This document shows, piece by piece, positions 1 through 64,000 of a DNA stretch of 64,000 bases; position 1 is the stretch's first letter; each line of letters opens with the position of its first letter. The notes beneath the pieces were generated by a model that saw only the letters and a program-made list of their open reading frames with translations, was not told the DNA's origin and did no database searches. A program made the translations under genes and the position numbers. The stretch comes from an uncultured Burkholderiales bacterium (lineage in GTDB: Bacteria > Pseudomonadota > Gammaproteobacteria > Burkholderiales > Burkholderiaceae_C). Where the stretch lies: positions 22,054 to 86,053 of the forward strand of contig CAITYM010000087.1 in NCBI GenBank assembly GCA_903896615.1. The letters run 5' to 3'.

Positions 1-1241
1 AGCTTTTGTTCTGCCTCAGACAATCCACTAGGCGCCTCTAATGTGGGGATGATGGCAAAGTGATCGCTGACTTTAGCGTTGTCAAAAACTTTTTTGGAAG
101 GTTTTATATATTTCTTATCAATAGCAATTTTGGCAAACGGAGCTAAGTGTTGCATTGAGCTACTGGCTATCATCTCAAAAGTTGAGTGCACGGTAGCTAA
201 ATAATCCTCTGGTAAATGCCGGGAATCTGTTCTCGGATAGGTCAGCGCTTTATGCCGCTCATACAAGCTTTGCGCAAGTGCAAGCGTTGTTTTAGCAGAA
301 AACCCAAAACGCCCGTTTGCCTCTCGTTGTAATGAGGTTAAATCAAAGAGGCCTGGACTACCTTTGTTGGAGGGTGAGCTTTCTTCGGTAACGGTGGCTG
401 TTTTTCCTTTTAGATGTGAGGAAATTTTGAGCGCTGCTTCTTCACTCCATACGCGGTCTGCTTTTTTCTCTGAGTCGTTTTCATCTTTTTTGTGATCAGG
501 AGAGAACCATTTGCCTGCATAAGCACCTGCTTTTGCATTAAACGAGGCGTGAATCTCCCAAAAATCGCGACTCACAAATTTCCTGATGAGCTCTTCACGT
601 TCAACAACCACACTAAGTGTTGGCGTTTGAACGCGACCTACCGTTGTTAAAAAGAAGCCCCCATCCCTTGAATTAAATGCAGTAAAAGCTCGGGTCCCAT
701 TGATACCGACTAACCAATCCGCTTCTGATCGACAACGCGCAGCGTCAGCAAGTCCTTGCATTTGTTGATTGGTTCGCAATTTGTCAAAACCGTCCCGAAT
801 GGCTTGCGGCGTCATACTTTGAAGCCAAAGGCGCGATACGGATTTGTCTAGAGACTTTTTGCCACCAGCGAATTGTTCAATTAAACGGAAAATTAACTCC
901 CCCTCGCGTCCGGCGTCGCAGGCGTTCACCAGGTTGGAGATGTCCTTACGTTTGGCTAATTTCACGACAGCATTAAGCCGTGATTTGGTTTTTTCAACCG
1001 GCTTTAAATCAAAGTAGGGCGGAATAACGGGCAAATTAGCAAAACTCCATTTTCCTCGTTTTACTTCAAAATCCTCTGGGGCTTGAATTTCTAATAGGTG
1101 TCCGACAGCGCTTGTGATGACGTAACGCTCATTTTCAAAGTGATCATCGTGCTTTTCAAATTTGCCAGATTGCGGCGTTAATGCTTTGACAATGTCTTGA
1201 GCAACAGAGGGCTTTTCGGCAATAACCAAAGTCTTACTCAT
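1..1241 (-). CDS. topB: DNA topoisomerase III (type IA), N-terminal part, cut by window edge
   Basis: Type IA topoisomerase that relaxes and decatenates DNA by cleaving one strand through a 5'-phosphotyrosine. The reverse-strand frame opens with MSKTLVIAEKPSVAQDIV, the start of the TOPRIM domain, and is open for 413 codons to the window edge, which is why the ORF track omits it. The TOPRIM acidic motif DAGREGE starts near residue 109 and the catalytic tyrosine sits in the TYPRTDSR motif at about residue 335 (E. coli TopB uses Tyr328). The C-terminal part lies outside the window. It is divergent from the SET-domain gene across 134 bp. Identification is firm; TopB is preferred over TopA because of the N-terminal sequence and tyrosine spacing. 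Confidence 0.93.
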   Translation of the reverse strand, partial: MSKTLVIAEKPSVAQDIVKALTPQSGKFEKHDDHFENERYVITSAVGHLLEIQAPEDFEVKRGKWSFANLPVIPPYFDLKPVEKTKSRLNAVVKLAKRKDISNLVNACDAGREGELIFRLIEQFAGGKKSLDKSVSRLWLQSMTPQAIRDGFDKLRTNQQMQGLADAARCRSEADWLVGINGTRAFTAFNSRDGGFFLTTVGRVQTPTLSVVVEREELIRKFVSRDFWEIHASFNAKAGAYAGKWFSPDHKKDENDSEKKADRVWSEEAALKISSHLKGKTATVTEESSPSNKGSPGLFDLTSLQREANGRFGFSAKTTLALAQSLYERHKALTYPRTDSRHLPEDYLATVHSTFEMIASSSMQHLAPFAKIAIDKKYIKPSKKVFDNAKVSDHFAIIPTLEAPSGLSEAEQK

Positions 1242-1375
1242 TCGTTTACTTTCCTCAAATTGAAATTCATTTTTAACGTTCTAACAATGTTTTTAGGCAT
1301 GATGTTGATCCTACAATGCGAGATTATTGCTTGCAATTGGGATAATTTGTGCATGTCTAATCTTAACGAGTTTTT

Positions 1376-1858
1376 ATGGTGATCAAAAAAGAGGCTGGAA
1401 AATTGTCGGGTCGACGCATCCAAGTCAGACGTTCGGGCGTGCACGGCAAGGGTGTATTTGCTGTTCAAGACATTCCCAAGGGAGAGGTCATCATTCAGTA
1501 TGTAGGGGAGATTATTACCTGGAAGGCGGCAGAGCGTAGGCACCCCCACGACCCCAAAGACCCTAATCATACGTTTTATTTTCATATCAACGATAAGCAT
1601 GTTATTGATGCACTCCACGGTGGCAATTCTTCACGCTGGATTAATCATTCGTGTGCGCCTAACTGCGAAGCAGATGAAATTGGGGATGAGGTTTTTATCA
1701 AGTCTATTAAAAATATTAAAGCCGGAACTGAACTTACCTATGATTATGGGTTGACTATAGATGAGCCCTATACCGCTAAACTTAAAGCACAATATCCGTG
1801 TTGGTGCGGTGCAAAGAATTGCCGCGGGACGTTGCTGTCCCCTAAAAATAAAAAATAA
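1376..1858 (+). CDS. small SET-domain lysine methyltransferase-like protein
   Basis: A 160-residue protein that is essentially one SET domain. Visible motifs are GVHGKGVFA near residue 21 (SET-N), RWINHSCAPNC at 87-97 (SAM-binding pseudoknot), ELTYDYG at 119-125 with the catalytic-type tyrosine, and a post-SET cysteine cluster CWCGAKNCRG at 142-151 that normally binds zinc together with the NHSC cysteine. SET proteins transfer methyl from SAM to protein lysines; the bacterial substrate is unknown here. ATG at 1376 is preceded only by a weak AACGAG ribosome site. The gene is followed after 10 bp by the biotin ligase, suggesting co-transcription. No N-terminal targeting region is present, so it is probably cytoplasmic. 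Domain assignment is certain, function is not. Confidence 0.9.
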   Translation: MVIKKEAGKLSGRRIQVRRSGVHGKGVFAVQDIPKGEVIIQYVGEIITWKAAERRHPHDPKDPNHTFYFHINDKHVIDALHGGNSSRWINHSCAPNCEADEIGDEVFIKSIKNIKAGTELTYDYGLTIDEPYTAKLKAQYPCWCGAKNCRGTLLSPKNKK

Positions 1859-1868
1859 CTAGGCGGAT

Positions 1869-2666
1869 ATGACTTGGCCATTAAACGATATTTATTTAGC
1901 GCTGCGCGCCCAAATGCCAGGTATCAAAGTCGAAATTTTGCAGACAATTGACTCAACAAATAGTGAATTGATGCGCCGAGCTAAGAATGGACTCACGGAT
2001 CCGCTGCTGTTGATAGCTGAAGAACAAACGGCGGGAAAAGGAAGGCTTGGCAGGACTTGGTACGCGCGACCCGGTGATGCGCTTACCTTCTCTTTAGGTC
2101 TTGAGTTATCTGCCGAGGATTGGAGTGGGTTTTCATTGGCAATTGGTTTGGGTATTTTGAATGGCCTAGATCCTCAACGCAGTTATCCAATGGGCCTTAA
2201 ATGGCCCAACGATATTTGGCTTGGGCCCGCCCATACAGCGCGCAAACTAGGTGGCATTTTAATTGAATCCACTATTTCCTCCCAACATAACCCAGGGGCT
2301 GGGCGGGCTCGTTACTGCGTCATCGGGGTGGGCATTAACTTAGTCGCACCCGAAGGCTTGGATTTATCAAGAGCTGCGGCTGGGATGTGTGAGCTTGATC
2401 CAACCAGTACACCTGCTTCAGTATTGATCACTGTGGGGCCTCAGATTATTAAAAACATATTGCGTTTTGAGGCGCAAGGGTTTAATTCATTTCAAAATGA
2501 ATTCGCAGATTGTGATTTGCTTATGGGTCAACAAGTCTCTATGAGTAATGGACTTACTGGGCGCGCCTGCGGAGTAAATTCAAGCGGTGAGTTTTTGATT
2601 CAGACACAATCTGGCGTTGTACCTATCACGAGTGATGAGGTTAGTTTGGTGGGCATTGATTTTTGA
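1869..2666 (+). CDS. birA: biotin--[acetyl-CoA-carboxylase] ligase, without repressor domain
   Basis: Makes biotinyl-AMP and transfers biotin to the lysine of the biotin carboxyl carrier protein of acetyl-CoA carboxylase. The adenylate-binding loop AEEQTAGKGRLGRTW is at residues 50-64, KWPNDIW at 111-117 and the lysine motif KLGGILIE at 126-133. At 265 residues it lacks the N-terminal winged helix that makes E. coli BirA (321 aa) also the biotin operon repressor, so this looks like a ligase-only form. A C-terminal SH3-like segment is present (about residues 215-262). It follows the SET gene by 10 bp and precedes a small membrane protein by 34 bp. Confidence 0.93.
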   Translation: MTWPLNDIYLALRAQMPGIKVEILQTIDSTNSELMRRAKNGLTDPLLLIAEEQTAGKGRLGRTWYARPGDALTFSLGLELSAEDWSGFSLAIGLGILNGLDPQRSYPMGLKWPNDIWLGPAHTARKLGGILIESTISSQHNPGAGRARYCVIGVGINLVAPEGLDLSRAAAGMCELDPTSTPASVLITVGPQIIKNILRFEAQGFNSFQNEFADCDLLMGQQVSMSNGLTGRACGVNSSGEFLIQTQSGVVPITSDEVSLVGIDF

Positions 2667-2700
2667 GGCTGCTCAAATTGAATGACATTTTGAGGGTTGA

Positions 2701-2949
2701 ATGAAAAAAACAAGTTACTTTTGGATCCTATTTTGGATAGTTGTAAACCTCTCAATATTTGGTTGGACAACTGGTTTTTTGCAAGAGAATATCTTGACAG
2801 AGAAAATAACAGAACAACCGATTCGCGCGTTAGAGGAGTTCAATGCAGAAGCCGTACATTTGATAAAAGATGCCGCGCCTTCTCCTGTTGCTACTTCAAG
2901 TCCTGTCCAACTTACACCTCCTGGCGAGTCCGCGGCGCAACCAAAGTAG
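2701..2949 (+). CDS. small single-pass membrane protein of unknown function
   Basis: An 82-residue protein I do not recognise by family. It has a short basic N-terminus (MKKT), one hydrophobic segment at about residues 6-25, then a polar stretch and a Pro/Ser/Ala-rich tail, so it is likely an inner-membrane protein with the tail in the periplasm, or a secreted protein. It lies 34 bp after birA on the same strand, with GAGGG about 6 nt upstream of the ATG as ribosome site. The overlapping 119-aa TTG-started frame at 2697 is rejected because this frame has a strong start and a plausible membrane segment. Confidence 0.6.
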   Translation: MKKTSYFWILFWIVVNLSIFGWTTGFLQENILTEKITEQPIRALEEFNAEAVHLIKDAAPSPVATSSPVQLTPPGESAAQPK

Positions 2950-2972
2950 TCTTTTGGGGACTCAATTTTTTT
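2948..2972 (+). terminator. possible weak rho-independent terminator after the birA operon
   Basis: AGTCTT/GGGACT can fold into a 6-bp stem (two G-T pairs) with a 3-nt loop right at the stop codon of the 82-aa gene, followed after CAA by seven T residues. The stem is short, so this is only a candidate. Confidence 0.3.
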
Positions 2973-3008
2973 GGGTACAGTTGCGTTTATTGTCTTAATG
3001 CTGTGCTC

Positions 3009-3518
3009 TTATCGGTTCTCATTATTGCGCGTGAGCTCTTGCGTATACACCTCTAGCGCCAACTCGGTCACTGTAGCCACCTCATGACCCACCTCTGCGT
3101 GAAATTCTTGCTCAGTTATACGTATAGCCCGCTCGAACGCGTTTAACCAGTTAAGGCCTGTCTCAGTGAATCGAATGATCTTTGCCCTGGAATCTCTGGG
3201 GTCATCAAAGCGCTCCACTAGCCCCCAAGCGGCACATTGATTGACCAATTCCCCCATTCCTTGTTTGGTAACGCCCGCGCTTTGCGCTAGATCAGTTAAG
3301 CGCGATCCCTCGAGTGCTAAGTGCCGTGTTATGTGAATGTGTGCTGCACTGATTTTTTCTCGTGCTGCCAAATTGGAGAGTGCAAGTGGCACCTCCGTGT
3401 CATTTGACATTAGGTATAAAACTCGCTCATCAAAGCGACGCATAGCGTCACCAAGCAATCTTCCTAGGTGAACTTGGCGCCAATCTTGATGAACGCGGGT
3501 TTGTCTCATAGTGTACAT
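3009..3518 (-). CDS. MarR-family winged-helix transcriptional regulator
   Basis: A 169-residue regulator with a central winged helix: the recognition region reads LTDLAQSAGVTKQGMGELV (about residues 74-92), and the wing DDPRDSRAKIIRFTETG (about 104-120) carries the DxRxxR-like pattern of MarR proteins. The flanking helices would form the dimer interface. It is divergent from recA across about 136 bp that also holds the LexA box. The ligand and targets are unknown; autoregulation of the intergenic region is the usual expectation for the family. A second in-frame ATG three codons in (MRQTR) is an alternative start. Confidence 0.85.
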   Translation of the reverse strand: MYTMRQTRVHQDWRQVHLGRLLGDAMRRFDERVLYLMSNDTEVPLALSNLAAREKISAAHIHITRHLALEGSRLTDLAQSAGVTKQGMGELVNQCAAWGLVERFDDPRDSRAKIIRFTETGLNWLNAFERAIRITEQEFHAEVGHEVATVTELALEVYTQELTRNNENR

Positions 3519-3592
3519 AGTAAAGTAAATTGACTAAAAAAACATTTATTAATGGGTATAAATTGAGATAAAGTACTGCCTAGGCATCCAGT

Positions 3593-3608
3593 CTGTTGAA
3601 ATATACAG
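3593..3608 (+). promoter_or_regulatory. LexA (SOS) box upstream of recA
   Basis: CTGTTGAAATATACAG matches the CTGT-N8-ACAG LexA operator pattern of gamma- and betaproteobacteria exactly in both half-sites, with a T/A-rich centre. It lies 46 bp upstream of the recA start codon, where a repressor would block transcription. LexA control of recA is established in these groups; the match here is read directly from the sequence. Confidence 0.88.
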
Positions 3609-3654
3609 CATTGAATGAACCGCTCGAATACGCAAACAACTCAAAGGAAACATC

Positions 3655-4857
3655 ATGGAATCAGCAACAAAAGGCACCCCTCCTACTGGAGAAAAAGGAA
3701 AAGCATTGCAAGCAGCTTTGGCTCAAATTGAAAAACAATTTGGCAAAGGGACCATCATGCGCCTTGGCGAGGGAGAGGTGATTGAGGACATACAGGTAGT
3801 ATCAACCGGTTCTTTGGGCTTGGATGTGGCGCTTGGCGTAGGTGGGCTGCCAAGGGGGCGCGTGATTGAAATTTATGGACCAGAGTCTTCAGGTAAAACA
3901 ACATTAACGTTGCAAGTTATCGCTGAGATGCAAAGACAGGCCGGAACATGCGCATTTGTGGATGCGGAACATGCACTGGACGTTCAGTACGCTCAAAAAC
4001 TGGGTGTTAATTTGCAGGAATTATTGATCAGCCAACCGGACACGGGAGAGCAAGCTCTAGAAATCGTGGATAGTTTAGTCCGCTCAGGGGCTGTAGACCT
4101 AGTTGTCGTTGACTCAGTAGCTGCGCTTACTCCGCGCGCAGAAATCGAGGGTGAGATGGGCGACTCCTTGCCTGGTTTGCAAGCACGTCTTATGAGTCAA
4201 GCACTTAGAAAGCTTACAGCAAGTATAAAAAAGACGAATTGCACGGTAATTTTCATCAATCAAATTCGTATGAAAATTGGCGTGATGTTTGGTAGCCCTG
4301 AGACAACGACAGGTGGAAATGCTTTGAAGTTTTATGCATCAGTGCGTTTAGATATTAGACGCACCGGGACGATAAAACGAGGTGAAGATGCGGTTGGTAA
4401 CGAAACTAAAGTTAAGGTTGTTAAAAACAAAGTTGCACCACCATTTAAGACCGCTGAATTTGATATTCTTTTTGGTGAAGGTATCAGTCGCCACGGTGAG
4501 ATTATTGACTTGGGCGTTGTCGCTCGAATAGTTGAAAAGTCTGGCGCCTGGTATGCTTATAACGGCGAGAAGATTGGACAAGGCAGAGACAATGCGCGGG
4601 AGTTTTTGAGAGAGAACCCAGAACTTGCATTTGAGATTGAGAATAAAGTGAGGGAATCACTAGGAGTACCGCTTCTTTTAGAGCCGGTGATCGGATTTGC
4701 AGGAGACGACGAGTCAGAAGATGTGGCTACTCCGCATGCAAAGGAAATAAAAGAACCCAAAGGGCGTGCGGCAAAGCTTAAGGCGGCGAAAGAGGCTGCG
4801 GAAGCTTTAGCAAGTGCTAGCGCCAAAGACGAAGAAGCTTTAGACGCCGTAAAGTAA
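3655..4857 (+). CDS. recA: recombinase RecA
   Basis: ATP-dependent strand-exchange protein for homologous recombination, and co-protease for LexA cleavage in the SOS response. Walker A is GPESSGKT at 75-82, followed by the Walker B region [11 protein letters not shown], loop L1 [22 protein letters not shown] and loop L2 [22 protein letters not shown]. At 400 residues it is about 45 longer than E. coli RecA (353). The excess is a low-complexity Lys/Ala/Glu-rich tail after residue 350. ATG at 3655 follows AAAGGAAA. Preceded by a LexA box and followed after 52 bp by recX, the normal partner. Confidence 0.98.
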
Positions 4858-4909
4858 ATAAAAAACACACCGTGATTAATGTGTTGACAGACTACAAGGA
4901 GTCTCAGCA

Positions 4910-5425
4910 ATGGGCCCGTCATTAAAAGGGCGGGCCCTACGTTTGCTCTCAAACCGTGAGCATTCAAAGCATGAGTTGGCTCAAAAGCTAAAACAACACG
5001 CGCAGTCCGAAGATGAGTTGTTGCAGGTCCTTGAATGGTTGCAGGCCAAGGGTTTTATTAACGAACAACGGGTGCTTGAATCTATTATTTATAGACGAGC
5101 CCCTAAGTTGGGTTACGCAAGAGTAGCCCGAGAACTACAAGAGAAGGGCCTTGCAGCCCATGCCGTGACCGACGCCGTTAAGGAGTTGAAGGAAACGGAG
5201 GCAGAGCGGGCCAAAAATGTTTGGTTAAAAAAATTCAAAACCCCCGCACAATCAATAGCTGATAAAGCTCGGCAAATGAGGTTTTTAATGTCGCGTGGAT
5301 TTGCTCCCTCTGTTGTCATCCAATTGCTCAACGAACAAACGGCTTTTGACAACGAGGGGAAAAAACCAAGCGCAGAAGAGGAGGCAGAGCTTGCTAGGCT
5401 AATTGATACATTAGAGAGTGATTAA
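4910..5425 (+). CDS. recX: regulatory protein RecX
   Basis: Modulator that binds RecA filaments and limits RecA activity. The 171 residues (family about 150-170) show the three-helix repeats of the family: ALRLLSNREHSKHELAQKL at 9-27 and the segment with GFINEQRVLESIIYRRAPKLGYARVARELQEKGL in the middle. It starts at ATG 4910 after a good ribosome site (AAGGAG). The 52-bp recA-recX gap contains a short inverted repeat (AACACA...TGTGTT) that might attenuate readthrough, but it is weak. The stop is only 7 bp from the stop of the convergent argC. Confidence 0.92.
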   Translation: MGPSLKGRALRLLSNREHSKHELAQKLKQHAQSEDELLQVLEWLQAKGFINEQRVLESIIYRRAPKLGYARVARELQEKGLAAHAVTDAVKELKETEAERAKNVWLKKFKTPAQSIADKARQMRFLMSRGFAPSVVIQLLNEQTAFDNEGKKPSAEEEAELARLIDTLESD

Positions 5426-5432
5426 TTTAAAT

Positions 5433-6359
5433 CTAGACGCCAAGCATTAGCTTTAGGTTTTGAACGGCAGCACCGCTTGCACCCTTGCCTAAATTATCAA
5501 ATTGTGCAAAAAGAACAATTTGACGTTTGTCTTCATTCCCAAAAACATGGATTGCCATCCGATCAGAGCCCGCTAAGGCAGTTGCACTTAATTTTGCTGT
5601 GGCATCCCCTAAGTGAACACTAACAATTGGATCGTTTGAGGCACATACACTTGCGTAGTGAGCGTGCAAGACCTCATAAATATCTTGAGCACGAACTGAG
5701 GAGCTTAAAAGGTCTAGGTGAAGGGGTAATTGGACAAGCATGCCCTGGGGAAAGTTTGCAACGCAAGGCACGAAAATTGGGGTTGTATGCAGCCCCGTGA
5801 ATTTCATGATCTCTGGCAAATGCTTATGCGTAAGACCAAGTGCGTAAGCCTCAAAGCGAGAAGTAGTAGAGGCCTCGAATTCTTCAATCATTGCGCGCCC
5901 GCCGCCAGAATAACCACTAACGCAGGGTAAGCACAAAGCAGCGCCAGGATTTAGTAAGCCTGAGGTAATCAAGGGGCTGATAAGTGCAATAGCACCGCTT
6001 GCATAGCACCCCGGGTTAGCGACCTTTACACTTTTGCTGATCAAGCCTGATTGGGCCCTATTTAGTTCTGCAAAACCGTAAGTCCAATCAGGGTGTGTTC
6101 GGTGGGCTGTAGAGGCATCTAAAACTTTGGGCTTGGTTCCAGTTAAAGAATCGATCAAACCAACAGATTCAACTGCTGCCTCATCGTGCAGGCATAAGAT
6201 GACCAAATCTACGCTTTGCATAATCTGCTGCTTTGCGACTTTGTCTTTACGTAGCTCCGAGGAAATGGAGACTAATTCAATCTGCGGCATAGCTTTAAGA
6301 CGGTCCCTGATTTGCAGACCTGTCGTACCGGCTTCGCCGTCGATAAAAACTTTGTACAT
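5433..6359 (-). CDS. argC: N-acetyl-gamma-glutamyl-phosphate reductase, type 2
   Basis: NADPH-dependent reduction of N-acetylglutamyl phosphate to the semialdehyde in arginine biosynthesis. The N-terminal nucleotide-binding motif is [11 protein letters not shown] at 7-17, and the catalytic cysteine is in NPGCYASG (Cys118). The 308-residue length and the EAGTTG signature place it in the shorter AGPR type 2 group rather than the type of about 340 aa. It is divergent from sucC across 191 bp that contain a marked dyad close to the argC start (see 6382-6415). No other arg gene is nearby. Confidence 0.94.
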
Positions 6360-6381
6360 TTTAGATATCGCTTTCTAAAGT

Positions 6382-6415
6382 AGCACTTTTTATCACTTTA
6401 AAGTGAAATGGTGCT
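6382..6415. promoter_or_regulatory. large dyad with a perfect 14-bp palindrome upstream of argC
   Basis: TCACTTTAAAGTGA (6393-6406) is a perfect palindrome, nested inside AGCAC (6382-6386) and GTGCT (6411-6415), which are also mutually complementary. The centre lies about 40 bp upstream of the argC ATG on its promoter side. It could be an operator or an RNA hairpin in the argC leader; it does not match the ArgR box I know (AATGAATAATTATTCAT-like). Confidence 0.45.
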
Positions 6416-6550
6416 GAAAAAAAGGGGAAAAACTGAGGCATATCAAAGAATTGTGCGCCGCACCATGATACATTTCAACACGGCAAAGTCTCAAGACGGG
6501 GTGCTGATCGCCGTGCGGTTGCCAGTCATTAACATTGATTTAACACTATT

Positions 6551-7711
6551 ATGAAGATACATGAGTACCAAGGCAAGGAAATCTTGCGTAACTTTGGCGT
6601 TCCAGTTCCTCGTGGAATTCCAGCTTTCACTGTACAAGAGGCCGTAGAGGCGGCGCAAAAACTTGGCGGGCCAGTTTGGGTCGTGAAGGCGCAAATACAC
6701 GCAGGAGGCAGGGGAAAGGGGGGCGGAGTTAAATTGGCGCGTTCAATAGACGAGGTTAAAAAGCTGGCGGGTGAGATTTTGGGTATGCAACTCATTACTC
6801 ATCAAACTGGTCCCTTAGGACAAAAAGTTCGACGTCTCCTAATTGAAGACGGGGCGGACATTAAAAAAGAATATTACGTCTCCTTGGTCACAGACCGGGC
6901 CTCGCAAAAGGTCGCTTTAATGGCTTCTTCTGAGGGCGGAATGGACATTGAGGAGGTTGCTCACAGCACCCCAGAGAAAATCATTAAAGTCTTTATCGAC
7001 CCCTTAGTCGGTTTGACTACAGAGCAAGCAAATTCAGTTGCAAAAAGTATCGGCGTACCTGCCGCCTCTACTGAACAAGCTGTCGATGTGTTTAAAAAGC
7101 TTTACGAGTGCTATCAGGCGACTGACTCATCCCTTGCAGAAATTAATCCCCTAATCCTTGAAGGTGGCGGTGGAATTAAAGCTTTGGATGCTAAATTTAA
7201 TTTCGATTCGAACGCATTGTTCCGTCATCCTGAAATCGTGGCCTACCGCGATTTGGATGAGGAAGATCCAGCTGAGATTGAGGCATCTAAATTTGATTTG
7301 GCTTACATCAGCCTAGACGGAAATATTGGTTGCTTGGTTAACGGTGCAGGACTTGCAATGGCAACCATGGACACGATTAAGTTGTTTGGCGCAGAGCCAG
7401 CAAACTTCTTGGACGTTGGCGGTGGAGCGACCCCAGAGAAAGTCACAGAGGCTTTCAAGATCATGCTAAAAAATCCAAAAGTCAAAGCTATTTTAGTAAA
7501 TATCTTTGGTGGGATTATGAAGTGTGACACGATCGCCAATGGCGTGATTACGGCTTGTAAGGCTGTGAACTTGAGCGTTCCACTGGTCGTTCGCATGAAA
7601 GGCACAAACGAAGATTTGGGCAAAAAAATGTTAGCTGATTCAGGCTTGCCAATTATCAGTGCTGACACTATGGCAGAAGCGGCTCAAAAGGTCGTGGCCG
7701 CATTGAACTGA
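6551..7711 (+). CDS. sucC: succinyl-CoA synthetase beta subunit (ADP-forming)
   Basis: Beta subunit of the TCA-cycle enzyme that converts succinyl-CoA to succinate with ATP formation. The ATP-grasp fold is visible: [16 protein letters not shown] at 46-61 (nucleotide-binding loop), metal-ligand region SLAEINPL, and the C-terminal CoA-ligase domain with the [15 protein letters not shown] and [10 protein letters not shown] motifs. The 386-residue length is normal (E. coli 388). It is followed after 17 bp by sucD, so the two subunits are co-transcribed. Confidence 0.97.
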
Positions 7712-7728
7712 CCCAAAGGAAAATTAGT

Positions 7729-8622
7729 ATGTCAATTTACATCAATAAAAGTACAAAAGTTATTACCCAAGGTATCACCGGAAAGACGGGTCAGTTTCAC
7801 ACAGAGAAATGCCAAGAATATGCGAATGGTAAAAACTGTTTTGTCGCAGGCGTGAATCCCAAAAAAGCGGGGGAGTCGATTTTTAATATCCCTATTTATG
7901 CGACTGTTAAAGAGGCGGCACATCAAACCGGAGCTACCGTCTCCGTGATTTATGTTCCACCAGCAGGGGCAGCGGCTGCGATTTGGGAGGCTGTGGAGGC
8001 GGATTTGGATTTCGCGATCTGTATTACTGAAGGAATTCCAGTTCGCGACATGTTGGAAGTGCGTAACAAAATGAAAGCGAAAGAAGCTGCAGGCGGTAAA
8101 AGAACGCTTCTCCTAGGTCCCAATTGTCCGGGTTTGATCACACCCGATGAAATAAAAATTGGGATCATGCCAGGACACATTCACCGCAAAGGTCGTATCG
8201 GCGTAGTTTCTCGCTCAGGAACCCTAACTTACGAAGCGGTTGCGCAGCTAACTGAGATCGGACTCGGCCAGTCAAGTGCGGTTGGTATTGGTGGTGATCC
8301 CATTAATGGCCTCAAACATATTGATGTGATGAAGGCCTTCAACGATGATCCTGATACTGATGCAGTCATCATGATTGGTGAAATTGGAGGTCCCGATGAG
8401 GCAGAAGCAGCGCGTTGGTGTAAGGCCAACATGAAAAAGCCGATCGTGGGCTTTATCGCCGGTGTTACTGCGCCCGCTGGCAAGCGCATGGGACATGCAG
8501 GTGCGCTGATCTCTGGTGGAGAAGACACGGCTGATGCAAAATTAAGCATCATGGAGGAGTGCGGATTTAAGATTACGCGCAACCCGTCCGAGATGGCAAA
8601 ACTCTTAAAGGCTATGATTTAA
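7729..8622 (+). CDS. sucD: succinyl-CoA synthetase alpha subunit
   Basis: Alpha subunit carrying the CoA-binding Rossmann domain (VITQGITGKTGQFHT near residue 11) and the phosphorylated active-site histidine in the loop GHAGALISGG (histidine about residue 256). GPNCPGLI and SRSGTLTYE motifs are in the expected order. Length 297, slightly longer than E. coli (289). Located 17 bp after sucC with AAAGGAAAA as ribosome site. A hairpin with a downstream T-run follows the stop. Confidence 0.97.
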   Translation: MSIYINKSTKVITQGITGKTGQFHTEKCQEYANGKNCFVAGVNPKKAGESIFNIPIYATVKEAAHQTGATVSVIYVPPAGAAAAIWEAVEADLDFAICITEGIPVRDMLEVRNKMKAKEAAGGKRTLLLGPNCPGLITPDEIKIGIMPGHIHRKGRIGVVSRSGTLTYEAVAQLTEIGLGQSSAVGIGGDPINGLKHIDVMKAFNDDPDTDAVIMIGEIGGPDEAEAARWCKANMKKPIVGFIAGVTAPAGKRMGHAGALISGGEDTADAKLSIMEECGFKITRNPSEMAKLLKAMI

Positions 8623-8634
8623 GAGCGATGAGTC

Positions 8635-8680
8635 CTAGCCCCCTTTTCGGGGCTGGGCTAGAGTACTTAATGCTTTTTTG
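8635..8680 (+). terminator. probable terminator after sucCD
   Basis: CTAGCCC (8635-8641) pairs with GGGCTAG (8655-8661), with an alternative inner stem AGCCCC/GGGGCT. A T6 run follows about 12 nt later rather than immediately. It separates sucD from the prepilin gene and probably ends or attenuates the operon; the distance to the T-run makes the call less than certain. Confidence 0.5.
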
Positions 8681-8694
8681 GAATCATTGAACAT

Positions 8695-9237
8695 ATGACA
8701 GACGCCACATACCATTTTAGACAACAACGTGGCTTTACTCTCATCCAAATCATGGCTATTTTGGGTGTCTTGGGATTGGTGCTGACCGTGGCAACCTCCT
8801 CTTATTTAAAACATCAATCCAAGCACTACATTAAGGAGGCCTTAGTTGAGGCGGGACATGCAAGGCAGGTCGTTGCTCAAAATGTAAAATCAAATGCTGA
8901 CGATAATTTAAAAGATTGGTCAAAGGGATATTCGCCTAAGACAGGTGAAAACAATGCATGGAGTGTTTATATAGACCCCGCAAGTGCAGCTGTCGTTGTC
9001 TCGCTTTTAACAACCAAAGAGCCCGCAACTTTACTGTGGGTTCCGTTAAAAAATAGTCAAAGTAAGGATGAATCAAATCCCCAGGAAGGAAAAATCCTCA
9101 ATGAGGATGGTCTAAACTGGGTTTGTGTTGTCAAAGACGATGCTATTCCAGACTCTATGCGTCTTTTTGCGCCACTTTCGGCCAGCGTACCCAAGCCTGG
9201 TATGAGTGATGATTGGGTAAGCGCAGACTGTCACTGA
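8695..9237 (+). CDS. type IV prepilin-like protein with Gln at mature position 5
   Basis: A 180-residue protein starting with a short basic leader and the class III signal RG|FTLIQIMAILGVLGLVL: cleavage by prepilin peptidase after Gly13 would leave an N-methylated Phe followed by a hydrophobic stalk (about residues 14-35). The conserved Glu at mature position +5 of pilins is Gln18 here. Two cysteines near the C-terminus (NWVCVV and the terminal SADCH) could form the usual pilin C-terminal disulfide loop. A prepilin downstream of sucCD is common in Burkholderiales. It stands alone, so it may be a major or a minor pilin. Confidence 0.8.
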   Translation: MTDATYHFRQQRGFTLIQIMAILGVLGLVLTVATSSYLKHQSKHYIKEALVEAGHARQVVAQNVKSNADDNLKDWSKGYSPKTGENNAWSVYIDPASAAVVVSLLTTKEPATLLWVPLKNSQSKDESNPQEGKILNEDGLNWVCVVKDDAIPDSMRLFAPLSASVPKPGMSDDWVSADCH

Positions 9238-9263
9238 TATTTGTCATAGGTATAAGGGTAAGC

Positions 9264-9749
9264 TCAAGCGGTGTTCGTAGTCGCAACAAAGTGGCCTGAC
9301 TTGCCGCCAAGCTTCTCTGCCAAGTGGATATCGTCCATGCGCATGCCCCGGTCAACTGCTTTGCACATATCATAAATTGTTAAGAGTGCAACCTGTACAG
9401 CAGTCAACGCCTCCATTTCTACGCCTGTTGGGCCGGTCGTTTCTGCGACTGCGCTGCAGGTGATTCGCGAATTGGCAGAGTCTGACTCAAAAGTTACGCT
9501 AACATGAGTTAAAGCGATAGGATGGCATAAGGGAATTAAATCGCTAGTGCGCTTAGACGCTTGTATACCAGCGATGCGTGCAATTCCTAATACATCCCCT
9601 TTTTTTGATTGCCCAGAGGAGATGATTTCAAAAGTAGAAGGACTCATCGTTATCGTTCCCTTGGCAACCGCTTTGCGATGGGTATGACTTTTGTTACTCA
9701 CGTCCACCATGTGGGCGTCGCCTTGGTTGTTGAAATGCGTTAAAGACAT
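9264..9749 (-). CDS. moaC: cyclic pyranopterin monophosphate synthase
   Basis: Molybdenum-cofactor biosynthesis: with MoaA it converts GTP to cyclic pyranopterin monophosphate. Diagnostic stretches are [27 protein letters not shown], and [15 protein letters not shown] with the following [11 protein letters not shown], all in the family order. At 161 residues it has normal length (E. coli 161). No other moa or moe gene is in the window. It is convergent with the prepilin gene, 26 bp apart, and divergent from the metallopeptidase across 43 bp. Confidence 0.95.
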
Positions 9750-9792
9750 GGTTAAAACTTTACAAAAATTTTTAGGTTAATATGCAAGGGAA

Positions 9793-11388
9793 ATGAATAA
9801 ATTTAAATTTATAGCATCGACAAAGGCTCAGACCCTTAAACAAAAAATAATACCGATTAGCGTATCTGTTTGCCTCATTTTCAGCAGTGTAACCCTCAAT
9901 GCGCAATACGCCTCAGGGCGACTTCCAAGTTTAGGGGAGAACACGGAGATGACGCTAGGTGAGGAGCTGAAAATCGGGCAATCTGTTGTTCGCGAAATTG
10001 TTAAAGATCCTGATTATGTTGATGACCCAGTGCTGGTTGAATATGTGGATACGATTTGGAGAAACTTACGAGAAACATCACTCAACAAGGGATATTTAAA
10101 TCAAGATTTAAACGATAGATTTGCATGGGAAGTTTTGTTGATCAGAGATAAAACAGTAAATGCTTTCGCATTGCCTGGTGGGTTTATGGGCGTTCATCTC
10201 GGTTTGATATCAACCGTATCAAATAAGGACGAATTAGCATCTGTGTTAGGTCATGAACTGAGTCATATTTCGCAAAGACACATAGCTCGCATGATGGCAA
10301 AACAAAGCCAACAAACGCCACTTCTCTTAGGTGCAATGTTGTTGGGTTTGATAGCTGCCAGTAGAAGTCCAAATGCTGCAGGTGCGATGATTATGGGGGG
10401 ACAGGCTGGAGCAATGCAAACCCAGCTTAATTTTTCACGGGATATGGAGCGGGAGGCTGACCGAGTTGGTTTTTCGGTCATGGAACAAGCAGGATACGAC
10501 CCAGTGGGGTTTGTGACAATGTTTCAAAAATTAGAGCAAGCCTCAAGATTAAATGACAACGGAGGTTTTCCGTATCTTAGAAGTCATCCATTAACCACAG
10601 AGCGCATTGCTGATATGCAAGGGCGCATGCCCGTTAGCAGCTTAATGACGGCAAAGCCTATGAGCTTAGAGCACGCCATGATTTCTGCGCGTGCAAAGGT
10701 TTTGGTGAACCCAGAGCCCGATGAACAGCATTTCTTTAGTGCACAGGCCAACGCATCAGGTGCCAATGGACTCAGTAACATCACTTTGTTGAAAAGTAAC
10801 ACCCCGCTTTGGTTATCCACTTTATATGCTGGGGCACTTGCTGATATTCACTTAAAAAACTGGATACTTGCAGAAAAACATTTGCAGGAAATTACCCCCC
10901 TTGTGGCAAAAGATCCTGCAGCTCACAAGTTACTGATTTACTTAAAAGCAGAACTTGAATCTGCAAAAGGCAATCCCAGTGGCGCTATCAATTTAGTTCA
11001 AGGACTGCCAAAATCCCGCACTCAAATACTAATGCTAAACCAATATCGCAATGCAACGCACACTGTAGAGGAAGCCAAATTGGTAACGGATAGTCTGCAA
11101 GTTTGGTTGTCGCAAAATCCAAGAGATGCCCTTGCGTGGGAGCTTATGTCCCAAGCTCTGTTTGCGATTGGTAACACAATTGGTGGAATACGAGCCGATG
11201 CAGAATCTCAGGCCGCGCACTGGGACTTTGCCTCAGCCGTAGATCGCTTAAAAGCTGCCCAAGACTTAACGCACCAAATGGCAAGTCAAAGTGGACTAGA
11301 TGCCACGGCGCAATTTGAGGCATCGATTGTAGATGTGAGGCTTAGAAACTTAGAGGGGGCGAGGAAAGAACAAGCGCTCGAGCGCTGA
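9793..11388 (+). CDS. bepA: periplasmic M48 metallopeptidase with TPR-like C-terminus (BepA-like)
   Basis: BepA/YfgC-type protease-chaperone that helps assemble or clear outer-membrane beta-barrel proteins such as LptD. The N-terminus has a basic region and a hydrophobic segment (about residues 18-37) ending in NAQYA, consistent with a signal peptide. The zinc site is VLGHELSHISQRH (His154, His158) with the third ligand Glu221 in READRVGF. Residues about 340-531 are helical and repeat-like, as expected for TPRs. Length 531 (E. coli BepA 487). Its 3' end overlaps the convergent gene at 11350 by 39 bp. Confidence 0.88.
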   Translation: MNKFKFIASTKAQTLKQKIIPISVSVCLIFSSVTLNAQYASGRLPSLGENTEMTLGEELKIGQSVVREIVKDPDYVDDPVLVEYVDTIWRNLRETSLNKGYLNQDLNDRFAWEVLLIRDKTVNAFALPGGFMGVHLGLISTVSNKDELASVLGHELSHISQRHIARMMAKQSQQTPLLLGAMLLGLIAASRSPNAAGAMIMGGQAGAMQTQLNFSRDMEREADRVGFSVMEQAGYDPVGFVTMFQKLEQASRLNDNGGFPYLRSHPLTTERIADMQGRMPVSSLMTAKPMSLEHAMISARAKVLVNPEPDEQHFFSAQANASGANGLSNITLLKSNTPLWLSTLYAGALADIHLKNWILAEKHLQEITPLVAKDPAAHKLLIYLKAELESAKGNPSGAINLVQGLPKSRTQILMLNQYRNATHTVEEAKLVTDSLQVWLSQNPRDALAWELMSQALFAIGNTIGGIRADAESQAAHWDFASAVDRLKAAQDLTHQMASQSGLDATAQFEASIVDVRLRNLEGARKEQALER

Positions 11389-11712
11389 GTCAATCACGAT
11401 ACCAATACTAGAGTACAACATCGAGCCGATAAGAGCATTGCCAAAACCAATGACTTCAAAGCCTTCTAGAAATGAAGATGCCATCCAAAATACGACTGCA
11501 TTGATGACAAATAGAAAAAGCCCCATACTCAAAAGGGTGACAGGTAGTGTGAGAATTAATAAAACAGGCCTAACAACTAAATTAAGAAGACCAATAACCA
11601 AGGATGCCCATAAAGCAGAGCTAAATCCGTTCACAATAATGCCTTGGTCAAATCGAGAAAGAGCGAGTAAAGCAGCAGCGCTAAGAAACCATTTTGCAAA
11701 AATTTTAATCAT
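11350..11712 (-). CDS. small polytopic membrane protein, phage-holin-4 family (PF04020-like)
   Basis: A 120-residue protein with four hydrophobic segments (about 5-22, 28-48, 53-77, 88-107). The pattern ALWASLVIGLLNLVVRPVLLILTLPVTLLSMGLF is typical of the YvlD/holin-4 superfamily found widely in bacterial chromosomes; despite the family name there is no phage context. Function is unknown, probably related to the cell envelope. Its last codons overlap the 3' end of the M48 peptidase gene on the opposite strand, so both genes share sequence there. Confidence 0.8.
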   Translation of the reverse strand: MIKIFAKWFLSAAALLALSRFDQGIIVNGFSSALWASLVIGLLNLVVRPVLLILTLPVTLLSMGLFLFVINAVVFWMASSFLEGFEVIGFGNALIGSMLYSSIGIVIDSALERLFFPRPL

Positions 11713-11836
11713 GTGCAGATATTAGCTCATATTTAGAAGTTAAAAATAAGTAATACTCCAATAAAAATCAACAACACAGAAATTATTTAAAATAAAAAAC
11801 AGTTATGACTGTTAAACGGCTATCATCCCCGTCACC

Positions 11837-12268
11837 ATGAGCACTATACACATTACAGATATCGAAGCGGCGATAAACTACTGGAGAGAAATTACGCCAT
11901 CTAGTGACGGCATCACTTTATCTCGCGAGGTCCGCGCACTCGCAAAAGTATATGCGCTGATGGTCTATTTCAAGGAAGAAGAAGTTGCAGTGAATGGCTT
12001 TCCAAAGCTTGCCTATCAAGCGTGGTTAAGTTGGTATGAAAGTACCCCAGATACTCCTTGTATTGCTATTTGCTCAACGAGTCAGGGGGATCCACTGTGC
12101 AAGGGTTGCGGGCGAACCTTTGAAGAGGTTCAGTTGTGGACAGAGTTAACTGCCCCGCAAAAAAGGATGGTTTGGAAAAGAATTACACAAGAGGGCTCAT
12201 CTTGGCGATTTAACCGTTATTCAGAAAGAGCAGCGGAGTCACTTGCAAAATCACAAGACTCACGTTAA
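11837..12268 (+). CDS. DUF3717 plus DUF1289 protein
   Basis: A 143-residue protein with two parts. Residues 6-50 (ITDIEAAINYWRE...VRALAKVYALMVYFKEEEV) match what I know as DUF3717, and residues 72-117 match the DUF1289 Fe-S/zinc-type motif TPCIAICSTSQGDPLCKGCGRTFEEV, with cysteines 75, 79, 88 and 91. DUF1289 proteins bind metal or an iron-sulfur cluster but have no agreed function. The two domains are in one chain here. Convergent with purB. Confidence 0.75.
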   Translation: MSTIHITDIEAAINYWREITPSSDGITLSREVRALAKVYALMVYFKEEEVAVNGFPKLAYQAWLSWYESTPDTPCIAICSTSQGDPLCKGCGRTFEEVQLWTELTAPQKRMVWKRITQEGSSWRFNRYSERAAESLAKSQDSR

Positions 12269-12325
12269 AGAATTTATATGGCCATCGCCGGGTTCGATTG
12301 CTTATCCGCGCATTGCGGCAAGACC

Positions 12326-13747
12326 TTAAATACTCCGAGCCAGTGACTCCGCCAATCCTGTGTATTCAGAAGGGGTGAGCTTTAAGAGCCGATTTTTTTC
12401 TGGTGTTGGGATGTTTAGACTTTGAATTAAAGGATGAAGGTCTGAGGGACCAATCACCTTACCTCTAGTGGCTTCCTTAAGTTGCTCATAGGCTCCTTCG
12501 AGCCCAAAGCGACGCATTACTGTTTGGATGGGTTCGGCGAGCACCTCCCAGGCATTGTCTAAATCTTTTGCGATAGCTTGTGGATTGATTTCAAGCTTTG
12601 CTTGACCTGCTAATAAGGATTGGTACGCGAGCACAGCGTATCCAATGGCAACCCCCATGTTTCTGAGTACAGTGGAATCGGTTAAGTCACGTTGCCATCT
12701 ACTAATAGGTAGTTTTGCACTAAGGTGATTCAGTAAAGCATTGGACAAGCCAAGGTTACCTTCGGCATTTTCAAAGTCAATGGGATTAACTTTATGAGGC
12801 ATTGTGGATGAGCCAATTTCACCTGCTTTAAGCTTTTGTTTGAAGTAGCCCAATGAGACATACCCCCAAACATCACGAGCCCAATCAATCAAAATAGTAT
12901 TGGTTCTAGATATTGCATCAAACAGTTCTGCCATGTAGTCATGTGGCTCAATTTGAATGGTGAAATCTTGTTGGTGCAATCCAAGTCCAAAAAAAGCCAA
13001 ATCATCTTTTTGGTGAACGGGAGATTCAATAACGCGTTTACTAAAACCATGCCAATCGAAATCGGGCCAAGCCGCAAGATGAGCGTTGTAATTACCAACA
13101 GCTCCATTCATTTTTGCCATTATTTTTACATCAGCAATCTTCACTCTCGCCTTCATCAGGCGGGAGACTACGTTAGCGATTTCCTTGCCAACTGTAGTTG
13201 GGCTAGCCGTTTGCCCGTGTGTGCGACTAAGCATGGGCAATGCCGCAAGTTGATGAGCCATTGATTTGAGTTGGTCAATCAGCTGGTCCAAATAATTCAA
13301 GACTACAGATTCTCTTAAGGCGCTTAGTTGCAGGGCGTGACTGGTGTTGTTGATGTCCTCACTGGTGCAGGCAAAATGAATGAATTCACTAGCACGGGTG
13401 AGTTCAGTGCGAATGCTCTCACTAAGACTTGGCTTTTGGCATTGATTTTTAAGCCAATACTCAACAGCTTTCACATCATGATTGGTAGTCTTTTCAATTT
13501 CTTTGATCTCCAAAGCATCAGAGGCCGAAAAGCCCGCTATCCAGCTTCTCATCTCAATACGTGCTTCTTTGCTGAAGGGCTTAAATTCAGGCATTCCAGC
13601 ATCACTTAGGGCTATAAACCAGGTGATTTCGACTTGCACCCTGCATTTGAAAAAGCCTTGCTCGCTCATGAGTGGGCGAACAGTAGCAAGTTTGGTGTGG
13701 TAACGCCCGTCAAGGGGGGATAAAGCAGAAATATAGTGTTGGTTCAT
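12326..13747 (-). CDS. purB: adenylosuccinate lyase
   Basis: Cleaves SAICAR and adenylosuccinate to release fumarate in purine synthesis. The fumarase/aspartase superfamily signature SSTMPHKVNPIDFENAEGN is present, and earlier motifs LSRTHGQTASPTTVGKE and TSEDINNTSHALQL supply the catalytic His and Ser/Thr region. Length 473, close to E. coli PurB (456) and of the same long subtype. The start at MNQHYISALSPLDGRYH is the standard N-terminus for proteobacterial PurB. Divergent from the GST gene by 90 bp. Confidence 0.97.
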   Translation of the reverse strand: MNQHYISALSPLDGRYHTKLATVRPLMSEQGFFKCRVQVEITWFIALSDAGMPEFKPFSKEARIEMRSWIAGFSASDALEIKEIEKTTNHDVKAVEYWLKNQCQKPSLSESIRTELTRASEFIHFACTSEDINNTSHALQLSALRESVVLNYLDQLIDQLKSMAHQLAALPMLSRTHGQTASPTTVGKEIANVVSRLMKARVKIADVKIMAKMNGAVGNYNAHLAAWPDFDWHGFSKRVIESPVHQKDDLAFFGLGLHQQDFTIQIEPHDYMAELFDAISRTNTILIDWARDVWGYVSLGYFKQKLKAGEIGSSTMPHKVNPIDFENAEGNLGLSNALLNHLSAKLPISRWQRDLTDSTVLRNMGVAIGYAVLAYQSLLAGQAKLEINPQAIAKDLDNAWEVLAEPIQTVMRRFGLEGAYEQLKEATRGKVIGPSDLHPLIQSLNIPTPEKNRLLKLTPSEYTGLAESLARSI

Positions 13748-13837
13748 ATGCAGATTTTAGAGGCTATAAGCCTTGCTTGTTGTTTTCTCGCAAGACTTAA
13801 GGACTAAAATAGGCGTAATACTTTAGAACGATAAAAG

Positions 13838-14449
13838 ATGAAACTCATTGGAACGACTGCGAGCCCTTACGTGCGCAAAGTGCGCATCGTTATGGCAGAA
13901 AAAAAACTAGATTATGAATTCTTGATTGATGATGTATGGGCAAGTGACACTGCAATTCAAGCTTCTAACCCCCTAGGCAAGGTGCCTTGTTTGGTGATGG
14001 AAGGGGGCGAAGCACTGTTTGATTCCCGAGTTATTGTGGAATATTTGGACACATTGTCGCCAGTCGGTAAGCTAATTCCACCCTCGGGACGTGAGCGCGC
14101 AGAGGTTAAAACTTGGGAAGCACTTGCGGATGGCTTATTAGATGCAAGTATTTTGGCCCGTTTAGAAGAGCACTGGGCAGGTCGAACGGATTCCGAGCGC
14201 TCAAATGCCTGGATTCAAAGACAAATGGCGAAAGTAAATGCTTGTTTAAAGTCTTTTGGCGAAGCGCTTGGGGATAAACCATTTTGCGTCGGGAATCACT
14301 TAAGTCTGGCAGACATTGCGGTCGGTTGTGCATTGGGATATCTTGATTTTAGATTTCCTAAAATCAAATGGCGGGAGGATCACCCTAATTTGGGAGTCTA
14401 TTTCGAAAAACTTATGCACAGACCTAGTTTTTTAGACTCAGCACCATAG
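13838..14449 (+). CDS. glutathione S-transferase family protein (YibF-like)
   Basis: A 203-residue cytosolic GST fold. The N-terminal thioredoxin-like domain has KLIGTTASPYVRKVRIVMAEK at 2-22 with Ser/Tyr near the glutathione thiol position, the cis-proline GKVPCLV at 48-54 and the DSRVIVEYLD glutathione-binding motif at 62-71. The C-terminal helical domain has SLADIAVGCALGYLDFR. It resembles E. coli YibF-type proteins. The substrate is unknown. It is convergent with the oxidative-stress/lipid operon but not part of it. Confidence 0.85.
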   Translation: MKLIGTTASPYVRKVRIVMAEKKLDYEFLIDDVWASDTAIQASNPLGKVPCLVMEGGEALFDSRVIVEYLDTLSPVGKLIPPSGRERAEVKTWEALADGLLDASILARLEEHWAGRTDSERSNAWIQRQMAKVNACLKSFGEALGDKPFCVGNHLSLADIAVGCALGYLDFRFPKIKWREDHPNLGVYFEKLMHRPSFLDSAP

Positions 14450-14475
14450 AAATTAAAAGTAAGTAATATTAATTG

Positions 14476-14931
14476 TTACGGGGGTGCACTGGATCTTTTC
14501 TTGATCCAGCGGAAAAAACCGCCAATACCCCGGATCTTTTCATAAATCTCCTCAGCCGGATCCCAATAATCACGGTGGGACATGATTTTAATAAAACCTT
14601 GCGCGTCAATCTCAAATAACAGATGTGTGCTGCCTCTAACGGTGAAGATAGTCTTGGGGGTCGATTTAAGAGAAAAGGAAAAATCCCAACATAAAAAAGC
14701 TTGATGTGAATCATTGATCTTATGCGTTACGGAAAATTTGGGGTGAACCAAGGTATCAAACATATGGCTAAAAATATTTTTGATTGCACTTGTGCCCGAA
14801 ACTTGATTGAAGGGATCTTTGAAACTTGCCGTATCGGTATAAAAAAAATCTAAACGGGACAGATCAATTGGTTTTAAATACTCATAAAAATTTACCAGTT
14901 CATTAGTAAAAGATTCGGGAGATTGATACAT
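14476..14931 (-). CDS. SnoaL-like (NTF2-fold) protein, last gene of the lipid/oxidative-stress operon
   Basis: A 151-residue NTF2/SnoaL-fold protein: an N-terminal helix (FTNELVNFYEYL), FFYTDTASFKDPFN typical of the cone-shaped pocket, and the late strand MSHRDYWDPAEEIYEKI. The function is unknown; members of this exact group occur next to ChrR/ECF sigma, SDR, DUF1365 and CFA-like genes in other proteobacteria. The start is 3 bp from the stop of the SDR gene upstream, so translation is probably coupled. The tail RWIKKR is basic. Confidence 0.75.
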   Translation of the reverse strand: MYQSPESFTNELVNFYEYLKPIDLSRLDFFYTDTASFKDPFNQVSGTSAIKNIFSHMFDTLVHPKFSVTHKINDSHQAFLCWDFSFSLKSTPKTIFTVRGSTHLLFEIDAQGFIKIMSHRDYWDPAEEIYEKIRGIGGFFRWIKKRSSAPP

Positions 14932-14934
14932 CGT

Positions 14935-15702
14935 TTAAAGTCCGGTAAATTTAGAAACTATCGCAAAGTAAAGACGGTAGGGAAGTATTCGCAAGAGTTT
15001 TAAAAAACGAGAAAATCTTTTGGGAAAATGGATTTCAAAATCACCCCGCTCAAAACCGTAAATTATCTCTTTAGCAGCTAAATCTGCAGTAATTAAAGCA
15101 GGCATATGAAATGAATTTTGAGCTGTAAGAGGCGTTTCTACAAATCCAGGATTTATGATGCTCACTCCTACACCACTAGGGTGTAAATCTAAATACAAAA
15201 CCTCGGCAAGGTGAATTAAAGCAGCTTTAGTAGGACCGTAAGCAAGACTTTTAGGCAGACCCGAGTAACCCGCTACGCTAGAAATAAAGGCTATATGTCC
15301 ACTTCTTTGATGCGTCAATGTGGGTAAACAAGCACCTAGTAAATTCAACGCGCCAAGGTAATTAATCTCCAAGTGCTTACGGGATTCGTCTAAGTTGAAA
15401 TCTTGAGCTCTCATGGGTGAGTAATGCCCCGCGCAATAAATAATCAGATCAATGGCTAGATTTTCTGATAGCTTTTGAAACGCAAGTGAAAGGGCGGCGG
15501 GCTGAGTTACATCCAAAGCAAAGGCTTGGGAGTTAGGATGGGTGTTTACAAAGTCATTTAAAAGATTTTCACTGCGTGCAGAGACACTTACCTTCGCATT
15601 CAGGGATGTCAGTAGTTTAGCAAGCGCGAGACCGATACCACTAGAGGCGCCAATAATCCAAACATGTTTGTGGTGCCAGTCTTTAAGTGGGGGATTCATC
15701 AT
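14935..15702 (-). CDS. short-chain dehydrogenase/reductase of the lipid/oxidative-stress operon
   Basis: A 255-residue classical SDR. The cofactor loop is GASSGIGLALA at about 18-28, NYLGAL corresponds to the NNAG/structural region, the catalytic serine is in FISSVAGYSG and the YxxxK pair in LAYGPTKAALIHLAEVLY. The C-terminal hydrophobic region (FLKLLRILPYRLYFAIVSKF) suggests membrane association. The substrate is unknown; by context it may be a modified fatty acyl or lipid group. It is third from last in the operon-order block: 80 bp after DUF3833 and 3 bp before the SnoaL-like gene. Confidence 0.85.
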   Translation of the reverse strand: MMNPPLKDWHHKHVWIIGASSGIGLALAKLLTSLNAKVSVSARSENLLNDFVNTHPNSQAFALDVTQPAALSLAFQKLSENLAIDLIIYCAGHYSPMRAQDFNLDESRKHLEINYLGALNLLGACLPTLTHQRSGHIAFISSVAGYSGLPKSLAYGPTKAALIHLAEVLYLDLHPSGVGVSIINPGFVETPLTAQNSFHMPALITADLAAKEIIYGFERGDFEIHFPKRFSRFLKLLRILPYRLYFAIVSKFTGL

Positions 15703-15782
15703 AGGGTCAAAATCCGGTTATGTAGAAAAAGTAAGCATTAAAAAGTAATTAACAAACAGGGGCTCAATAAGTAAGAGTGTGT

Positions 15783-16340
15783 TCAAGTGGAGCGTTTGGT
15801 AAATGAAAGTGCTACTTCCCCTAATTGAATACCAAATTTAGACATCACTGCTTTGTTGAGCATTACGCGATCATTCATTTGAAACATCCAATCATCAAAC
15901 TGCACATTCCAAATACTTTCTCCAACTGGCAGCGCAAGTGTGTAATTCCAGTGAAATGCATTTCCTCGGCTCTGACCAGATGCAACGCCAATCACATCCC
16001 CTGCTACGCCGGAGTAGTTGTCATTGCCAAGATGAGTTAAAGTCCAAACGCGTTTTTGTTTTGTTCCGTCTGAATATGCAAAATCTTCATCTAAGGTGCC
16101 CGTCTCTCCGGCCCAGGAGCAATTCATGACCACAGTGAAACGCTTGATGACTTTCCCAGATCTGTCTGTGAAAATGCCCCAAGCATCTATAACTCCGTTA
16201 AAGTAATTTTTTAAGTTTAATTTGGGGACCTCCATGGCGTAGTCTTCAACACTGGGTGCTGCACATCCACTGAGGCCAAGGAGCGCTGAAGTCGAACTGA
16301 GTCCAAGTGCAGTGTTGAGTAAATATCTTCTGTTAAACAT
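15783..16340 (-). CDS. DUF3833 lipoprotein
   Basis: A 185-residue exported protein. The N-terminus has a basic start (MFNRRYLL), a hydrophobic stretch and the lipobox LSGC near residue 26, so it is probably a lipoprotein. The body (NYFNGVIDAWGIFTDRSGKVIKRFTVVMNCSW ... DDWMFQMNDRVMLNKAVMSKFGI) matches my memory of DUF3833, a lipocalin-like family that always accompanies DUF1365/CFA/amine-oxidoreductase operons. Function unproven; lipid binding or delivery is an inference. 14 bp after the CFA-like gene. Confidence 0.8.
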   Translation of the reverse strand: MFNRRYLLNTALGLSSTSALLGLSGCAAPSVEDYAMEVPKLNLKNYFNGVIDAWGIFTDRSGKVIKRFTVVMNCSWAGETGTLDEDFAYSDGTKQKRVWTLTHLGNDNYSGVAGDVIGVASGQSRGNAFHWNYTLALPVGESIWNVQFDDWMFQMNDRVMLNKAVMSKFGIQLGEVALSFTKRST

Positions 16341-16354
16341 AATGAGTGATTTTG

Positions 16355-17590
16355 TTAGGCGATGCTTTTCTGAAGTGTAAATTGAATAACGTCTAGATTT
16401 TTTTGGTTAAATCCGGCTTCACAATAGCAAAGATAAAACTCCCATGTTTTCATAAAGGCATTGTCAAATCCGAGTTGCAAAACCTTATCAGTTTCGGCTA
16501 AAAATATGCGTCGCCATTCATTAAGCGTTACCGCATAATCTAATCCAAAACAAAATTCATCTAAAACTTCCAAACCATTTGCTTGGGCAAGTTCTCTAAA
16601 GGTAGACGGGCAGGGGAGGCAACCACCAGGGAAAATATATTGCTGAATAAAGTCAGTACCTTTAATGTATTGGTCAAATAGCGAATCGTCAATCACAATT
16701 GTTTGTATACAAGCTCGTCCGCCAGGCTTTAGCAGGCGATTGACGTTTTGAAAATATGTAGACCAATACTCTTTACCTACTGCTTCAAACATTTCAATTG
16801 AGACGATTGCGTCAAATTGAGGATCTTTAATATCCCTGTAATCTTGTAAGCGCAGATCTGCATTGAGTTTCTTTTGCGCAAGACGCTGTTGTGCAAAAGT
16901 AAGTTGTGAAGGACTTAAAGTCACACCCGTATGTTTAGATTGAAAATCGTGGACCACAACTTCAGCCAAGCTTCCCCAACCACATCCAATTTCTAGAATA
17001 TTTTGCTCCGCCCCTTTTTCTAGCCCAATCATGCGACATGCTCGTTGAATTTTTGCGAGTTGAGCTTGTTCTAATGAAATATCCTTAGATGCCCCATAAA
17101 GCCCCGAGGAGTAAGTCATTGAGGGATCAAGCCATATTTGGTAAAAGGAGTTGCCTAGGTCGTAGTGCGCGTGTATGTTTTTAGAGCTATTGGCACGGTT
17201 ATTTCTTCTAGTCCAGTGCTTAATTTGATAATAAAGTCGACCAACCCAAGTGCCGTAAATAATTTTGTCAATGGCGCGCCTGTTTGAGATAAAGATCTCC
17301 ATTAACTGGGTGAGATCCGATGTCTCCCAATCGCCGTCTATAAAAGACTCAGCGAAACCGATGTCTCCAGATTTAAGTGCTTTTTGAAATACGTTCCAAT
17401 TTTTGACAATTAAATTGGCGCGTTGCCCCTCTGAGTGATTCTGACCAAAACTAAACTTAAGACCATTTGGAAGAGTCAAGTCTAAACACCCGTGTGAGAG
17501 GTGTCTCAGCATTTTTAAAACAGTTCTGGCAGGTCCAGGAGCATCAGATAAGTCAAGATTAGGCGTCGAGTTAGAAGAAGATATCTGCAT
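16355..17590 (-). CDS. cyclopropane-fatty-acyl-phospholipid synthase-family SAM methyltransferase
   Basis: A 411-residue enzyme with the SAM-binding motif ILEIGCGWGSLAEV at about 198-211 and the family blocks NIHAHYDLGNSFYQIWLD, QLAKIQRACRMIGL and KGTDFIQQYIFPGG. It should methylate the double bond of unsaturated acyl chains in membrane phospholipids. Aligned by eye to E. coli Cfa, two bicarbonate ligands differ: Cys139 is Ser162 (MTYSSGLY) and His266 is Gln296 (ACIQTIVI), while Glu239 (Glu269) and Tyr317 (FGLDYAVTL) are kept. That fits the CfaA/UfaM-like branch linked to oxidative stress rather than true cyclopropanation. It sits within the operon, 84 bp after DUF1365. Confidence 0.87.
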   Translation of the reverse strand: MQISSSNSTPNLDLSDAPGPARTVLKMLRHLSHGCLDLTLPNGLKFSFGQNHSEGQRANLIVKNWNVFQKALKSGDIGFAESFIDGDWETSDLTQLMEIFISNRRAIDKIIYGTWVGRLYYQIKHWTRRNNRANSSKNIHAHYDLGNSFYQIWLDPSMTYSSGLYGASKDISLEQAQLAKIQRACRMIGLEKGAEQNILEIGCGWGSLAEVVVHDFQSKHTGVTLSPSQLTFAQQRLAQKKLNADLRLQDYRDIKDPQFDAIVSIEMFEAVGKEYWSTYFQNVNRLLKPGGRACIQTIVIDDSLFDQYIKGTDFIQQYIFPGGCLPCPSTFRELAQANGLEVLDEFCFGLDYAVTLNEWRRIFLAETDKVLQLGFDNAFMKTWEFYLCYCEAGFNQKNLDVIQFTLQKSIA

Positions 17591-17674
17591 AAAACTACAA
17601 AAGCTAATTAATTTAAGTTGGTTGATAAATAAATGAACAATTGAAATTCATTTTGCCTGACTTTAAGCGAGCTC

Positions 17675-18466
17675 CTATAAAGTAGGGGTAATTCGGTTTA
17701 CTGGAGGTTTGGGTTTGGTATAAAACGGAACCTTTTTAAACCAAAGCTTTAGTGCTTGCCAATGAATTCTAAAAACTACCATAAAAGTCATGAGTGGGTA
17801 TCCAAAGAGCGCCTTGCGACGACTAGCAAGGGTGAGCGGGTAAAGGGCGCCACTTACGCTAGTATGAATTAAAACCCCTTTTTCGTCCTCGTAATCGATT
17901 CGAACTACGGTATGCGCAGGCTTAGAATTTGTCTCAGGAGTTCGTAAAAAACGAAAACGGTATTGTCCCAATACTTCACAAAAAGGGGAAACGTGAAACT
18001 CTTTATGTGCCAATAAATCTTTACCGTAAACAGGATTTTTAATTAAATAAAAATGTCTTTCGCCAAAAGTATTGTTAACTTCAGCAACAATAACTCTTAG
18101 TTGTCCCTTTGCATTGTGCCCATACCAAAAGCTAACGGGTTTAAATGCGTAACCAAAAACTCGCGGGTAAGTATGTAACCAAATTTCGCCGTCTATACCT
18201 GTCACTCCTTCACTTTTAAGCAAGTCCTCAAACCAGCCAAGGGCTCCTCCCTGAGTCGCGTCTCTGCCATCTCCGTGGTCTATATCGTAAAAGCTCAAAG
18301 ACCCTTTGGCGTTCCAGGTTAAAACTGGCTTTAGTGTTTCTATATGTTGAGGCGCACTTAAGTAACGCATCGGTAAGAGTAGAAAATAAGTAGCGTACGT
18401 AAAAGTGTTCTTGCTCGGTCGACTCCTTTGATGGCGGACTTGACCAAATCCTATTTTTGCACTCAC
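17675..18466 (-). CDS. DUF1365 protein
   Basis: A 263-residue DUF1365 protein: the N-terminus GFGQVRHQRSRPSKNTFTYATYFLLLPM and the central VFGYAFKPVSFWYGHN plus EVNNTFGERHFY blocks are family hallmarks. It has no established biochemical activity, but it is nearly always next to the flavin amine-oxidoreductase and the CFA-like enzyme. The gene overlaps the upstream oxidoreductase by 4 bp (ATGA-type coupling). The C-terminal basic tail (KKVPFYTKPKPP) and hydrophobic stretch suggest peripheral membrane location. Confidence 0.88.
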   Translation of the reverse strand: MSAKIGFGQVRHQRSRPSKNTFTYATYFLLLPMRYLSAPQHIETLKPVLTWNAKGSLSFYDIDHGDGRDATQGGALGWFEDLLKSEGVTGIDGEIWLHTYPRVFGYAFKPVSFWYGHNAKGQLRVIVAEVNNTFGERHFYLIKNPVYGKDLLAHKEFHVSPFCEVLGQYRFRFLRTPETNSKPAHTVVRIDYEDEKGVLIHTSVSGALYPLTLASRRKALFGYPLMTFMVVFRIHWQALKLWFKKVPFYTKPKPPVNRITPTL

Positions 18467-19809
18467 GCAGTTATGTCCTGATTACTAAGGGCCGCTAATA
18501 CTCCCCGCGCCGCCGCCTCTCCCGCCTTTAGTCCGTCTTCGTGAAATCCGTATCCAAGCCAAGCCCCAGCGTACCAGGTGTTTAAACCGCCCTGTATCGT
18601 ATGAAACTCTTGCTGAGCTTTAATGGTTGATAAATCAAATATAGGATGAGAGTAATTATAGGTTGCTGCAATTTTGGACGAGTTAATATCTCGGATGGGA
18701 TTCAATGAAACTAGGATGGGCTCAGTGAAAGGTAGAGGTTGTAATTTGTTTAAGTAGTAATGAAGGCATACCCTATCAGTTAAATTTTCGACTGGATTAA
18801 GCGGTTGTTGAATTAGTGATTTAGGTAATAAGCGAGAGCTCTCGAAATTCCAAGCAGCCCAAGCCAATTTTTTGGAAGGAAGGACACTCGAATCTTTATG
18901 CAAAATGGCAACGTTATCTTTAAACTTAAATGCGTCTAAAAGGCGGGCTTCATTATGCGAAGGCGCATCAAGTAACTTGAGCGCTTGATCAGCATGGGTT
19001 GCAATAATAATCTTGTCAAAGTCTTCCTGCCCTTTTAAAGTTGTCAACGTAATTTTGTTATCACTACGTTTGATATTTAATATTGGACAATTAAGATGAG
19101 CATTGGCAAGTTGTTTTGTTATGGCTGCTACGTACTGTTTTGCGCCTCCTGCTACGGTGAACCAACGCGGGCGATTAATGACTTGAAGTAAGCCGTGGTT
19201 GTGGCAAAAGCGAACCATAGTGGCAAGGGGGAAAGCAAGCATTTGATCTGGAGGACAACTCCAAATACAACCTAACATAGGCAGTAAATACCAATTAATA
19301 AATTCTTTGCCAAATTTATTCTGCTCAAGAAAGTGGTGGATTGGAGTCTCAAGATCAAGAGAGTTCGGCGACTGAGCTAAATTAGTTGCCAATGTGTTGA
19401 ATCTCATAACATCTTTCAACATTCCAAGAAAAGGCATATTCAATAAATTTAGACGTTGCGCAAATACAGAGCTCAAAGAAGTGCCACTCCATTCCAAAGT
19501 GTCAATTGAGTTCTTAGGCGCTTGAACAGAGAACGACATATCGGAATAGGCGCTAGGTATACCGAGTTCTTTGAACAAAGCAATTAATTTTGGGTATGTG
19601 CGCTCATTGAACACTAAAAAACCAGTATCCACGGGATAGCTTTGAATGCCTTGAGCTGTATGACCTTGAATATCAACTGTGTGGGTGTGTCCTCCAAAAT
19701 AGTCATTTGCTTCAAACAAACTGACCTCAATATTAGAGTGTTTGTTTAGAAAATAAGCAGCGCTAAGACCAGAGATGCCAGAACCAATAATTGCTATTCG
19801 GTATTTCAT
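18463..19809 (-). CDS. FAD-dependent amine-oxidoreductase family protein of the lipid operon
   Basis: A 448-residue flavoprotein with the dinucleotide-binding motif AIIGSGISGLSAAYFLN at 6-22 and the FEANDYFGGHTHTV extension at about 33-46 typical of the amine-oxidase/phytoene-desaturase-like fold. The C-terminal FAD motif is YAGAWLGYGFHEDGLKAG. Homologues beside DUF1365 and CFA-like genes are proposed to oxidise or desaturate membrane fatty acids; the substrate here is inferred only. Begins 29 bp after the glutathione peroxidase stop and overlaps DUF1365 by 4 bp. Confidence 0.87.
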   Translation of the reverse strand: MKYRIAIIGSGISGLSAAYFLNKHSNIEVSLFEANDYFGGHTHTVDIQGHTAQGIQSYPVDTGFLVFNERTYPKLIALFKELGIPSAYSDMSFSVQAPKNSIDTLEWSGTSLSSVFAQRLNLLNMPFLGMLKDVMRFNTLATNLAQSPNSLDLETPIHHFLEQNKFGKEFINWYLLPMLGCIWSCPPDQMLAFPLATMVRFCHNHGLLQVINRPRWFTVAGGAKQYVAAITKQLANAHLNCPILNIKRSDNKITLTTLKGQEDFDKIIIATHADQALKLLDAPSHNEARLLDAFKFKDNVAILHKDSSVLPSKKLAWAAWNFESSRLLPKSLIQQPLNPVENLTDRVCLHYYLNKLQPLPFTEPILVSLNPIRDINSSKIAATYNYSHPIFDLSTIKAQQEFHTIQGGLNTWYAGAWLGYGFHEDGLKAGEAAARGVLAALSNQDITA

Positions 19810-19838
19810 AATTTAGGAAATTTTTAGATCAGTATGGA

Positions 19839-20486
19839 TCAAGGAGCTTTGATTGACAATTGCTTCTCAATTTCAGCAACAAAAGTCTTGTCCTCAGGAG
19901 TCGTTAGGCTATTAAAGCTTTTAATAGTTTGACCGTCTCTGCTTATTAAATATTTATAAAAATTCCATTTTGGTGCAGTCTGTGTTCGCAGCGCAAGTTG
20001 CTTAAACAGCGGTGAAGCGCTATTTCCCTTTACTGAGGTTTTAACGAACATGGGAAACTTCACGCCAAATGTGTTTTCGCAGAAATCGGCAATTTGGTTA
20101 TTTTTGTCTGGTTCTTGCGAGAAGTCATTGGATGGAAAACCTAGCACGACGAGGCCTCTAGATTTGTACTTGTCATACAAGGCTTCAAGTCCTTTGTATT
20201 GCGGAGTAAAGCCACAATAGCTTGCTGTATTTACGATTAATACTACTTGACCCGCATATTGACACAGAGCAATAGGTCGCTCGTCTTGAAGTCGTTCTGC
20301 AGTTTGTTGCAAAATTACGGGACAATCTTGATTAGACCCGGGGCTATTATTAAGCCTTTGAGCAGGTAAAACTGCGGACACTTCCCCGCCTATGGGATCT
20401 GCATTAACTGTAAATGGAACAAAACTCAACGTAAAGAGTACGCCGATATAGGTCCAAATAAATTTATTATTAGAAAAATACTTCAT
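19839..20486 (-). CDS. exported glutathione peroxidase, first gene of the lipid/oxidative-stress operon
   Basis: A 215-residue peroxidase with an N-terminal signal peptide (hydrophobic residues about 9-27 ending VNA), so it should act in the periplasm on peroxides, possibly lipid peroxides. The peroxidatic cysteine is Cys91 in NTASYCGFTPQY, and the catalytic WNF motif is KWNFYKYL. The usual FPCNQF motif reads FPSNDF, while a resolving-type cysteine remains in DFCENTFGVKFP; thioredoxin-type 2-Cys chemistry is plausible. An N-terminal insert (about 30-75) with two extra cysteines precedes the domain. Leads the seven-gene minus-strand block. Confidence 0.85.
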   Translation of the reverse strand: MKYFSNNKFIWTYIGVLFTLSFVPFTVNADPIGGEVSAVLPAQRLNNSPGSNQDCPVILQQTAERLQDERPIALCQYAGQVVLIVNTASYCGFTPQYKGLEALYDKYKSRGLVVLGFPSNDFSQEPDKNNQIADFCENTFGVKFPMFVKTSVKGNSASPLFKQLALRTQTAPKWNFYKYLISRDGQTIKSFNSLTTPEDKTFVAEIEKQLSIKAP

Positions 20487-20773
20487 TGCTGTAGAGCCTA
20501 TTAAAATGTTGCGTGAAAGATAATTTCAAGACAGTAACTATTTTCTATGATTTTAGGCTATGAGGTTCAAGGACATAACAAAGCCCTAAAATGAGAAATT
20601 CATTTGTGAGGTGAAAAAATTACTGAAAATCACGGACAATCACACTTAAGGTTAGTGACGATAGAAACCTTTCAATCCTAACTGGGCAGTTTTTTTGATT
20701 AATCATCGATTAATATTAAAAAATTTGCATCGAACAACCGCTTGAATAGTGTTATTAAACTATTTAAATTATC
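20487..20773. promoter_or_regulatory. divergent intergenic region with inverted repeat and T-run
   Basis: About 287 bp between the glutathione peroxidase operon (minus) and hldC (plus), very AT-rich. It contains a perfect 7-3-7 inverted repeat ATTAATC-ATC-GATTAAT at 20698-20714, AAGGTT/AACCTT (6-bp stem) around 20648-20672, and a T7 run at about 20690. It must hold the promoters of both transcripts; on the minus strand TTGAAC with TAGAAA 17 nt later is a possible promoter. No ORF was found. Confidence 0.4.
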
Positions 20774-21262
20774 TTGAATTCCTTAAATTTCCTCAATAAA
20801 ATCGTCAGTTATGATATGTTAACTGAACCCTTAAATAGACTTAGATCATTGGGTCCAGTTGTCTTCACGAATGGCGTGTTTGATGTGTTGCACAAAGGTC
20901 ATGTCACTTATTTGGCTCAAGCGCGTCAAGAAGGAGCAAGCCTTGTGCTTGGCCTAAATAGTGACAGATCAGCTGCTCGTCTTGGAAAAGGCCCAGATAG
21001 ACCTTTGAATAAACAAGAGGATAGAGCCGCTGTTTTGGCCGCACTTGAGTCCATCAGTCTAGTTACGTATTTCGATGAGGATACACCGTTTGAGCTGATA
21101 CAAAAAATATTACCGGATGTATTGGTCAAAGGCGGTGATTACGATATGGATACCTTGCAAGAAGCGAAGTTTGTACGCTCTTATGGGGGAGTTGCAAAAT
21201 CATTAACATTTGTCACTGGTTATTCGACTACTCAATTGGTTCAAAAAATTCGAGGCTATTGA
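20774..21262 (+). CDS. hldC: D-glycero-beta-D-manno-heptose 1-phosphate adenylyltransferase
   Basis: Transfers AMP to heptose 1-phosphate to make ADP-heptose for the LPS inner core (the C-terminal half of E. coli HldE, also called RfaE2). The cytidylyltransferase-like motif is FTNGVFDVLHKGHVTYL, with the HxGH histidines at residues 40 and 43, and the YSTTQLV motif near the end. The TTG start gives 162 aa; an in-frame ATG at 20816 gives 148 aa. I keep the longer form because the family usually has about 25 residues before the VFTNG block, but no clear ribosome site distinguishes them. Stand-alone, without the kinase half. Confidence 0.88.
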   Translation: MNSLNFLNKIVSYDMLTEPLNRLRSLGPVVFTNGVFDVLHKGHVTYLAQARQEGASLVLGLNSDRSAARLGKGPDRPLNKQEDRAAVLAALESISLVTYFDEDTPFELIQKILPDVLVKGGDYDMDTLQEAKFVRSYGGVAKSLTFVTGYSTTQLVQKIRGY

Positions 21263-21278
21263 GGTGAATAATTAACAA

Positions 21279-24086
21279 TCAATCTGGAAATAAAAACTTC
21301 CAAAGTTTCAATACATTCGACTGTTCTGTTGCAAAAGCCGCCTTATCAAATTTAAGACTTCGTTCATCTAATCTTGCAATGTGCTGCGCTTGACGGTAGT
21401 TTTTATAGGCATCTATGCAGGAGTTAGCCAGTTCAGTACTAATTAAATTTAAACTCTGGGCTTTCGCGAGTAGACCAATATTTCCAATGTTGGCGGTTAA
21501 TTCTTTAAATTTAAAGCTATAAGCCAATATTAAATATTGAACAGCAAACTCAACATCAATCATAGCGCCTGGACTGTATTTAAGGTCAAACTGATTTTCT
21601 TTTACTATATGTGCCTGGAGTAATTTATTTCGCATCCCCACAATCTCAGCTGCAAGTGAAGGCAAATCTCGTTGCATCGTTAAAACTTGAGTACGAATAT
21701 GGCTGAATTTATCTTTAAAGTGATCATCTCCTAAAACGACCCGAGCTCTGGTCATGGCTTGATGCTCCCACAACCAAGCTACATTTGCGCCTCTTTGGAG
21801 TTGATAATTTTCGAAAGCCTCTAGTTGAGTGACTAAAAGTCCAGAGTTGCCATTGGGTCTAAGGGCAGTGTCAATTTCATAAAGATCGCCAGATATGGTT
21901 TTAACAGATAGCCAGTGAATAATTTTGCGAGCAAATAGCGCATAAGTTTGCGCCGCACTTTGGTGCGAATCATCGTAGATGAACACTATATCTAAATCAC
22001 TCCCATATCCTAATTCTTTGCCACCTAATTTGCCGTAACCCACAATTGCAAAGGAGGGGAATGGTGTATGTGGATTTTTTAGTCGCCTCCAAACTACTTG
22101 AGCAGTAACGAATATAACTGCATCTGCTAGCGCACTCAAGTCATCAGCAACCTCTTCGAGTTTAAGTTTTCCTGATAAGTCTCGAGCAAGACAAAGAAAA
22201 AACTCAGAATGATGCGCTCTTCGCATCAAGTTTAAAATTGCTTCCTCATCCACATCATCAGAAGCCTCTAAAGCTTCAATGCGTTGCAATAATGAACGAA
22301 CAAATAGATCGTGGTTAAAACGTTGGAGTAAAAGTTGTGAATCGGCTAAATCGTCGATCACCCCTGGATGTTGATTTAAATATTGAGCCGCCCAGCGTGA
22401 AGCCCCTAGTAGGTAAATTAAATTACTATGAATTGCAGGTCGTTCAATTAACAAAGAAAGGTAATTTTCTCTTCGCAGTAATAACTCCATCCAATCGCAC
22501 CATCTTAAGGCACCTAATTCCTTGGATGAGTCGCTTGCGACCCAGCGAGCAGTTTGCTCAATTAATGTTAATAATTTAGATTGTGATGATTCTTTGAGTA
22601 GCTGAGCTTTGGGATGATTTAGAAGAACCAGAAAGCGCTCTCGTAATGGCGACTGATTTGAAATTGTAAGATCGGTAAGCTCAAAGTTTTCTAATAAAGA
22701 CGGCGCCTTTCCTGGCAAAGTACTTGCGGTTAAATAATTTGCTCCACTTGACTTGAGTGGCTTTGGATCTACAGGTGGCGTTCCTAAAAGAGATGTGAAC
22801 TCAGCACTAACAGCATTTTTGTGAAATTCTAAGGCCTGCAATAAATCATTTGCAGAGGAAAATCCCAAAGAGGCTGCTATCCATGCGATATCCTCTGAAG
22901 CTGTGGGGAGTAGATGTGTTTGTTGATCGTCAAGATACTGAATTCTGTGCTCTAAGCGGCGCAAGAATATATAAGCGTTTTGAAGGTGCGTTGCACTTTC
23001 AGTGCTCATGTGACGGGTTTGCGCAAGCAAAGAAAGCGCAAGCAGGGTGGGTCTGACCCTGAGTTCAGGGAACTGCCCCCCTCTGACGATTTGTAAAAGT
23101 TGGGTGATGAATTCAATTTCGCGAATCCCACCGCGTCCAAGTTTGATGTCATTGATCCTCTCAGGACGACCTGCTGCAAATCTTACAGCTTGCGCCCTAA
23201 TTTGTTGGTGTAAATGACGCAGTGAGTCAAAGACCTGGTAATCAAGATATTTTCTGTAAACAAAGGGATATACGATTTGCGATAACTCTAGGGGAAGTGA
23301 GGTGAGTGCGACTGGGGCAACAACCCTACTTTTAAGCCAAGCAAATCTTTCCCACTCCCGCCCTTGACTTTGTAAATACTCTTCTAGTGCGTCTAAGCAC
23401 ATCACACTTGGGCCTGACATGCCGTTAGGTCTTAGTGCAAGATCGATCCGAAATACCCGTCCGTGCTCAGTGACTGAATCAAGTAAGCGCTGTATTTGGT
23501 GCACCAACTTCGTATAAAACTCTTGATTGCTAATGTTTGGCCTGGATCCTAAATGGGGTTGTACGCCTAGTCCGGCGTTAGGATCTTCATCGGCGGGGGC
23601 AAACTTGGCTTCACCCTCGTGGTCGTAAATATAAATTAGATCAATATCACTAGAGACATTGAGCTCTGTGGCTCCAAGCTTACCCATGCCGATAATCCAA
23701 AACGTAGCGGGTTGACCTAAAGCATTGGTGGGTTGTCCAAATTTGAGCGATAAATCGTTGAATGCAAGCTCGTAAGCCTTCGATAGAGCCCATTCTGCTA
23801 GAACAGTCATCATCTGAGTGATCTGGGAGAGGTCAGCTCCAGCATCACAATCAAGCGTGGCAATTCGCACTAGTGCCAGTTGGCGCAGTACCCTTAATGC
23901 ATCATCTGGATTAGTAAAGCTTTGGCTTAACGCGTTAAACGATCGATTTAAAATCTCCTTATTTAATAAACCTGGCTCTAGTTTGTCCGATAATGGTCCA
24001 TAACGGGCGCGAACCCGACGTACATATCTGGAGTATTCGACTCCTGAAGTAGTTGGTGGCGCATCAAAATTATGTGAGTTGGGCAT
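21279..24086 (-). CDS. glnE: bifunctional glutamine synthetase adenylyltransferase/adenylyl-removing enzyme
   Basis: Adenylylates and de-adenylylates glutamine synthetase in response to PII and glutamine. Two nucleotidyltransferase domains are visible, each with the GMGKLGxxELNVSSDIDLIYIY type motif: N-terminal IGMGKLGATELNVSSDIDLI at about 130-149 and C-terminal VGYGKLGGKELGYGSDLDIVFIY in the second half. The 935-residue length is normal (E. coli 946). It is convergent with hldC (16 bp apart) and divergent from yhdP (95 bp). No frameshift seen. Confidence 0.97.
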   Translation of the reverse strand: MPNSHNFDAPPTTSGVEYSRYVRRVRARYGPLSDKLEPGLLNKEILNRSFNALSQSFTNPDDALRVLRQLALVRIATLDCDAGADLSQITQMMTVLAEWALSKAYELAFNDLSLKFGQPTNALGQPATFWIIGMGKLGATELNVSSDIDLIYIYDHEGEAKFAPADEDPNAGLGVQPHLGSRPNISNQEFYTKLVHQIQRLLDSVTEHGRVFRIDLALRPNGMSGPSVMCLDALEEYLQSQGREWERFAWLKSRVVAPVALTSLPLELSQIVYPFVYRKYLDYQVFDSLRHLHQQIRAQAVRFAAGRPERINDIKLGRGGIREIEFITQLLQIVRGGQFPELRVRPTLLALSLLAQTRHMSTESATHLQNAYIFLRRLEHRIQYLDDQQTHLLPTASEDIAWIAASLGFSSANDLLQALEFHKNAVSAEFTSLLGTPPVDPKPLKSSGANYLTASTLPGKAPSLLENFELTDLTISNQSPLRERFLVLLNHPKAQLLKESSQSKLLTLIEQTARWVASDSSKELGALRWCDWMELLLRRENYLSLLIERPAIHSNLIYLLGASRWAAQYLNQHPGVIDDLADSQLLLQRFNHDLFVRSLLQRIEALEASDDVDEEAILNLMRRAHHSEFFLCLARDLSGKLKLEEVADDLSALADAVIFVTAQVVWRRLKNPHTPFPSFAIVGYGKLGGKELGYGSDLDIVFIYDDSHQSAAQTYALFARKIIHWLSVKTISGDLYEIDTALRPNGNSGLLVTQLEAFENYQLQRGANVAWLWEHQAMTRARVVLGDDHFKDKFSHIRTQVLTMQRDLPSLAAEIVGMRNKLLQAHIVKENQFDLKYSPGAMIDVEFAVQYLILAYSFKFKELTANIGNIGLLAKAQSLNLISTELANSCIDAYKNYRQAQHIARLDERSLKFDKAAFATEQSNVLKLWKFLFPD

Positions 24087-24181
24087 GACTAACCGTTACG
24101 CTGGTTATTAAAAATGATCTTTTAAGTACATTTCCTGGATACCAAAAGTGATAATCCCGATCGCATACTCAATATTATCTT

Positions 24182-27100
24182 GTGTTTAAAAAGTTCGTAA
24201 ACCTCATCTCTGATCCAGCGACGCGACTAGTATGGTCTAGAAAACTCGCAAGCGCAGTAATTGTTCTCGTCGCTATTGCAAGTACTCTAGTGGGGATATC
24301 CATAGCAGTTTTGAATTTATACGTTGTCCCAAGGGTATCAGATTGGCGCCCAGATCTAGAACGGATTAGTTCAGAATATTTGGGAAGTGTAGTTCGTATC
24401 AACGAAATAGATGTCGACTCTAGTCAAATAATTCCGTCGTTCAAAATTTTAGGATTAAGTATTCAAACTTCAAATGAGCACGGGGAACTAGAAGAGCTTT
24501 CTCTCCCTTTAATCAAGTTAGATGTTTCGTTCGGCTCCCTCATTGGCCTTTCTTTTGAAAAAATCACTTTAGATAATCCTTTACTTACATTTATTAGAAG
24601 TTCAAACGGCCAGGTTCGTGTAGCTGGCTTGCCAGTCAATTCAACGGGTAACGGTAAGGCCTTGGATTGGTTTTTTTCTCAACCCAACATTCAAGTTCAG
24701 CATGCAACAGCGCTGTGGCAAGATGAGAGACTCACTAATGAGTTTATTAAGTTTGAAGATGTAGAACTTTACTTTGCTAATGGCTTGAAATCGCACGCTA
24801 TAAAACTGGAGGCCTCTCCTCCTAAAGAAATTGGCGATCGATTTAATATTCAGGCTAATTTTAAAGAATCCTTGTTGTCAAATCACGCAAGTAATTTTAA
24901 AGAGTGGAGCGGCTCAAGTCTCTTTAATTTCACGCATATTGACTTGGCTTTGGTTAACGGATATTTGCCCGAGCATCCCGCATGGAACCTACAAGAGGGT
25001 TCGGGTTGGATTCGGATATGGATAGACTTGCATCACGGCGCTATTGATCAAATTACGACAGATTTGAACTTTCCGAATTTAATAGGTTCTTGGAGTACGA
25101 AGAATTCAGGAGCTCAAAAAATACAACTAAAAGAGTTGAGGGGAAGATTCCAAGTCAATTTAAAAGAACTCACTAATGAGTTCGGGGTGCAAGATTTAAA
25201 CTTTCTCTCTGACGACGGAAATCACTGGTCTATCGGGCGCGCCTTTATTTCATGGACGCGAAATTCTCGCGAAGTTCAGGAGGACACATCAACTACAAAC
25301 GACTTTGTGAAAATGATGCCTATGCAGTCAACAGGATCTGGCGCAATTGAAATCGACAAAGTTTCGATCAAGCCGATCATCAATCAGTTGAATAATTTGC
25401 AAATCGGTACTGAGCTTTCCCAATATTTCAAAAATATTGAATTCGCAGGAAATCTTCAGAACTTTAAAATGACTTGGGATTTTGACGGACAAAAGACGAC
25501 CGCTTATAACCTACAAGGGCAATTAAGCAGTTTTGACTTTGTTAGATTGCCTGATGCTGATGAAAATTTCTTGAAAGGAATCCCCGGCGTACAAAATGCA
25601 GGCATTAAATTTAGTTTTAATAACCGCGGTGGAAATGCAAGCTTAACTATTGATAATGGGGCTATGACGCTTCCTCAATTGTTGGAAGAGCCGTTAGTGC
25701 CTATAACCCATGCGAATGCAGATGTACAGTGGACCTTGGATGAGAAGTTAATAAACTTAAAAATCAATAAAACCAATATTTTCAATGCCGATGCGAGGGG
25801 GGATTTCGAATTAAATTGGTCAATTCCTCGTCGTGTTAATGGGTCATTAAAAGAAGAAAAGAACAACTCGATCATTGATTTGACTATCAACATTCAGCAA
25901 GGTGTTGCAAACCAGGTTTACCGGTACTTACCCAAAAAGGTAGATGCCAAAATTAGACAATATTTGCAAAAGGCTATTACGCAAGGCACCATTAAAAATG
26001 GTTCTATCAAAATTAAAGGTCCGCTTAATAAGTTCCCTTTTGTAGATCCGGGAGATGGAGAGTTTCATGTCTTGACTCAGCTACAAGATGCCACATTTTA
26101 TTATGCTCCTGTGGATGGGGTGGATTCAAAATTACCCTTGCAAAGTAAGTCATGGCCTGAACTTACCCATTTAAACTCAGAACTTGTCATTGATCGGAAA
26201 AGTTTATTTTTTAAGAAAGCTTCAACAAAACTAAACTCCACGATTGCCCCTTCTTTGGATTTGACAGATATTTCCGCAGACATAATTGACCTATACAAAC
26301 CGATAGTCAATGTAAAAGCCAAGGGTAAGGGTCCATTGGGAGAGTTGATCAAAATCATAAATACGAGTGCTGTTGGCGAGCTTTTAGATAACAGCCTTTT
26401 GAAGGCTGAGTCTAGTGGTTCAATTAGTTCTGACTATGCATTAAATTTAAGTCTGCCCCTTAATGACTTAGTGCACTCAAAAGTAGCTGGAAGCATTGAA
26501 TTTTCAAATAACGATTTAACCCTATTACCAGGATTGCCAAGTCTAAGTCGCTTGAGAGGTTCCTTAAATTTTAACGAGTCAGGCTTCGTTCTGAATAACG
26601 TTAAGGCGCGCATTCTAGGATCAGAAGCAAAAATAGAAGGAGGCTTGAAGTTTACAAGCGACAAAGATGAATCCACCAAGCTAGAGGCAACAACAATCAA
26701 GGTACAAGGGGTTGTAAGTGCTGAAGGGTTAAGGCAAACCAAAGAGATTCCAGTCATTGCTAAAGTGGGGCAATATTTGTCAGGCCAATCCAACTTTGTT
26801 GCGACACTCTCGTTTAAAAAGGGGCAGTTGGATTTTCAACTTAACAGTTCTTTGCAAGGACTTTCAAGCCAATTGCCTTCGCCACTGGGAAAAAATATAG
26901 ATGCAATACTACCTCTAAAAATTGGAGCAAATGTGATTGCCTCACCCTCACAGATTACCAAGGGGATCTCTACAGGTGCGACTTCATCTGCACGTATAGT
27001 TAAAACAAATGTAACTTTGGGTCAAATTGCTTTAGCTTCAATAATCACTGACTTCGCAAATTCAAACGCAAAGTCCACCAATTCAGCATTTGCCTCCACC

Positions 27101-28462
27101 TCGATTACAAATAGGGGTTGGATCGGTATCAACACAAGTGGCAGTTTTACTGTGCCTAGCAATCTAGATCCAGGCTATTTAGTGAATGTTGATGTTCCAA
27201 AGATTGATGCTGATATTTGGGAAAAAGTCTTGACAAACATCTCCTCTAGATCAGATGTTAGAGGTGTAAAAAAAGATGGAGGGGTAACATTAACTTCATT
27301 GGTCAGCGCAGTGAGCATCCCAATTGCCCTAAAAATTAAAACAAGTGAATTAATCTTCTCAGCACGCTCAATACATCAAGTTGCTTTGGACGCGGTATAT
27401 CAAGATATTCAGCCAAGCGGGCAATGGCATTTCAATATTAATTCAACGGAGGCGAAGGGAGCTATTGACTACAAACTCGCCAATCCAGGCTCTCCTCCAA
27501 AGATCTTTGCTCGGATGAGTGTGCTGGTTATACCCCCCTCAGCTTTGGACTCAGTTGAATCTCTGTTAAATAATAAAGATACTGTCATGCCCGCCCTAGA
27601 TGTTGTTGTGGAAGATATGGAAATTAAGGGTAAGAAACTTGGTCGAGCTGAAATTGAGGCTATAAATCAGCCGCAACTGGATGGTGGTCGAGAGTGGAGG
27701 ATTAATAAATTAAATTTAACCGTGCCGGAAGCTAAATTTCAAGCGAGTGGAGTTTGGACTATTACTAAGGACAATAGTAAAAATCAGAATGTCAAAAAAA
27801 TTACGCTTGATTTTTTTCTAGATATTGAAAATTCTGGAAATTTATTAGACCGCTTAGGTACAAAAGGTGTGGTTGCCGCAGGCAAGGGAAAACTAAGTGG
27901 ACAGGTTTCATGGTTCGGAGCTCCTACGCAAATTGATTATCCAAGTCTAGGTGGACATTTCAATGTAAACATAGAGAAGGGATCGTTTCTTAAAACGGAG
28001 CCTGGAGCAGGTAGGCTCCTGGGTGTCCTAAACCTTCAGGCGCTACCTAGGAGATTGTTGTTAGATTTCAAAGATATCTTTAGCGAAGGTTTTTCATTTG
28101 ATTTCTTTCGTGGTGATGTTAGTATTGAATCCGGAATCGCTAAAACCAATAACCTTCAGATGAAGAGTGTTAATGCGGCAGTGCTTATGGAAGGACGCGC
28201 CGATATTAGCAATGAAACTCAAAATCTGAAGGTAATTGTTATCCCAGAAATTGATGCTGGGACGGCTTCCTTGGTTGTTGCCGCAATTAATCCTGTAATA
28301 GGAATTTCAACTTATCTTGCACAATATTTTTTAAAGAAACCTATTGCTCACGCAACCACCAAAGACTTTTTGGTAGAGGGTACATGGAGTGATCCTAAGG
28401 TTACTAAGATCGAACCAAAGCTTGAGATAAAGAACGATAATAAAACCAATAACAAACCATGA
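24182..28462 (+). CDS. yhdP: giant AsmA-like protein YhdP (TIGR02099 family)
   Basis: A 1426-residue envelope protein with one N-terminal transmembrane segment (about 20-45) and a huge, beta-rich periplasmic part ending in the AsmA-like C-terminal region LLDFKDIFSEGFSFDFFRGDVSIESG. The AsmA-like proteins TamB, YhdP and YdbH form bridge-like conduits for phospholipid transport from inner to outer membrane; membership is by length, topology and conserved C-terminus. Starts with GTG. Upstream divergent glnE and downstream overlapping nitrilase are the standard Burkholderiales order. Confidence 0.92.
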   Translation: MFKKFVNLISDPATRLVWSRKLASAVIVLVAIASTLVGISIAVLNLYVVPRVSDWRPDLERISSEYLGSVVRINEIDVDSSQIIPSFKILGLSIQTSNEHGELEELSLPLIKLDVSFGSLIGLSFEKITLDNPLLTFIRSSNGQVRVAGLPVNSTGNGKALDWFFSQPNIQVQHATALWQDERLTNEFIKFEDVELYFANGLKSHAIKLEASPPKEIGDRFNIQANFKESLLSNHASNFKEWSGSSLFNFTHIDLALVNGYLPEHPAWNLQEGSGWIRIWIDLHHGAIDQITTDLNFPNLIGSWSTKNSGAQKIQLKELRGRFQVNLKELTNEFGVQDLNFLSDDGNHWSIGRAFISWTRNSREVQEDTSTTNDFVKMMPMQSTGSGAIEIDKVSIKPIINQLNNLQIGTELSQYFKNIEFAGNLQNFKMTWDFDGQKTTAYNLQGQLSSFDFVRLPDADENFLKGIPGVQNAGIKFSFNNRGGNASLTIDNGAMTLPQLLEEPLVPITHANADVQWTLDEKLINLKINKTNIFNADARGDFELNWSIPRRVNGSLKEEKNNSIIDLTINIQQGVANQVYRYLPKKVDAKIRQYLQKAITQGTIKNGSIKIKGPLNKFPFVDPGDGEFHVLTQLQDATFYYAPVDGVDSKLPLQSKSWPELTHLNSELVIDRKSLFFKKASTKLNSTIAPSLDLTDISADIIDLYKPIVNVKAKGKGPLGELIKIINTSAVGELLDNSLLKAESSGSISSDYALNLSLPLNDLVHSKVAGSIEFSNNDLTLLPGLPSLSRLRGSLNFNESGFVLNNVKARILGSEAKIEGGLKFTSDKDESTKLEATTIKVQGVVSAEGLRQTKEIPVIAKVGQYLSGQSNFVATLSFKKGQLDFQLNSSLQGLSSQLPSPLGKNIDAILPLKIGANVIASPSQITKGISTGATSSARIVKTNVTLGQIALASIITDFANSNAKSTNSAFASTSITNRGWIGINTSGSFTVPSNLDPGYLVNVDVPKIDADIWEKVLTNISSRSDVRGVKKDGGVTLTSLVSAVSIPIALKIKTSELIFSARSIHQVALDAVYQDIQPSGQWHFNINSTEAKGAIDYKLANPGSPPKIFARMSVLVIPPSALDSVESLLNNKDTVMPALDVVVEDMEIKGKKLGRAEIEAINQPQLDGGREWRINKLNLTVPEAKFQASGVWTITKDNSKNQNVKKITLDFFLDIENSGNLLDRLGTKGVVAAGKGKLSGQVSWFGAPTQIDYPSLGGHFNVNIEKGSFLKTEPGAGRLLGVLNLQALPRRLLLDFKDIFSEGFSFDFFRGDVSIESGIAKTNNLQMKSVNAAVLMEGRADISNETQNLKVIVIPEIDAGTASLVVAAINPVIGISTYLAQYFLKKPIAHATTKDFLVEGTWSDPKVTKIEPKLEIKNDNKTNNKP

Positions 28463-29277
28463 AAGTTGCCGCCCTTCAAATGGTTTCTGGCGTAAGTTGC
28501 TCGGCTAACTTACAAGCAGCCAAAATACTTATCAAGCAAGCAGCAGAACAGGGCGCTGAAATAGTCGTTTTGCCTGAATATTTTTGTTTGTTAGGGGCTG
28601 TCGACACTGATAAATTGGCTATTAAAGAAGTGTTGGGGCGAGGGCCTATTCAAGAGATGCTGTCTCAAAGCGCTGAGCAGCATAAGATATGGATTGTTGG
28701 TGGAACCCTGCCGCTTGAGGCGGAAAATGATTCCCATAAGGTATATAACTCAACTTTGGTGTTTAACCCTCAAGGTGAGTTGGTTGTGCGGTACAACAAA
28801 ATACATTTGTTTAAATTCAAAAAGGGAAACGAGCAGTACGATGAATCCAAGACGTTAGTGGCTGGAAGCACTCCAGTCGTCTTCGATATGTTGTGTCAAG
28901 CGGGGCAGACTTGGCGTATTGGACTGAGTATTTGCTATGACCTTCGGTTTCCCGAACTTTATAGGGCGTTGAGTGATTTGGGCTCAGAATTGATTTTGGT
29001 TCCAAGTGCATTCACCTATACAACGGGCGCAGCTCACTGGGAGATCTTATTAAGAGCACGTGCAATTGAAAATCAGGCCTGGGTAATGGCTGCTGCACAA
29101 GGCGGAACCCATGAAAACTCAAGAAAAACTTGGGGTCAAACGCTAGTGGTAAGTCCCTGGGGCAAGGTAATGTCTCAATTGGAGACAGGATCTGGCTGTT
29201 TGGTAGTTGACATTAACAAAGATGAAATAGATGAGGCCAGAACCAACTTGCCTGCGTTGAAGCATCGAAGGTTGTAG
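28459..29277 (+). CDS. carbon-nitrogen hydrolase (Nit2/omega-amidase-like)
   Basis: A 272-residue nitrilase-superfamily amidase. The catalytic triad is visible: Glu40 in VVLPEYFC, Lys114 in YNKIHLF and Cys159 in LSICYDLRFPELYRAL. The last motif and length match the Nit/omega-amidase branch (2-oxoglutaramate or deaminated glutathione hydrolysis), though the exact substrate cannot be told. Its ATG overlaps the yhdP stop by 4 bp, so translation is coupled. The small gene on the opposite strand begins to follow 9 bp after its stop. Confidence 0.9.
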   Translation: MKVAALQMVSGVSCSANLQAAKILIKQAAEQGAEIVVLPEYFCLLGAVDTDKLAIKEVLGRGPIQEMLSQSAEQHKIWIVGGTLPLEAENDSHKVYNSTLVFNPQGELVVRYNKIHLFKFKKGNEQYDESKTLVAGSTPVVFDMLCQAGQTWRIGLSICYDLRFPELYRALSDLGSELILVPSAFTYTTGAAHWEILLRARAIENQAWVMAAAQGGTHENSRKTWGQTLVVSPWGKVMSQLETGSGCLVVDINKDEIDEARTNLPALKHRRL

Positions 29278-29286
29278 TTGCAATTT

Positions 29287-29421
29287 TTAAGAGGGCTTGG
29301 ATTCTGACTTATCTGGTGTTGGCGTACCGTTGTCTTTGGGCCGACCGGTAAACATTGTCCACCAAACAATGAGAACTAAAATTAAGCCAGCACCTAGTGC
29401 TTCTAAGAAAATCAAATACAT
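29287..29421 (-). CDS. 44-aa single-pass membrane protein, not in ORF track
   Basis: The reverse strand between the nitrilase and mltA encodes MYLIFLEALGAGLILVLIVWW... ending ...SESKPS, a 44-residue protein with a membrane segment at about residues 3-23, then a charged, Pro/Thr-rich tail. It was below the 60-aa cut-off of the supplied track; I read it codon by codon from the ATG at 29421 to the stop at 29287. I recall similar tiny proteins at this position in other Burkholderiales, but the function is unknown. It occupies most of the 171-bp gap and is divergent from mltA. Confidence 0.7.
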   Translation of the reverse strand: MYLIFLEALGAGLILVLIVWWTMFTGRPKDNGTPTPDKSESKPS

Positions 29422-29448
29422 GAAAGACCTAATGGGTTAAGTTGCGAG

Positions 29449-30678
29449 ATGAATATCACTCAAAAATCTATTGTAGGTCTCTTATTGCTTGTGAATGCGG
29501 TAATGATTCTGAGTGGGTGTACTTCCGCTCCACCGCCCTCAACTCCCTTGCCCCCTGTACAACGCTCACCCTCTGTATCCAATACCCCCAATCCATTTAC
29601 AAAGCATCCAGTCTCTCCAGCACCTCCAGTACCCTCAAACTCAGCGGCACCAAATAAAAATCGCACCGCGCCCATCCTTCCGGAACAAACCAGACCCACT
29701 TGGATAGCCTCCTCTTGGAACGATCTACCAGGTTGGAATGAAGAGTCTATGCCAGAGGTCTGGGATACTTTGGTTCATAGTTGTGAAAGACCAACCACTA
29801 TTTTTGTTCGACTGTGCGCGCAGCTCAGGCCATTGAGCCTAGCAGAGGAGGGCGAGCAGAGACTCTTTTTAATGACCAACCTGCAACCTTTTAAAATTGT
29901 GAGTGCTTCAGGCGAAACATCTGGTCTGCTGACAGGGTATTTTGAGCCGATATTTAATGCATCTAGAAGCAAAAAGCCAGGTTTTGAAACGCCTTTATAT
30001 GCGCCAACAGCTGAAATTTTAAGCCTCAAATCGAATCACTCTAAATGGTATAGCCGGCAAGAAATTGAGATAGCACCAGCTGTCCAAGAAGTTTTAAGGG
30101 GGCAGGAAATTGCATGGATGTCGGATCCATTAGATGTTTTGATTTTGCAAATTCAGGGATCTGGACGATTAAACATTACTGAAAACGATGGCTCCCAAAA
30201 ATGGATTAAAGTTATCTACGCGGCATCTAATGAACTACCCTATCAAAGCATTGGTAGATATTTATTAGACCATTCAGAAATTACGGATGCGTCGTGGCCA
30301 GGAATAAAGAGCTGGGCCCTTAAAAATCCAGACAAGATTAAGACATTGTTGTGGACCAATCCCAGGTATGTTTTCTTCAAAGAAGAGCCCTTGGAGAGTA
30401 TGAGTTTGGGGCCAAAGGGAGCTCAGGGGCTGGAGCTGACAGCAGGTCGATCCGTAGCAGTCGATCCGCAGTATATTAACTACGGTACCCCTTTGTGGAT
30501 GGTCTCAGAGGGACCGACGCTTCAGCTGCGAAGATGGGTCATGGCCCAAGATACGGGAAATGCAATCACTGGCCCACTCCGCGCAGACTATTTTGTAGGT
30601 ACTGGGCTACAGGCGGGGGATTTGGCTGGGCACTTAAGGCAGCCCTTGAATTTATGGGCCTTATTGCCTAGGCAATGA
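29449..30678 (+). CDS. mltA: membrane-bound lytic murein transglycosylase A
   Basis: Outer-membrane lipoprotein that cleaves peptidoglycan with formation of 1,6-anhydromuropeptides. The signal peptide ends in a lipobox LSGC (Cys24), followed by a proline-rich linker to about residue 80. The MltA domain includes SGLLTGYFEP and LILQIQGSGRL, and the C-terminal 3D domain carries AVDPQYINYGTPLWM and MAQDTGNAITGPLRADYFVGTG with the catalytic aspartate. Length 409 (E. coli 365), the extra being the linker. Its last codons contain a perfect 14-bp palindrome (30663-30676). Confidence 0.95.
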   Translation: MNITQKSIVGLLLLVNAVMILSGCTSAPPPSTPLPPVQRSPSVSNTPNPFTKHPVSPAPPVPSNSAAPNKNRTAPILPEQTRPTWIASSWNDLPGWNEESMPEVWDTLVHSCERPTTIFVRLCAQLRPLSLAEEGEQRLFLMTNLQPFKIVSASGETSGLLTGYFEPIFNASRSKKPGFETPLYAPTAEILSLKSNHSKWYSRQEIEIAPAVQEVLRGQEIAWMSDPLDVLILQIQGSGRLNITENDGSQKWIKVIYAASNELPYQSIGRYLLDHSEITDASWPGIKSWALKNPDKIKTLLWTNPRYVFFKEEPLESMSLGPKGAQGLELTAGRSVAVDPQYINYGTPLWMVSEGPTLQLRRWVMAQDTGNAITGPLRADYFVGTGLQAGDLAGHLRQPLNLWALLPRQ

Positions 30679-30861
30679 ATATATTCACTCAACTACTAGC
30701 CGCTACAGATAAGCTGTAAGTGAAGTTCATTAATTCGGTTCATCAATCAAAACGTTGAGATGGGCCAAAAGTGTAGGTACTTCTATGCAATGCAGATTGG
30801 GAGTTTAACCCGTACACTTTGAGAGAGACAAACGGTGTCGAAAATTTTAGAAAGTTTAATA

Positions 30862-33800
30862 ATGAACGCTCCATTATCCAAAGAGTTGTTAAACGCTTTA
30901 GAAAATATTTCTTTGAATGACAAATATGCCTTGGAAGTTGGTAAGGCGTTCATGAGCGGCGTACACGCACTTGTAAGATTGCCAATGCTTCAAAGGCAAA
31001 GAGATGCTCGAGTTGGGAAAAAAACGGCAGGTTTTATTAGTGGCTACAGAGGTTCTCCATTGGGCGCCTACGATCAAGCTCTATGGAGAGCAAAAACATA
31101 CTTAGAGAAAGAAAACATTATTTTCCAACCCGGAGTTAATGAGGAACTTGCAGCAACCGCGGTTTGGGGGACGCAGCAACTAGGGTTTGCACCCCAAGAG
31201 GTGCAAAACTATGACGGTGTATTTGGAATTTGGTATGGCAAGGGTCCCGGAGTTGACCGATGCTCAGATGTATTTAAGCATGCCAACATGGCTGGAACAA
31301 CACCTTGGGGCGGCGTTATTGCGGTTGCTGGAGATGATCACATTGCAAAAAGTAGTACCGTTGCTCATCAAAGCGATCATATTTTCATTGCATGTTCAAC
31401 GCCCATTTTCTTTCCCTCAAGTGTTCAAGATATATTGGACTTGGGTTTGCACGCATTTGCAATGAGTCGATTCTCAGGTCTTTGGGCCGGCATGAAGACC
31501 ATACAAGAGATCGTTGAATCTAGTGCAACGGTTTTAGTAGATCCCGACAGAGTCCAAATAAAAAAACCGGATTTCGAGATGCCGCTAAACGGTTTGCATA
31601 TTCGCTGGCCGGATGAACCACTATTACAAGAGGAGCGTCTATTTAGGTATAAGTGGGCTGCGGCATTGGAATATATTAAAGTTAATAAACTCAATTTCAA
31701 CGTGATCCAAAGTCCGAACGATCAAATAGGAATTATTGCAAGCGGCAAAGCGTACAACGATACGCGAGAAGCATTGCTTAACTTGGGGTTAGATGATCAG
31801 GTCTGTCAAAAAATAGGCATCAGGCTCCACAAAGTAAATGTCAGTTGGCCGTTGGAGCCTTATACATTGGCGAGTTTTGCTAAGGGTCTCAAAGAGATCT
31901 TAGTGATTGAGGAAAAGCGAGCAGTGATAGAGCCGCAAATTAAAGAGGAGCTATACGGCTGGCCACAAGAAAAAAGACCGCAAGTACTTGGGAAATTCGA
32001 TTTAAATAAATTGACCCCAGAGTCTCAGGGTCAATGGAGCGCTCTTGGGGTGAGAGACGCGGTTTTTTTGCGTGCAGAGGCTGATTTAAGTCCCTCGTTA
32101 ATTGCCAGAGCAGTAGCCGCAAGGATTAAACTTTTAGGACTTAACCAAGACGTCCAAGCCCGAATGGAACAACACATTAAGGAGTTAGATGCAAAAGAAA
32201 AAGCAATGCATGAATCAAGTCTGGTCATAGAAAGACAACCTTGGTTCTGCTCGGGTTGCCCTCACAACACGAGTACCGTAGTCCCAGCGGGTTCTCGGGC
32301 CATGGCCGGGATAGGTTGTCACTTCATGACTCTATGGATGGATAGAAGTACCACGGGCTTTACTCAAATGGGCGGGGAAGGTACACCTTGGATTGGGCAA
32401 CAACCGTTCCTTAAAGAAAAGCATATTTTTGCAAACATAGGGGACGGTACATACTTCCATAGCGGGATCTTGGCAATTAGGCAAAGCGTTACTTCTGGTG
32501 TAAATATCACTTACAAAATATTATTTAACGATGCAGTTGCAATGACAGGCGGACAGCCCATAGGTGAACGAGCAAACGGACACTCTGTTATTCAGATTGC
32601 ACAGAGCATGAGAGCAGAAGGTGTTAGCAAAGTAACAATCGTCACAGATCTTCCTGAGAACTATGGATCAGCGACTGGATTACATGCGGACATTCAGGTC
32701 AAACATAGGGACGAATTAGATTTGGTGCAGCGTGAACTGCGCCAGCTACCAGGAACAACTGTCATCATCTATGACCAAACATGCGCAACTGAGAAGCGCA
32801 GAAGGCGCAAACGCCGTGAACTCGTGAATCCCTCTGTCAAAGTTTTGATAAATGAAGAGGTTTGCGAAGGTTGCGGGGACTGCGGGGTCAAGAGCAATTG
32901 CATCAGTGTAGAACCTTTGGAAACGGTGTGGGGTCGTAAAAGAACAATCAATCAAAGCGCATGTAACAAAGACTTAAGTTGTTTGAAAGGCTTCTGTCCA
33001 AGCTTTGTGACTGTGGAGGGCGGAAGTTATAAATCCAACGAATTAAATTCGCAGGAAATTTTGAAAATTGAGAGTGAAGAAATAAGTGTCAAGTCAAGCG
33101 CGTCAATTCCAGACCCCGAGCTTCCAAAATTAGACATATTTCCAACTGGCTACGGAATTGTCATTGCGGGCATAGGAGGGACGGGCGTAATTACGATCGG
33201 ACAAGTGCTCGGCTTTGCTGCACACCTTGAGGGACTTGGTATCGTGACACAAGACTCCGCTGGGTTAGCGCAAAAAGGCGGCGCTACTTGGAGTCATATA
33301 TTGATAGCGAAAGATCAAAATCTAATTAGAAGCACAAGGGTGTCAACAGCTAGAGCTGATTTAATAGTGGCTTGTGACCCAGTGGTTGGCACAAATAAAG
33401 AAACGATTTTGAGAATTGCGCAAAACAGAACCAAGATCGTATTAAACGCATATAGCTCCCCCACAGCTGAGTTTATAAAAAATGGTGCTTGGCAAAACCC
33501 ATTAGAAAAATGTCATGCTGCTTTACTTCAATCGCTAGGAGATGATGGTTCCCGACTCAAACATTTACAAGCAAATGAATTAGCGCTAAATGAGTTGGGG
33601 GATAGTCTTTACGTTAATTTTATTTTGCTCGGATTTGCCTGGCAATGCGGATGGATTCCATTGCGAATTGAGTCTTTAAAAAAAGCGATTGAGTTGAACG
33701 GTGTTGCCGTAGATAAAAATATTGCTGCATTTGAACTAGGTCGATCTGCTGCATTTGAGCAAACCCAATTTGACTTCTCAGACGGGCCCAATACTGTTGC

Positions 33801-34452
33801 TCCAAATCAGTTCCCTTTGATATTTCACAAGCCCGATACTTTTGATGATCTGGTCAAAAGATGTGCGCTTGAATTGACTGATTATCAAAGCAAATCATAT
33901 GCAAAAGAGTACGAACAATTTGTTAAATATGTACAAGTGCAGACAAGTGATAAGCTAGCCGTCAGCACTGCTAAAAACTTATTTAAACTTATGGCGTATA
34001 AAGATGAATATGAGGTTGCAAGGTTGCATACCAAATCCTTTTTTCGCGAGCGTATTGAAAAAATGTTTGAAGGTGATTACAGAGTTTATTATCATTTGGC
34101 ACCTCCACTATTTGCGAAAAGAAATCAAAATGGAGAACTCATTAAGCAAAAGATGGGGCCTATTATGGGCTTTGCGTTTAGGGTATTGAGGAGGCTTAAG
34201 TTTTTACGAGCAACACCTTTTGATATATTTGGAAATACTGCTGAGCGCAAATCGGAGCGGGCATTAATCTATGAGTACAAGATGTATTTAGAAGAAATTA
34301 TGAGGAGTTGGCACCCAGATAAGGAGTCGCTGGCTATGGAAATTGCAAACATTCCTGATTCGATTAAGGGCTATGGGCATGTAAAGCAAAGAAAAGTTGA
34401 AGAGGCTCGGAGCAAGTGGCTTCAACTTATGGCGTTGTGGAGAGAGGTGTAA
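30862..34452 (+). CDS. fused indolepyruvate:ferredoxin oxidoreductase family protein
   Basis: A single-chain 2-oxoacid:ferredoxin oxidoreductase of about 1196 residues that oxidatively decarboxylates indolepyruvate-like aryl pyruvates to acyl-CoA. Order: N-terminal pyrimidine domain (GFISGYRGSPLGAYDQAL), TPP-binding region (WFCSGCPHNTST, then GIGCHFM and NIGDGTYFHSG), a 4Fe-4S-type insert (VCEGCGDCGVKSNCISVEP, CNKDLSCLKGFCP), and the gamma domain (VIAGIGGTGVITIGQVLG). I take ATG 30862 (MNAPLSKELL) because family members start with MNAPL; the ORF track begins nine codons earlier at GTG 30835. The amino-acid catabolic role is inferred from the family. Stand-alone gene. Confidence 0.88.
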   Translation: MNAPLSKELLNALENISLNDKYALEVGKAFMSGVHALVRLPMLQRQRDARVGKKTAGFISGYRGSPLGAYDQALWRAKTYLEKENIIFQPGVNEELAATAVWGTQQLGFAPQEVQNYDGVFGIWYGKGPGVDRCSDVFKHANMAGTTPWGGVIAVAGDDHIAKSSTVAHQSDHIFIACSTPIFFPSSVQDILDLGLHAFAMSRFSGLWAGMKTIQEIVESSATVLVDPDRVQIKKPDFEMPLNGLHIRWPDEPLLQEERLFRYKWAAALEYIKVNKLNFNVIQSPNDQIGIIASGKAYNDTREALLNLGLDDQVCQKIGIRLHKVNVSWPLEPYTLASFAKGLKEILVIEEKRAVIEPQIKEELYGWPQEKRPQVLGKFDLNKLTPESQGQWSALGVRDAVFLRAEADLSPSLIARAVAARIKLLGLNQDVQARMEQHIKELDAKEKAMHESSLVIERQPWFCSGCPHNTSTVVPAGSRAMAGIGCHFMTLWMDRSTTGFTQMGGEGTPWIGQQPFLKEKHIFANIGDGTYFHSGILAIRQSVTSGVNITYKILFNDAVAMTGGQPIGERANGHSVIQIAQSMRAEGVSKVTIVTDLPENYGSATGLHADIQVKHRDELDLVQRELRQLPGTTVIIYDQTCATEKRRRRKRRELVNPSVKVLINEEVCEGCGDCGVKSNCISVEPLETVWGRKRTINQSACNKDLSCLKGFCPSFVTVEGGSYKSNELNSQEILKIESEEISVKSSASIPDPELPKLDIFPTGYGIVIAGIGGTGVITIGQVLGFAAHLEGLGIVTQDSAGLAQKGGATWSHILIAKDQNLIRSTRVSTARADLIVACDPVVGTNKETILRIAQNRTKIVLNAYSSPTAEFIKNGAWQNPLEKCHAALLQSLGDDGSRLKHLQANELALNELGDSLYVNFILLGFAWQCGWIPLRIESLKKAIELNGVAVDKNIAAFELGRSAAFEQTQFDFSDGPNTVAPNQFPLIFHKPDTFDDLVKRCALELTDYQSKSYAKEYEQFVKYVQVQTSDKLAVSTAKNLFKLMAYKDEYEVARLHTKSFFRERIEKMFEGDYRVYYHLAPPLFAKRNQNGELIKQKMGPIMGFAFRVLRRLKFLRATPFDIFGNTAERKSERALIYEYKMYLEEIMRSWHPDKESLAMEIANIPDSIKGYGHVKQRKVEEARSKWLQLMALWREV

Positions 34453-34567
34453 AGTAGTGGTTCAGATTGTTCTTTGTTAAGCTCTAATAACTTGCATTTA
34501 TTTAGTGCTAGGAAAAGACGAATTTATCAGCAGTATAAAAAATATTTTGCATTTTAAATATTGATAT

Positions 34568-35572
34568 CTACAAAGTTCTGGCTTGATGCGCTTGTTGATC
34601 AGCATGATAGCTAGATCGCACCATTGCTCCAACCGCAGCGTGTTTAAATCCCATTTCATAAGCTTTTTCTTCAAACATTTTGAACGTATCTGGGTGCACA
34701 TATCGAGCAACAGGTAAGTGACTATTGCTAGGCGATAAATACTGGCCTATTGTTAACATATCAATATCGTGATCGCGCATATCTTGCATTACTTGCAAAA
34801 TCTCATCATCTGCCTCACCCAAGCCCACCATTAAGCCACTTTTGGTTGGAATAGTTGGAAATAGTGCTTTAAATTTTTTCAGTAAAGTGAGGCTGAATAC
34901 ATAATCACTACCTGGGCGTGCTTGTTTGTAAAGTCTAGGAACAGTTTCTAAATTGTGATTCATCACATCTGGAGGAGCATTTTTTAATATCTCAAGCGCT
35001 CTGTCATCTCGTCCCCTGAAATCTGGGACTAGAATTTCAATTTGTGTTTGCGGCGAAGAGCTTCGAACATTCTGAATACAGGACACAAAATGAGCGGCTC
35101 CTCCATCTCTTAAGTCGTCACGATCAACGCTTGTGATTACCACGTACTTGAGCTTAAGGTCTTTAATCGTGCGACCTAGATTGATTGGCTCATCAGGGTT
35201 TAAAGGATCTGGTCGTCCGTGCCCTACGTCACAAAACGGGCACCTTCGGGTGCACTTGTCTCCCATGATCATAAAGGTCGCCGTGCCGTTTCCAAAGCAT
35301 TCTCCGATATTGGGGCAAGAGGCCTCCTCGCAAACGGTGACCAGATTACTTTTACGCAAGATATCTTTGATTTCATAGAAGCGCGTATTCGTAGAAGCTG
35401 CCTTTACTCGAATCCAGTCTGGTTTCTTTAAAACTTCACCAGAGTTTTCAACCTTAATTGGAATACGTGAAAGCTTAGCGGCAGCTTTTTGTTTAACGAG
35501 TGGATCGTAAGACTGAGTATCCTGTGGCTCTCGAGTGCTTTTATTTGGTGAGCTATTTAAATGTTTATTCAT
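34568..35572 (-). CDS. lipA: lipoyl synthase
   Basis: Radical-SAM enzyme that inserts two sulfurs into octanoyl-lysine on lipoyl domains. Auxiliary cluster cysteines are in [12 protein letters not shown] (Cys81, 86, 92) and the radical-SAM cluster in CTRRCPFC (Cys107, 111, 114). The 334-residue length is normal. Start [10 protein letters not shown] is plausible but the N-terminal 40 residues are non-conserved. Lies 44 bp downstream of lipB in the dat-ybeD-lipB-lipA operon. Confidence 0.97.
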
Positions 35573-35616
35573 ATTGTTAAGTTACTTTAATTAAGCTTAA
35601 GTAATTAGATCCCATC

Positions 35617-36318
35617 TCAGCTAATTTGTCTGGGTTGAAGGTAGGCGATCAATTTTTCCGCTAGAACTTGAGCTACCTCATTTGTTTCAACTGCAACCCC
35701 TATTGTAGAAAGATCTATGGTTTTTAGTCCGGGGTATCCACATGGGTTGATTAAATCAAAGGGAGCTAAGTCCATATCTACATTTAATGACAAGCCGTGA
35801 TAAGTGCAGTGTCGACTTACTTTAATACCAAGGGCAGAAATTTTTCCTAATCCATAGAACTGAGATCTAATGGGCATGGATGTAAAACTTTTAGCATCGG
35901 GTTTATTTAATACTGAATGGCCGTGAGGGGCGTCGAGTTGAACGTAAATGCCTGGAGCATCCTTAACTCTGTGCCCCGTCACATCGAAATGAAGGAGAGT
36001 TTTCAACACTGACTCCTCCAAAAGGTAAACATACTCCTTAACAAAAAACCCTAGTCGCCTTAAATCGATCAAAGGATAAGCAACAATTTGTCCAGGCCCA
36101 TGAAAAGTAATTTGGCCCCCTCTGTTGGTATGTACGATTGGAATGGGTGTATGTGCCAGAACATGTTCAGTTTTGCCGGCCAAGCCCTGTGTGAATACGG
36201 GGGGGTGCTCACATATCCAGAGCTCATCTGGGGTCGTTTCATTTCGACCATTTGTAAAATCTTGCATTGCAGCGTAGCTGCTGTGAAAATCAATCTTGCC
36301 TAGATACTTAATTATCAT
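35617..36318 (-). CDS. lipB: octanoyltransferase LipB
   Basis: Transfers octanoyl from acyl carrier protein to lipoyl domains, the step before LipA. The conserved [21 protein letters not shown] block is at 66-86, the catalytic Lys in [12 protein letters not shown] (Lys159) and the catalytic Cys in NPCGYPGL (Cys193). At 233 residues the family length is normal. It lies 88 bp after ybeD and is followed by lipA, the classical order. Confidence 0.97.
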
Positions 36319-36406
36319 TTAGTAGCGGCTGAAATTAAGCGCTGAAAGTAAAGGGGCATTTGGGGTTGAATGTTGCTCGTTTAGAAATACAAAAGTTAGT
36401 TGTTTA

Positions 36407-36715
36407 TCAAAGAACTACTTTAACCATCGGATGTGTGGATAAAGTGCGGTATAGCTCATCGAGCTGCTCTCTACTGGTGGCGTTAATATTTAGAGTTACG
36501 CCAAGATAATGTGCGCTGCTACTTGGACGAAGCTCAATGGTTGAGGGATCAAATTTGGGATCAAAAGATTGTGCTACGTGTTTCAATGCATCAACAAACC
36601 CATCAACATTCTTGCCCATAACCTTGATGGGGAAAATGCTAGGGTACTCAATTAACGACTCTTGAACTTGAGCTAGCTCGCCAACAAGTGGAAGTTTTGA
36701 GGGGGGGGTTGCCAT
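36407..36715 (-). CDS. ybeD: YbeD family protein (DUF493)
   Basis: A roughly 102-residue ferredoxin-like-fold protein between dat and lipB. The blocks LIEYPSIFPIKVMGKNVDGFVDALKHVA and SAHYLGVTLNINATSREQLDELYRTLSTHPMVKVVL are the family signatures. The track start at 36766 overlaps the aminotransferase; I prefer ATG 36715 (MATPPSK...) since the family begins shortly before LIEYPSPFPIK, but no strong ribosome site separates them. Function unknown; it likely helps regulate lipoate synthesis by context. Confidence 0.85.
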   Translation of the reverse strand: MATPPSKLPLVGELAQVQESLIEYPSIFPIKVMGKNVDGFVDALKHVAQSFDPKFDPSTIELRPSSSAHYLGVTLNINATSREQLDELYRTLSTHPMVKVVL

Positions 36716-36740
36716 TGTAAATTGTGGGTTAAGTAAGATG

Positions 36741-37688
36741 TTAATTGCGCTTGCAGTTTTTATCAACGGACGCCGAATAGGCCAGATGCAATTGCTTGTA
36801 AATTGGACCAGGCTTTCCTGGATGAGTAGTATTTAAACCGACCAATTTATCATCGATTTGTGAAACAGGTAAAACTTCCTTTGAAGCAGAAGAGAGTAAA
36901 ACCTCGTCAGCATCAAAGACTTCTTGTTTAGAAATTTTTTGCAAAGAAAAAGGAATGTTCTGGGATTTACAAATTTCCTCCAATAAACCGTAGCGTATTC
37001 CTTCAAGTAACAGGTGGTCCTTTGGTGGTGCAAAAACAGTTCCATTTTTTACAATCCAAACGTTGCTAGAGGAGGCCTCGCTTAAATAGTTGCCCCTGAA
37101 CATGATCGTCTCGGTGGCGCCAACATCTGCGCTGATTTGGCGAGCAAAAACCGCTCCCAATAGACTGGTACTTTTAATGTGTGCTTTCTCCCAGCGGAAG
37201 TCGTGAGCACTAATGCATTTGACTCCAGTTAACCTAATCTCGGCAGAGACGGGCTTGAATGGGTTTGCCATCATGAAAACTGTGGGCACGCAGTCCGGCG
37301 TCATTATGTGGTCCCGGGGCGCAACACCTCTGCTGATCTGTATGTAGATGATTTGTTGGGACTGGTCAATGTTTTGCTTTGAGGTTTGGGCAAAATGAAG
37401 AGCCAATTGTTCGACCAATTTAAGCCAATCATCTTTTGAGTACGGATTAGGAATTCGAAGCTCTTTCAAAGACTTTTCTAAGCGAGCCATGTGTTGATCA
37501 AAGCGAAAGGGCTGCCCATAGTAGATGGGAACAACCTCATAGACGCCGTCCCCAAAAATGAAGCCTCGGTCAAGGACGCTTATTTTTGCTTCCCTAAGCG
37601 GACCGAACTCTCCGTTTAAGTAGCAAATAGTGTTGGGTATATTGGGGTTTATTGGTTGATTTATGAACGGCATGCCTAAATTATCCAA
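36741..37688 (-). CDS. dat: D-amino-acid transaminase / branched-chain-type class IV aminotransferase
   Basis: A 315-residue PLP enzyme of fold type IV. Markers are LNGEFGPLREAKISVLDRGFIFGDGVYEVVPIY, the PLP lysine region AHIKSTSLLGAVFAR and the phosphate-binding ETIMFRGNYLSEASSSNVWIV. This pattern fits the D-alanine transaminase group that is conserved upstream of ybeD-lipB-lipA in Burkholderiales, although branched-chain aminotransferase or ADC lyase activity cannot be excluded from motifs alone. Divergent from the ATP synthase operon. Confidence 0.85.
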   Translation of the reverse strand: MDNLGMPFINQPINPNIPNTICYLNGEFGPLREAKISVLDRGFIFGDGVYEVVPIYYGQPFRFDQHMARLEKSLKELRIPNPYSKDDWLKLVEQLALHFAQTSKQNIDQSQQIIYIQISRGVAPRDHIMTPDCVPTVFMMANPFKPVSAEIRLTGVKCISAHDFRWEKAHIKSTSLLGAVFARQISADVGATETIMFRGNYLSEASSSNVWIVKNGTVFAPPKDHLLLEGIRYGLLEEICKSQNIPFSLQKISKQEVFDADEVLLSSASKEVLPVSQIDDKLVGLNTTHPGKPGPIYKQLHLAYSASVDKNCKRN

Positions 37689-37798
37689 CTTTTTCTGGTT
37701 TCAGTGCTTGGTGTTAATAAAGAGATAGTTAAGGATTACAAATTGGCCGAATTTGAAAAAGAATGTCGTCCACACTTGAATTTTTGAACTTTTATGTC

Positions 37799-37826
37799 TT
37801 TACAGAGCTTAAATACCCTCTATAAT
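37799..37826 (+). promoter_or_regulatory. sigma-70-type promoter of the ATP synthase operon
   Basis: TTTACA (37799-37804), a 16-bp spacer and TATAAT (37821-37826) give a good match to the housekeeping promoter, about 100 bp upstream of atpI on the same strand. No other strong candidate lies between dat and atpI. A leader of about 90 nt results. Confidence 0.6.
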
Positions 37827-37925
37827 CTCATGCTTTGCTGGTGCTAGGCGGTTTGACAGGTTTGGTTGCAAGAGTGCGCCGTATCTTGTTTTACCGATTT
37901 GCAAGGCCTATAGTGAAAATGATTG

Positions 37926-38414
37926 ATGTCTAAAGACTTAATTAATGAGCAAGAAGTTGATAACTTTAGGCCATTAACGCCCCAGCAAGCAGACATCTGG
38001 CGTAGCCAGCATCCGCAGGTAAGTGTTTGGCAAGTGTTGAGAGTTCAGTGCTGGGTTAGTTTGGTGGTCGTGTCCATTGCCTATGGGCTCGAAGTGGTGA
38101 TAGATGTAAGTGGTTTGTGGTTGTCGGCTCTGTACGGATCTTTGGTAGTTGTTTTACCTGGCTTGGTTTGTGCAAGAGGCTTGGGCTCCAAGTTTGGGGG
38201 CAACAGTGTTGCGGCAAGTGTTGCAAAGTTTTTTGTCTGGGAGTTTTCCAAGGTTGCTTTGTCGGTTTCGATGCTTGTGATTGCTCCGAGACTTTTGGTG
38301 CACGAATTGAATTGGCCTGCTTTGATGGTGGGCTTGGTGTTTACGTTCAAGGGTTTTTGGGTTTTTGTGGTTTGGCAGCAGTGCCGTGGGCGCAAAAGCT
38401 TTAAGACAAATTAG
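37926..38414 (+). CDS. atpI: ATP synthase protein I
   Basis: Assembly factor for the c-ring encoded first in the atp operon. The 162-residue protein has four hydrophobic segments (about 41-57, 66-83, 105-122, 132-150) and a charged N-terminal tail. I choose the ATG at 37926; the track uses the adjacent in-frame TTG at 37923. Conserved motifs in AtpI are few, so identification depends on topology and position directly before atpB. Confidence 0.82.
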   Translation: MSKDLINEQEVDNFRPLTPQQADIWRSQHPQVSVWQVLRVQCWVSLVVVSIAYGLEVVIDVSGLWLSALYGSLVVVLPGLVCARGLGSKFGGNSVAASVAKFFVWEFSKVALSVSMLVIAPRLLVHELNWPALMVGLVFTFKGFWVFVVWQQCRGRKSFKTN

Positions 38415-38437
38415 AAGAATTTTTTAAAGAATGAACT

Positions 38438-39301
38438 ATGTCAGTAGAAGTTGAAAGCGCTCCTACAGCTGGTGAATATATAGGTCACCATTTAACGCAT
38501 CTGCAGAATAAGCCGATGTCTGGCATCATTGATTTTTCTGTTTACAACCTGGATTCCATTTTTTGGGCCTTGTTGTTGGGTGTGGTCGGTGCATTCTTTC
38601 TTTGGAATGCTGCTCGTAAAGTGACTCCTGGTGTGCCAAGCCGTTTTCAGGCTGCGGTTGAGATTTTATTTGAGCTGGTAGACAACCAATCAAAAGCAAT
38701 TATTCATAATGAGCGTAGTAGGGCTTTGGTTGCGCCGCTTGCACTCACGGTATTTGTTTGGATTTTTATGATGAATGCGATGGATTTATTGCCCGTCGAT
38801 TTGTTGCCTTGGGTATGGGGTCGTATATTTGAGATGCAAGGTGAGAGCGCTCACCACGCTTATCTCAGAGTTGTGCCTACAGCTGATTTGTCAACAACGC
38901 TAGGATTGTCTACGTCTGTTTTGTTGATTTGTATCGTCTACAACATCAAAATAAAAGGTTTTGGTGGCTGGGCGCATGAGTTGTTTACTGCGCCTTTTGG
39001 TTCTCACCCTATTTTGTGGCCGATTAATTTTTTAATGCAAATGATTGAATTTGCTGCAAAGACTGTTTCTCACGGTATGCGACTTTTTGGAAATATGTAT
39101 GCCGGCGAACTGGTGTTCATGTTAATTGCTTTAATGGGTGGTGCGGCAGCCATTTCGTTGCCAGGAATTTTGTTGCCTTTGGGGCAAATAATTGCTGGAA
39201 CTATTTGGGCAATCTTCCATATTTTGATCATAACGCTACAGGCATTCATCTTTATGATGTTGACTTTGGTGTATGTAGGTCAAGCGCATGATGCGCATTG
39301 A
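38438..39301 (+). CDS. atpB: F0F1 ATP synthase subunit A
   Basis: Stator subunit a of the proton channel, an inner-membrane protein of 287 residues with about five membrane helices. The essential arginine helix is in KTVSHGMRLFGNMYAGELVFMLI, and the C-terminal ILIITLQAFIFMMLTLVYVGQAHD is typical. It lies 23 bp after atpI and 54 bp before atpE. Confidence 0.97.
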   Translation: MSVEVESAPTAGEYIGHHLTHLQNKPMSGIIDFSVYNLDSIFWALLLGVVGAFFLWNAARKVTPGVPSRFQAAVEILFELVDNQSKAIIHNERSRALVAPLALTVFVWIFMMNAMDLLPVDLLPWVWGRIFEMQGESAHHAYLRVVPTADLSTTLGLSTSVLLICIVYNIKIKGFGGWAHELFTAPFGSHPILWPINFLMQMIEFAAKTVSHGMRLFGNMYAGELVFMLIALMGGAAAISLPGILLPLGQIIAGTIWAIFHILIITLQAFIFMMLTLVYVGQAHDAH

Positions 39302-39340
39302 TTGGGTAATCTTTTTTTAACCTTTCCATTTTTTATTTGA

Positions 39341-39604
<264 letters not shown>

Positions 39605-39635
39605 TTTGTACAACCGCTCATAGAAAGGTGTTGCC

Positions 39636-40106
39636 GTGAGTATCAATGCAACGCTGTTTGTTCAGGCTATCGTATTTGCTATTTTGGTGTGGTTCACGAT
39701 GCGCTTCGTGTGGCCCCCTATCGCACATGCCTTAGATGAGCGAGCTGAAAAAATAGCACACGGTCTAGCTGCTGCAGAGCATGCAAAAATCGAGCTCTCT
39801 AACGCGCACAAAGAGGTTGAGTTAAGGCTCAACCAAACTCGTGCTGAAGGGGCTGGAATTGTTGCCAATGCAGAGCGCCGGGCACAGGCCCTTATTGACG
39901 AGGCTAAATTGGCAGCCTCTGAAGAGGCTAATAAAATAATTGCCGCCGCAAGAGTTGAAGCAGAGCAGCAAATTGTGCGAGCTAAGGAATCTTTGCGCAA
40001 CGAAGTTGCACAATTGGCAGTCAAGGGGGCTGAACAAATCTTGCGTAAAGAAGTTAATGCTTCTGTACATGCAGATTTGTTGTCTCGATTGAAGACAGAG
40101 CTGTAA
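39636..40106 (+). CDS. atpF: F0F1 ATP synthase subunit B
   Basis: Peripheral-stalk subunit b, 156 residues. One N-terminal membrane helix (about 5-25) is followed by a long charged coiled coil rich in Ala/Glu/Lys/Arg (about 30-140). It begins with GTG (MSINATLF...), as the ribosome site GAAAGG lies 8 nt upstream. The 31-bp gap to atpE and the 8-bp gap to atpH are normal for the operon. Confidence 0.96.
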
Positions 40107-40114
40107 GAGGAAAT

Positions 40115-40648
40115 ATGGCAGAACTTGCAACAATTGCGCGACCTTATGCGGAGGCACTATTCAAGTCAAAGGGCTTGGGTGCGCCGCAGGAGACTGCAGA
40201 TTTGCTAGATTCACTTGCTTTTATAGCAGAAGATGTTCGCGTGCAGCAATTCACGCTGAATCCAAAAGTTTCTGTGTCGCAAGTGATGGAGTTGGTGGCG
40301 TCGGTATTGAAAATTAAGCTCCCACAAGGAGTGAATAATTTTCTGCACACACTGCTTGAGCATGGACGTCTGAGTGTTCTGCCAGAAGTGGCGCATCAGT
40401 ACAGAGCATTATTGAATGCCCAATCAGGATTCTCTGAGGCGGTAATTTATAGTGCCTTTCCCTTGGATGCTGCGGCTAAGGCAGCTGTAACTGAGGTTTT
40501 GGAAAAACGCTTTTCTCGTCAATTACAAACAAGTGTTGTCATTGATGAGAGCCTCATTGGCGGCGTAAGAGTGGTGGTGGGCGATGAAGTACTTGATACT
40601 TCTGTAAAGTCCCGCCTTGAAGAAATGAAAGTAGTCCTGACCTCCTGA
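40115..40648 (+). CDS. atpH: F0F1 ATP synthase subunit delta
   Basis: Subunit delta, 177 residues, joins the peripheral stalk to the top of the alpha3beta3 head. MAELATIARPYAEALF at the start and the C-terminal ESLIGGVRVVVGDEVLDTSVKSRLEEM block are the family signatures. Follows atpF by 8 bp with an AGAGGA ribosome site. Confidence 0.96.
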   Translation: MAELATIARPYAEALFKSKGLGAPQETADLLDSLAFIAEDVRVQQFTLNPKVSVSQVMELVASVLKIKLPQGVNNFLHTLLEHGRLSVLPEVAHQYRALLNAQSGFSEAVIYSAFPLDAAAKAAVTEVLEKRFSRQLQTSVVIDESLIGGVRVVVGDEVLDTSVKSRLEEMKVVLTS

Positions 40649-40693
40649 TCGAGATCTGGACAAGACCCTTAAATAAGAAAGAAGGAAAGAGTC

Positions 40694-42232
40694 ATGCAAC
40701 TCAATCCCGCAGAAATCTCCGAACTCATCAAGAGTCGTATTGAAGGAATGGCGCCTAGTGCTGACATTCGTAACCAGGGTACGGTTATTTCCGTTAGTGA
40801 CGGTATATGTCGTATTCACGGGCTAAGTGATGTGATGCAGGGGGAAATGTTGGAGTTTCCAAATAATACATTTGGACTCGCCCTGAATTTAGAGCGCGAC
40901 TCAGTTGGCTCGGTGATTTTGGGTGATTACGAGCACATTTCTGAAGGCGACACTGTTAAATGCACGGGCAGAATTTTAGAAGTGCCCGTTGGGCCTGAAT
41001 TGATTGGCCGTGTTGTTAATGCTTTGGGACATCCTATTGATGGTAAAGGCCCCATAAATGCAAAAATGACTGATGTTATCGAAAAGGTTGCTCCTGGCGT
41101 TATTGCTCGTCAATCAGTATCGCAGCCAATGCAAACGGGTTTGAAGTCAATTGACTCAATGGTTCCAATTGGGCGCGGACAACGTGAGTTGATAATTGGA
41201 GATAGACAGACGGGTAAAACTGCTGTTGCGATTGATGCGATCATTAATCAAAAAGGTCAAAACATGACCTGTATCTATGTAGCCATAGGTCAAAAAGCAT
41301 CTTCAGTCAAAAACGTAGTGCGAGCTCTTGAGCAAGCCGGAGCAATGGATTACACAATTGTTGTGGCCGCTACGGCATCTGAGTCTGCAGCTATGCAATA
41401 TGTTTCTGCGTACTCAGGTTGCACAATGGGTGAGTATTTCAGAGACCGTGGTCAAGATGCCTTGATAGTCTATGATGACCTTTCAAAACAAGCTGTAGCG
41501 TATCGTCAAGTTTCTTTGTTGCTGAGACGTCCACCAGGACGTGAGGCTTATCCCGGCGATGTATTTTATTTGCACAGCCGGTTGCTAGAGCGCGCAGCTC
41601 GTGTAAATGAGCACTACGTAGAAGAATTCACGAAGGGTGCAGTAAAAGGAAAGACCGGCTCTTTGACTGCATTGCCAATCATTGAGACCCAAGCGGGTGA
41701 CGTATCTGCTTTCGTGCCAACAAACGTAATCTCAATTACTGATGGCCAGATCTTCTTAGAAACCAGTTTGTTTAACTCAGGTATCCGACCTGCTATCAAC
41801 GCTGGTATCTCTGTCTCACGCGTTGGTGGTGCAGCTCAGACTAAATTAATTAAGAATTTATCTGGTGGTATCCGTACTGACTTGGCTCAGTACCGAGAAC
41901 TGGCTGCTTTTGCTCAATTCGCATCGGACTTAGATGAAGCTACAAGAAAGCAATTGGACCGCGGGGCCCGCGTTACTGAGTTGCTTAAACAGGCTCAGTA
42001 CAGTCCTTTGAACATAAGCTTGATGGGTGCAACATTGTTTGCAGTCAATAAGGGCTATTTAGATGATATAGCAGTTAATCGTGTTCTAGCATTTGAGGCT
42101 GGTCTGCATGGCCACCTGAAAGATCAGCATGCTGCATTACTTTCTAAGTTGGAAAAAGACAAGGCTATGGACAAAGATGCTGAGGCTGAATTGACAACAG
42201 CATTGGCAGAGTTCAAAAAGTCTTTTGTTTAA
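40694..42232 (+). CDS. atpA: F0F1 ATP synthase subunit alpha
   Basis: Non-catalytic nucleotide-binding subunit, 512 residues (E. coli 513). Walker A is [11 protein letters not shown] near residue 169-179 and the alpha signature [28 protein letters not shown] is present, including the arginine finger region [10 protein letters not shown]. Follows atpH by 45 bp with AAGAAGGAAAG upstream of ATG. Confidence 0.98.
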
Positions 42233-42261
42233 ACCGTACCTGACAAACAAAGGAAGCTTTA

Positions 42262-43128
42262 ATGGCAGCAGGTAAGGAAATTAGAGGCAAGATCAAATCG
42301 GTTGAAAATACCAAGAAGATCACAAAAGCCATGGAAATGGTGGCCGCATCCAAAATGAGGAAAGCTCAGGACAGGATGCGAGCTGCCAGACCCTACAGTG
42401 AGAAGATCAAAAAAATCGCATGTCACTTGGGCCAAGCAAATCCTGAGTTCGTTCACCCCTTTATGGAAATCAACCACTCAAAAGGTGTTGGTTTTATTGT
42501 TGTTTCAACTGATAAGGGCTTGTGCGGGGGACTCAACACGAACATGCTGAGGATAGTTGCTCAAAAGTTAAAAGAACTTCAAGCAACAGGGCACACAGCT
42601 AAAGCGATGGCAATTGGTAATAAGGGGCTGGGCTTTTTAAATAGATCCGGCGTTGAAGTTGTATCCCAAGTTACTCAACTAGGAGATACGCCTCACTTAG
42701 ATAAGCTGATTGGCCCAGTTAAGGTGCTTCTTGATGCCTATGTTTCAAAGCAAATTAATTCAGTTTATCTTTGTTACACAAAGTTCATCAACACGATGAA
42801 GCAAGAGCCAGTGATGGAGAAGTTGCTTCCATTGTCTAGCGAAGAAATTAAAGCAAGTAATAAGAAAAATAGTTGGGATTATTTGTATGAGCCTGATGCA
42901 CATACAGTGATTGAAGATTTGTTGATTCGTTATATTGAAGCTTTGGTGTATCAAGCCCTTGCTGAAAATATGGCTTCTGAACAATCCGCAAGGATGGTTG
43001 CTATGAAATCTGCGACTGACAATGCAGGAAGTGTAATTGGTGAACTCAAGCTAATTTACAACAAAACTCGTCAAGCAGCTATTACGAAAGAACTATCAGA
43101 GATCGTTGCCGGTGCGGCAGCGGTGTAA
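42262..43128 (+). CDS. atpG: F0F1 ATP synthase subunit gamma
   Basis: Central rotor shaft, 288 residues. N-terminal [33 protein letters not shown] and C-terminal [27 protein letters not shown] form the coiled-coil rotor, with the GLCGGLNTN motif between. Follows atpA by 29 bp with AAAGGAAG. Confidence 0.98.
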
Positions 43129-44559
<1,431 letters not shown>

Positions 44560-44564
44560 AATGC

Positions 44565-44596
44565 TGGAAAGTGATTTGAAATCAAATCGCTTTCCA
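44565..44596 (+). other. strong hairpin between atpD and atpC
   Basis: TGGAAAGTGATTTG (44565-44578) and CAAATCGCTTTCCA (44583-44596) form a 14-bp stem with one G-T pair and an AAAT loop. No T-run follows, so it is unlikely to be a simple terminator; it may be an RNA processing or stability element that sets atpC expression. Confidence 0.7.
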
Positions 44597-44616
44597 ATAA
44601 ATACGGAAGTTATTTC

Positions 44617-45039
44617 ATGACAAGCACCTTTCACGTAGATGTCGTTAGTGCAGAGGAGTCTATCTTCTCTGGCGAAGCGAGCTTTGTAGTGCTTCCTGGA
44701 GAATCAGGTGAGTTGGGTATATTTCCAAGACATACACCCCTGATAACAAGAATAAGACCCGGATCAGTGCGTATCAAGTTGCAGGACGGTACCGAGGAAA
44801 TGGTATTTGTTGCTGGGGGAATTTTAGAAGTTCAGCCAGACGGAGTAACGGTACTTTCTGACACGGCAGTCAGAGCAAAAGATTTAGATGAAGAAAAAGC
44901 AGTGCATGCTAAGCAGGCCGCTGAAGAGGCATTAAAGAATGCTAAGGGCGGTCAGGACTTAGCGCGTGCACAGTCTGAGTTGGTAATACTTGCAGCTCAA
45001 TTAGCTGCAGTCAGACGTTTACACGGTAAGAAGAGATAA
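44617..45039 (+). CDS. atpC: F0F1 ATP synthase subunit epsilon
   Basis: Regulatory rotor subunit, 140 residues. The N-terminal beta-sandwich block [39 protein letters not shown] is diagnostic, and the C-terminal helical pair (about 90-140) has the expected Ala-rich helix. It is the last gene of the operon, 57 bp after atpD and separated from it by the hairpin. Confidence 0.97.
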
Positions 45040-45072
45040 ACTAGCGACCGAGTTCAAAATCTCTTGATCTAC

Positions 45073-45093
45073 TTAAATACTGAGTGTATTTAA
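45073..45093 (+). other. AT-rich hairpin after the ATP synthase operon
   Basis: TTAAATAC (45073-45080) and GTATTTAA (45086-45093) are perfectly complementary around the loop TGAGT, 34 bp after the atpC stop and just before the next gene. It may be a weak terminator or a spacer hairpin; there is no clear T-run. Confidence 0.3.
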
Positions 45094-45108
45094 TAAATTA
45101 AGTGCAAT

Positions 45109-45561
45109 ATGCCTAAATCAAAGCAACACGAAGCTGCAACAGTAGGCGGTTCATCTGATGATGTTGAAGCAATGTTCTATGATGCATTGCAAAACGGGGA
45201 TCTTGAAAAACTAATGTCATGCTGGGGTGATGAGGACGATATAGTCTGCATTCATCCAGGGGGACCGCGTATTATTGGTCTAGCCGCAATTAGAGCTTCT
45301 TTTGAAGCAATGTTTACAAATGGTTCATTACCGGCTCATCCAGAGCGGGTTATCAAATTGAGCTCTCTAACAAGTGCTGTGCACAGCCTTATTGAAAGAG
45401 TAGAAGTAATGCTGCCAGATGGCCCTCAGAAAGCATACACATCAACAACAAACGTATACCAGCGAACCGCACAAGGCTGGAAGTTGGTGATACATCACGC
45501 AAGTCCAGGTACACCAAGTGAACTGAAAGATTTAAGCCTGCCTAATCAGGTGCTTCATTGA
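45109..45561 (+). CDS. SnoaL-like/NTF2-fold protein (DUF4440-type)
   Basis: A 150-residue NTF2-fold protein: VEAMFYDALQNGDLEKLMSCWGDEDDIVCIHPGGPRIIG and the later TSTTNVYQRTAQGWKLVIHHASP are the typical pattern of SnoaL_3/DUF4440 proteins, in which the pocket residues vary. Ligand and function unknown. It starts 69 bp after atpC, and its stop is directly followed by the ATG of the YheT-like gene, so the two are probably co-transcribed. Confidence 0.8.
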   Translation: MPKSKQHEAATVGGSSDDVEAMFYDALQNGDLEKLMSCWGDEDDIVCIHPGGPRIIGLAAIRASFEAMFTNGSLPAHPERVIKLSSLTSAVHSLIERVEVMLPDGPQKAYTSTTNVYQRTAQGWKLVIHHASPGTPSELKDLSLPNQVLH

Positions 45562-46524
45562 ATGCAGGGGTACAAGCCTCCCCTATGGTTACCTTCGGGT
45601 CATGCGCAAACAATATACGCCGCACTAAGTGCTAAATTTATTAAGTATCCGCAGATAAATTGGCGGCGGACACGAATAAAGACAAGGGACCAGGATTTTA
45701 TTGACATCGATTGGTCAACAAATGCTTTGAATAAAAAATATTTGTGTGTAATGTTTCACGGATTGGAGGGTAGTTCGAAAAGTCATTATGCTAAAGCTTT
45801 TGGAGATTATTATCTCAACCAAGAAGGAGGACTGTGTATTCCTCACTTTAGAGGGTGTAGCGGGGAAATAAATGTAGCACCGCGGGCCTATCACAGTGGA
45901 GACTTTGAGGAAATTGGATGGATACTGGCCAAAATCCGTGAATTATATGAAGGGCCAATATGGGCAGTTGGTGTATCCCTTGGTGGTAACGCACTGCTGA
46001 GGTGGGCACAAGAGTATGGAGAGGAGGCGGGAAAATTTGTATCCGGTATCGCCTCTATATGTGCTCCTTTGGATTTAATAGCGAGCGGAATGGAAATAGG
46101 CAGGGGTGTCAATAAGTATATTTATGAGAGACATTTTCTGAAAACGATGAAGGCTAAGGCGGTAAGTAAAGCCGTTCAATATCCTGGCCTATTTGATTTA
46201 CAAATGGTATTGAATGCAAAAAGTTTATTTGAATTTGATAATTATTTCACAGCCCCGTTACACGGATTTAAAGATACAACGCAATATTGGTCAATGTGTT
46301 CATCTCACAGGAAATTGCAGGATATACAAGTTAAACATCTTGTACTCAATGCATTGAATGACCCTTTTATTCCAGCGAAATCGTTACCCGCTAGGGGCGA
46401 ATTCAATAAGTACGGAGTTGCCATTTACACTAAACAGGGAGGTCATGTGGGCTATCCGCAGTCAACGTTCCCAGGAAATTTGAGATACTTACCTGAACTT
46501 ATATCAGCATGGATGAAATCGTAG
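45562..46524 (+). CDS. yheT: alpha/beta hydrolase, YheT family
   Basis: A 320-residue serine hydrolase of the YheT/ABHD1-3 group. N-terminal PPLWLPSGHAQTIYAAL is the family mark, the oxyanion motif is FHGLEGSSKSHYAKAF, the nucleophile elbow is GVSLGGN (Ser139), and the acid and histidine are in NALNDPFIPA and GGHVGYP. Substrate unknown, probably lipid-like esters. The stop overlaps the following gene start by 16 bp. Confidence 0.9.
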   Translation: MQGYKPPLWLPSGHAQTIYAALSAKFIKYPQINWRRTRIKTRDQDFIDIDWSTNALNKKYLCVMFHGLEGSSKSHYAKAFGDYYLNQEGGLCIPHFRGCSGEINVAPRAYHSGDFEEIGWILAKIRELYEGPIWAVGVSLGGNALLRWAQEYGEEAGKFVSGIASICAPLDLIASGMEIGRGVNKYIYERHFLKTMKAKAVSKAVQYPGLFDLQMVLNAKSLFEFDNYFTAPLHGFKDTTQYWSMCSSHRKLQDIQVKHLVLNALNDPFIPAKSLPARGEFNKYGVAIYTKQGGHVGYPQSTFPGNLRYLPELISAWMKS

Positions 46525-47042
46525 GATTGGCATTAAAAAAATGGCCGAACGTCCCTGCCTGTTATGGGTGGCTAGGGCTTGACCGAAGAGGAGACTGGTA
46601 CTTAAGAGACGATGTTGTACAAAGTACAGGGGACTTTAAGGTATCAAAAGGCAGTAGATTAGTCCACGGTAAATTAATTGAATTTATTAACCGCAATTAT
46701 CTAAAAGATGAGTCAAAGCGGTACTACTTTCAAAACGGACCGCAAAAAGTATTTGTGGAGTTAGAGTTAACGCCGTGGGTGCTTCGGTTTGACCACAAGC
46801 TACAAGTGATCACGCAAACAGAAAAAGTGGTTCAAGTCTTGAGGGCTTATACAGATGAGCACGGAAAAGTCTATTTGAATACGGATAAAGGAATTGGGGT
46901 TGTACGCAGTATGGATATGGATATCCTAGCGGATGAACTTGTCAGACGAAAGTGGAAGATTGAAGAAATATTTGAGGAAGAGTTAGAGCGGAAATTTGGA
47001 TTTGTGAGGAGTCCACTAAAAGAAAAAAGCCAGTCAAATTGA
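46509..47042 (+). CDS. conserved protein following yheT (possibly DUF2946-annotated group)
   Basis: A 177-residue soluble protein that I recognise as conserved next to yheT in Burkholderiales, often labelled DUF2946, though I am not certain of that label. It starts MDEIVGLALKKWPNVPACYGWLGLDRRGDWYLRDD and contains the blocks YFQNGPQKVFVELELTPWVLRF and VYLNTDKGIGVVRSMDMD. The last codons overlap the terminator of the convergent cytochrome gene. Start overlaps yheT by 16 bp. Function unknown. Confidence 0.8.
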   Translation: MDEIVGLALKKWPNVPACYGWLGLDRRGDWYLRDDVVQSTGDFKVSKGSRLVHGKLIEFINRNYLKDESKRYYFQNGPQKVFVELELTPWVLRFDHKLQVITQTEKVVQVLRAYTDEHGKVYLNTDKGIGVVRSMDMDILADELVRRKWKIEEIFEEELERKFGFVRSPLKEKSQSN

Positions 47043-47049
47043 CTGGCTT
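47018..47049 (-). terminator. rho-independent terminator of the cytochrome c gene
   Basis: Read on the minus strand, AAGCCAGTC-AATTT-GACTGGCTT is a 9-bp stem with a 5-nt loop followed by TTTT-C-TTTT. It terminates the minus-strand cytochrome gene, 27 bp past its stop, while its DNA encodes the last residues of the plus-strand gene. Confidence 0.85.
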
Positions 47050-47075
47050 GAGTGACTCTTTAAATAATCTAAAAT

Positions 47076-47600
47076 TTATTTTGTAGCCATTGCTGGTGGG
47101 GCAACCGAGGGTGCCTTGGGCTCAGTAAATTTAGCACCTGCAGAATTGGTCATATAAACCACAGCTCTACCAATTTCGACATCATCAAACTCACCACCAC
47201 CTTGAGCACCCATGTTGCCCTTGCCCTTGAGGGCCGAAATTAACAGAGCATCATAACCCTTTGCAATTCGTGGGGCCCATGCGGCGGAATCTCCGAATTT
47301 GGGAGAACCCAGGGCTCCAATTGAATGGCAGGTTGTGCACTGAGCTTTAAATACCTGTTCGCCAGTTTTCAGCTCACGATTGGCATCTCTGATATCAACC
47401 ACTCCCACTTTCTGGATACGCTCTGCAATGGACTTGGGAAGATCAGAAGAACCTTCAGCTGGTTTATTTGCTGAGCCCACGTAGTAAACGAGACCAATAA
47501 TAATAAATATGGGTAGTACAAATGAGAAAAGGACAACCCATAAAAATTGCGTAGGCGTTTTGATGGGGCCGTCGTGGTTTTGATCGTCGTGGTCGCTCAT
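47076..47600 (-). CDS. membrane-anchored c5-type cytochrome c
   Basis: A 174-residue class I cytochrome with a cytoplasmic His/Asp-rich N-terminus, one membrane anchor (about 21-42), a linker, and a heme domain with CTTCH at 88-92. The axial Met is likely in KGNMGAQGGG, and the domain ends with VYMTNSAGAKF. It should pass electrons in the periplasm, for example to a terminal oxidase. The tail is Pro/Ala/Lys-rich (LPK-free PKAPSVAPPAMATK). A strong terminator follows. Confidence 0.9.
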   Translation of the reverse strand: MSDHDDQNHDGPIKTPTQFLWVVLFSFVLPIFIIIGLVYYVGSANKPAEGSSDLPKSIAERIQKVGVVDIRDANRELKTGEQVFKAQCTTCHSIGALGSPKFGDSAAWAPRIAKGYDALLISALKGKGNMGAQGGGEFDDVEIGRAVVYMTNSAGAKFTEPKAPSVAPPAMATK

Positions 47601-47766
47601 AAGTTCCTCAAATAGGCGTTATCGTATAAAGTGTAGATTATAACGAGGGCTTGAAAACGAATGTGAATTCGTGAAAAATATTGGTCCTTGGCGTAGCGTT
47701 GGACAGGCGAAAAAACCAGGTGGTGAAACGCCTACAATTAAGGGGTGATTTATCAAGTTCTGATGT

Positions 47767-47842
47767 GCGGCTGTAGCTCAGTGGATAGAGTATTGGCCTC
47801 CGAAGCCAAGGGTCGTGGGTTCGATCCCCGCCAGCCGCACCA
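47767..47842 (+). tRNA. tRNA-Arg (anticodon CCG), CCA encoded
   Basis: A 76-nt cloverleaf: acceptor GCGGCTG pairs with CAGCCGC, anticodon stem TTGGC/GCCAA holds the loop CTCCGAA with anticodon CCG, T-loop region GGTTCGATCC is present, and the 3' CCA is encoded. It reads CGG arginine codons. A TACAAT hexamer about 30 bp upstream may be its -10 element. The minus-strand ORF across it is the familiar antisense-tRNA artefact. Confidence 0.95.
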
Positions 47843-47884
47843 AAAAATAGGGGGTCCATACCGGATACAAGTCTTACCCGCAGA

Positions 47885-48844
47885 CTAGCTAAGCGGCTGA
47901 GTGGTATCTGAGGTTTTCTTGCTGAGTGCAAGCGCAAGCTCATAAAGTTCGTTTTTAGGAGCGCCTGTAAGCAGTTGGGCTAATTTAACTGAGCCCTTAA
48001 GGGATAATTCGCTCAAAAGAATTTGCAAAATATCGGAGTAATGGGTGGAGTCAGTATCCTGCCTAACATCGGGGGCATGAATAATTAAAACAAATTCCCC
48101 ACGAGTGCGGTTTGAATCTAAAGATAACCAATTGGGGAGTTGATGGGCTGGGAGTGTGGTGATTTGCTCGAATTGTTTTGTCAATTCTCTGCCGATGGTG
48201 ATCAAGCGCTCGCCTAAGAAGGCAAGGGATGCAGCGAGAGCCTCAATTCGGTGAGGGGCCTCAAGCAAGATAGTCGGCTTTGATTCAACCTGTAGGGATT
48301 TGATCTGTTTTTCTCGATCGCTGCCCTTGTTGGCCAAAAAGCCAACAAAGCTAAAGCCGGTGTGACCTATGAGCCCACTAACACTTAAAAGTGTAGTGAT
48401 ACTGCTAACGCCTGGAATGGGAACAACTTTATACCCAGCAGTAGTTACGCAGTGAACCAACCAAGCTCCGGGATCGCTAACGCCGGGGGTTCCGGCATCA
48501 CACAAAAATGCGATTCGAGCACCTTGCGCTAACTTAGAAATAATAACGGGCGACAGCTCATCCTCATTATGTTGGTGTACAGCAATCCATGAATCATTTA
48601 ATTTATCAATTCCGTAGCTTTTTAATAAATTTTTAGACTCCCTGGTATCCTCACACGCCAAGAAGTCACAGATCGAGAGCGTATGCAATGCGCGAAGTGT
48701 AATATCTGCTAAATTCCCAATCGGTGTAGCAACAACAAACAAACAAGATTTGGGGAAATCTTGATGGCTGACGGCCTGTGTGGCAGCAGACAGAACATTG
48801 GCGTAGCTTATATTCAAATGATTGCCCTCATTGGGAGATTGCAA
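47885..48844 (-). CDS. rsmI: 16S rRNA (cytidine1402-2'-O)-methyltransferase
   Basis: 2'-O-methylates C1402 of 16S rRNA in the decoding centre. The tetrapyrrole-methylase fold is seen in FVVATPIGNLADITLRALHTL, CEDTRESKNLL, LCDAGTPGVSDPG (the SAM-binding loop) and FLANKGSDREKQIKSL. Length 319 is slightly longer than E. coli RsmI (286) owing to a 30-residue N-terminal extension, so the true start might be further in. It is divergent from the SIS-domain gene. Confidence 0.93.
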   Translation of the reverse strand: MQSPNEGNHLNISYANVLSAATQAVSHQDFPKSCLFVVATPIGNLADITLRALHTLSICDFLACEDTRESKNLLKSYGIDKLNDSWIAVHQHNEDELSPVIISKLAQGARIAFLCDAGTPGVSDPGAWLVHCVTTAGYKVVPIPGVSSITTLLSVSGLIGHTGFSFVGFLANKGSDREKQIKSLQVESKPTILLEAPHRIEALAASLAFLGERLITIGRELTKQFEQITTLPAHQLPNWLSLDSNRTRGEFVLIIHAPDVRQDTDSTHYSDILQILLSELSLKGSVKLAQLLTGAPKNELYELALALSKKTSDTTQPLS

Positions 48845-48986
48845 AAAAGATTAAATTAAGAGAATAACCGATTTCGATAGAGAAATGAAGGCTAGTGCGG
48901 GACATTCATTACAATGACTACTATGAGGATCGATCTGCATAATGCATGATCTCGGCTAAGAGATAAGACCAAGGCGGGCACTACAA

Positions 48987-49583
48987 ATGTTAGAACAACG
49001 TATAGAACAACAATTCATAGATAGTGCTGATTTGAAATACCAATCAGCACAGGTCCTAAATAAGCCTATATTGGCAGCTATTCAAGCTATCTTGTCTAGT
49101 GTTACGGGGGGTGGGAAGGTTTTGGCTTGTGGAAATGGGGGTTCTGCTGCAGATGCTCAACATTTTGCTGCCGAATTTGTTGGGCGATTTGAACGAGAAA
49201 GGCCCGAGCTTGCAGCAATAGCTTTGACCACCGACTCCTCAATTTTGACTGCAATAGGCAATGACTATGATTTTAATCAAATATTCTCTAAACAAGTACG
49301 GGCATTAGGCCAGGGCACAGACGTTTTACTAGCCATATCGACAAGTGGTAATTCTGCAAATGTTTTGGCAGCAATTACCGCTGCACATGAGCGCGAAATG
49401 ACCGTAATCGCTTTAACCGGCAAAGGGGGGGGCAAAATAGCGCAAGCTCTAAAAGAAACGGACGTGAACATTTGCGTTCCAAGCGAGCGGACAGCGAGAA
49501 TTCAAGAAGTACATTTATTAGTGTTGCATTGCATATGCGACGGAGTGGATTACCAATTGTTAGGTGAGGCAGATAATTTATGA
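48987..49583 (+). CDS. gmhA: SIS-domain phosphoheptose isomerase / DiaA-like protein
   Basis: A 198-residue SIS-domain protein with GGSAADAQHFAAEFVGRFERERPELAAIALTTDSSILTAIGNDY, the block shared by phosphoheptose isomerase GmhA (sedoheptulose 7-P to heptose 7-P) and its paralogue DiaA (initiation factor). GSAADAQH is typical of both. The gene order rsmI<>SIS-BON is that of diaA in E. coli (yraM-yraN-diaA-dolP); hence the gene may be diaA instead of gmhA. Overlaps the BON lipoprotein gene by 4 bp. Confidence 0.8.
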   Translation: MLEQRIEQQFIDSADLKYQSAQVLNKPILAAIQAILSSVTGGGKVLACGNGGSAADAQHFAAEFVGRFERERPELAAIALTTDSSILTAIGNDYDFNQIFSKQVRALGQGTDVLLAISTSGNSANVLAAITAAHEREMTVIALTGKGGGKIAQALKETDVNICVPSERTARIQEVHLLVLHCICDGVDYQLLGEADNL

Positions 49584-50233
49584 TTAAACAAATGAAAAAT
49601 AAACTCTCTTTAAGCTTAGTGCTTATTAGTTGCACGTTTCTAATCAGTGCTTGCGCACCTTTGATGCTTGGCGGCATGGCCGGGACTGTAGTGGTGGCTA
49701 CAGATAGAAGAACATCGGGTATTCAACTGGAGGATGAGGAAATTGAGCTGCGCGCGTCAGCTAGGATAAGAGATACGTTTGGTAATAAGGTTCATATAAA
49801 TGTAAACAGCTTTAACCTGCAGGTACTACTAACGGGTGAGGTCCCTTCGGACCGGGATAGACTAGCGGTTTTGAAAATTGTCTCAGAAGTTGAAAATGTA
49901 CGAAAAGTACTTAATGAGGTTGCTATCGGACCTAATTCAAGTTACGGCGATAGAACCCATGACATATTACTCTCAAGCAAAGTCAAAGCTGGAATCATTG
50001 ATGCACGCGATTTAATGGTTAACACATTTAAAATTGTTGCAGAGCACGGAAATATTTATTTAATGGGCCGCGTTACACCAAATGAAGCCAACAGAGCTAC
50101 AGAGATTGCAAGGAATGTGAGTGGAGTGAATCAAGTAGTGCGCGTATTTCAACTCTTAACCGAAGAAGAGCTACGAGCGCTCAACCCGCCAGCTGCGACG
50201 GTAACGCAAACAGGCGCTACACAGGGTAAATAA
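49580..50233 (+). CDS. dolP: BON-domain outer-membrane lipoprotein (DolP-like)
   Basis: A 217-residue lipoprotein. The signal peptide and lipobox ISACAP (Cys about residue 25) precede two BON domains: about 55-125 (ELRASARIRDTFGNKVHINVNSFNLQVLLTGEVPSDRDRLAVLKIVSEVENVRKVLNEV) and about 130-195 (ILLSSKVKAGIIDARDLMVNTFKIVAEHGNIYLMGRVTPNEANRATEIARNVSGVNQVVRVF). DolP binds anionic phospholipids and supports outer-membrane integrity and BAM. Overlaps the upstream SIS gene (ATGA) and ends 2 bp before the structured element at 50236. Confidence 0.9.
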   Translation: MIKQMKNKLSLSLVLISCTFLISACAPLMLGGMAGTVVVATDRRTSGIQLEDEEIELRASARIRDTFGNKVHINVNSFNLQVLLTGEVPSDRDRLAVLKIVSEVENVRKVLNEVAIGPNSSYGDRTHDILLSSKVKAGIIDARDLMVNTFKIVAEHGNIYLMGRVTPNEANRATEIARNVSGVNQVVRVFQLLTEEELRALNPPAATVTQTGATQGK

Positions 50234-50235
50234 AA

Positions 50236-50482
50236 CACTGGGACTGCAATGTGGCGCGGTTAAAAGTTTACCGGCCATGGCGTAAAACCTGGTTCTTCAG
50301 GGCGGGGATAGACCAAGTCGAGGACGGCTATATCGGTGCAAGATACAAGAGGACTGTCTCAAATGCAAGAGGCATTCAACCACTGCCCAAGAGGCGAGAG
50401 CTGTTGAGGGTGCAATGAATTTGGTCTCAAGGCCTCAAAACTTGGGGTCGGGCAGGACACTCTAGAGCTAGAAGTCCCAGTG
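50236..50482 (+). ncRNA. candidate orphan structured RNA, HEARO/omega-RNA-like
   Basis: A gene-free 247-nt segment closed by a perfect 10-bp inverted repeat, CACTGGGACT (50236-50245) and AGTCCCAGTG (50473-50482). Inside I find CGGTTAA-AAG-TTTACCG (50257-50273), CCTG-GTTCTT-CAGG (50288-50301), AATGC-AAGAG-GCATT (50362-50376), GGCCTCAA-AAC-TTGGGGTC (50431-50449, two G-T), and two long-range pairs, AGACCAA/TTGGTCT (50310-50316 / 50421-50427) and CTGCCC/GGGCAG (50383-50388 / 50450-50455), which cross to form a pseudoknot. The sequence, including CGTAAAACCTGGTTCTTCAGGGCGGGG, resembles the HEARO RNA (IscB omega RNA) as I remember it, but no IscB gene is near. The match is from memory. Confidence 0.55.
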
Positions 50483-50614
50483 CTTCTCGCGCAAGCGCAA
50501 GCGTTAGCGTCAAGCTAACGTCAAGCTACCGTCGTTGTAAATATCAAGTATTCTCATTCCCTATTTGCCCACACGGCGTTGGCAAGGGGGCTTTGATGAC
50601 TTAATGTGTTCGAA
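50483..50614. other. gene-free flank with hairpin and short direct repeats
   Basis: Just 3' of the structured element lies CGTTAGC-GTCAA-GCTAACG (50502-50520, 7-bp perfect stem), two copies of GCGCAAGC-like units and two copies of CGTCAAGCTA. The remainder to the next gene (50615) has no ORF or strong terminator that I can see. It may be the other end of the same mobile-element relic, or a terminator-like structure. Confidence 0.4.
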
Positions 50615-51529
50615 TTATTTCAATCGTTTGATTAAACTGGATGTATCCCAACGATTGCCGCCCATATGCTGCACATCCGCATAAAACTGGTCCACAAGTG
50701 CAGTAACTGGAACCCGAGCACCATTTCGCTTAGCCTCATCCATTACGAGACCCAAATCTTTACGCATCCAATCAACTGCGAAACCAAAATTGAACTGATC
50801 TGCCACCATGGTTTTACCCCGGTTGTCCATTTGCCAACTTTGTGCAGCGCCTTTACCAATCACGTCCAAAACTAAATTCATATCTAGCCCAGCTTGGGCT
50901 CCAAAGGCAATCCCCTCGCTCAAAGCTTGAACCAAACCAGCGATGCAGATTTGGTTGACCATCTTTGTCAATTGACCGGCACCAGATTCACCCATTAAAG
51001 TGAATGCTCTAGAAAATGCAAGTGCAACGGATTTAACCGCTTCAAAAGGAGTCGCCTCCCCACCACACATAACGGTTAGTAAACCATTTTGGGCTCCGGC
51101 CTCACCCCCTGACACAGGAGCGTCAATGAAATGTACGCCCTGGGCCTTTGCAGCAGCGTGAATCTCCCTTGCGACATTGGCTGATGCGGTGGTGTGGTCA
51201 ACCAAAATTGAGCCCGATGACATTCCTGCTAATGCACCGTGTTCGCCAAAAATAACAGATCTCAAATCATCGTCATTACCGACACAACAAAAGACGATCT
51301 TTGAACCCAACGCAGCCTCCTTTGGGGTTGGAGCTGACTTAGGCGCTTTGGACGTTGAAAACTCTGAAATCCACGCTTTAGCCTTTGCAGGCGAGCGGTT
51401 ATAAACGGTCACGCTATGCCCAGCACTGGCTAGATGCCCCGCCATGGGATAACCCATGACGCCTAGACCGATAAAAGAGACTTGAGTGGATGTGGCTGGT
51501 TCGTAGGATTTAGGTTTGATACTTGACAT
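50615..51529 (-). CDS. 3-hydroxyisobutyrate dehydrogenase-family NAD(P) oxidoreductase
   Basis: A 304-residue beta-hydroxyacid dehydrogenase. Cofactor motif is FIGLGVMGYPMAGHLASAGHSVTVYNR at 19-45, the substrate-binding motif is FIDAPVSGGEAGAQNG, and the catalytic lysine in GAGQLTKMVNQ. Candidates are 3-hydroxyisobutyrate dehydrogenase, tartronate semialdehyde reductase and glyoxylate/succinic semialdehyde reductase; motifs do not decide. It faces the structured element with its 3' end. Divergent from the YggS gene across 117 bp. Confidence 0.88.
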   Translation of the reverse strand: MSSIKPKSYEPATSTQVSFIGLGVMGYPMAGHLASAGHSVTVYNRSPAKAKAWISEFSTSKAPKSAPTPKEAALGSKIVFCCVGNDDDLRSVIFGEHGALAGMSSGSILVDHTTASANVAREIHAAAKAQGVHFIDAPVSGGEAGAQNGLLTVMCGGEATPFEAVKSVALAFSRAFTLMGESGAGQLTKMVNQICIAGLVQALSEGIAFGAQAGLDMNLVLDVIGKGAAQSWQMDNRGKTMVADQFNFGFAVDWMRKDLGLVMDEAKRNGARVPVTALVDQFYADVQHMGGNRWDTSSLIKRLK

Positions 51530-51646
51530 GAATTATTTTTAAAGATTTGAAAAACCATAATCATAGAGCTTAATTGGTACAAATAACAATACGTATTATC
51601 AATAGTGAAGTAGTAGTAAAGAGCGTGAGGACAATAGAATACAAGC

Positions 51647-52360
51647 ATGAATGAATTCTTAGCAGCTAATTTACAAGCGGTTCAACAAAGCATACTGGAG
51701 AGCGCGACACTCGCAAACCGCAATCCAAACGATATAACACTCTTGGCTGTTTCAAAAACAGTAGGAGTATCAAATATCGAAAAAATGGCACGATTGGGGC
51801 AAATTAATTTTGCAGAAAATTATGCACAAGAAGGCCTTGAAAAAATCTTGACCCTTAAAGAGCGAGAAGTAAAGGGATTGATATGGCATTTCATCGGACC
51901 CTTGCAAAGCAATAAAACCAGACTTGTTGCTGAAAATTTTGATTGGGTACAGACAGTTGATCGGCTCAAAATAGCCCAAAGGCTAAGTGAACAAAGGCCA
52001 ACCCATCTGCACCCCATTCAACTGTGTATTCAAGTCAACATTGACGGGGGTACTACTAAATCTGGGGTGAATCCGCTTGAAACTTTAGAGCTCGCAAGAG
52101 CGATCAGGAAATTACCCCATACGACTTTAAGAGGTTTGATGACTATTCCTGATCCAGTTGATGGGGCGCAGGCGCAAAGAGAAATTCATAATAAGGCAAA
52201 ATTACTTTTTGACAGTATCAAAGTAGAGTTGCAAAGTGAAGAATTTGATACTTTATCAATGGGAATGAGCATGGATATGAAAGAGGCGATTGCTGCAGGC
52301 TCAACAATGGTTCGAGTCGGGACTGCCTTATTTGGTTCCCGCAAAACGGGTACCCAATGA
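51647..52360 (+). CDS. yggS: YggS-family PLP homeostasis protein
   Basis: A 237-residue single-domain PLP carrier of the PROSC/PipY family. Lys37 in LLAVSKTVG is the PLP lysine and HFIGPLQSNKTRLVAENFDWVQTVDRLKIAQRL is the hallmark block; the late MGMSMDMKEAIAAGSTMVRVGTALFGSR is intact. The usual FGENYVQE motif reads FAENYAQE. The family buffers PLP and amino acids. Convergent with the FAD oxidase (3 bp apart). Confidence 0.93.
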   Translation: MNEFLAANLQAVQQSILESATLANRNPNDITLLAVSKTVGVSNIEKMARLGQINFAENYAQEGLEKILTLKEREVKGLIWHFIGPLQSNKTRLVAENFDWVQTVDRLKIAQRLSEQRPTHLHPIQLCIQVNIDGGTTKSGVNPLETLELARAIRKLPHTTLRGLMTIPDPVDGAQAQREIHNKAKLLFDSIKVELQSEEFDTLSMGMSMDMKEAIAAGSTMVRVGTALFGSRKTGTQ

Positions 52361-52363
52361 TGC

Positions 52364-53875
52364 TTAAAATCTAGGCAAAGTGGGATGAGCAACTTGGCCG
52401 TGATGAACCACCTGGCGACCATATTCAACACAGCGTTGCAAGGTGGGTATGACTTTACCTGGATTTAAAAGAGAATTAGGATCAAATGCTCTTTTAATGC
52501 CGAACATTTGCTCTCTTTCTTCGGGGGAAAACTGAACGCACATGCTGTTGAGTTTTTCAACGCCTACGCCGTGCTCACCCGTTACTGTTCCCCCCATACG
52601 GACGCTGGTCTCCAAGATGTCGGCGCCAAAGAGTTCCGCTCTGTGGAGTTGGTCTGGATCATTAGCATCAAACATTATGAGAGGATGCAAGTTCCCGTCG
52701 CCAGCGTGGAATACATTAGCGCAGCGTAATTCGTACTTTATCTCCATCTCTGCAATGGCCTCCAAAATATCCGCCAAACGTTTGCGGGGAATTGTGGAAT
52801 CCATGCACATGTAATCAGGGCTAATGCGCCCACTGGCTGGGAAGGCGTTTTTGCGCCCACTCCAAAAGCGCAACCTCTCAGATTCAGATTGGCTGATCAT
52901 GGTAGCGGTTGCACCACTCATCTCGAGCACCTTTGTCATCCGCTCAATTTCTTCTGCAACCTCTTCTTGCGTGCCATCTGATTCACATAACAAAATCGCC
53001 TGCGCATTTAGATCGTACCCTGCGTGAACAAAATCCTCAACAGCAGCAGTCATCGGTTTGTCCATCATCTCCAAGCCTGCAGGAATAATGCCCGCTGCAA
53101 TAATTGCAGCTACCGCGTCGCCGGCCTTGCGCATATCATCAAAGCTAGCCATGATGCACCGAGCAAGCTCTGGCTTGGGTGTAAGTTTGACCGTCACTTC
53201 GGTTGTAATTGCAAGCATGCCCTCAGAACCCACGACAAGTGGCAATAAATCTAAACCGGGGCAGTCTAGTGCCTCAGAGCCAAATTCGATGGGGTCGCCA
53301 GCAACTGTAAAGCCTTTAATCTTGAGCACATTATGTAGAGTAAGTCCATACTTTAAACAATGAACACCGCCCGAGTTTTCAGCAACATTGCCCCCAATCG
53401 TGCATGCGATTTGGCTAGAAGGGTCAGGCGCATAGTAAAGACCATACTGGGAAACGGCTTCGCTGATATTTAGGTTACGAACGCCGCACTGAACTAGAGC
53501 TGTTCGGCTGAGTGGATCAATATCAAGGATTTTGTTGAATCTTGCCATTGATAGCGTGACGCCTTTAACACTCGGCATTGCGCCGCCAGACAAGCCCGTG
53601 CCAGCGCCGCGAGCGATGATAGGGACATTTAACGCATGGCATGTTTTTAAAACATCTTGGACTTGTTGTGTTGTCCTGGGGATAGCGACGCAAAGGGGCC
53701 TTTGCCGGTAGGCTGTTAACCCATCGCATTCATAGGGCGTAGTGTCCTCTGGTGTGTACAAAATATCTTCAGTCGCAAGAACTTTTGACAACGCCTTGAC
53801 AACGCTTACTTGCAAGCTCGGGGATATGTCCTGTGAGCTATTCGCCTGTTCATTGGTACTGGGTTTGAACGTCAT
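52364..53875 (-). CDS. GlcD-like FAD-linked oxidase (glycolate/D-lactate dehydrogenase)
   Basis: A 503-residue FAD-linked oxidase of the GlcD/LldD2-type D-2-hydroxyacid dehydrogenases. The FAD-binding PCMH domain contains IARGAGTGLSGGAMPSVKGVTLSMARFNKI and IACTIGGNVAENSGGVHCLKYG; the C-terminal domain contains NVFHAGDGNLHPLIMFD and GTVTGEHGVGVEKL. Glycolate, D-lactate or D-2-hydroxyglutarate are candidate substrates. No glcE or glcF gene is adjacent, so partner or acceptor is unclear. The stop abuts the convergent yggS. Confidence 0.9.
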   Translation of the reverse strand: MTFKPSTNEQANSSQDISPSLQVSVVKALSKVLATEDILYTPEDTTPYECDGLTAYRQRPLCVAIPRTTQQVQDVLKTCHALNVPIIARGAGTGLSGGAMPSVKGVTLSMARFNKILDIDPLSRTALVQCGVRNLNISEAVSQYGLYYAPDPSSQIACTIGGNVAENSGGVHCLKYGLTLHNVLKIKGFTVAGDPIEFGSEALDCPGLDLLPLVVGSEGMLAITTEVTVKLTPKPELARCIMASFDDMRKAGDAVAAIIAAGIIPAGLEMMDKPMTAAVEDFVHAGYDLNAQAILLCESDGTQEEVAEEIERMTKVLEMSGATATMISQSESERLRFWSGRKNAFPASGRISPDYMCMDSTIPRKRLADILEAIAEMEIKYELRCANVFHAGDGNLHPLIMFDANDPDQLHRAELFGADILETSVRMGGTVTGEHGVGVEKLNSMCVQFSPEEREQMFGIKRAFDPNSLLNPGKVIPTLQRCVEYGRQVVHHGQVAHPTLPRF

Positions 53876-53943
53876 AGCATTACCTAATAAAGGGAATAAG
53901 AGTAAGACAAAGGCTAATTTGGATATTTAGCCACAGCAGTTTG

Positions 53944-54786
53944 TTATTTGAAAACAACGGTTTTGTGGCCGTTAATTAATACACGGTGCTCGCAGTGCCA
54001 TTTTACAGCTCTAGCTAGCACTTGACCTTCCGTATCGCGTCCAATTGCTGTTAAATCATCAACGCTTTTGCTGTGATCAACGCGGGCCACATCTTGCTCA
54101 ATAATGGGCCCCTCGTCCAAGTCTGCCGTAACGTAGTGTGCGGTAGCTCCAATCAGCTTCACGCCTCTATCGTGAGCTTGGTAGTAGGGCTTAGCACCCT
54201 TGAAGCTAGGCAAAAAACTGTGGTGAATATTGATCGCTCTACCAGAGAGTTTGCGACACAAATCGTTAGACAAAATTTGCATATAACGCGCCAAAATAAC
54301 GAGCTCTGTGCCTTCTGATTCAAGAATTTCGTATTGACGCGCTTCAGCTTGGTCTTTTGTGGTGCTTGAGACAGGGATGAGATGAAAGGGAACGTTATAA
54401 CTTGCTGCGAGTTGATAAAAATCCTTATGATTACTGATGATCGCTTTGAGATCGAGTTTTAACAAACCGCTTTTCCAACGAAATAGTAAATCGTTGAGAC
54501 AGTGCCCATCCTTGCTCACAAAAATTACTGTTTTTAGAGGCCGGGTTGCATCATGTAGCGTGCATTTCATGTCTTGCGCATTGGAAAATGTTTCCAATTC
54601 TGCTTGTAAGCTTTCAATGTTCTTTGGACTTGCGAACTGAACGCGCATGAAAAAAAGCCCGGTTCCATCGTCATTAAACTGCGCAGCCTCCTCAATATTG
54701 GAGGATTGTGACAATAAGAATGCCGAAACGGCGTGGACAATACCAGGGCGATCGGGGCAGTGGAGGTTCAAAATATATGTATTCAT
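53944..54786 (-). CDS. purU: formyltetrahydrofolate deformylase
   Basis: Hydrolyses 10-formyltetrahydrofolate to formate and THF. The N-terminal ACT domain begins MNTYILNLHCPDRPGIVHAVSAFL, and the catalytic domain has NIHHSFLPSFKGAKPYYQAHDRGVKLIGATAHYV with the Asn-His-Asp triad (Asp in DEGPIIEQDV). I use ATG 54786 (280 aa, same as E. coli) instead of 54843: the additional 19 track residues are not part of the ACT domain. It is divergent from galE. Confidence 0.95.
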   Translation of the reverse strand: MNTYILNLHCPDRPGIVHAVSAFLLSQSSNIEEAAQFNDDGTGLFFMRVQFASPKNIESLQAELETFSNAQDMKCTLHDATRPLKTVIFVSKDGHCLNDLLFRWKSGLLKLDLKAIISNHKDFYQLAASYNVPFHLIPVSSTTKDQAEARQYEILESEGTELVILARYMQILSNDLCRKLSGRAINIHHSFLPSFKGAKPYYQAHDRGVKLIGATAHYVTADLDEGPIIEQDVARVDHSKSVDDLTAIGRDTEGQVLARAVKWHCEHRVLINGHKTVVFK

Positions 54787-54949
54787 ATTGTGAATTGTAA
54801 GATTAGACGAAAAAAGCTGCTTTATTGTCAAATTAGGTCCCAACCGGCGCGATAATTTTGATCAAATTGCGCTGCTTGTATTAATTGGCAAGTGTTCTAC
54901 TTAATGCAGTGTATCTAATGAGACGTAACAAAGAAAAATCATTACCCTT

Positions 54950-55963
54950 ATGAACCAAATTTTAGTAACTGGGGGTGCCGGCTACATTGGCTCCCACACC
55001 TGCGTCGTCTTAGCTGAGGCAGGGTACGGGGTGACTATTTTGGACAATCTTTGTAATAGTAGAGCAGAAGTTTTAGCTCGCCTACAGATGCTATGCCCAA
55101 CTAAGCTTGAGTTCATAAAAGGGGATATCAGGGATCCGGTATTACTCGAGCAAGTTTTTAAGGCGCGCCAGTACCAGGCCGTCATCCATTTTGCAGGTCT
55201 CAAAGCAGTAGGTGAATCCACGGTGCAACCGCTTGCGTACTATGAGAATAATGTTTGCGGCACCCTTGCGCTGTTGAAGGCCATGCAACACCACGGGCCT
55301 AAATCGATCGTTTTCTCCTCAAGCGCCACCGTATACGGCGATCCGCATGCAGTGCCTATAAAAGAGGACTTTCCAACCTCGGCTACAAATCCCTATGGCC
55401 GAACGAAGTTGATGATTGAAGAGATTTTGGCCGACCTTCACCGAGCCGATACGGGCTGGAGCATAGCGAGATTGCGTTATTTCAATCCTGTTGGGGCGCA
55501 CGAGTCCGGCTTGATTGGGGAAGATCCGTTGGGTGTACCAAACAATTTAATGCCCTATGTCGCCCAAGTTGCAGCGCAACGTCGACCCTATCTTAATGTC
55601 TGGGGTAACGATTATGATACGCCAGATGGGACGGGTATACGAGACTACATACACGTTTTGGATCTTGCTAAAGGGCATCTTTCAGCGCTTAGGTATTTGG
55701 AGCAACACAGTGAATTGATCACTCTCAATTTGGGCACTGGTCGGGGCTACTCTGTGCTGGAGATGGTAGCTGAATTTGAGAGGGCTTGCGGCCTGAAAAT
55801 ACCCTGTCGCATGGGTCCCAGAAGAAAAGGTGATATTGCTCAGTGTTTTGCTGATCCAACGCGCTCTTGGGAGCTGCTTAATTGGCGGGCAACTCGAGGG
55901 CTAGCGCAAATGTGTAAAGATGCATGGCATTGGCAATGCAGTGAAAAGCTCAGGAACGAATAG
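54950..55963 (+). CDS. galE: UDP-glucose 4-epimerase
   Basis: Interconverts UDP-glucose and UDP-galactose. NAD-binding TGGAGYIGSHTCVVLAEAG at 7-25, the catalytic YxxxK in NPYGRTKLMIEE, SSSATVYG and the later RYFNPVGAHESGLIGEDPLGVPNNLMPYV segment are diagnostic for GalE of about 337 aa. Precedes the rml genes by 149 bp; the gap may hold the rml promoter. Confidence 0.97.
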   Translation: MNQILVTGGAGYIGSHTCVVLAEAGYGVTILDNLCNSRAEVLARLQMLCPTKLEFIKGDIRDPVLLEQVFKARQYQAVIHFAGLKAVGESTVQPLAYYENNVCGTLALLKAMQHHGPKSIVFSSSATVYGDPHAVPIKEDFPTSATNPYGRTKLMIEEILADLHRADTGWSIARLRYFNPVGAHESGLIGEDPLGVPNNLMPYVAQVAAQRRPYLNVWGNDYDTPDGTGIRDYIHVLDLAKGHLSALRYLEQHSELITLNLGTGRGYSVLEMVAEFERACGLKIPCRMGPRRKGDIAQCFADPTRSWELLNWRATRGLAQMCKDAWHWQCSEKLRNE

Positions 55964-56111
55964 CTTCTTAAAGACTACTAAAATAGTCCAACTGGGTTGT
56001 CTGCTTGAAGCGCTCTGCAAGAGCCCTTCGTTACCCATGGTTGCCTTTCTTCAGTTCACAAATTAACGTTTCCTGTTAACTCTTAGTAACACTTAACCTA
56101 TTCAATTAATT

Positions 56112-57176
56112 ATGATCCTAGTCACCGGCGGGGCTGGCTTTATCGGCTCGAATTTTGTGCTCAATTGGTTGAGGGCTGGACTTGAGCCTGTGGTTAATCT
56201 AGATAAATTGACTTATGCTGGTAATTTAGAAAATCTACATGCATTGAAGGACAATAAAAATCATATTTTCTTAAGAGGGGACATTGCGGACTCGGAGCTT
56301 ATTTCTTCGCTCCTTACTAAGCATAATATAAGAGCCGTAGTTAATTTCGCTGCTGAGAGTCATGTAGACAGATCCATTCATGGCCCGAGTGAATTTATTC
56401 AAACCAATATTATTGGAACATTTAATTTGCTCGAATGCAGTAGAAAATATTGGTCAACTTTAAGCGAGCAAGCTAAACAGAATTTTAGATTTTTACATGT
56501 CTCAACGGATGAAGTGTTTGGTAGTTTAAATAAGGAAGATCCCGCGTTTACAGAGAATAACCGGTATGAACCCAATAGCCCCTACTCAGCCAGTAAAGCA
56601 GCAAGTGATCACCTCGTTCGGGCGTGGCTACATACTTATGGCCTGCCAGTTTTAACAACCAATTGCAGTAATAATTACGGTCCCTATCACTTTCCTGAAA
56701 AACTTATCCCACTGGTCATTCACAATGCACTTAAAGGTAAGTCTTTGCCCATTTACGGCGATGGCCAACAAATTAGAGACTGGTTGTATGTGACCGATCA
56801 CTGTGAAGCAATCAGGTGTGTTTTAGATAAGGGCCGGATTGGAGAAACTTACAACATAGGTGGGTGTAACGAGAAAACAAACCTAGAAGTTGTCCATACC
56901 ATCTGTAATTTACTGGATGCTCAAAAACCAAGAGCAGATGGTCACTCCTATAAGGAGCAAATTACTTTTGTCGCTGACCGACCTGGGCATGACAAGCGCT
57001 ACGCTATGGATGCAAGCAAAATACAAACAGAATTGGGGTGGCGTCCTGCAGAAACTTTTGAGTCCGGCATGGCTAAAACAGTTGCATGGTATTTGGATAA
57101 TTCTCAGTGGACCGAGAATGTTACTTCGGGCGCTTATTTAGAGTGGGTAAATAAACAGTATATTCACGCAGTTTAG
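56112..57176 (+). CDS. rfbB: dTDP-glucose 4,6-dehydratase
   Basis: Second step of dTDP-L-rhamnose synthesis, 354 residues (RmlB). [16 protein letters not shown] at 5-20 binds [13 protein letters not shown] carries the catalytic Thr-Asp-Glu, and [17 protein letters not shown] has the catalytic Tyr-Lys. C-terminal blocks [13 protein letters not shown] and [15 protein letters not shown] are intact. First gene of the rml cluster, 44 bp before rfbD. Confidence 0.97.
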
Positions 57177-57220
57177 TTTTAGCAAAAGCTTATCACGCGC
57201 AAATAAAAGTAAAAAATTTA

Positions 57221-58165
57221 ATGAAAACGCTCCTATTTGGCAAAGATGGACAATTGGGGCAGGATTTTATCCCCGCGATGAAATGCTGCGGCGAGCTTTT
57301 GGCTGTTGGTCGAAGAGAGTGTGATTTAACTCATGCTGAGCAAATACAGGGGGTCATCCGTCAATTTAAACCCAACCTCATCATCAATGCAAGCGCATAC
57401 ACCGCGGTTGATCAAGCACAAAATGACAGCGAGCTTGCAGGACTGATTAATACACAGGCACCGACGGTGATGGCCAAAGAGGCCTCAAGTTTGGGTGCGG
57501 CTTTCGTTCACTATTCAACTGACTACGTGTTTGACGGATTAAAAGCGGGGACTTACGATGAACTCGATGATTGCCATCCGCTGTCAGTCTACGGGTTATC
57601 GAAATTTTTAGGCGAAGAGGGCGTGCGAGCACACTGTCTTCGCCACTTGATTTTCAGAACGTCTTGGGTATTTAGTGCGCACGGAAGTAACTTTCTTAAA
57701 ACGATCATCAAATTAGCGGAAATTAAAGAGGAACTTAGCATAATTGACGACCAGTTGGGCGCGCCAACCCCTACCTCATTGTTGGTTGCAATCACGATGA
57801 CGATACTCAAAAAGAACGGGATTGTCCAAGGGGATCAACGTGCAGATTCTGAGGAACTAGAGCTACCTAGTTGGGGCTTATTTAATTTAGTGGCTTTGGG
57901 GGAGACAAGTTGGCATAATTACGCGCACTATATTGTTCGCCGTTGTGAGGAGATAGGTTTGGCGGACAACTTTTTATTAGACGCTTCTAAAATAAGTCCC
58001 ATTCCGTCTAAAGATTATCCCCAACTGGCGCCACGGCCATTAAACTCCAGATTGAATACAACGAAAATTCAGCGTACTTTTAAGTTACAGCTGCCTGACT
58101 GGAGAGTAGGCGTAGATCAGGAGCTTGACAAAATTAAATTGGCACGAGAGACCAAGAAAATTTAA
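57221..58165 (+). CDS. rfbD: dTDP-4-dehydrorhamnose reductase
   Basis: Final step of dTDP-L-rhamnose synthesis, 314 residues (RmlD). KDGQLGQDF near the start, INASAYTAVDQAQND and the active-site STDYVFDG with YGLSKFLGEEGVRA are the family blocks, with RTSWVFSAHGSNFLKT following. Start 57221 ATG after AAAAAATTTA; no strong ribosome site visible. Followed by rfbA after 58 bp. Confidence 0.95.
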   Translation: MKTLLFGKDGQLGQDFIPAMKCCGELLAVGRRECDLTHAEQIQGVIRQFKPNLIINASAYTAVDQAQNDSELAGLINTQAPTVMAKEASSLGAAFVHYSTDYVFDGLKAGTYDELDDCHPLSVYGLSKFLGEEGVRAHCLRHLIFRTSWVFSAHGSNFLKTIIKLAEIKEELSIIDDQLGAPTPTSLLVAITMTILKKNGIVQGDQRADSEELELPSWGLFNLVALGETSWHNYAHYIVRRCEEIGLADNFLLDASKISPIPSKDYPQLAPRPLNSRLNTTKIQRTFKLQLPDWRVGVDQELDKIKLARETKKI

Positions 58166-58223
58166 GTGTTGCTGCGCTATCAAGAGCAACGGATGAGGGT
58201 TAACTTTTAAAGAGATCAGAATT

Positions 58224-59093
58224 ATGAGTGCACGAAAAGGAATCATTTTAGCGGGTGGCTCAGGGACTCGTCTATACCCCGTTACTTTAGCCGTCTCTAA
58301 ACAATTGATGCCAATTTATGATAAACCTATGGTGTATTACCCTTTGGCGACCTTAATGTTGGCTGGGATAAAAGATGTACTTATCATCTCAACCCCACAA
58401 GATACACCAAGATTTGCTGAGCTTTTAAAGGATGGATCCCAATGGGGGATGAACATACAGTACGCTGTGCAACCCACGCCGGATGGCTTAGCGCAGGCCT
58501 TTATTATTGGACGGAAATTTGTAGACGGTAATCCAAGTGCTCTTGTGCTTGGCGATAATATATTTTACGGACACGAGTTGGTTAATCAGTTACATCAGGC
58601 AAATGAACTCAATCAAGGAGCCTGCGTTTTTGCATATCACGTTCAAGATCCAGAGCGTTACGGAGTGGTTGAGTTTGATGAAAGCAAGAAGGCAATTTCA
58701 ATTGAAGAAAAGCCAACACATCCAAAATCAAATTATGCTGTTACTGGACTTTATTTCTACGACACGCAAGTCTGCGATATAGCGGCATCAATCAAACCTT
58801 CAGCGAGGGGGGAGCTTGAAATAACGGATGTAAATAAATATTATTTAACAAAGCAACAACTAAGTGTTGAGATTATGGGTCGCGGCTTTGCTTGGTTGGA
58901 TACGGGCACACATGATTCGTTACTTGACGCTGCGCAGTTCATTGCAACCATTCAAAGACGCCAGGGTTTGATGGTCGCTTGCCCAGAAGAGATTGCATGG
59001 CGCTCAAAGTGGATCAATACAGAGCAGCTTTTACGCCTTGCCCAACCCATAGCTAAAAATAGTTATGGTCAATATCTGCTGAATTTGGTTTGA
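58224..59093 (+). CDS. rfbA: glucose-1-phosphate thymidylyltransferase
   Basis: First step of the pathway, makes dTDP-glucose, 289 residues (RmlA). [36 protein letters not shown] at 5-40 is the nucleotide-binding loop, [13 protein letters not shown] holds the metal-binding Asp, and [15 protein letters not shown] and [18 protein letters not shown] are family signatures. Located 9 bp before rfbC. Confidence 0.98.
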
Positions 59094-59102
59094 GAAAAAT
59101 AT

Positions 59103-59654
59103 ATGCCCTTTAATATTGTTGCAACTGATTTACCGGACGTAAAAATTTTAGAACCAAAGGTTTATGGCGATGCGAGGGGATTTTTTTTCGAAAGCTTTAA
59201 CGCCAAAGATTTTGAAAATGCAGTAGGTGCTCAATCGGCCTTTGTGCAAGACAATCACTCTAAATCTGCTAAAGGCGTACTGCGGGGGTTACATTATCAA
59301 ATCAAACATCCACAAGGCAAACTGGTAAGGGTAGTGAGTGGTGAGGTGTTTGATGTCGCTGTTGATATCCGAAAAAGCTCGCCAACCTTTGGACGTTGGA
59401 TGGGGGCGCACTTATCTGCGGAGAATAACCGTCAGGTTTGGATACCACCAGGTTTTGCGCATGGCTTTTTAGTGCTCAGTGAAAGTGCTGAGTTTTTATA
59501 TAAAACTACAGACTACTGGTACCCCGAGCATGAAAGAAGTTTAATTTGGAATGATCCAAAAATAAACATCCAGTGGCCCAGCAACATAAAGCCTGTTTTA
59601 TCGGCTAAGGATGAGGCTGCTCGTACGCTAGAACACGCAGAGCTTTTTGAATAA
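59103..59654 (+). CDS. rfbC: dTDP-4-dehydrorhamnose 3,5-epimerase
   Basis: Third step of dTDP-L-rhamnose synthesis, 183 residues (RmlC). The cupin active site is GVLRGLHYQIKHPQGKLVRVVSGEVFDVAVDIRKSSPTFG, with the catalytic His in RGLHYQ, and PPGFAHGFLVLSESAEFLYKTTDYWYPEHERSLIWNDP completes the fold. Last gene of the rml set; convergent with galU, 26 bp apart. Confidence 0.97.
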   Translation: MPFNIVATDLPDVKILEPKVYGDARGFFFESFNAKDFENAVGAQSAFVQDNHSKSAKGVLRGLHYQIKHPQGKLVRVVSGEVFDVAVDIRKSSPTFGRWMGAHLSAENNRQVWIPPGFAHGFLVLSESAEFLYKTTDYWYPEHERSLIWNDPKINIQWPSNIKPVLSAKDEAARTLEHAELFE

Positions 59655-59680
59655 ATGGTTGCCGGATTTAATTCAGATAT

Positions 59681-60553
59681 TTAAGATCGAAGTGAGAGCC
59701 AATTTTTAAACTCCGCGCCTAATTCAGGGTGAGCTAACCCCAAGTCAACTGTAGCTTGGAGTAGTCCAAGTTTGCTGCCACAGTCGTATCTTTCACCAAA
59801 ATAGCTATAAGCCAAAACCGTTTCTTTTCCAATTAGAGCCGCGATGCCGTCGGTGAGTTGGATTTCACCACCGGCGCCTTTGGGTTGTTGGCGGATGTGA
59901 TCAAACACTGCGGGCGTGAGGATGTAACGGCCAGCAACAGCTAAATTACTCGGTGCCACCTCAGGTTTGGGTTTCTCAACAAAATCAGACACGTCTAATA
60001 ATCGCTCCGAATGAGGTGTGCCCTTCACTATGCCGTAACGTTGAGTGTCCTCTCTTGGCACCTCTTGAACAGCCAAAATACTACATTGATACTCAGCGTG
60101 AAGTTCTGTCATCTGTTTTAAGATGGGCGTTTTTCCAACCATCAAATCATCCGCAAGCAAAACTGCAAACGGCTCATTGTTGATAAGCTTTTCTGCACAT
60201 AAAACAGCATGCCCTAGCCCTAGTGATTTGGGTTGTCTTACGTAAAAACAATCCATATCATCAGGCTTAATTGAGCGGACTAGTTTTAAAAGCGACTGCT
60301 TATTATTCGCCTCTAATTCGCTTTCAAGTTCATAGGCGGTGTCAAAATGATCCTCAATGGCGCGTTTATTGCGACCAGTGACGAATATCATCTCCCTAAT
60401 TCCTGCGGCGTAAGCCTCTTCTACAGCATATTGAATTAGTGGCTTGTCAACGACGGCCAACATCTCTTTGGGGGAGGCTTTGGTTGCGGGTAAAAACCGG
60501 GTACCCAATCCAGCAACAGGAAAGACGGCTTTGGTGATTTTTTGTATTGGCAT
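59681..60553 (-). CDS. galU: UTP--glucose-1-phosphate uridylyltransferase
   Basis: Makes UDP-glucose, the substrate of GalE, 290 residues. [37 protein letters not shown] near the start is the GalU nucleotide loop; [15 protein letters not shown] and [10 protein letters not shown] follow in order, and the last third has [15 protein letters not shown] and [16 protein letters not shown]. Convergent with rfbC. Confidence 0.97.
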
Positions 60554-60708
60554 ATTTATAAGCCCGACGCTTTACCGTTTAATAGTTAATATTGGGTTGG
60601 ACCCGGGCGCTTACAAATGCGTTTCGCCCTACGTTGAATTGCCACAAGGCCCCAGGGTATCGATTAAAAAGCAATCCTACAAATCCGTCCACAGTGAGTA
60701 TCTATCAA

Positions 60709-60990
60709 TCAATGAAGAGTGACCGTGGTTTGTGCAAGCTCGGCGAAACGCGACAGTGTGTCTTCAACCTCATCTTGGGTTGGAGCGTTAATGTGCCAAG
60801 CAGAGATATGCTGCTGGAATAACTCGGCCCAACCCCCTTCTAAATATACTTCTTTACCAGAGCGCTTATCTACGATCTCAAATCCGTGGCGAGTAAGTTG
60901 AGGAATACTTGAGTCCTGCTGCTCGGTTTCTTGTAAAGCAGTCATCATGTGGACAACTGCAAAATATTCAGAATCGTAGAGAGTATTCAT
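60709..60990 (-). CDS. DUF3567 family protein
   Basis: A 93-residue acidic protein with the starting block NTLYDSEYFAVVHM and GFEIVDKRSGKEVYLEGGWAELFQQHISAW, which I know as DUF3567, a family restricted to Betaproteobacteria and mainly Burkholderiales. No function is established. It supports the taxonomic reading. It is 155 bp upstream of galU on the same strand; whether they share a promoter is uncertain. Confidence 0.8.
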   Translation of the reverse strand: MNTLYDSEYFAVVHMMTALQETEQQDSSIPQLTRHGFEIVDKRSGKEVYLEGGWAELFQQHISAWHINAPTQDEVEDTLSRFAELAQTTVTLH

Positions 60991-61037
60991 AAGTGGCTTA
61001 TATTTAGATGATTCATTCTATATCATGAATATGACGA

Positions 61038-61880
61038 CTATTCGGCCAATTTCAACCCTGGAATCAAATCAAGTTGCGATAATTTTTGATCAATAAAGTC
61101 GCCGTTTTTCTCCTCAAGGAGTAGACGACCCAAAGTAAGTCCGTGATTTTTAAGTAGCCATACGGTTGCATGTTGGTCATCATCTGAGCGCGGTAGACGT
61201 ACAATTTTGAAGGTATCTACTTTCCCGATAGGCAGAGTCAAAGTCTCGGAGCCTATAAACTTAAATTCCCGCATTTCAAAGTGGTTTTTGGCCACCAATT
61301 GAACAGTCATAGTTGCACCGTTGAGGAGTTGACTGAAATTTTGAGCGATCCAAAAACCAAGTTGAAATGTGACGCTGAGTTGATCCTGCGCGAAAGGCTC
61401 TAAATGCTCTGTAGTTGATGTGCTGGAGTACTCTAAAAGATCGCGTGTACGGTTAAAAACAACTTGATCCTCTGATCTGAACTTATCAATAAATAATTGA
61501 GGGGTGATGCCGGTTTTAGGCAGGACATCTCCTTGGCTAATTTGCGTTTTCGTACCTAAAAAAAGCTGACTAATCTCTAGCTTTACTTTGTATTGAGTGG
61601 GCGAGATTTGCCAATCAATATCGGCTGGAACGTTATACGGGAAGTGATGAGTTTCACCTACCAGATCGTAGTGAAGGTGAACTGATTCTTGTTGTTGCCA
61701 ACTCAAAGTTGAGGGCGTAACTGGAGTTAAAAAAGCGGAAGTATGCGCGCTTAAGCCATCATCAGTTGCCTTTGCACTGAAGGCAAGCAGAAATGAAGGT
61801 GTAATTACGATAAAGTGGAGTAAGGTCCGTGCAAAGAGGGCTGAAAATGATTTCGGAAAAGGGTTAATTGCTAGAGTCAT
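61038..61880 (-). CDS. exported DUF3108 protein
   Basis: A 280-residue exported protein. I take ATG 61880 (MTLAINPFPK) because GGAG lies 9 nt upstream; the track starts seven codons earlier at 61901. A hydrophobic signal stretch (about 18-36, ending FSAKA) is followed by a beta-rich DUF3108 domain: VHLHYDLVGETHHFPYNVPADIDWQISPTQYKVKLEISQLFLGTKTQISQGDVLPKTGITPQLFIDKF and the later KVDTFKIVRLPRSDDDQHATVWLLKNHGLTLGRLLLEEKNGDFIDQKL. DUF3108 proteins are periplasmic and of unknown function. Divergent from the FAH gene. Confidence 0.82.
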   Translation of the reverse strand: MTLAINPFPKSFSALFARTLLHFIVITPSFLLAFSAKATDDGLSAHTSAFLTPVTPSTLSWQQQESVHLHYDLVGETHHFPYNVPADIDWQISPTQYKVKLEISQLFLGTKTQISQGDVLPKTGITPQLFIDKFRSEDQVVFNRTRDLLEYSSTSTTEHLEPFAQDQLSVTFQLGFWIAQNFSQLLNGATMTVQLVAKNHFEMREFKFIGSETLTLPIGKVDTFKIVRLPRSDDDQHATVWLLKNHGLTLGRLLLEEKNGDFIDQKLSQLDLIPGLKLAE

Positions 61881-62088
61881 TTTGAAATACTCCGTATCCA
61901 AAAGTTATAAAGCAAGTCGCAATAGCGTGGGTGTAAGTACCGCGGGATGATGGTCAAAGTATAAAGCCGTTTCCTGTATTGTGTGAGGTCTTAACTGGCT
62001 CATGCGGCACATAAAACCTAGATTAATAATGAATGAACGCCAGCTAAATTGGGAAGGCTAAAATACAGTGCGAACTTGCACTTGTTTT

Positions 62089-62117
62089 CACTACTGGACG
62101 TGTAGTGTAGACATAAT
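62089..62117 (+). promoter_or_regulatory. possible operator/promoter upstream of the FAH-family gene
   Basis: CACTAC (62089-62094) and GTAGTG (62102-62107) form a 6-bp inverted repeat with a 7-nt spacer, directly followed by CATAAT (62112-62117), a possible -10 element, about 33 bp before the ATG. A GTGC...GCAC repeat lies just upstream. Meaning is inferred only. Confidence 0.3.
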
Positions 62118-62149
62118 CTAACTGTTAAAAAATAATTTAAAACATAAAT

Positions 62150-63235
62150 ATGAAGCTTGCTACTTATAAAGACGGTACGAGGGATGGTCAATTGGTAGTT
62201 GTATCCAAAGACCTTAGCCAAGCGCATTATGCGTCTCACATTGCATCCAAGATGCAGCAAGTATTAGATGATTGGAATTTTATCTCTCCTCAATTAGAGG
62301 ATTTGTATCAAACACTGAATAGTGGACGCGCTCGACATTGCTTTCCCTTTGACACGAAGATGTGTATGGCACCTTTGCCCCGAGCTTATCAATGGGCGGA
62401 TGGCTCTGCATACATAAATCATGTGGAATTGGTTAGAGCTGCTCGGCATGCAGAAGTGCCAGAGAGTTTTTACACGGACCCCCTTATTTACCAGGGCGGA
62501 AGCGATGATTTTATAGGTCCGAACGATCCAGTTCGTTGCCCCAGTGAGGAGCACGGTATAGATTTTGAGGGAGAGTTAGCCGTTGTAACGTCAGATGTTT
62601 CAATGCAAACGGATGCCATCGACGCAGTTTCATCAATACGGTTGATTATGCTGGCTAACGATGTTTCATTTAGAAACCTAATTCCTCAGGAACTTTCAAA
62701 AGGATTTGGGTTTTTCCAAAGTAAACCAGCAACAGCCTTCTCCCCCGTTGCTGTTACCCCTGATGAGCTTGGAGATGCCTGGAAAAAAGGGCGGGTTCAT
62801 CTGACTCTTACCTGCACCTGGAACGGGCGACGGGTCGGGATGTGTGAGGCAGGTCCTGAGATGACTTTTGGATTTGGAGAGTTGATCGCTCATGCTGCCA
62901 AAACTAGAAATATTCGGGCTGGATCTGTATTTGGAAGCGGTACGATTAGTAATAAAGCGGTTGAAAAGAACGGCAAAAAGGATTGGCCAAAAGGCTACAG
63001 TTGTATTGCTGAAAAGCGCGCAATGGAGTCAATATTAAACGGAGAGCCCAGCACTCCTTTTATGAGCTATGGGGATACGGTCCGCATTGAGATGAAGGGC
63101 TTGGACGGGCAAAGTGTTTTTGGTGCTATCGACCAAAGGATAGCTCCCTTAGTTGACCCAACGCCTTCAACCCTTCCCACTCAGGCTGAACTCGAGGTCG
63201 AGAATTCAGGAAAAGGCAGCGATTTAAGTTTGTAA
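62150..63235 (+). CDS. fumarylacetoacetate hydrolase-family protein
   Basis: A 361-residue member of the FAH superfamily, which hydrolyses or decarboxylates acylpyruvates. N-terminal MKLATYKDGTRDGQLVVVSKDL, RHCFPFDTKMCMAPLPRAYQWADGSAYINHVELVRAARH and GIDFEGELAVVTSDV (metal-binding Glu pair) are the family blocks; the C-terminal FGSGTISNKAV and SIxNGEPSTPFMSYGDTVRIEM follow. This length matches the long branch (about 330-360 aa) rather than the 220-aa decarboxylases. The substrate is unknown. Convergent with the VOC gene. Confidence 0.87.
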   Translation: MKLATYKDGTRDGQLVVVSKDLSQAHYASHIASKMQQVLDDWNFISPQLEDLYQTLNSGRARHCFPFDTKMCMAPLPRAYQWADGSAYINHVELVRAARHAEVPESFYTDPLIYQGGSDDFIGPNDPVRCPSEEHGIDFEGELAVVTSDVSMQTDAIDAVSSIRLIMLANDVSFRNLIPQELSKGFGFFQSKPATAFSPVAVTPDELGDAWKKGRVHLTLTCTWNGRRVGMCEAGPEMTFGFGELIAHAAKTRNIRAGSVFGSGTISNKAVEKNGKKDWPKGYSCIAEKRAMESILNGEPSTPFMSYGDTVRIEMKGLDGQSVFGAIDQRIAPLVDPTPSTLPTQAELEVENSGKGSDLSL

Positions 63236-63284
63236 GAGTAATTAATCTAAGTACGTAAAAACTCGTTCATTTGCCCCTATCAGC

Positions 63285-63704
63285 CTAGTAGATTTTATCT
63301 AAGGAGTCAAATCCTTTTACTTCGATTGGATTGCCAAATGGATCAAGAAAAAACATAGTCCATTGCTCACCGGGTTGGCCCGCAAAACGAAGGTGTGGTT
63401 TGATCAGGAAATTCACGCCTTTGTCTTCTAGACGTTTGGCTAGTCGCTGCCATTCAGGAACAAGCGTAATCAAACCAAAATGCGGCATGGGTACTTGAGT
63501 GTCACCGACCATGCCAGTTGCCTGGGTTTTAAAAGGAGTTCCTAAGTGCAGGGAAATTTGGTGATCAAAAAAATCAAAATCCACCCAACTGGCGGTTGAT
63601 CTACCTTCCTTACAGCCCAAAATTCCTGAATAAAAGGAGCGAGCGACATCTAGATCTGTAACGTTAAATGAAAAGTGGAATAAACTTCGCATGGTCGGCA
63701 GCAT
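63285..63704 (-). CDS. VOC-family (glyoxalase/bleomycin resistance) protein
   Basis: A 139-residue protein with two beta-alpha-beta-beta-beta units: FHFSFNVTDLDVARSFYSGILGC at the start, with the first metal-ligand His near residue 10, and FGLITLVPEWQRLAKRLEDKGVNFLI in the second unit, ending TMFFLDPFGNPIEVKGFDSLDKIY with a metal Glu. The family includes glyoxalase I and dioxygenases; the activity here is unknown. ATG 63692 (MRSLFHFSFNV) is an alternative start. Convergent with the FAH gene. Confidence 0.82.
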   Translation of the reverse strand: MLPTMRSLFHFSFNVTDLDVARSFYSGILGCKEGRSTASWVDFDFFDHQISLHLGTPFKTQATGMVGDTQVPMPHFGLITLVPEWQRLAKRLEDKGVNFLIKPHLRFAGQPGEQWTMFFLDPFGNPIEVKGFDSLDKIY

Positions 63705-63868
63705 TAAATAATTGGTAAGAACGGGATATCAATCAGTACTTAAATGGGCAAAACTACACAAATCACCCTACATCCTAAATCATACCCATATTTAGCAGAT
63801 CATGGTGGAGCGCGTGAATTTAAATCGATACTAAAGCTTGCGCAATTTATTTCTGTATCGCAAATCCA

Positions 63869-64000
63869 GTGTTAGCTAATATCCACCTTATTAGGTTACA
63901 AAGTTTTTACCGTGCTAACTGGATAAAATTGGCAGCGGCTTTTGGCGTAGTGTTTTTGCACTTCATTATTTTTTGGTTTATTCAGCTTCCTCCTTCACAA
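63869..64000 (+). CDS. N-terminus of an unidentified single-pass membrane protein (runs off window)
   Basis: A frame starting with GTG at 63869 reads MLANIHLIRLQSFYRANWIKLAA... and contains a hydrophobic segment (about residues 18-38) before the window ends. It is too short to identify. No ATG in frame; a ribosome site is not clear. A DUF3108- or TonB-like protein is a guess I cannot support. Confidence 0.35.
   Translation, partial: MLANIHLIRLQSFYRANWIKLAAAFGVVFLHFIIFWFIQLPPSQ

What the first reader, a model, noticed from the sequence alone, without database searches (positions are those of the whole stretch)
50236..50482. Orphan HEARO/omega-RNA-like structured element next to dolP
A 247-nt gene-free segment is closed by a perfect 10-bp inverted repeat and holds at least four local hairpins plus two crossing long-range pairs (AGACCAA/TTGGTCT and CTGCCC/GGGCAG), as expected for a pseudoknotted RNA. 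The string CGTAAAACCTGGTTCTTCAGGGCGGGG resembles, from memory, HEARO RNA, the guide RNA of IscB transposon nucleases. No IscB or TnpB gene is in the window, so this may be a stand-alone omega RNA or a decayed element that ends right at the dolP stop codon. If its 5' end follows IscB rules, the guide would be read from the 3' end of dolP.
Basis: partly seen in the sequence, partly recalled or inferred. Interest (0 to 1): 0.78.

Follow-up and report, generated by a model that had tools for sequence, protein, structure and literature searches.

The report
Decayed TnpB-transposon remnant beside dolP
The structured, gene-free stretch after dolP is not a HEARO RNA but the worn-out shell of a small jumping gene of the IS200/IS605 family: its two ends and a trace of the guide-RNA part are left, while the transposase and nuclease genes are gone, which is an ordinary fate for such elements.

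Summary
No Rfam family matches, and HEARO was not found in the genome (that search had no positive control). The 10-bp closing repeat is ordinary: 23 similar repeats occur in the window. The "HEARO-like" string at 50281-50310 is the left-end hairpin of IS200/IS605 elements, 93% identical to copies just upstream of tnpB elsewhere. The 3' part (50380-~50547) is the tnpB 3' end plus right end, the region that encodes TnpB's guide RNA (reRNA or omega RNA). A covariance model built without the window finds it at E=9e-15, its only hit in 64 kb; a model from intact tnpB loci alone finds its genus relatives but not the window copy itself. All 29 orthologous dolP loci checked lack it, while two congeners carry dispersed end-only copies. 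So this is a ~277-nt internally deleted, PATE-like element (50271-~50547). Its right-end hairpin is broken and its tnpB remnant frame-shifted, so it is most likely inert. The OMEGA intuition was partly right; the guide would lie 3' of the element, not in dolP.

The parts
50271..50547 (+). Whole element: internally deleted IS200/IS605 (tnpB-type) element, PATE-like, 277 nt; the right boundary is inferred by alignment (50524 is the alternative from the covariance model)
   Evidence: Left end by alignment to intact tnpB elements; right end by alignment to RE copies ending GTCAA; absent from 29 orthologous dolP loci
50267..50270 (+). TTTA preceding the left end, in the place of TTTA(T/C) in front of intact elements; presumed insertion target / TAM
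   Evidence: Alignment A4: TTTAT in L005, L006, L008, L010, L016; TTTAC in the window, L025 and L029
50271..50325 (+). Left end (LE) with subterminal hairpin CCTGGTTC-TTCA-GGGCGGGG
   Evidence: 93% identity over 50281-50310 to LEs upstream of tnpB; same CCTGGTTCTTCAGG variant in G481 and G470 copies
50346..50379 (+). Further inner segment shared with one congener copy (G470, L076); likely tnpB-derived, identity not resolved
   Evidence: blastn 72% over 162 nt, L076
50380..50484 (+). tnpB 3' end / reRNA-encoding remnant, frame-shifted (EARAVE..MN in one frame, LGVGQDTLELEVPVLL in another); holds the GGGTC-GGGCAT-GACCC-type hairpin position of relatives at about 50445-50464
   Evidence: R2 covariance hit 50380-50524, E=9e-15, window not in the seed; relatives' reading EARAVER-VNKVSKKTGVGHDPLEVGIPVLP resembles the C-termini of intact TnpB L016 and L039
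50473..50547 (+). Right end (RE): hairpin 5' arm CCCAGTGCTT, inserted hairpin GTTAGC-GTCAA-GCTAAC (50504-50520), degenerate 3' arm and terminus TGTAAATATCAA (relatives GAGGATGTCAA)
   Evidence: Alignments; only 2 of 10 RE pairs are still standard in the window row, read from the alignment used
50236..50245 (+).
   Evidence: 23 such repeats in the window; no counterpart left of the LE in L086
50548..50567 (+). Sequence where a TnpB guide would be read if the reRNA were made (GTATTCTCATTCCCTATTTG); inferred only
   Evidence: Position follows from TnpB reRNA anatomy (PMC8612924) and the RE boundary

Best explanation
The segment is the remnant of an IS200/IS605-family insertion sequence of the tnpB type. 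It inserted 3' of a TTTA site about 34 nt downstream of the dolP stop codon, and its core (tnpA if present, and nearly all of tnpB) has been lost. What is left is the left-end hairpin, the last ~100 nt of tnpB that double as reRNA (omega RNA) scaffold, and a degraded right end: a PATE-like, non-autonomous element. When whole, such an element is excised and inserted as single-stranded DNA by the Y1 transposase TnpA, which recognises the end hairpins. The right end is transcribed with the tnpB 3' end into reRNA, whose guide is the flanking DNA beyond the right end. Shown here: the two ends, their pairing with tnpB in intact relatives, dispersal in congeners, and absence at orthologous loci. Inferred: that this copy once moved by TnpA, and that it is now inert. 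The RNA-like folding is explained by the hairpins of the two ends and the reRNA scaffold.
For: Left end: 50281-50310 is 93% identical to DNA 77 nt upstream of a transposase gene in E. coli plasmid NZ_CP075739 and 71 nt upstream of tnpB in a deltaproteobacterial contig. The same motif (87% over 30 nt) precedes an intact tnpB of the same order (L016). Right end: model R2, built without the window from congener copies plus two intact tnpB loci, gives its only hit in 64 kb at 50380-50524, E=9e-15. Model R3, built only from six intact tnpB loci, finds the congener copies L076, L085 and L075 (E=6.6e-14 to 8.9e-9). blastn: 77% over 137 nt to G481, E=5.4e-23. One congener copy (L086, G470) has both ends on a ~160-nt element. 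Single ends are dispersed in G481, G470 and the window's own genome (L002 left end only; L112 right end only, weak, E=0.006). All 29 orthologous dolP loci read (30 fetched, one being the own genome) lack it. Published precedent with the same anatomy and nearly the same length: 271-nt PATE-like IS605 remnant (PMC7290912).
Against: The window's right-end hairpin and terminus are so changed (TGTAAATATCAA versus GAGGATGTCAA) that the exact right boundary is uncertain (50524 or 50547). Model R3, from intact tnpB loci alone, does not reach the window copy directly; the link goes through the G481/G470 copies. No protein-family hit supports the tnpB remnant. No intact parent element with exactly this pair of ends was found in the genus. 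50316-50345 has no match.
Confidence: 0.93

Rival explanations
1. Orphan HEARO / IscB omega RNA.
For: Structured, ~250 nt, next to a gene; a remembered sequence resemblance only.
Against: No Rfam match at gathering threshold or at E<=10; no HEARO found in the genome (no positive control); the remembered string is an IS200/IS605 left end found before tnpB.
Confidence: 0.01
2. A mobile, non-autonomous element (PATE) still moved in trans by a TnpA, i.e. not yet dead.
For: Both ends kept; several dispersed end-bearing copies in G481 and G470; Y1 transposase remnants occur in G481 and G470, and an intact one next to tnpB in G050; a Y1 match exists in the own genome.
Against: The window copy's right-end hairpin has lost most pairs and its terminus is changed. 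The own genome's better Y1 match carries three stops, and the other is a weak hit in a longer frame. No two near-identical copies were found, as recent movement would give.
Confidence: 0.04
3. A stand-alone TnpB guide RNA: the element is transcribed (for example as dolP 3' UTR) and its reRNA is used in trans by a TnpB, or kept for regulation.
For: The reRNA-encoding region is the best-preserved inner part. Three G481 copies begin at about the same inner point, CACTGC. The stem at columns 69-86 of A1 is 94% paired with changes on both sides at three pairs. No terminator was predicted between dolP and the element. A tnpB 3' end sits at a contig start of the own genome (L108), so a TnpB could be hidden by assembly.
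Against: No TnpB domain was found in the own genome or in G481 above threshold, and only a fragment in G470. The terminal hairpin next to the guide is broken in the window copy. Three of five covariation measures were reached by more than 5% of shuffles, so selection on structure is not demonstrated. The sequence is confined to this lineage.
Confidence: 0.03
4. An unrelated new structured RNA gene whose resemblance to IS ends is chance.
For: Low folding energy (z=-3.46).
Against: Both halves independently match the two ends of the same IS family, in the right order and orientation.
Confidence: 0.01

Closest known systems
PATE-like IS605 remnant of Halanaerobium hydrogeniformans (PMC7290912)
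   Same: Left-end hairpin, no tnpA, last stretch of tnpB, complete right end; 271 nt versus about 277 nt here
   Different: Different host and IS subfamily; the right end is degraded in the window copy and carries an extra inserted hairpin
PATEs (palindrome-associated transposable elements) of Haloquadratum walsbyi (PMC3119063)
   Same: Transposase-free, without terminal inverted repeats, near-terminal palindromes like those of IS605-type elements, attributed to core deletion
   Different: There present in many copies, some nearly identical; here one copy with both ends plus scattered single ends
IS200/IS605 tnpB elements in the same order and genus (L016 in G063; L039 with tnpA in G050)
   Same: Left-end hairpin behind TTTA(T) (L016) and a right end of the form ..GGAATCCCCGTCCTT..GAGGATGTCAA; similar TnpB C-terminus (..AGHCPLVAGIPVL)
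   Different: They keep intact tnpB (and tnpA in G050); the L039 left end is of a different sequence type
TnpB reRNA / omega RNA (ISDra2; PMC8612924)
   Same: The same part of the element (tnpB 3' end plus right end) encodes it
   Different: No TnpB beside it, expression unknown, terminal hairpin broken
HEARO RNA (RF02033), IscB omega RNA
   Same: Both belong to transposon-encoded guide-RNA systems in the broad sense
   Different: No covariance-model match; HEARO/IscB guides are at the 5' end (established knowledge), this class has them at the 3' end

Membership tests
IS200/IS605 family, PATE-like non-autonomous element | Subterminal hairpin at the left end matching an autonomous member | tested here: met
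IS200/IS605 family, PATE-like non-autonomous element | Right end matching an autonomous tnpB member | tested here: met
   R2 hit E=9e-15 with the window left out of the seed; R3 from intact tnpB loci reaches the congener copies, though not the window copy directly
IS200/IS605 family, PATE-like non-autonomous element | Right-end hairpin intact (needed for activity, not for origin) | tested here: not met
   The window row keeps 2 of 10 pairs in the alignment; relatives L076 and L016 keep all or nearly all. This speaks against activity, not against origin
IS200/IS605 family, PATE-like non-autonomous element | No terminal inverted repeat, no target duplication, insertion 3' of a fixed short target | tested here: inconclusive
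   TTTA precedes the left end as in intact elements; no clean empty site because the dolP spacer differs among relatives
IS200/IS605 family, PATE-like non-autonomous element | No transposase gene, several dispersed copies | tested here: met
   most copies are single ends, one congener copy has both
TnpB reRNA (omega RNA) | Derived from tnpB 3' end and right end, guide from the 3' flank | tested here: met
   Homology of position only; transcription not tested
TnpB reRNA (omega RNA) | A cognate TnpB in the cell | tested here: inconclusive
   No PF07282 domain above threshold in the own assembly, but a tnpB 3' end of another type sits at a contig start (L108)
TnpB reRNA (omega RNA) | Expressed as an RNA bound by TnpB | not testable with these tools
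   No expression data
HEARO (RF02033) / IscB omega RNA | Match to the covariance model | tested here: not met
HEARO (RF02033) / IscB omega RNA | iscB gene downstream | tested here: not met
   Downstream is a convergent dehydrogenase-like gene, 50615-51529 minus strand

The most novel reading that the evidence does not exclude
The element is a domesticated stand-alone TnpB guide RNA, transcribed from dolP read-through and used in trans by a TnpB encoded elsewhere; the three G481 copies that start at the same inner point would then be solo guide-RNA genes.
Probability: 0.03. Interest if true: 0.55.

Novelty: new member of a known kind. Interest (0 to 1): 0.2.

Why it matters
It shows that structured intergenic segments which look like new RNAs can be the hairpin ends of lost IS200/IS605 elements, and that left ends of this family can be mistaken for HEARO by eye. 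The dispersed end-only copies in two congeners are a small natural set for asking whether TnpB guide RNA segments outlive their nuclease gene.

Tried and rejected
Rfam search of the whole window and, with loose thresholds, of 50180-50620: no hit at the element. Genome-wide HEARO search: none, but no control rang. PF07282 in the own genome: none; at E<=1 only a 17.6-bit match inside a 992-aa frame outside the window, taken as chance. Hit rejected as chance: L004, 24 nt inside a receptor-type gene. Protein-family search of the three forward frames: only spurious weak hits. Exact degenerate pattern in viral contigs: none; in genome contigs: one, which is a tnpB element. The closing inverted repeat as a MITE-type terminal repeat or retron-like stem: rejected because such repeats are common in the window and the left arm lies outside the left end. 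Crossing pairs as a conserved pseudoknot: rejected, not kept in relatives. Bridge RNA of an IS110-type element: considered because L002 has an IS110-type transposase fragment nearby; no such gene was seen beside the window element.

Full report
Observation. The inverted repeat, the hairpins and the two crossing pairs are in the sequence as described, and the segment folds better than dinucleotide shuffles (z=-3.46). But perfect 10-bp inverted repeats at that distance occur 23 times in the window, and the crossing pairs are not kept in relatives.

HEARO test. cmscan of the window gives only a tRNA. A loose scan of 50180-50620 gives nothing up to E=10. RF02033 is not found in the genome, although no control genome rang, so that genome-wide negative is weak by itself.

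What the HEARO-like string is. A distant blastn of the segment against plasmids hits 105 records; all 20 listed ones cover the same ~30 bases, 50281-50310. In E. coli plasmid NZ_CP075739 this stretch lies 77 nt upstream of a transposase gene whose product carries the TnpB zinc-ribbon pattern. In a deltaproteobacterial contig it lies 71 nt upstream of a tnpB. In AP026530 it lies some 500 nt before an annotated transposase; I take the stretch between to be a divergent tnpA, as in IS609-like elements, but did not test that. In a genome of the same order it precedes an intact tnpB (L016). These have TTTAT in front, and the window has TTTAC. This is the left-end hairpin of IS200/IS605 elements. A second, solitary copy sits elsewhere in the window's own genome (L002).

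The 3' half. In 84 genomes of the genus, two (G481, G470) carry strong relatives of 50346-50520 at dispersed places. The ones examined (L075, L076, L087) lie between ordinary genes without a transposase beside them. These copies end in GAGGATGTCAA or a close variant, behind a hairpin GGAATCCCCGTCCTT...AAGGTCGGTGAGG, as the 3' ends of intact tnpB genes do in L016, L022, L037, L039, L015 and L018. The relatives' reading frame EARAVER-VNKVSKKTGVGHDPLEVGIPVLP resembles the TnpB C-termini of L039 (AAEAKADEPVLNEAKAEAGHGLPAGGIPAL) and L016 (LAGAGHCPLVAGIPVL). In the window this reading is split over two frames.

Independent test. A covariance model from four congener copies and two intact tnpB loci, without the window, finds 50380-50524 as its only match in 64 kb (61.1 bits, E=9e-15). 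A model from six intact tnpB loci alone finds L076, L085 and L075 with E-values from 6.6e-14 to 8.9e-9, and other copies more weakly; the window copy itself is not reached by it, so its link to intact tnpB ends goes through the congener copies. E-values of these models are rough.

Insertion. In 29 orthologous loci of the same genus the spacer after dolP is short (often holding a hairpin) and then the convergent dehydrogenase-like gene begins; none has the element. The closest two (82% and 80% protein identity) confirm this in alignment. A clean empty site cannot be read because the spacers have diverged.

State of the copy. Most right-end pairs and the terminal GAGGATG are lost in the window copy, and the tnpB remnant is frame-shifted. 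No TnpB domain is found in the own assembly. The Y1-transposase matches there are one with three stops and one weak. However, a tnpB 3' end of another type lies at the very start of an own contig (L108), so a TnpB of a different subgroup may be hidden by the assembly.

Covariation. In the nine-sequence alignment the inner stem is 94% paired with three pairs changed on both sides. The right-end stem is 68.5% paired, lowered by the decayed copies. The true register beats all slid registers on percentage paired and covariation score, but the shuffle controls are only moderately exceeded (11 to 135 of 500 shuffles reach the observed values). I do not claim proven selection on RNA structure.

Mechanism. 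By established knowledge of the family (PMC8612924), TnpA excises and inserts the element as single-stranded DNA using the end hairpins, 3' of a short target. TnpB reRNA is made from the tnpB 3' end and right end and takes ~16 nt of 3' flanking DNA as guide. The window copy keeps the outline of these parts but neither gene. It fits the published PATE-like remnant of Halanaerobium, 271 nt with left-end hairpin, last 58 nt of tnpB and right end (PMC7290912).

Verdict.

Noticed in passing
L002:1501-1544 (G000:C17:4666-4709): A solitary IS200/IS605 left end in the own genome, about 300 nt from an IS116/IS110/IS902-type transposase fragment (PF02371, E=2.8e-5).
   Followed up: partly
L108:1-139 (G000:C73, contig start): 3' end of a tnpB of a different type with an intact right end (AATCCCCTGCCTTTAGGCAGGGGAGGATGTCAA) at a contig end of the own genome: a TnpB gene may be lost in an assembly gap.
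   Followed up: partly
L112 (G000:C30:33442-33581): Weak, solitary right-end copy of the same family in the own genome (E=0.006).
   Followed up: partly
L075, L083, L085 (G481): Three solo right-end units that all begin at about the same inner point (CACTGC.CAGGAGG), with unrelated DNA upstream; the shared start is unexplained.
   Followed up: partly
L006:3001-3030 and L007:3001-3043 (Serratia and Acetobacter plasmids): Left-end hairpins with no transposase annotated right after them, possibly solitary ends too; the gene table of this collection is incomplete.
   Followed up: no
L039/L115 (G050:C82): Apparently complete IS605 element with intact tnpA (150 aa frame) and tnpB (391 aa frame) in the same genus, whose right end is of the same type as the window's.
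   Followed up: partly
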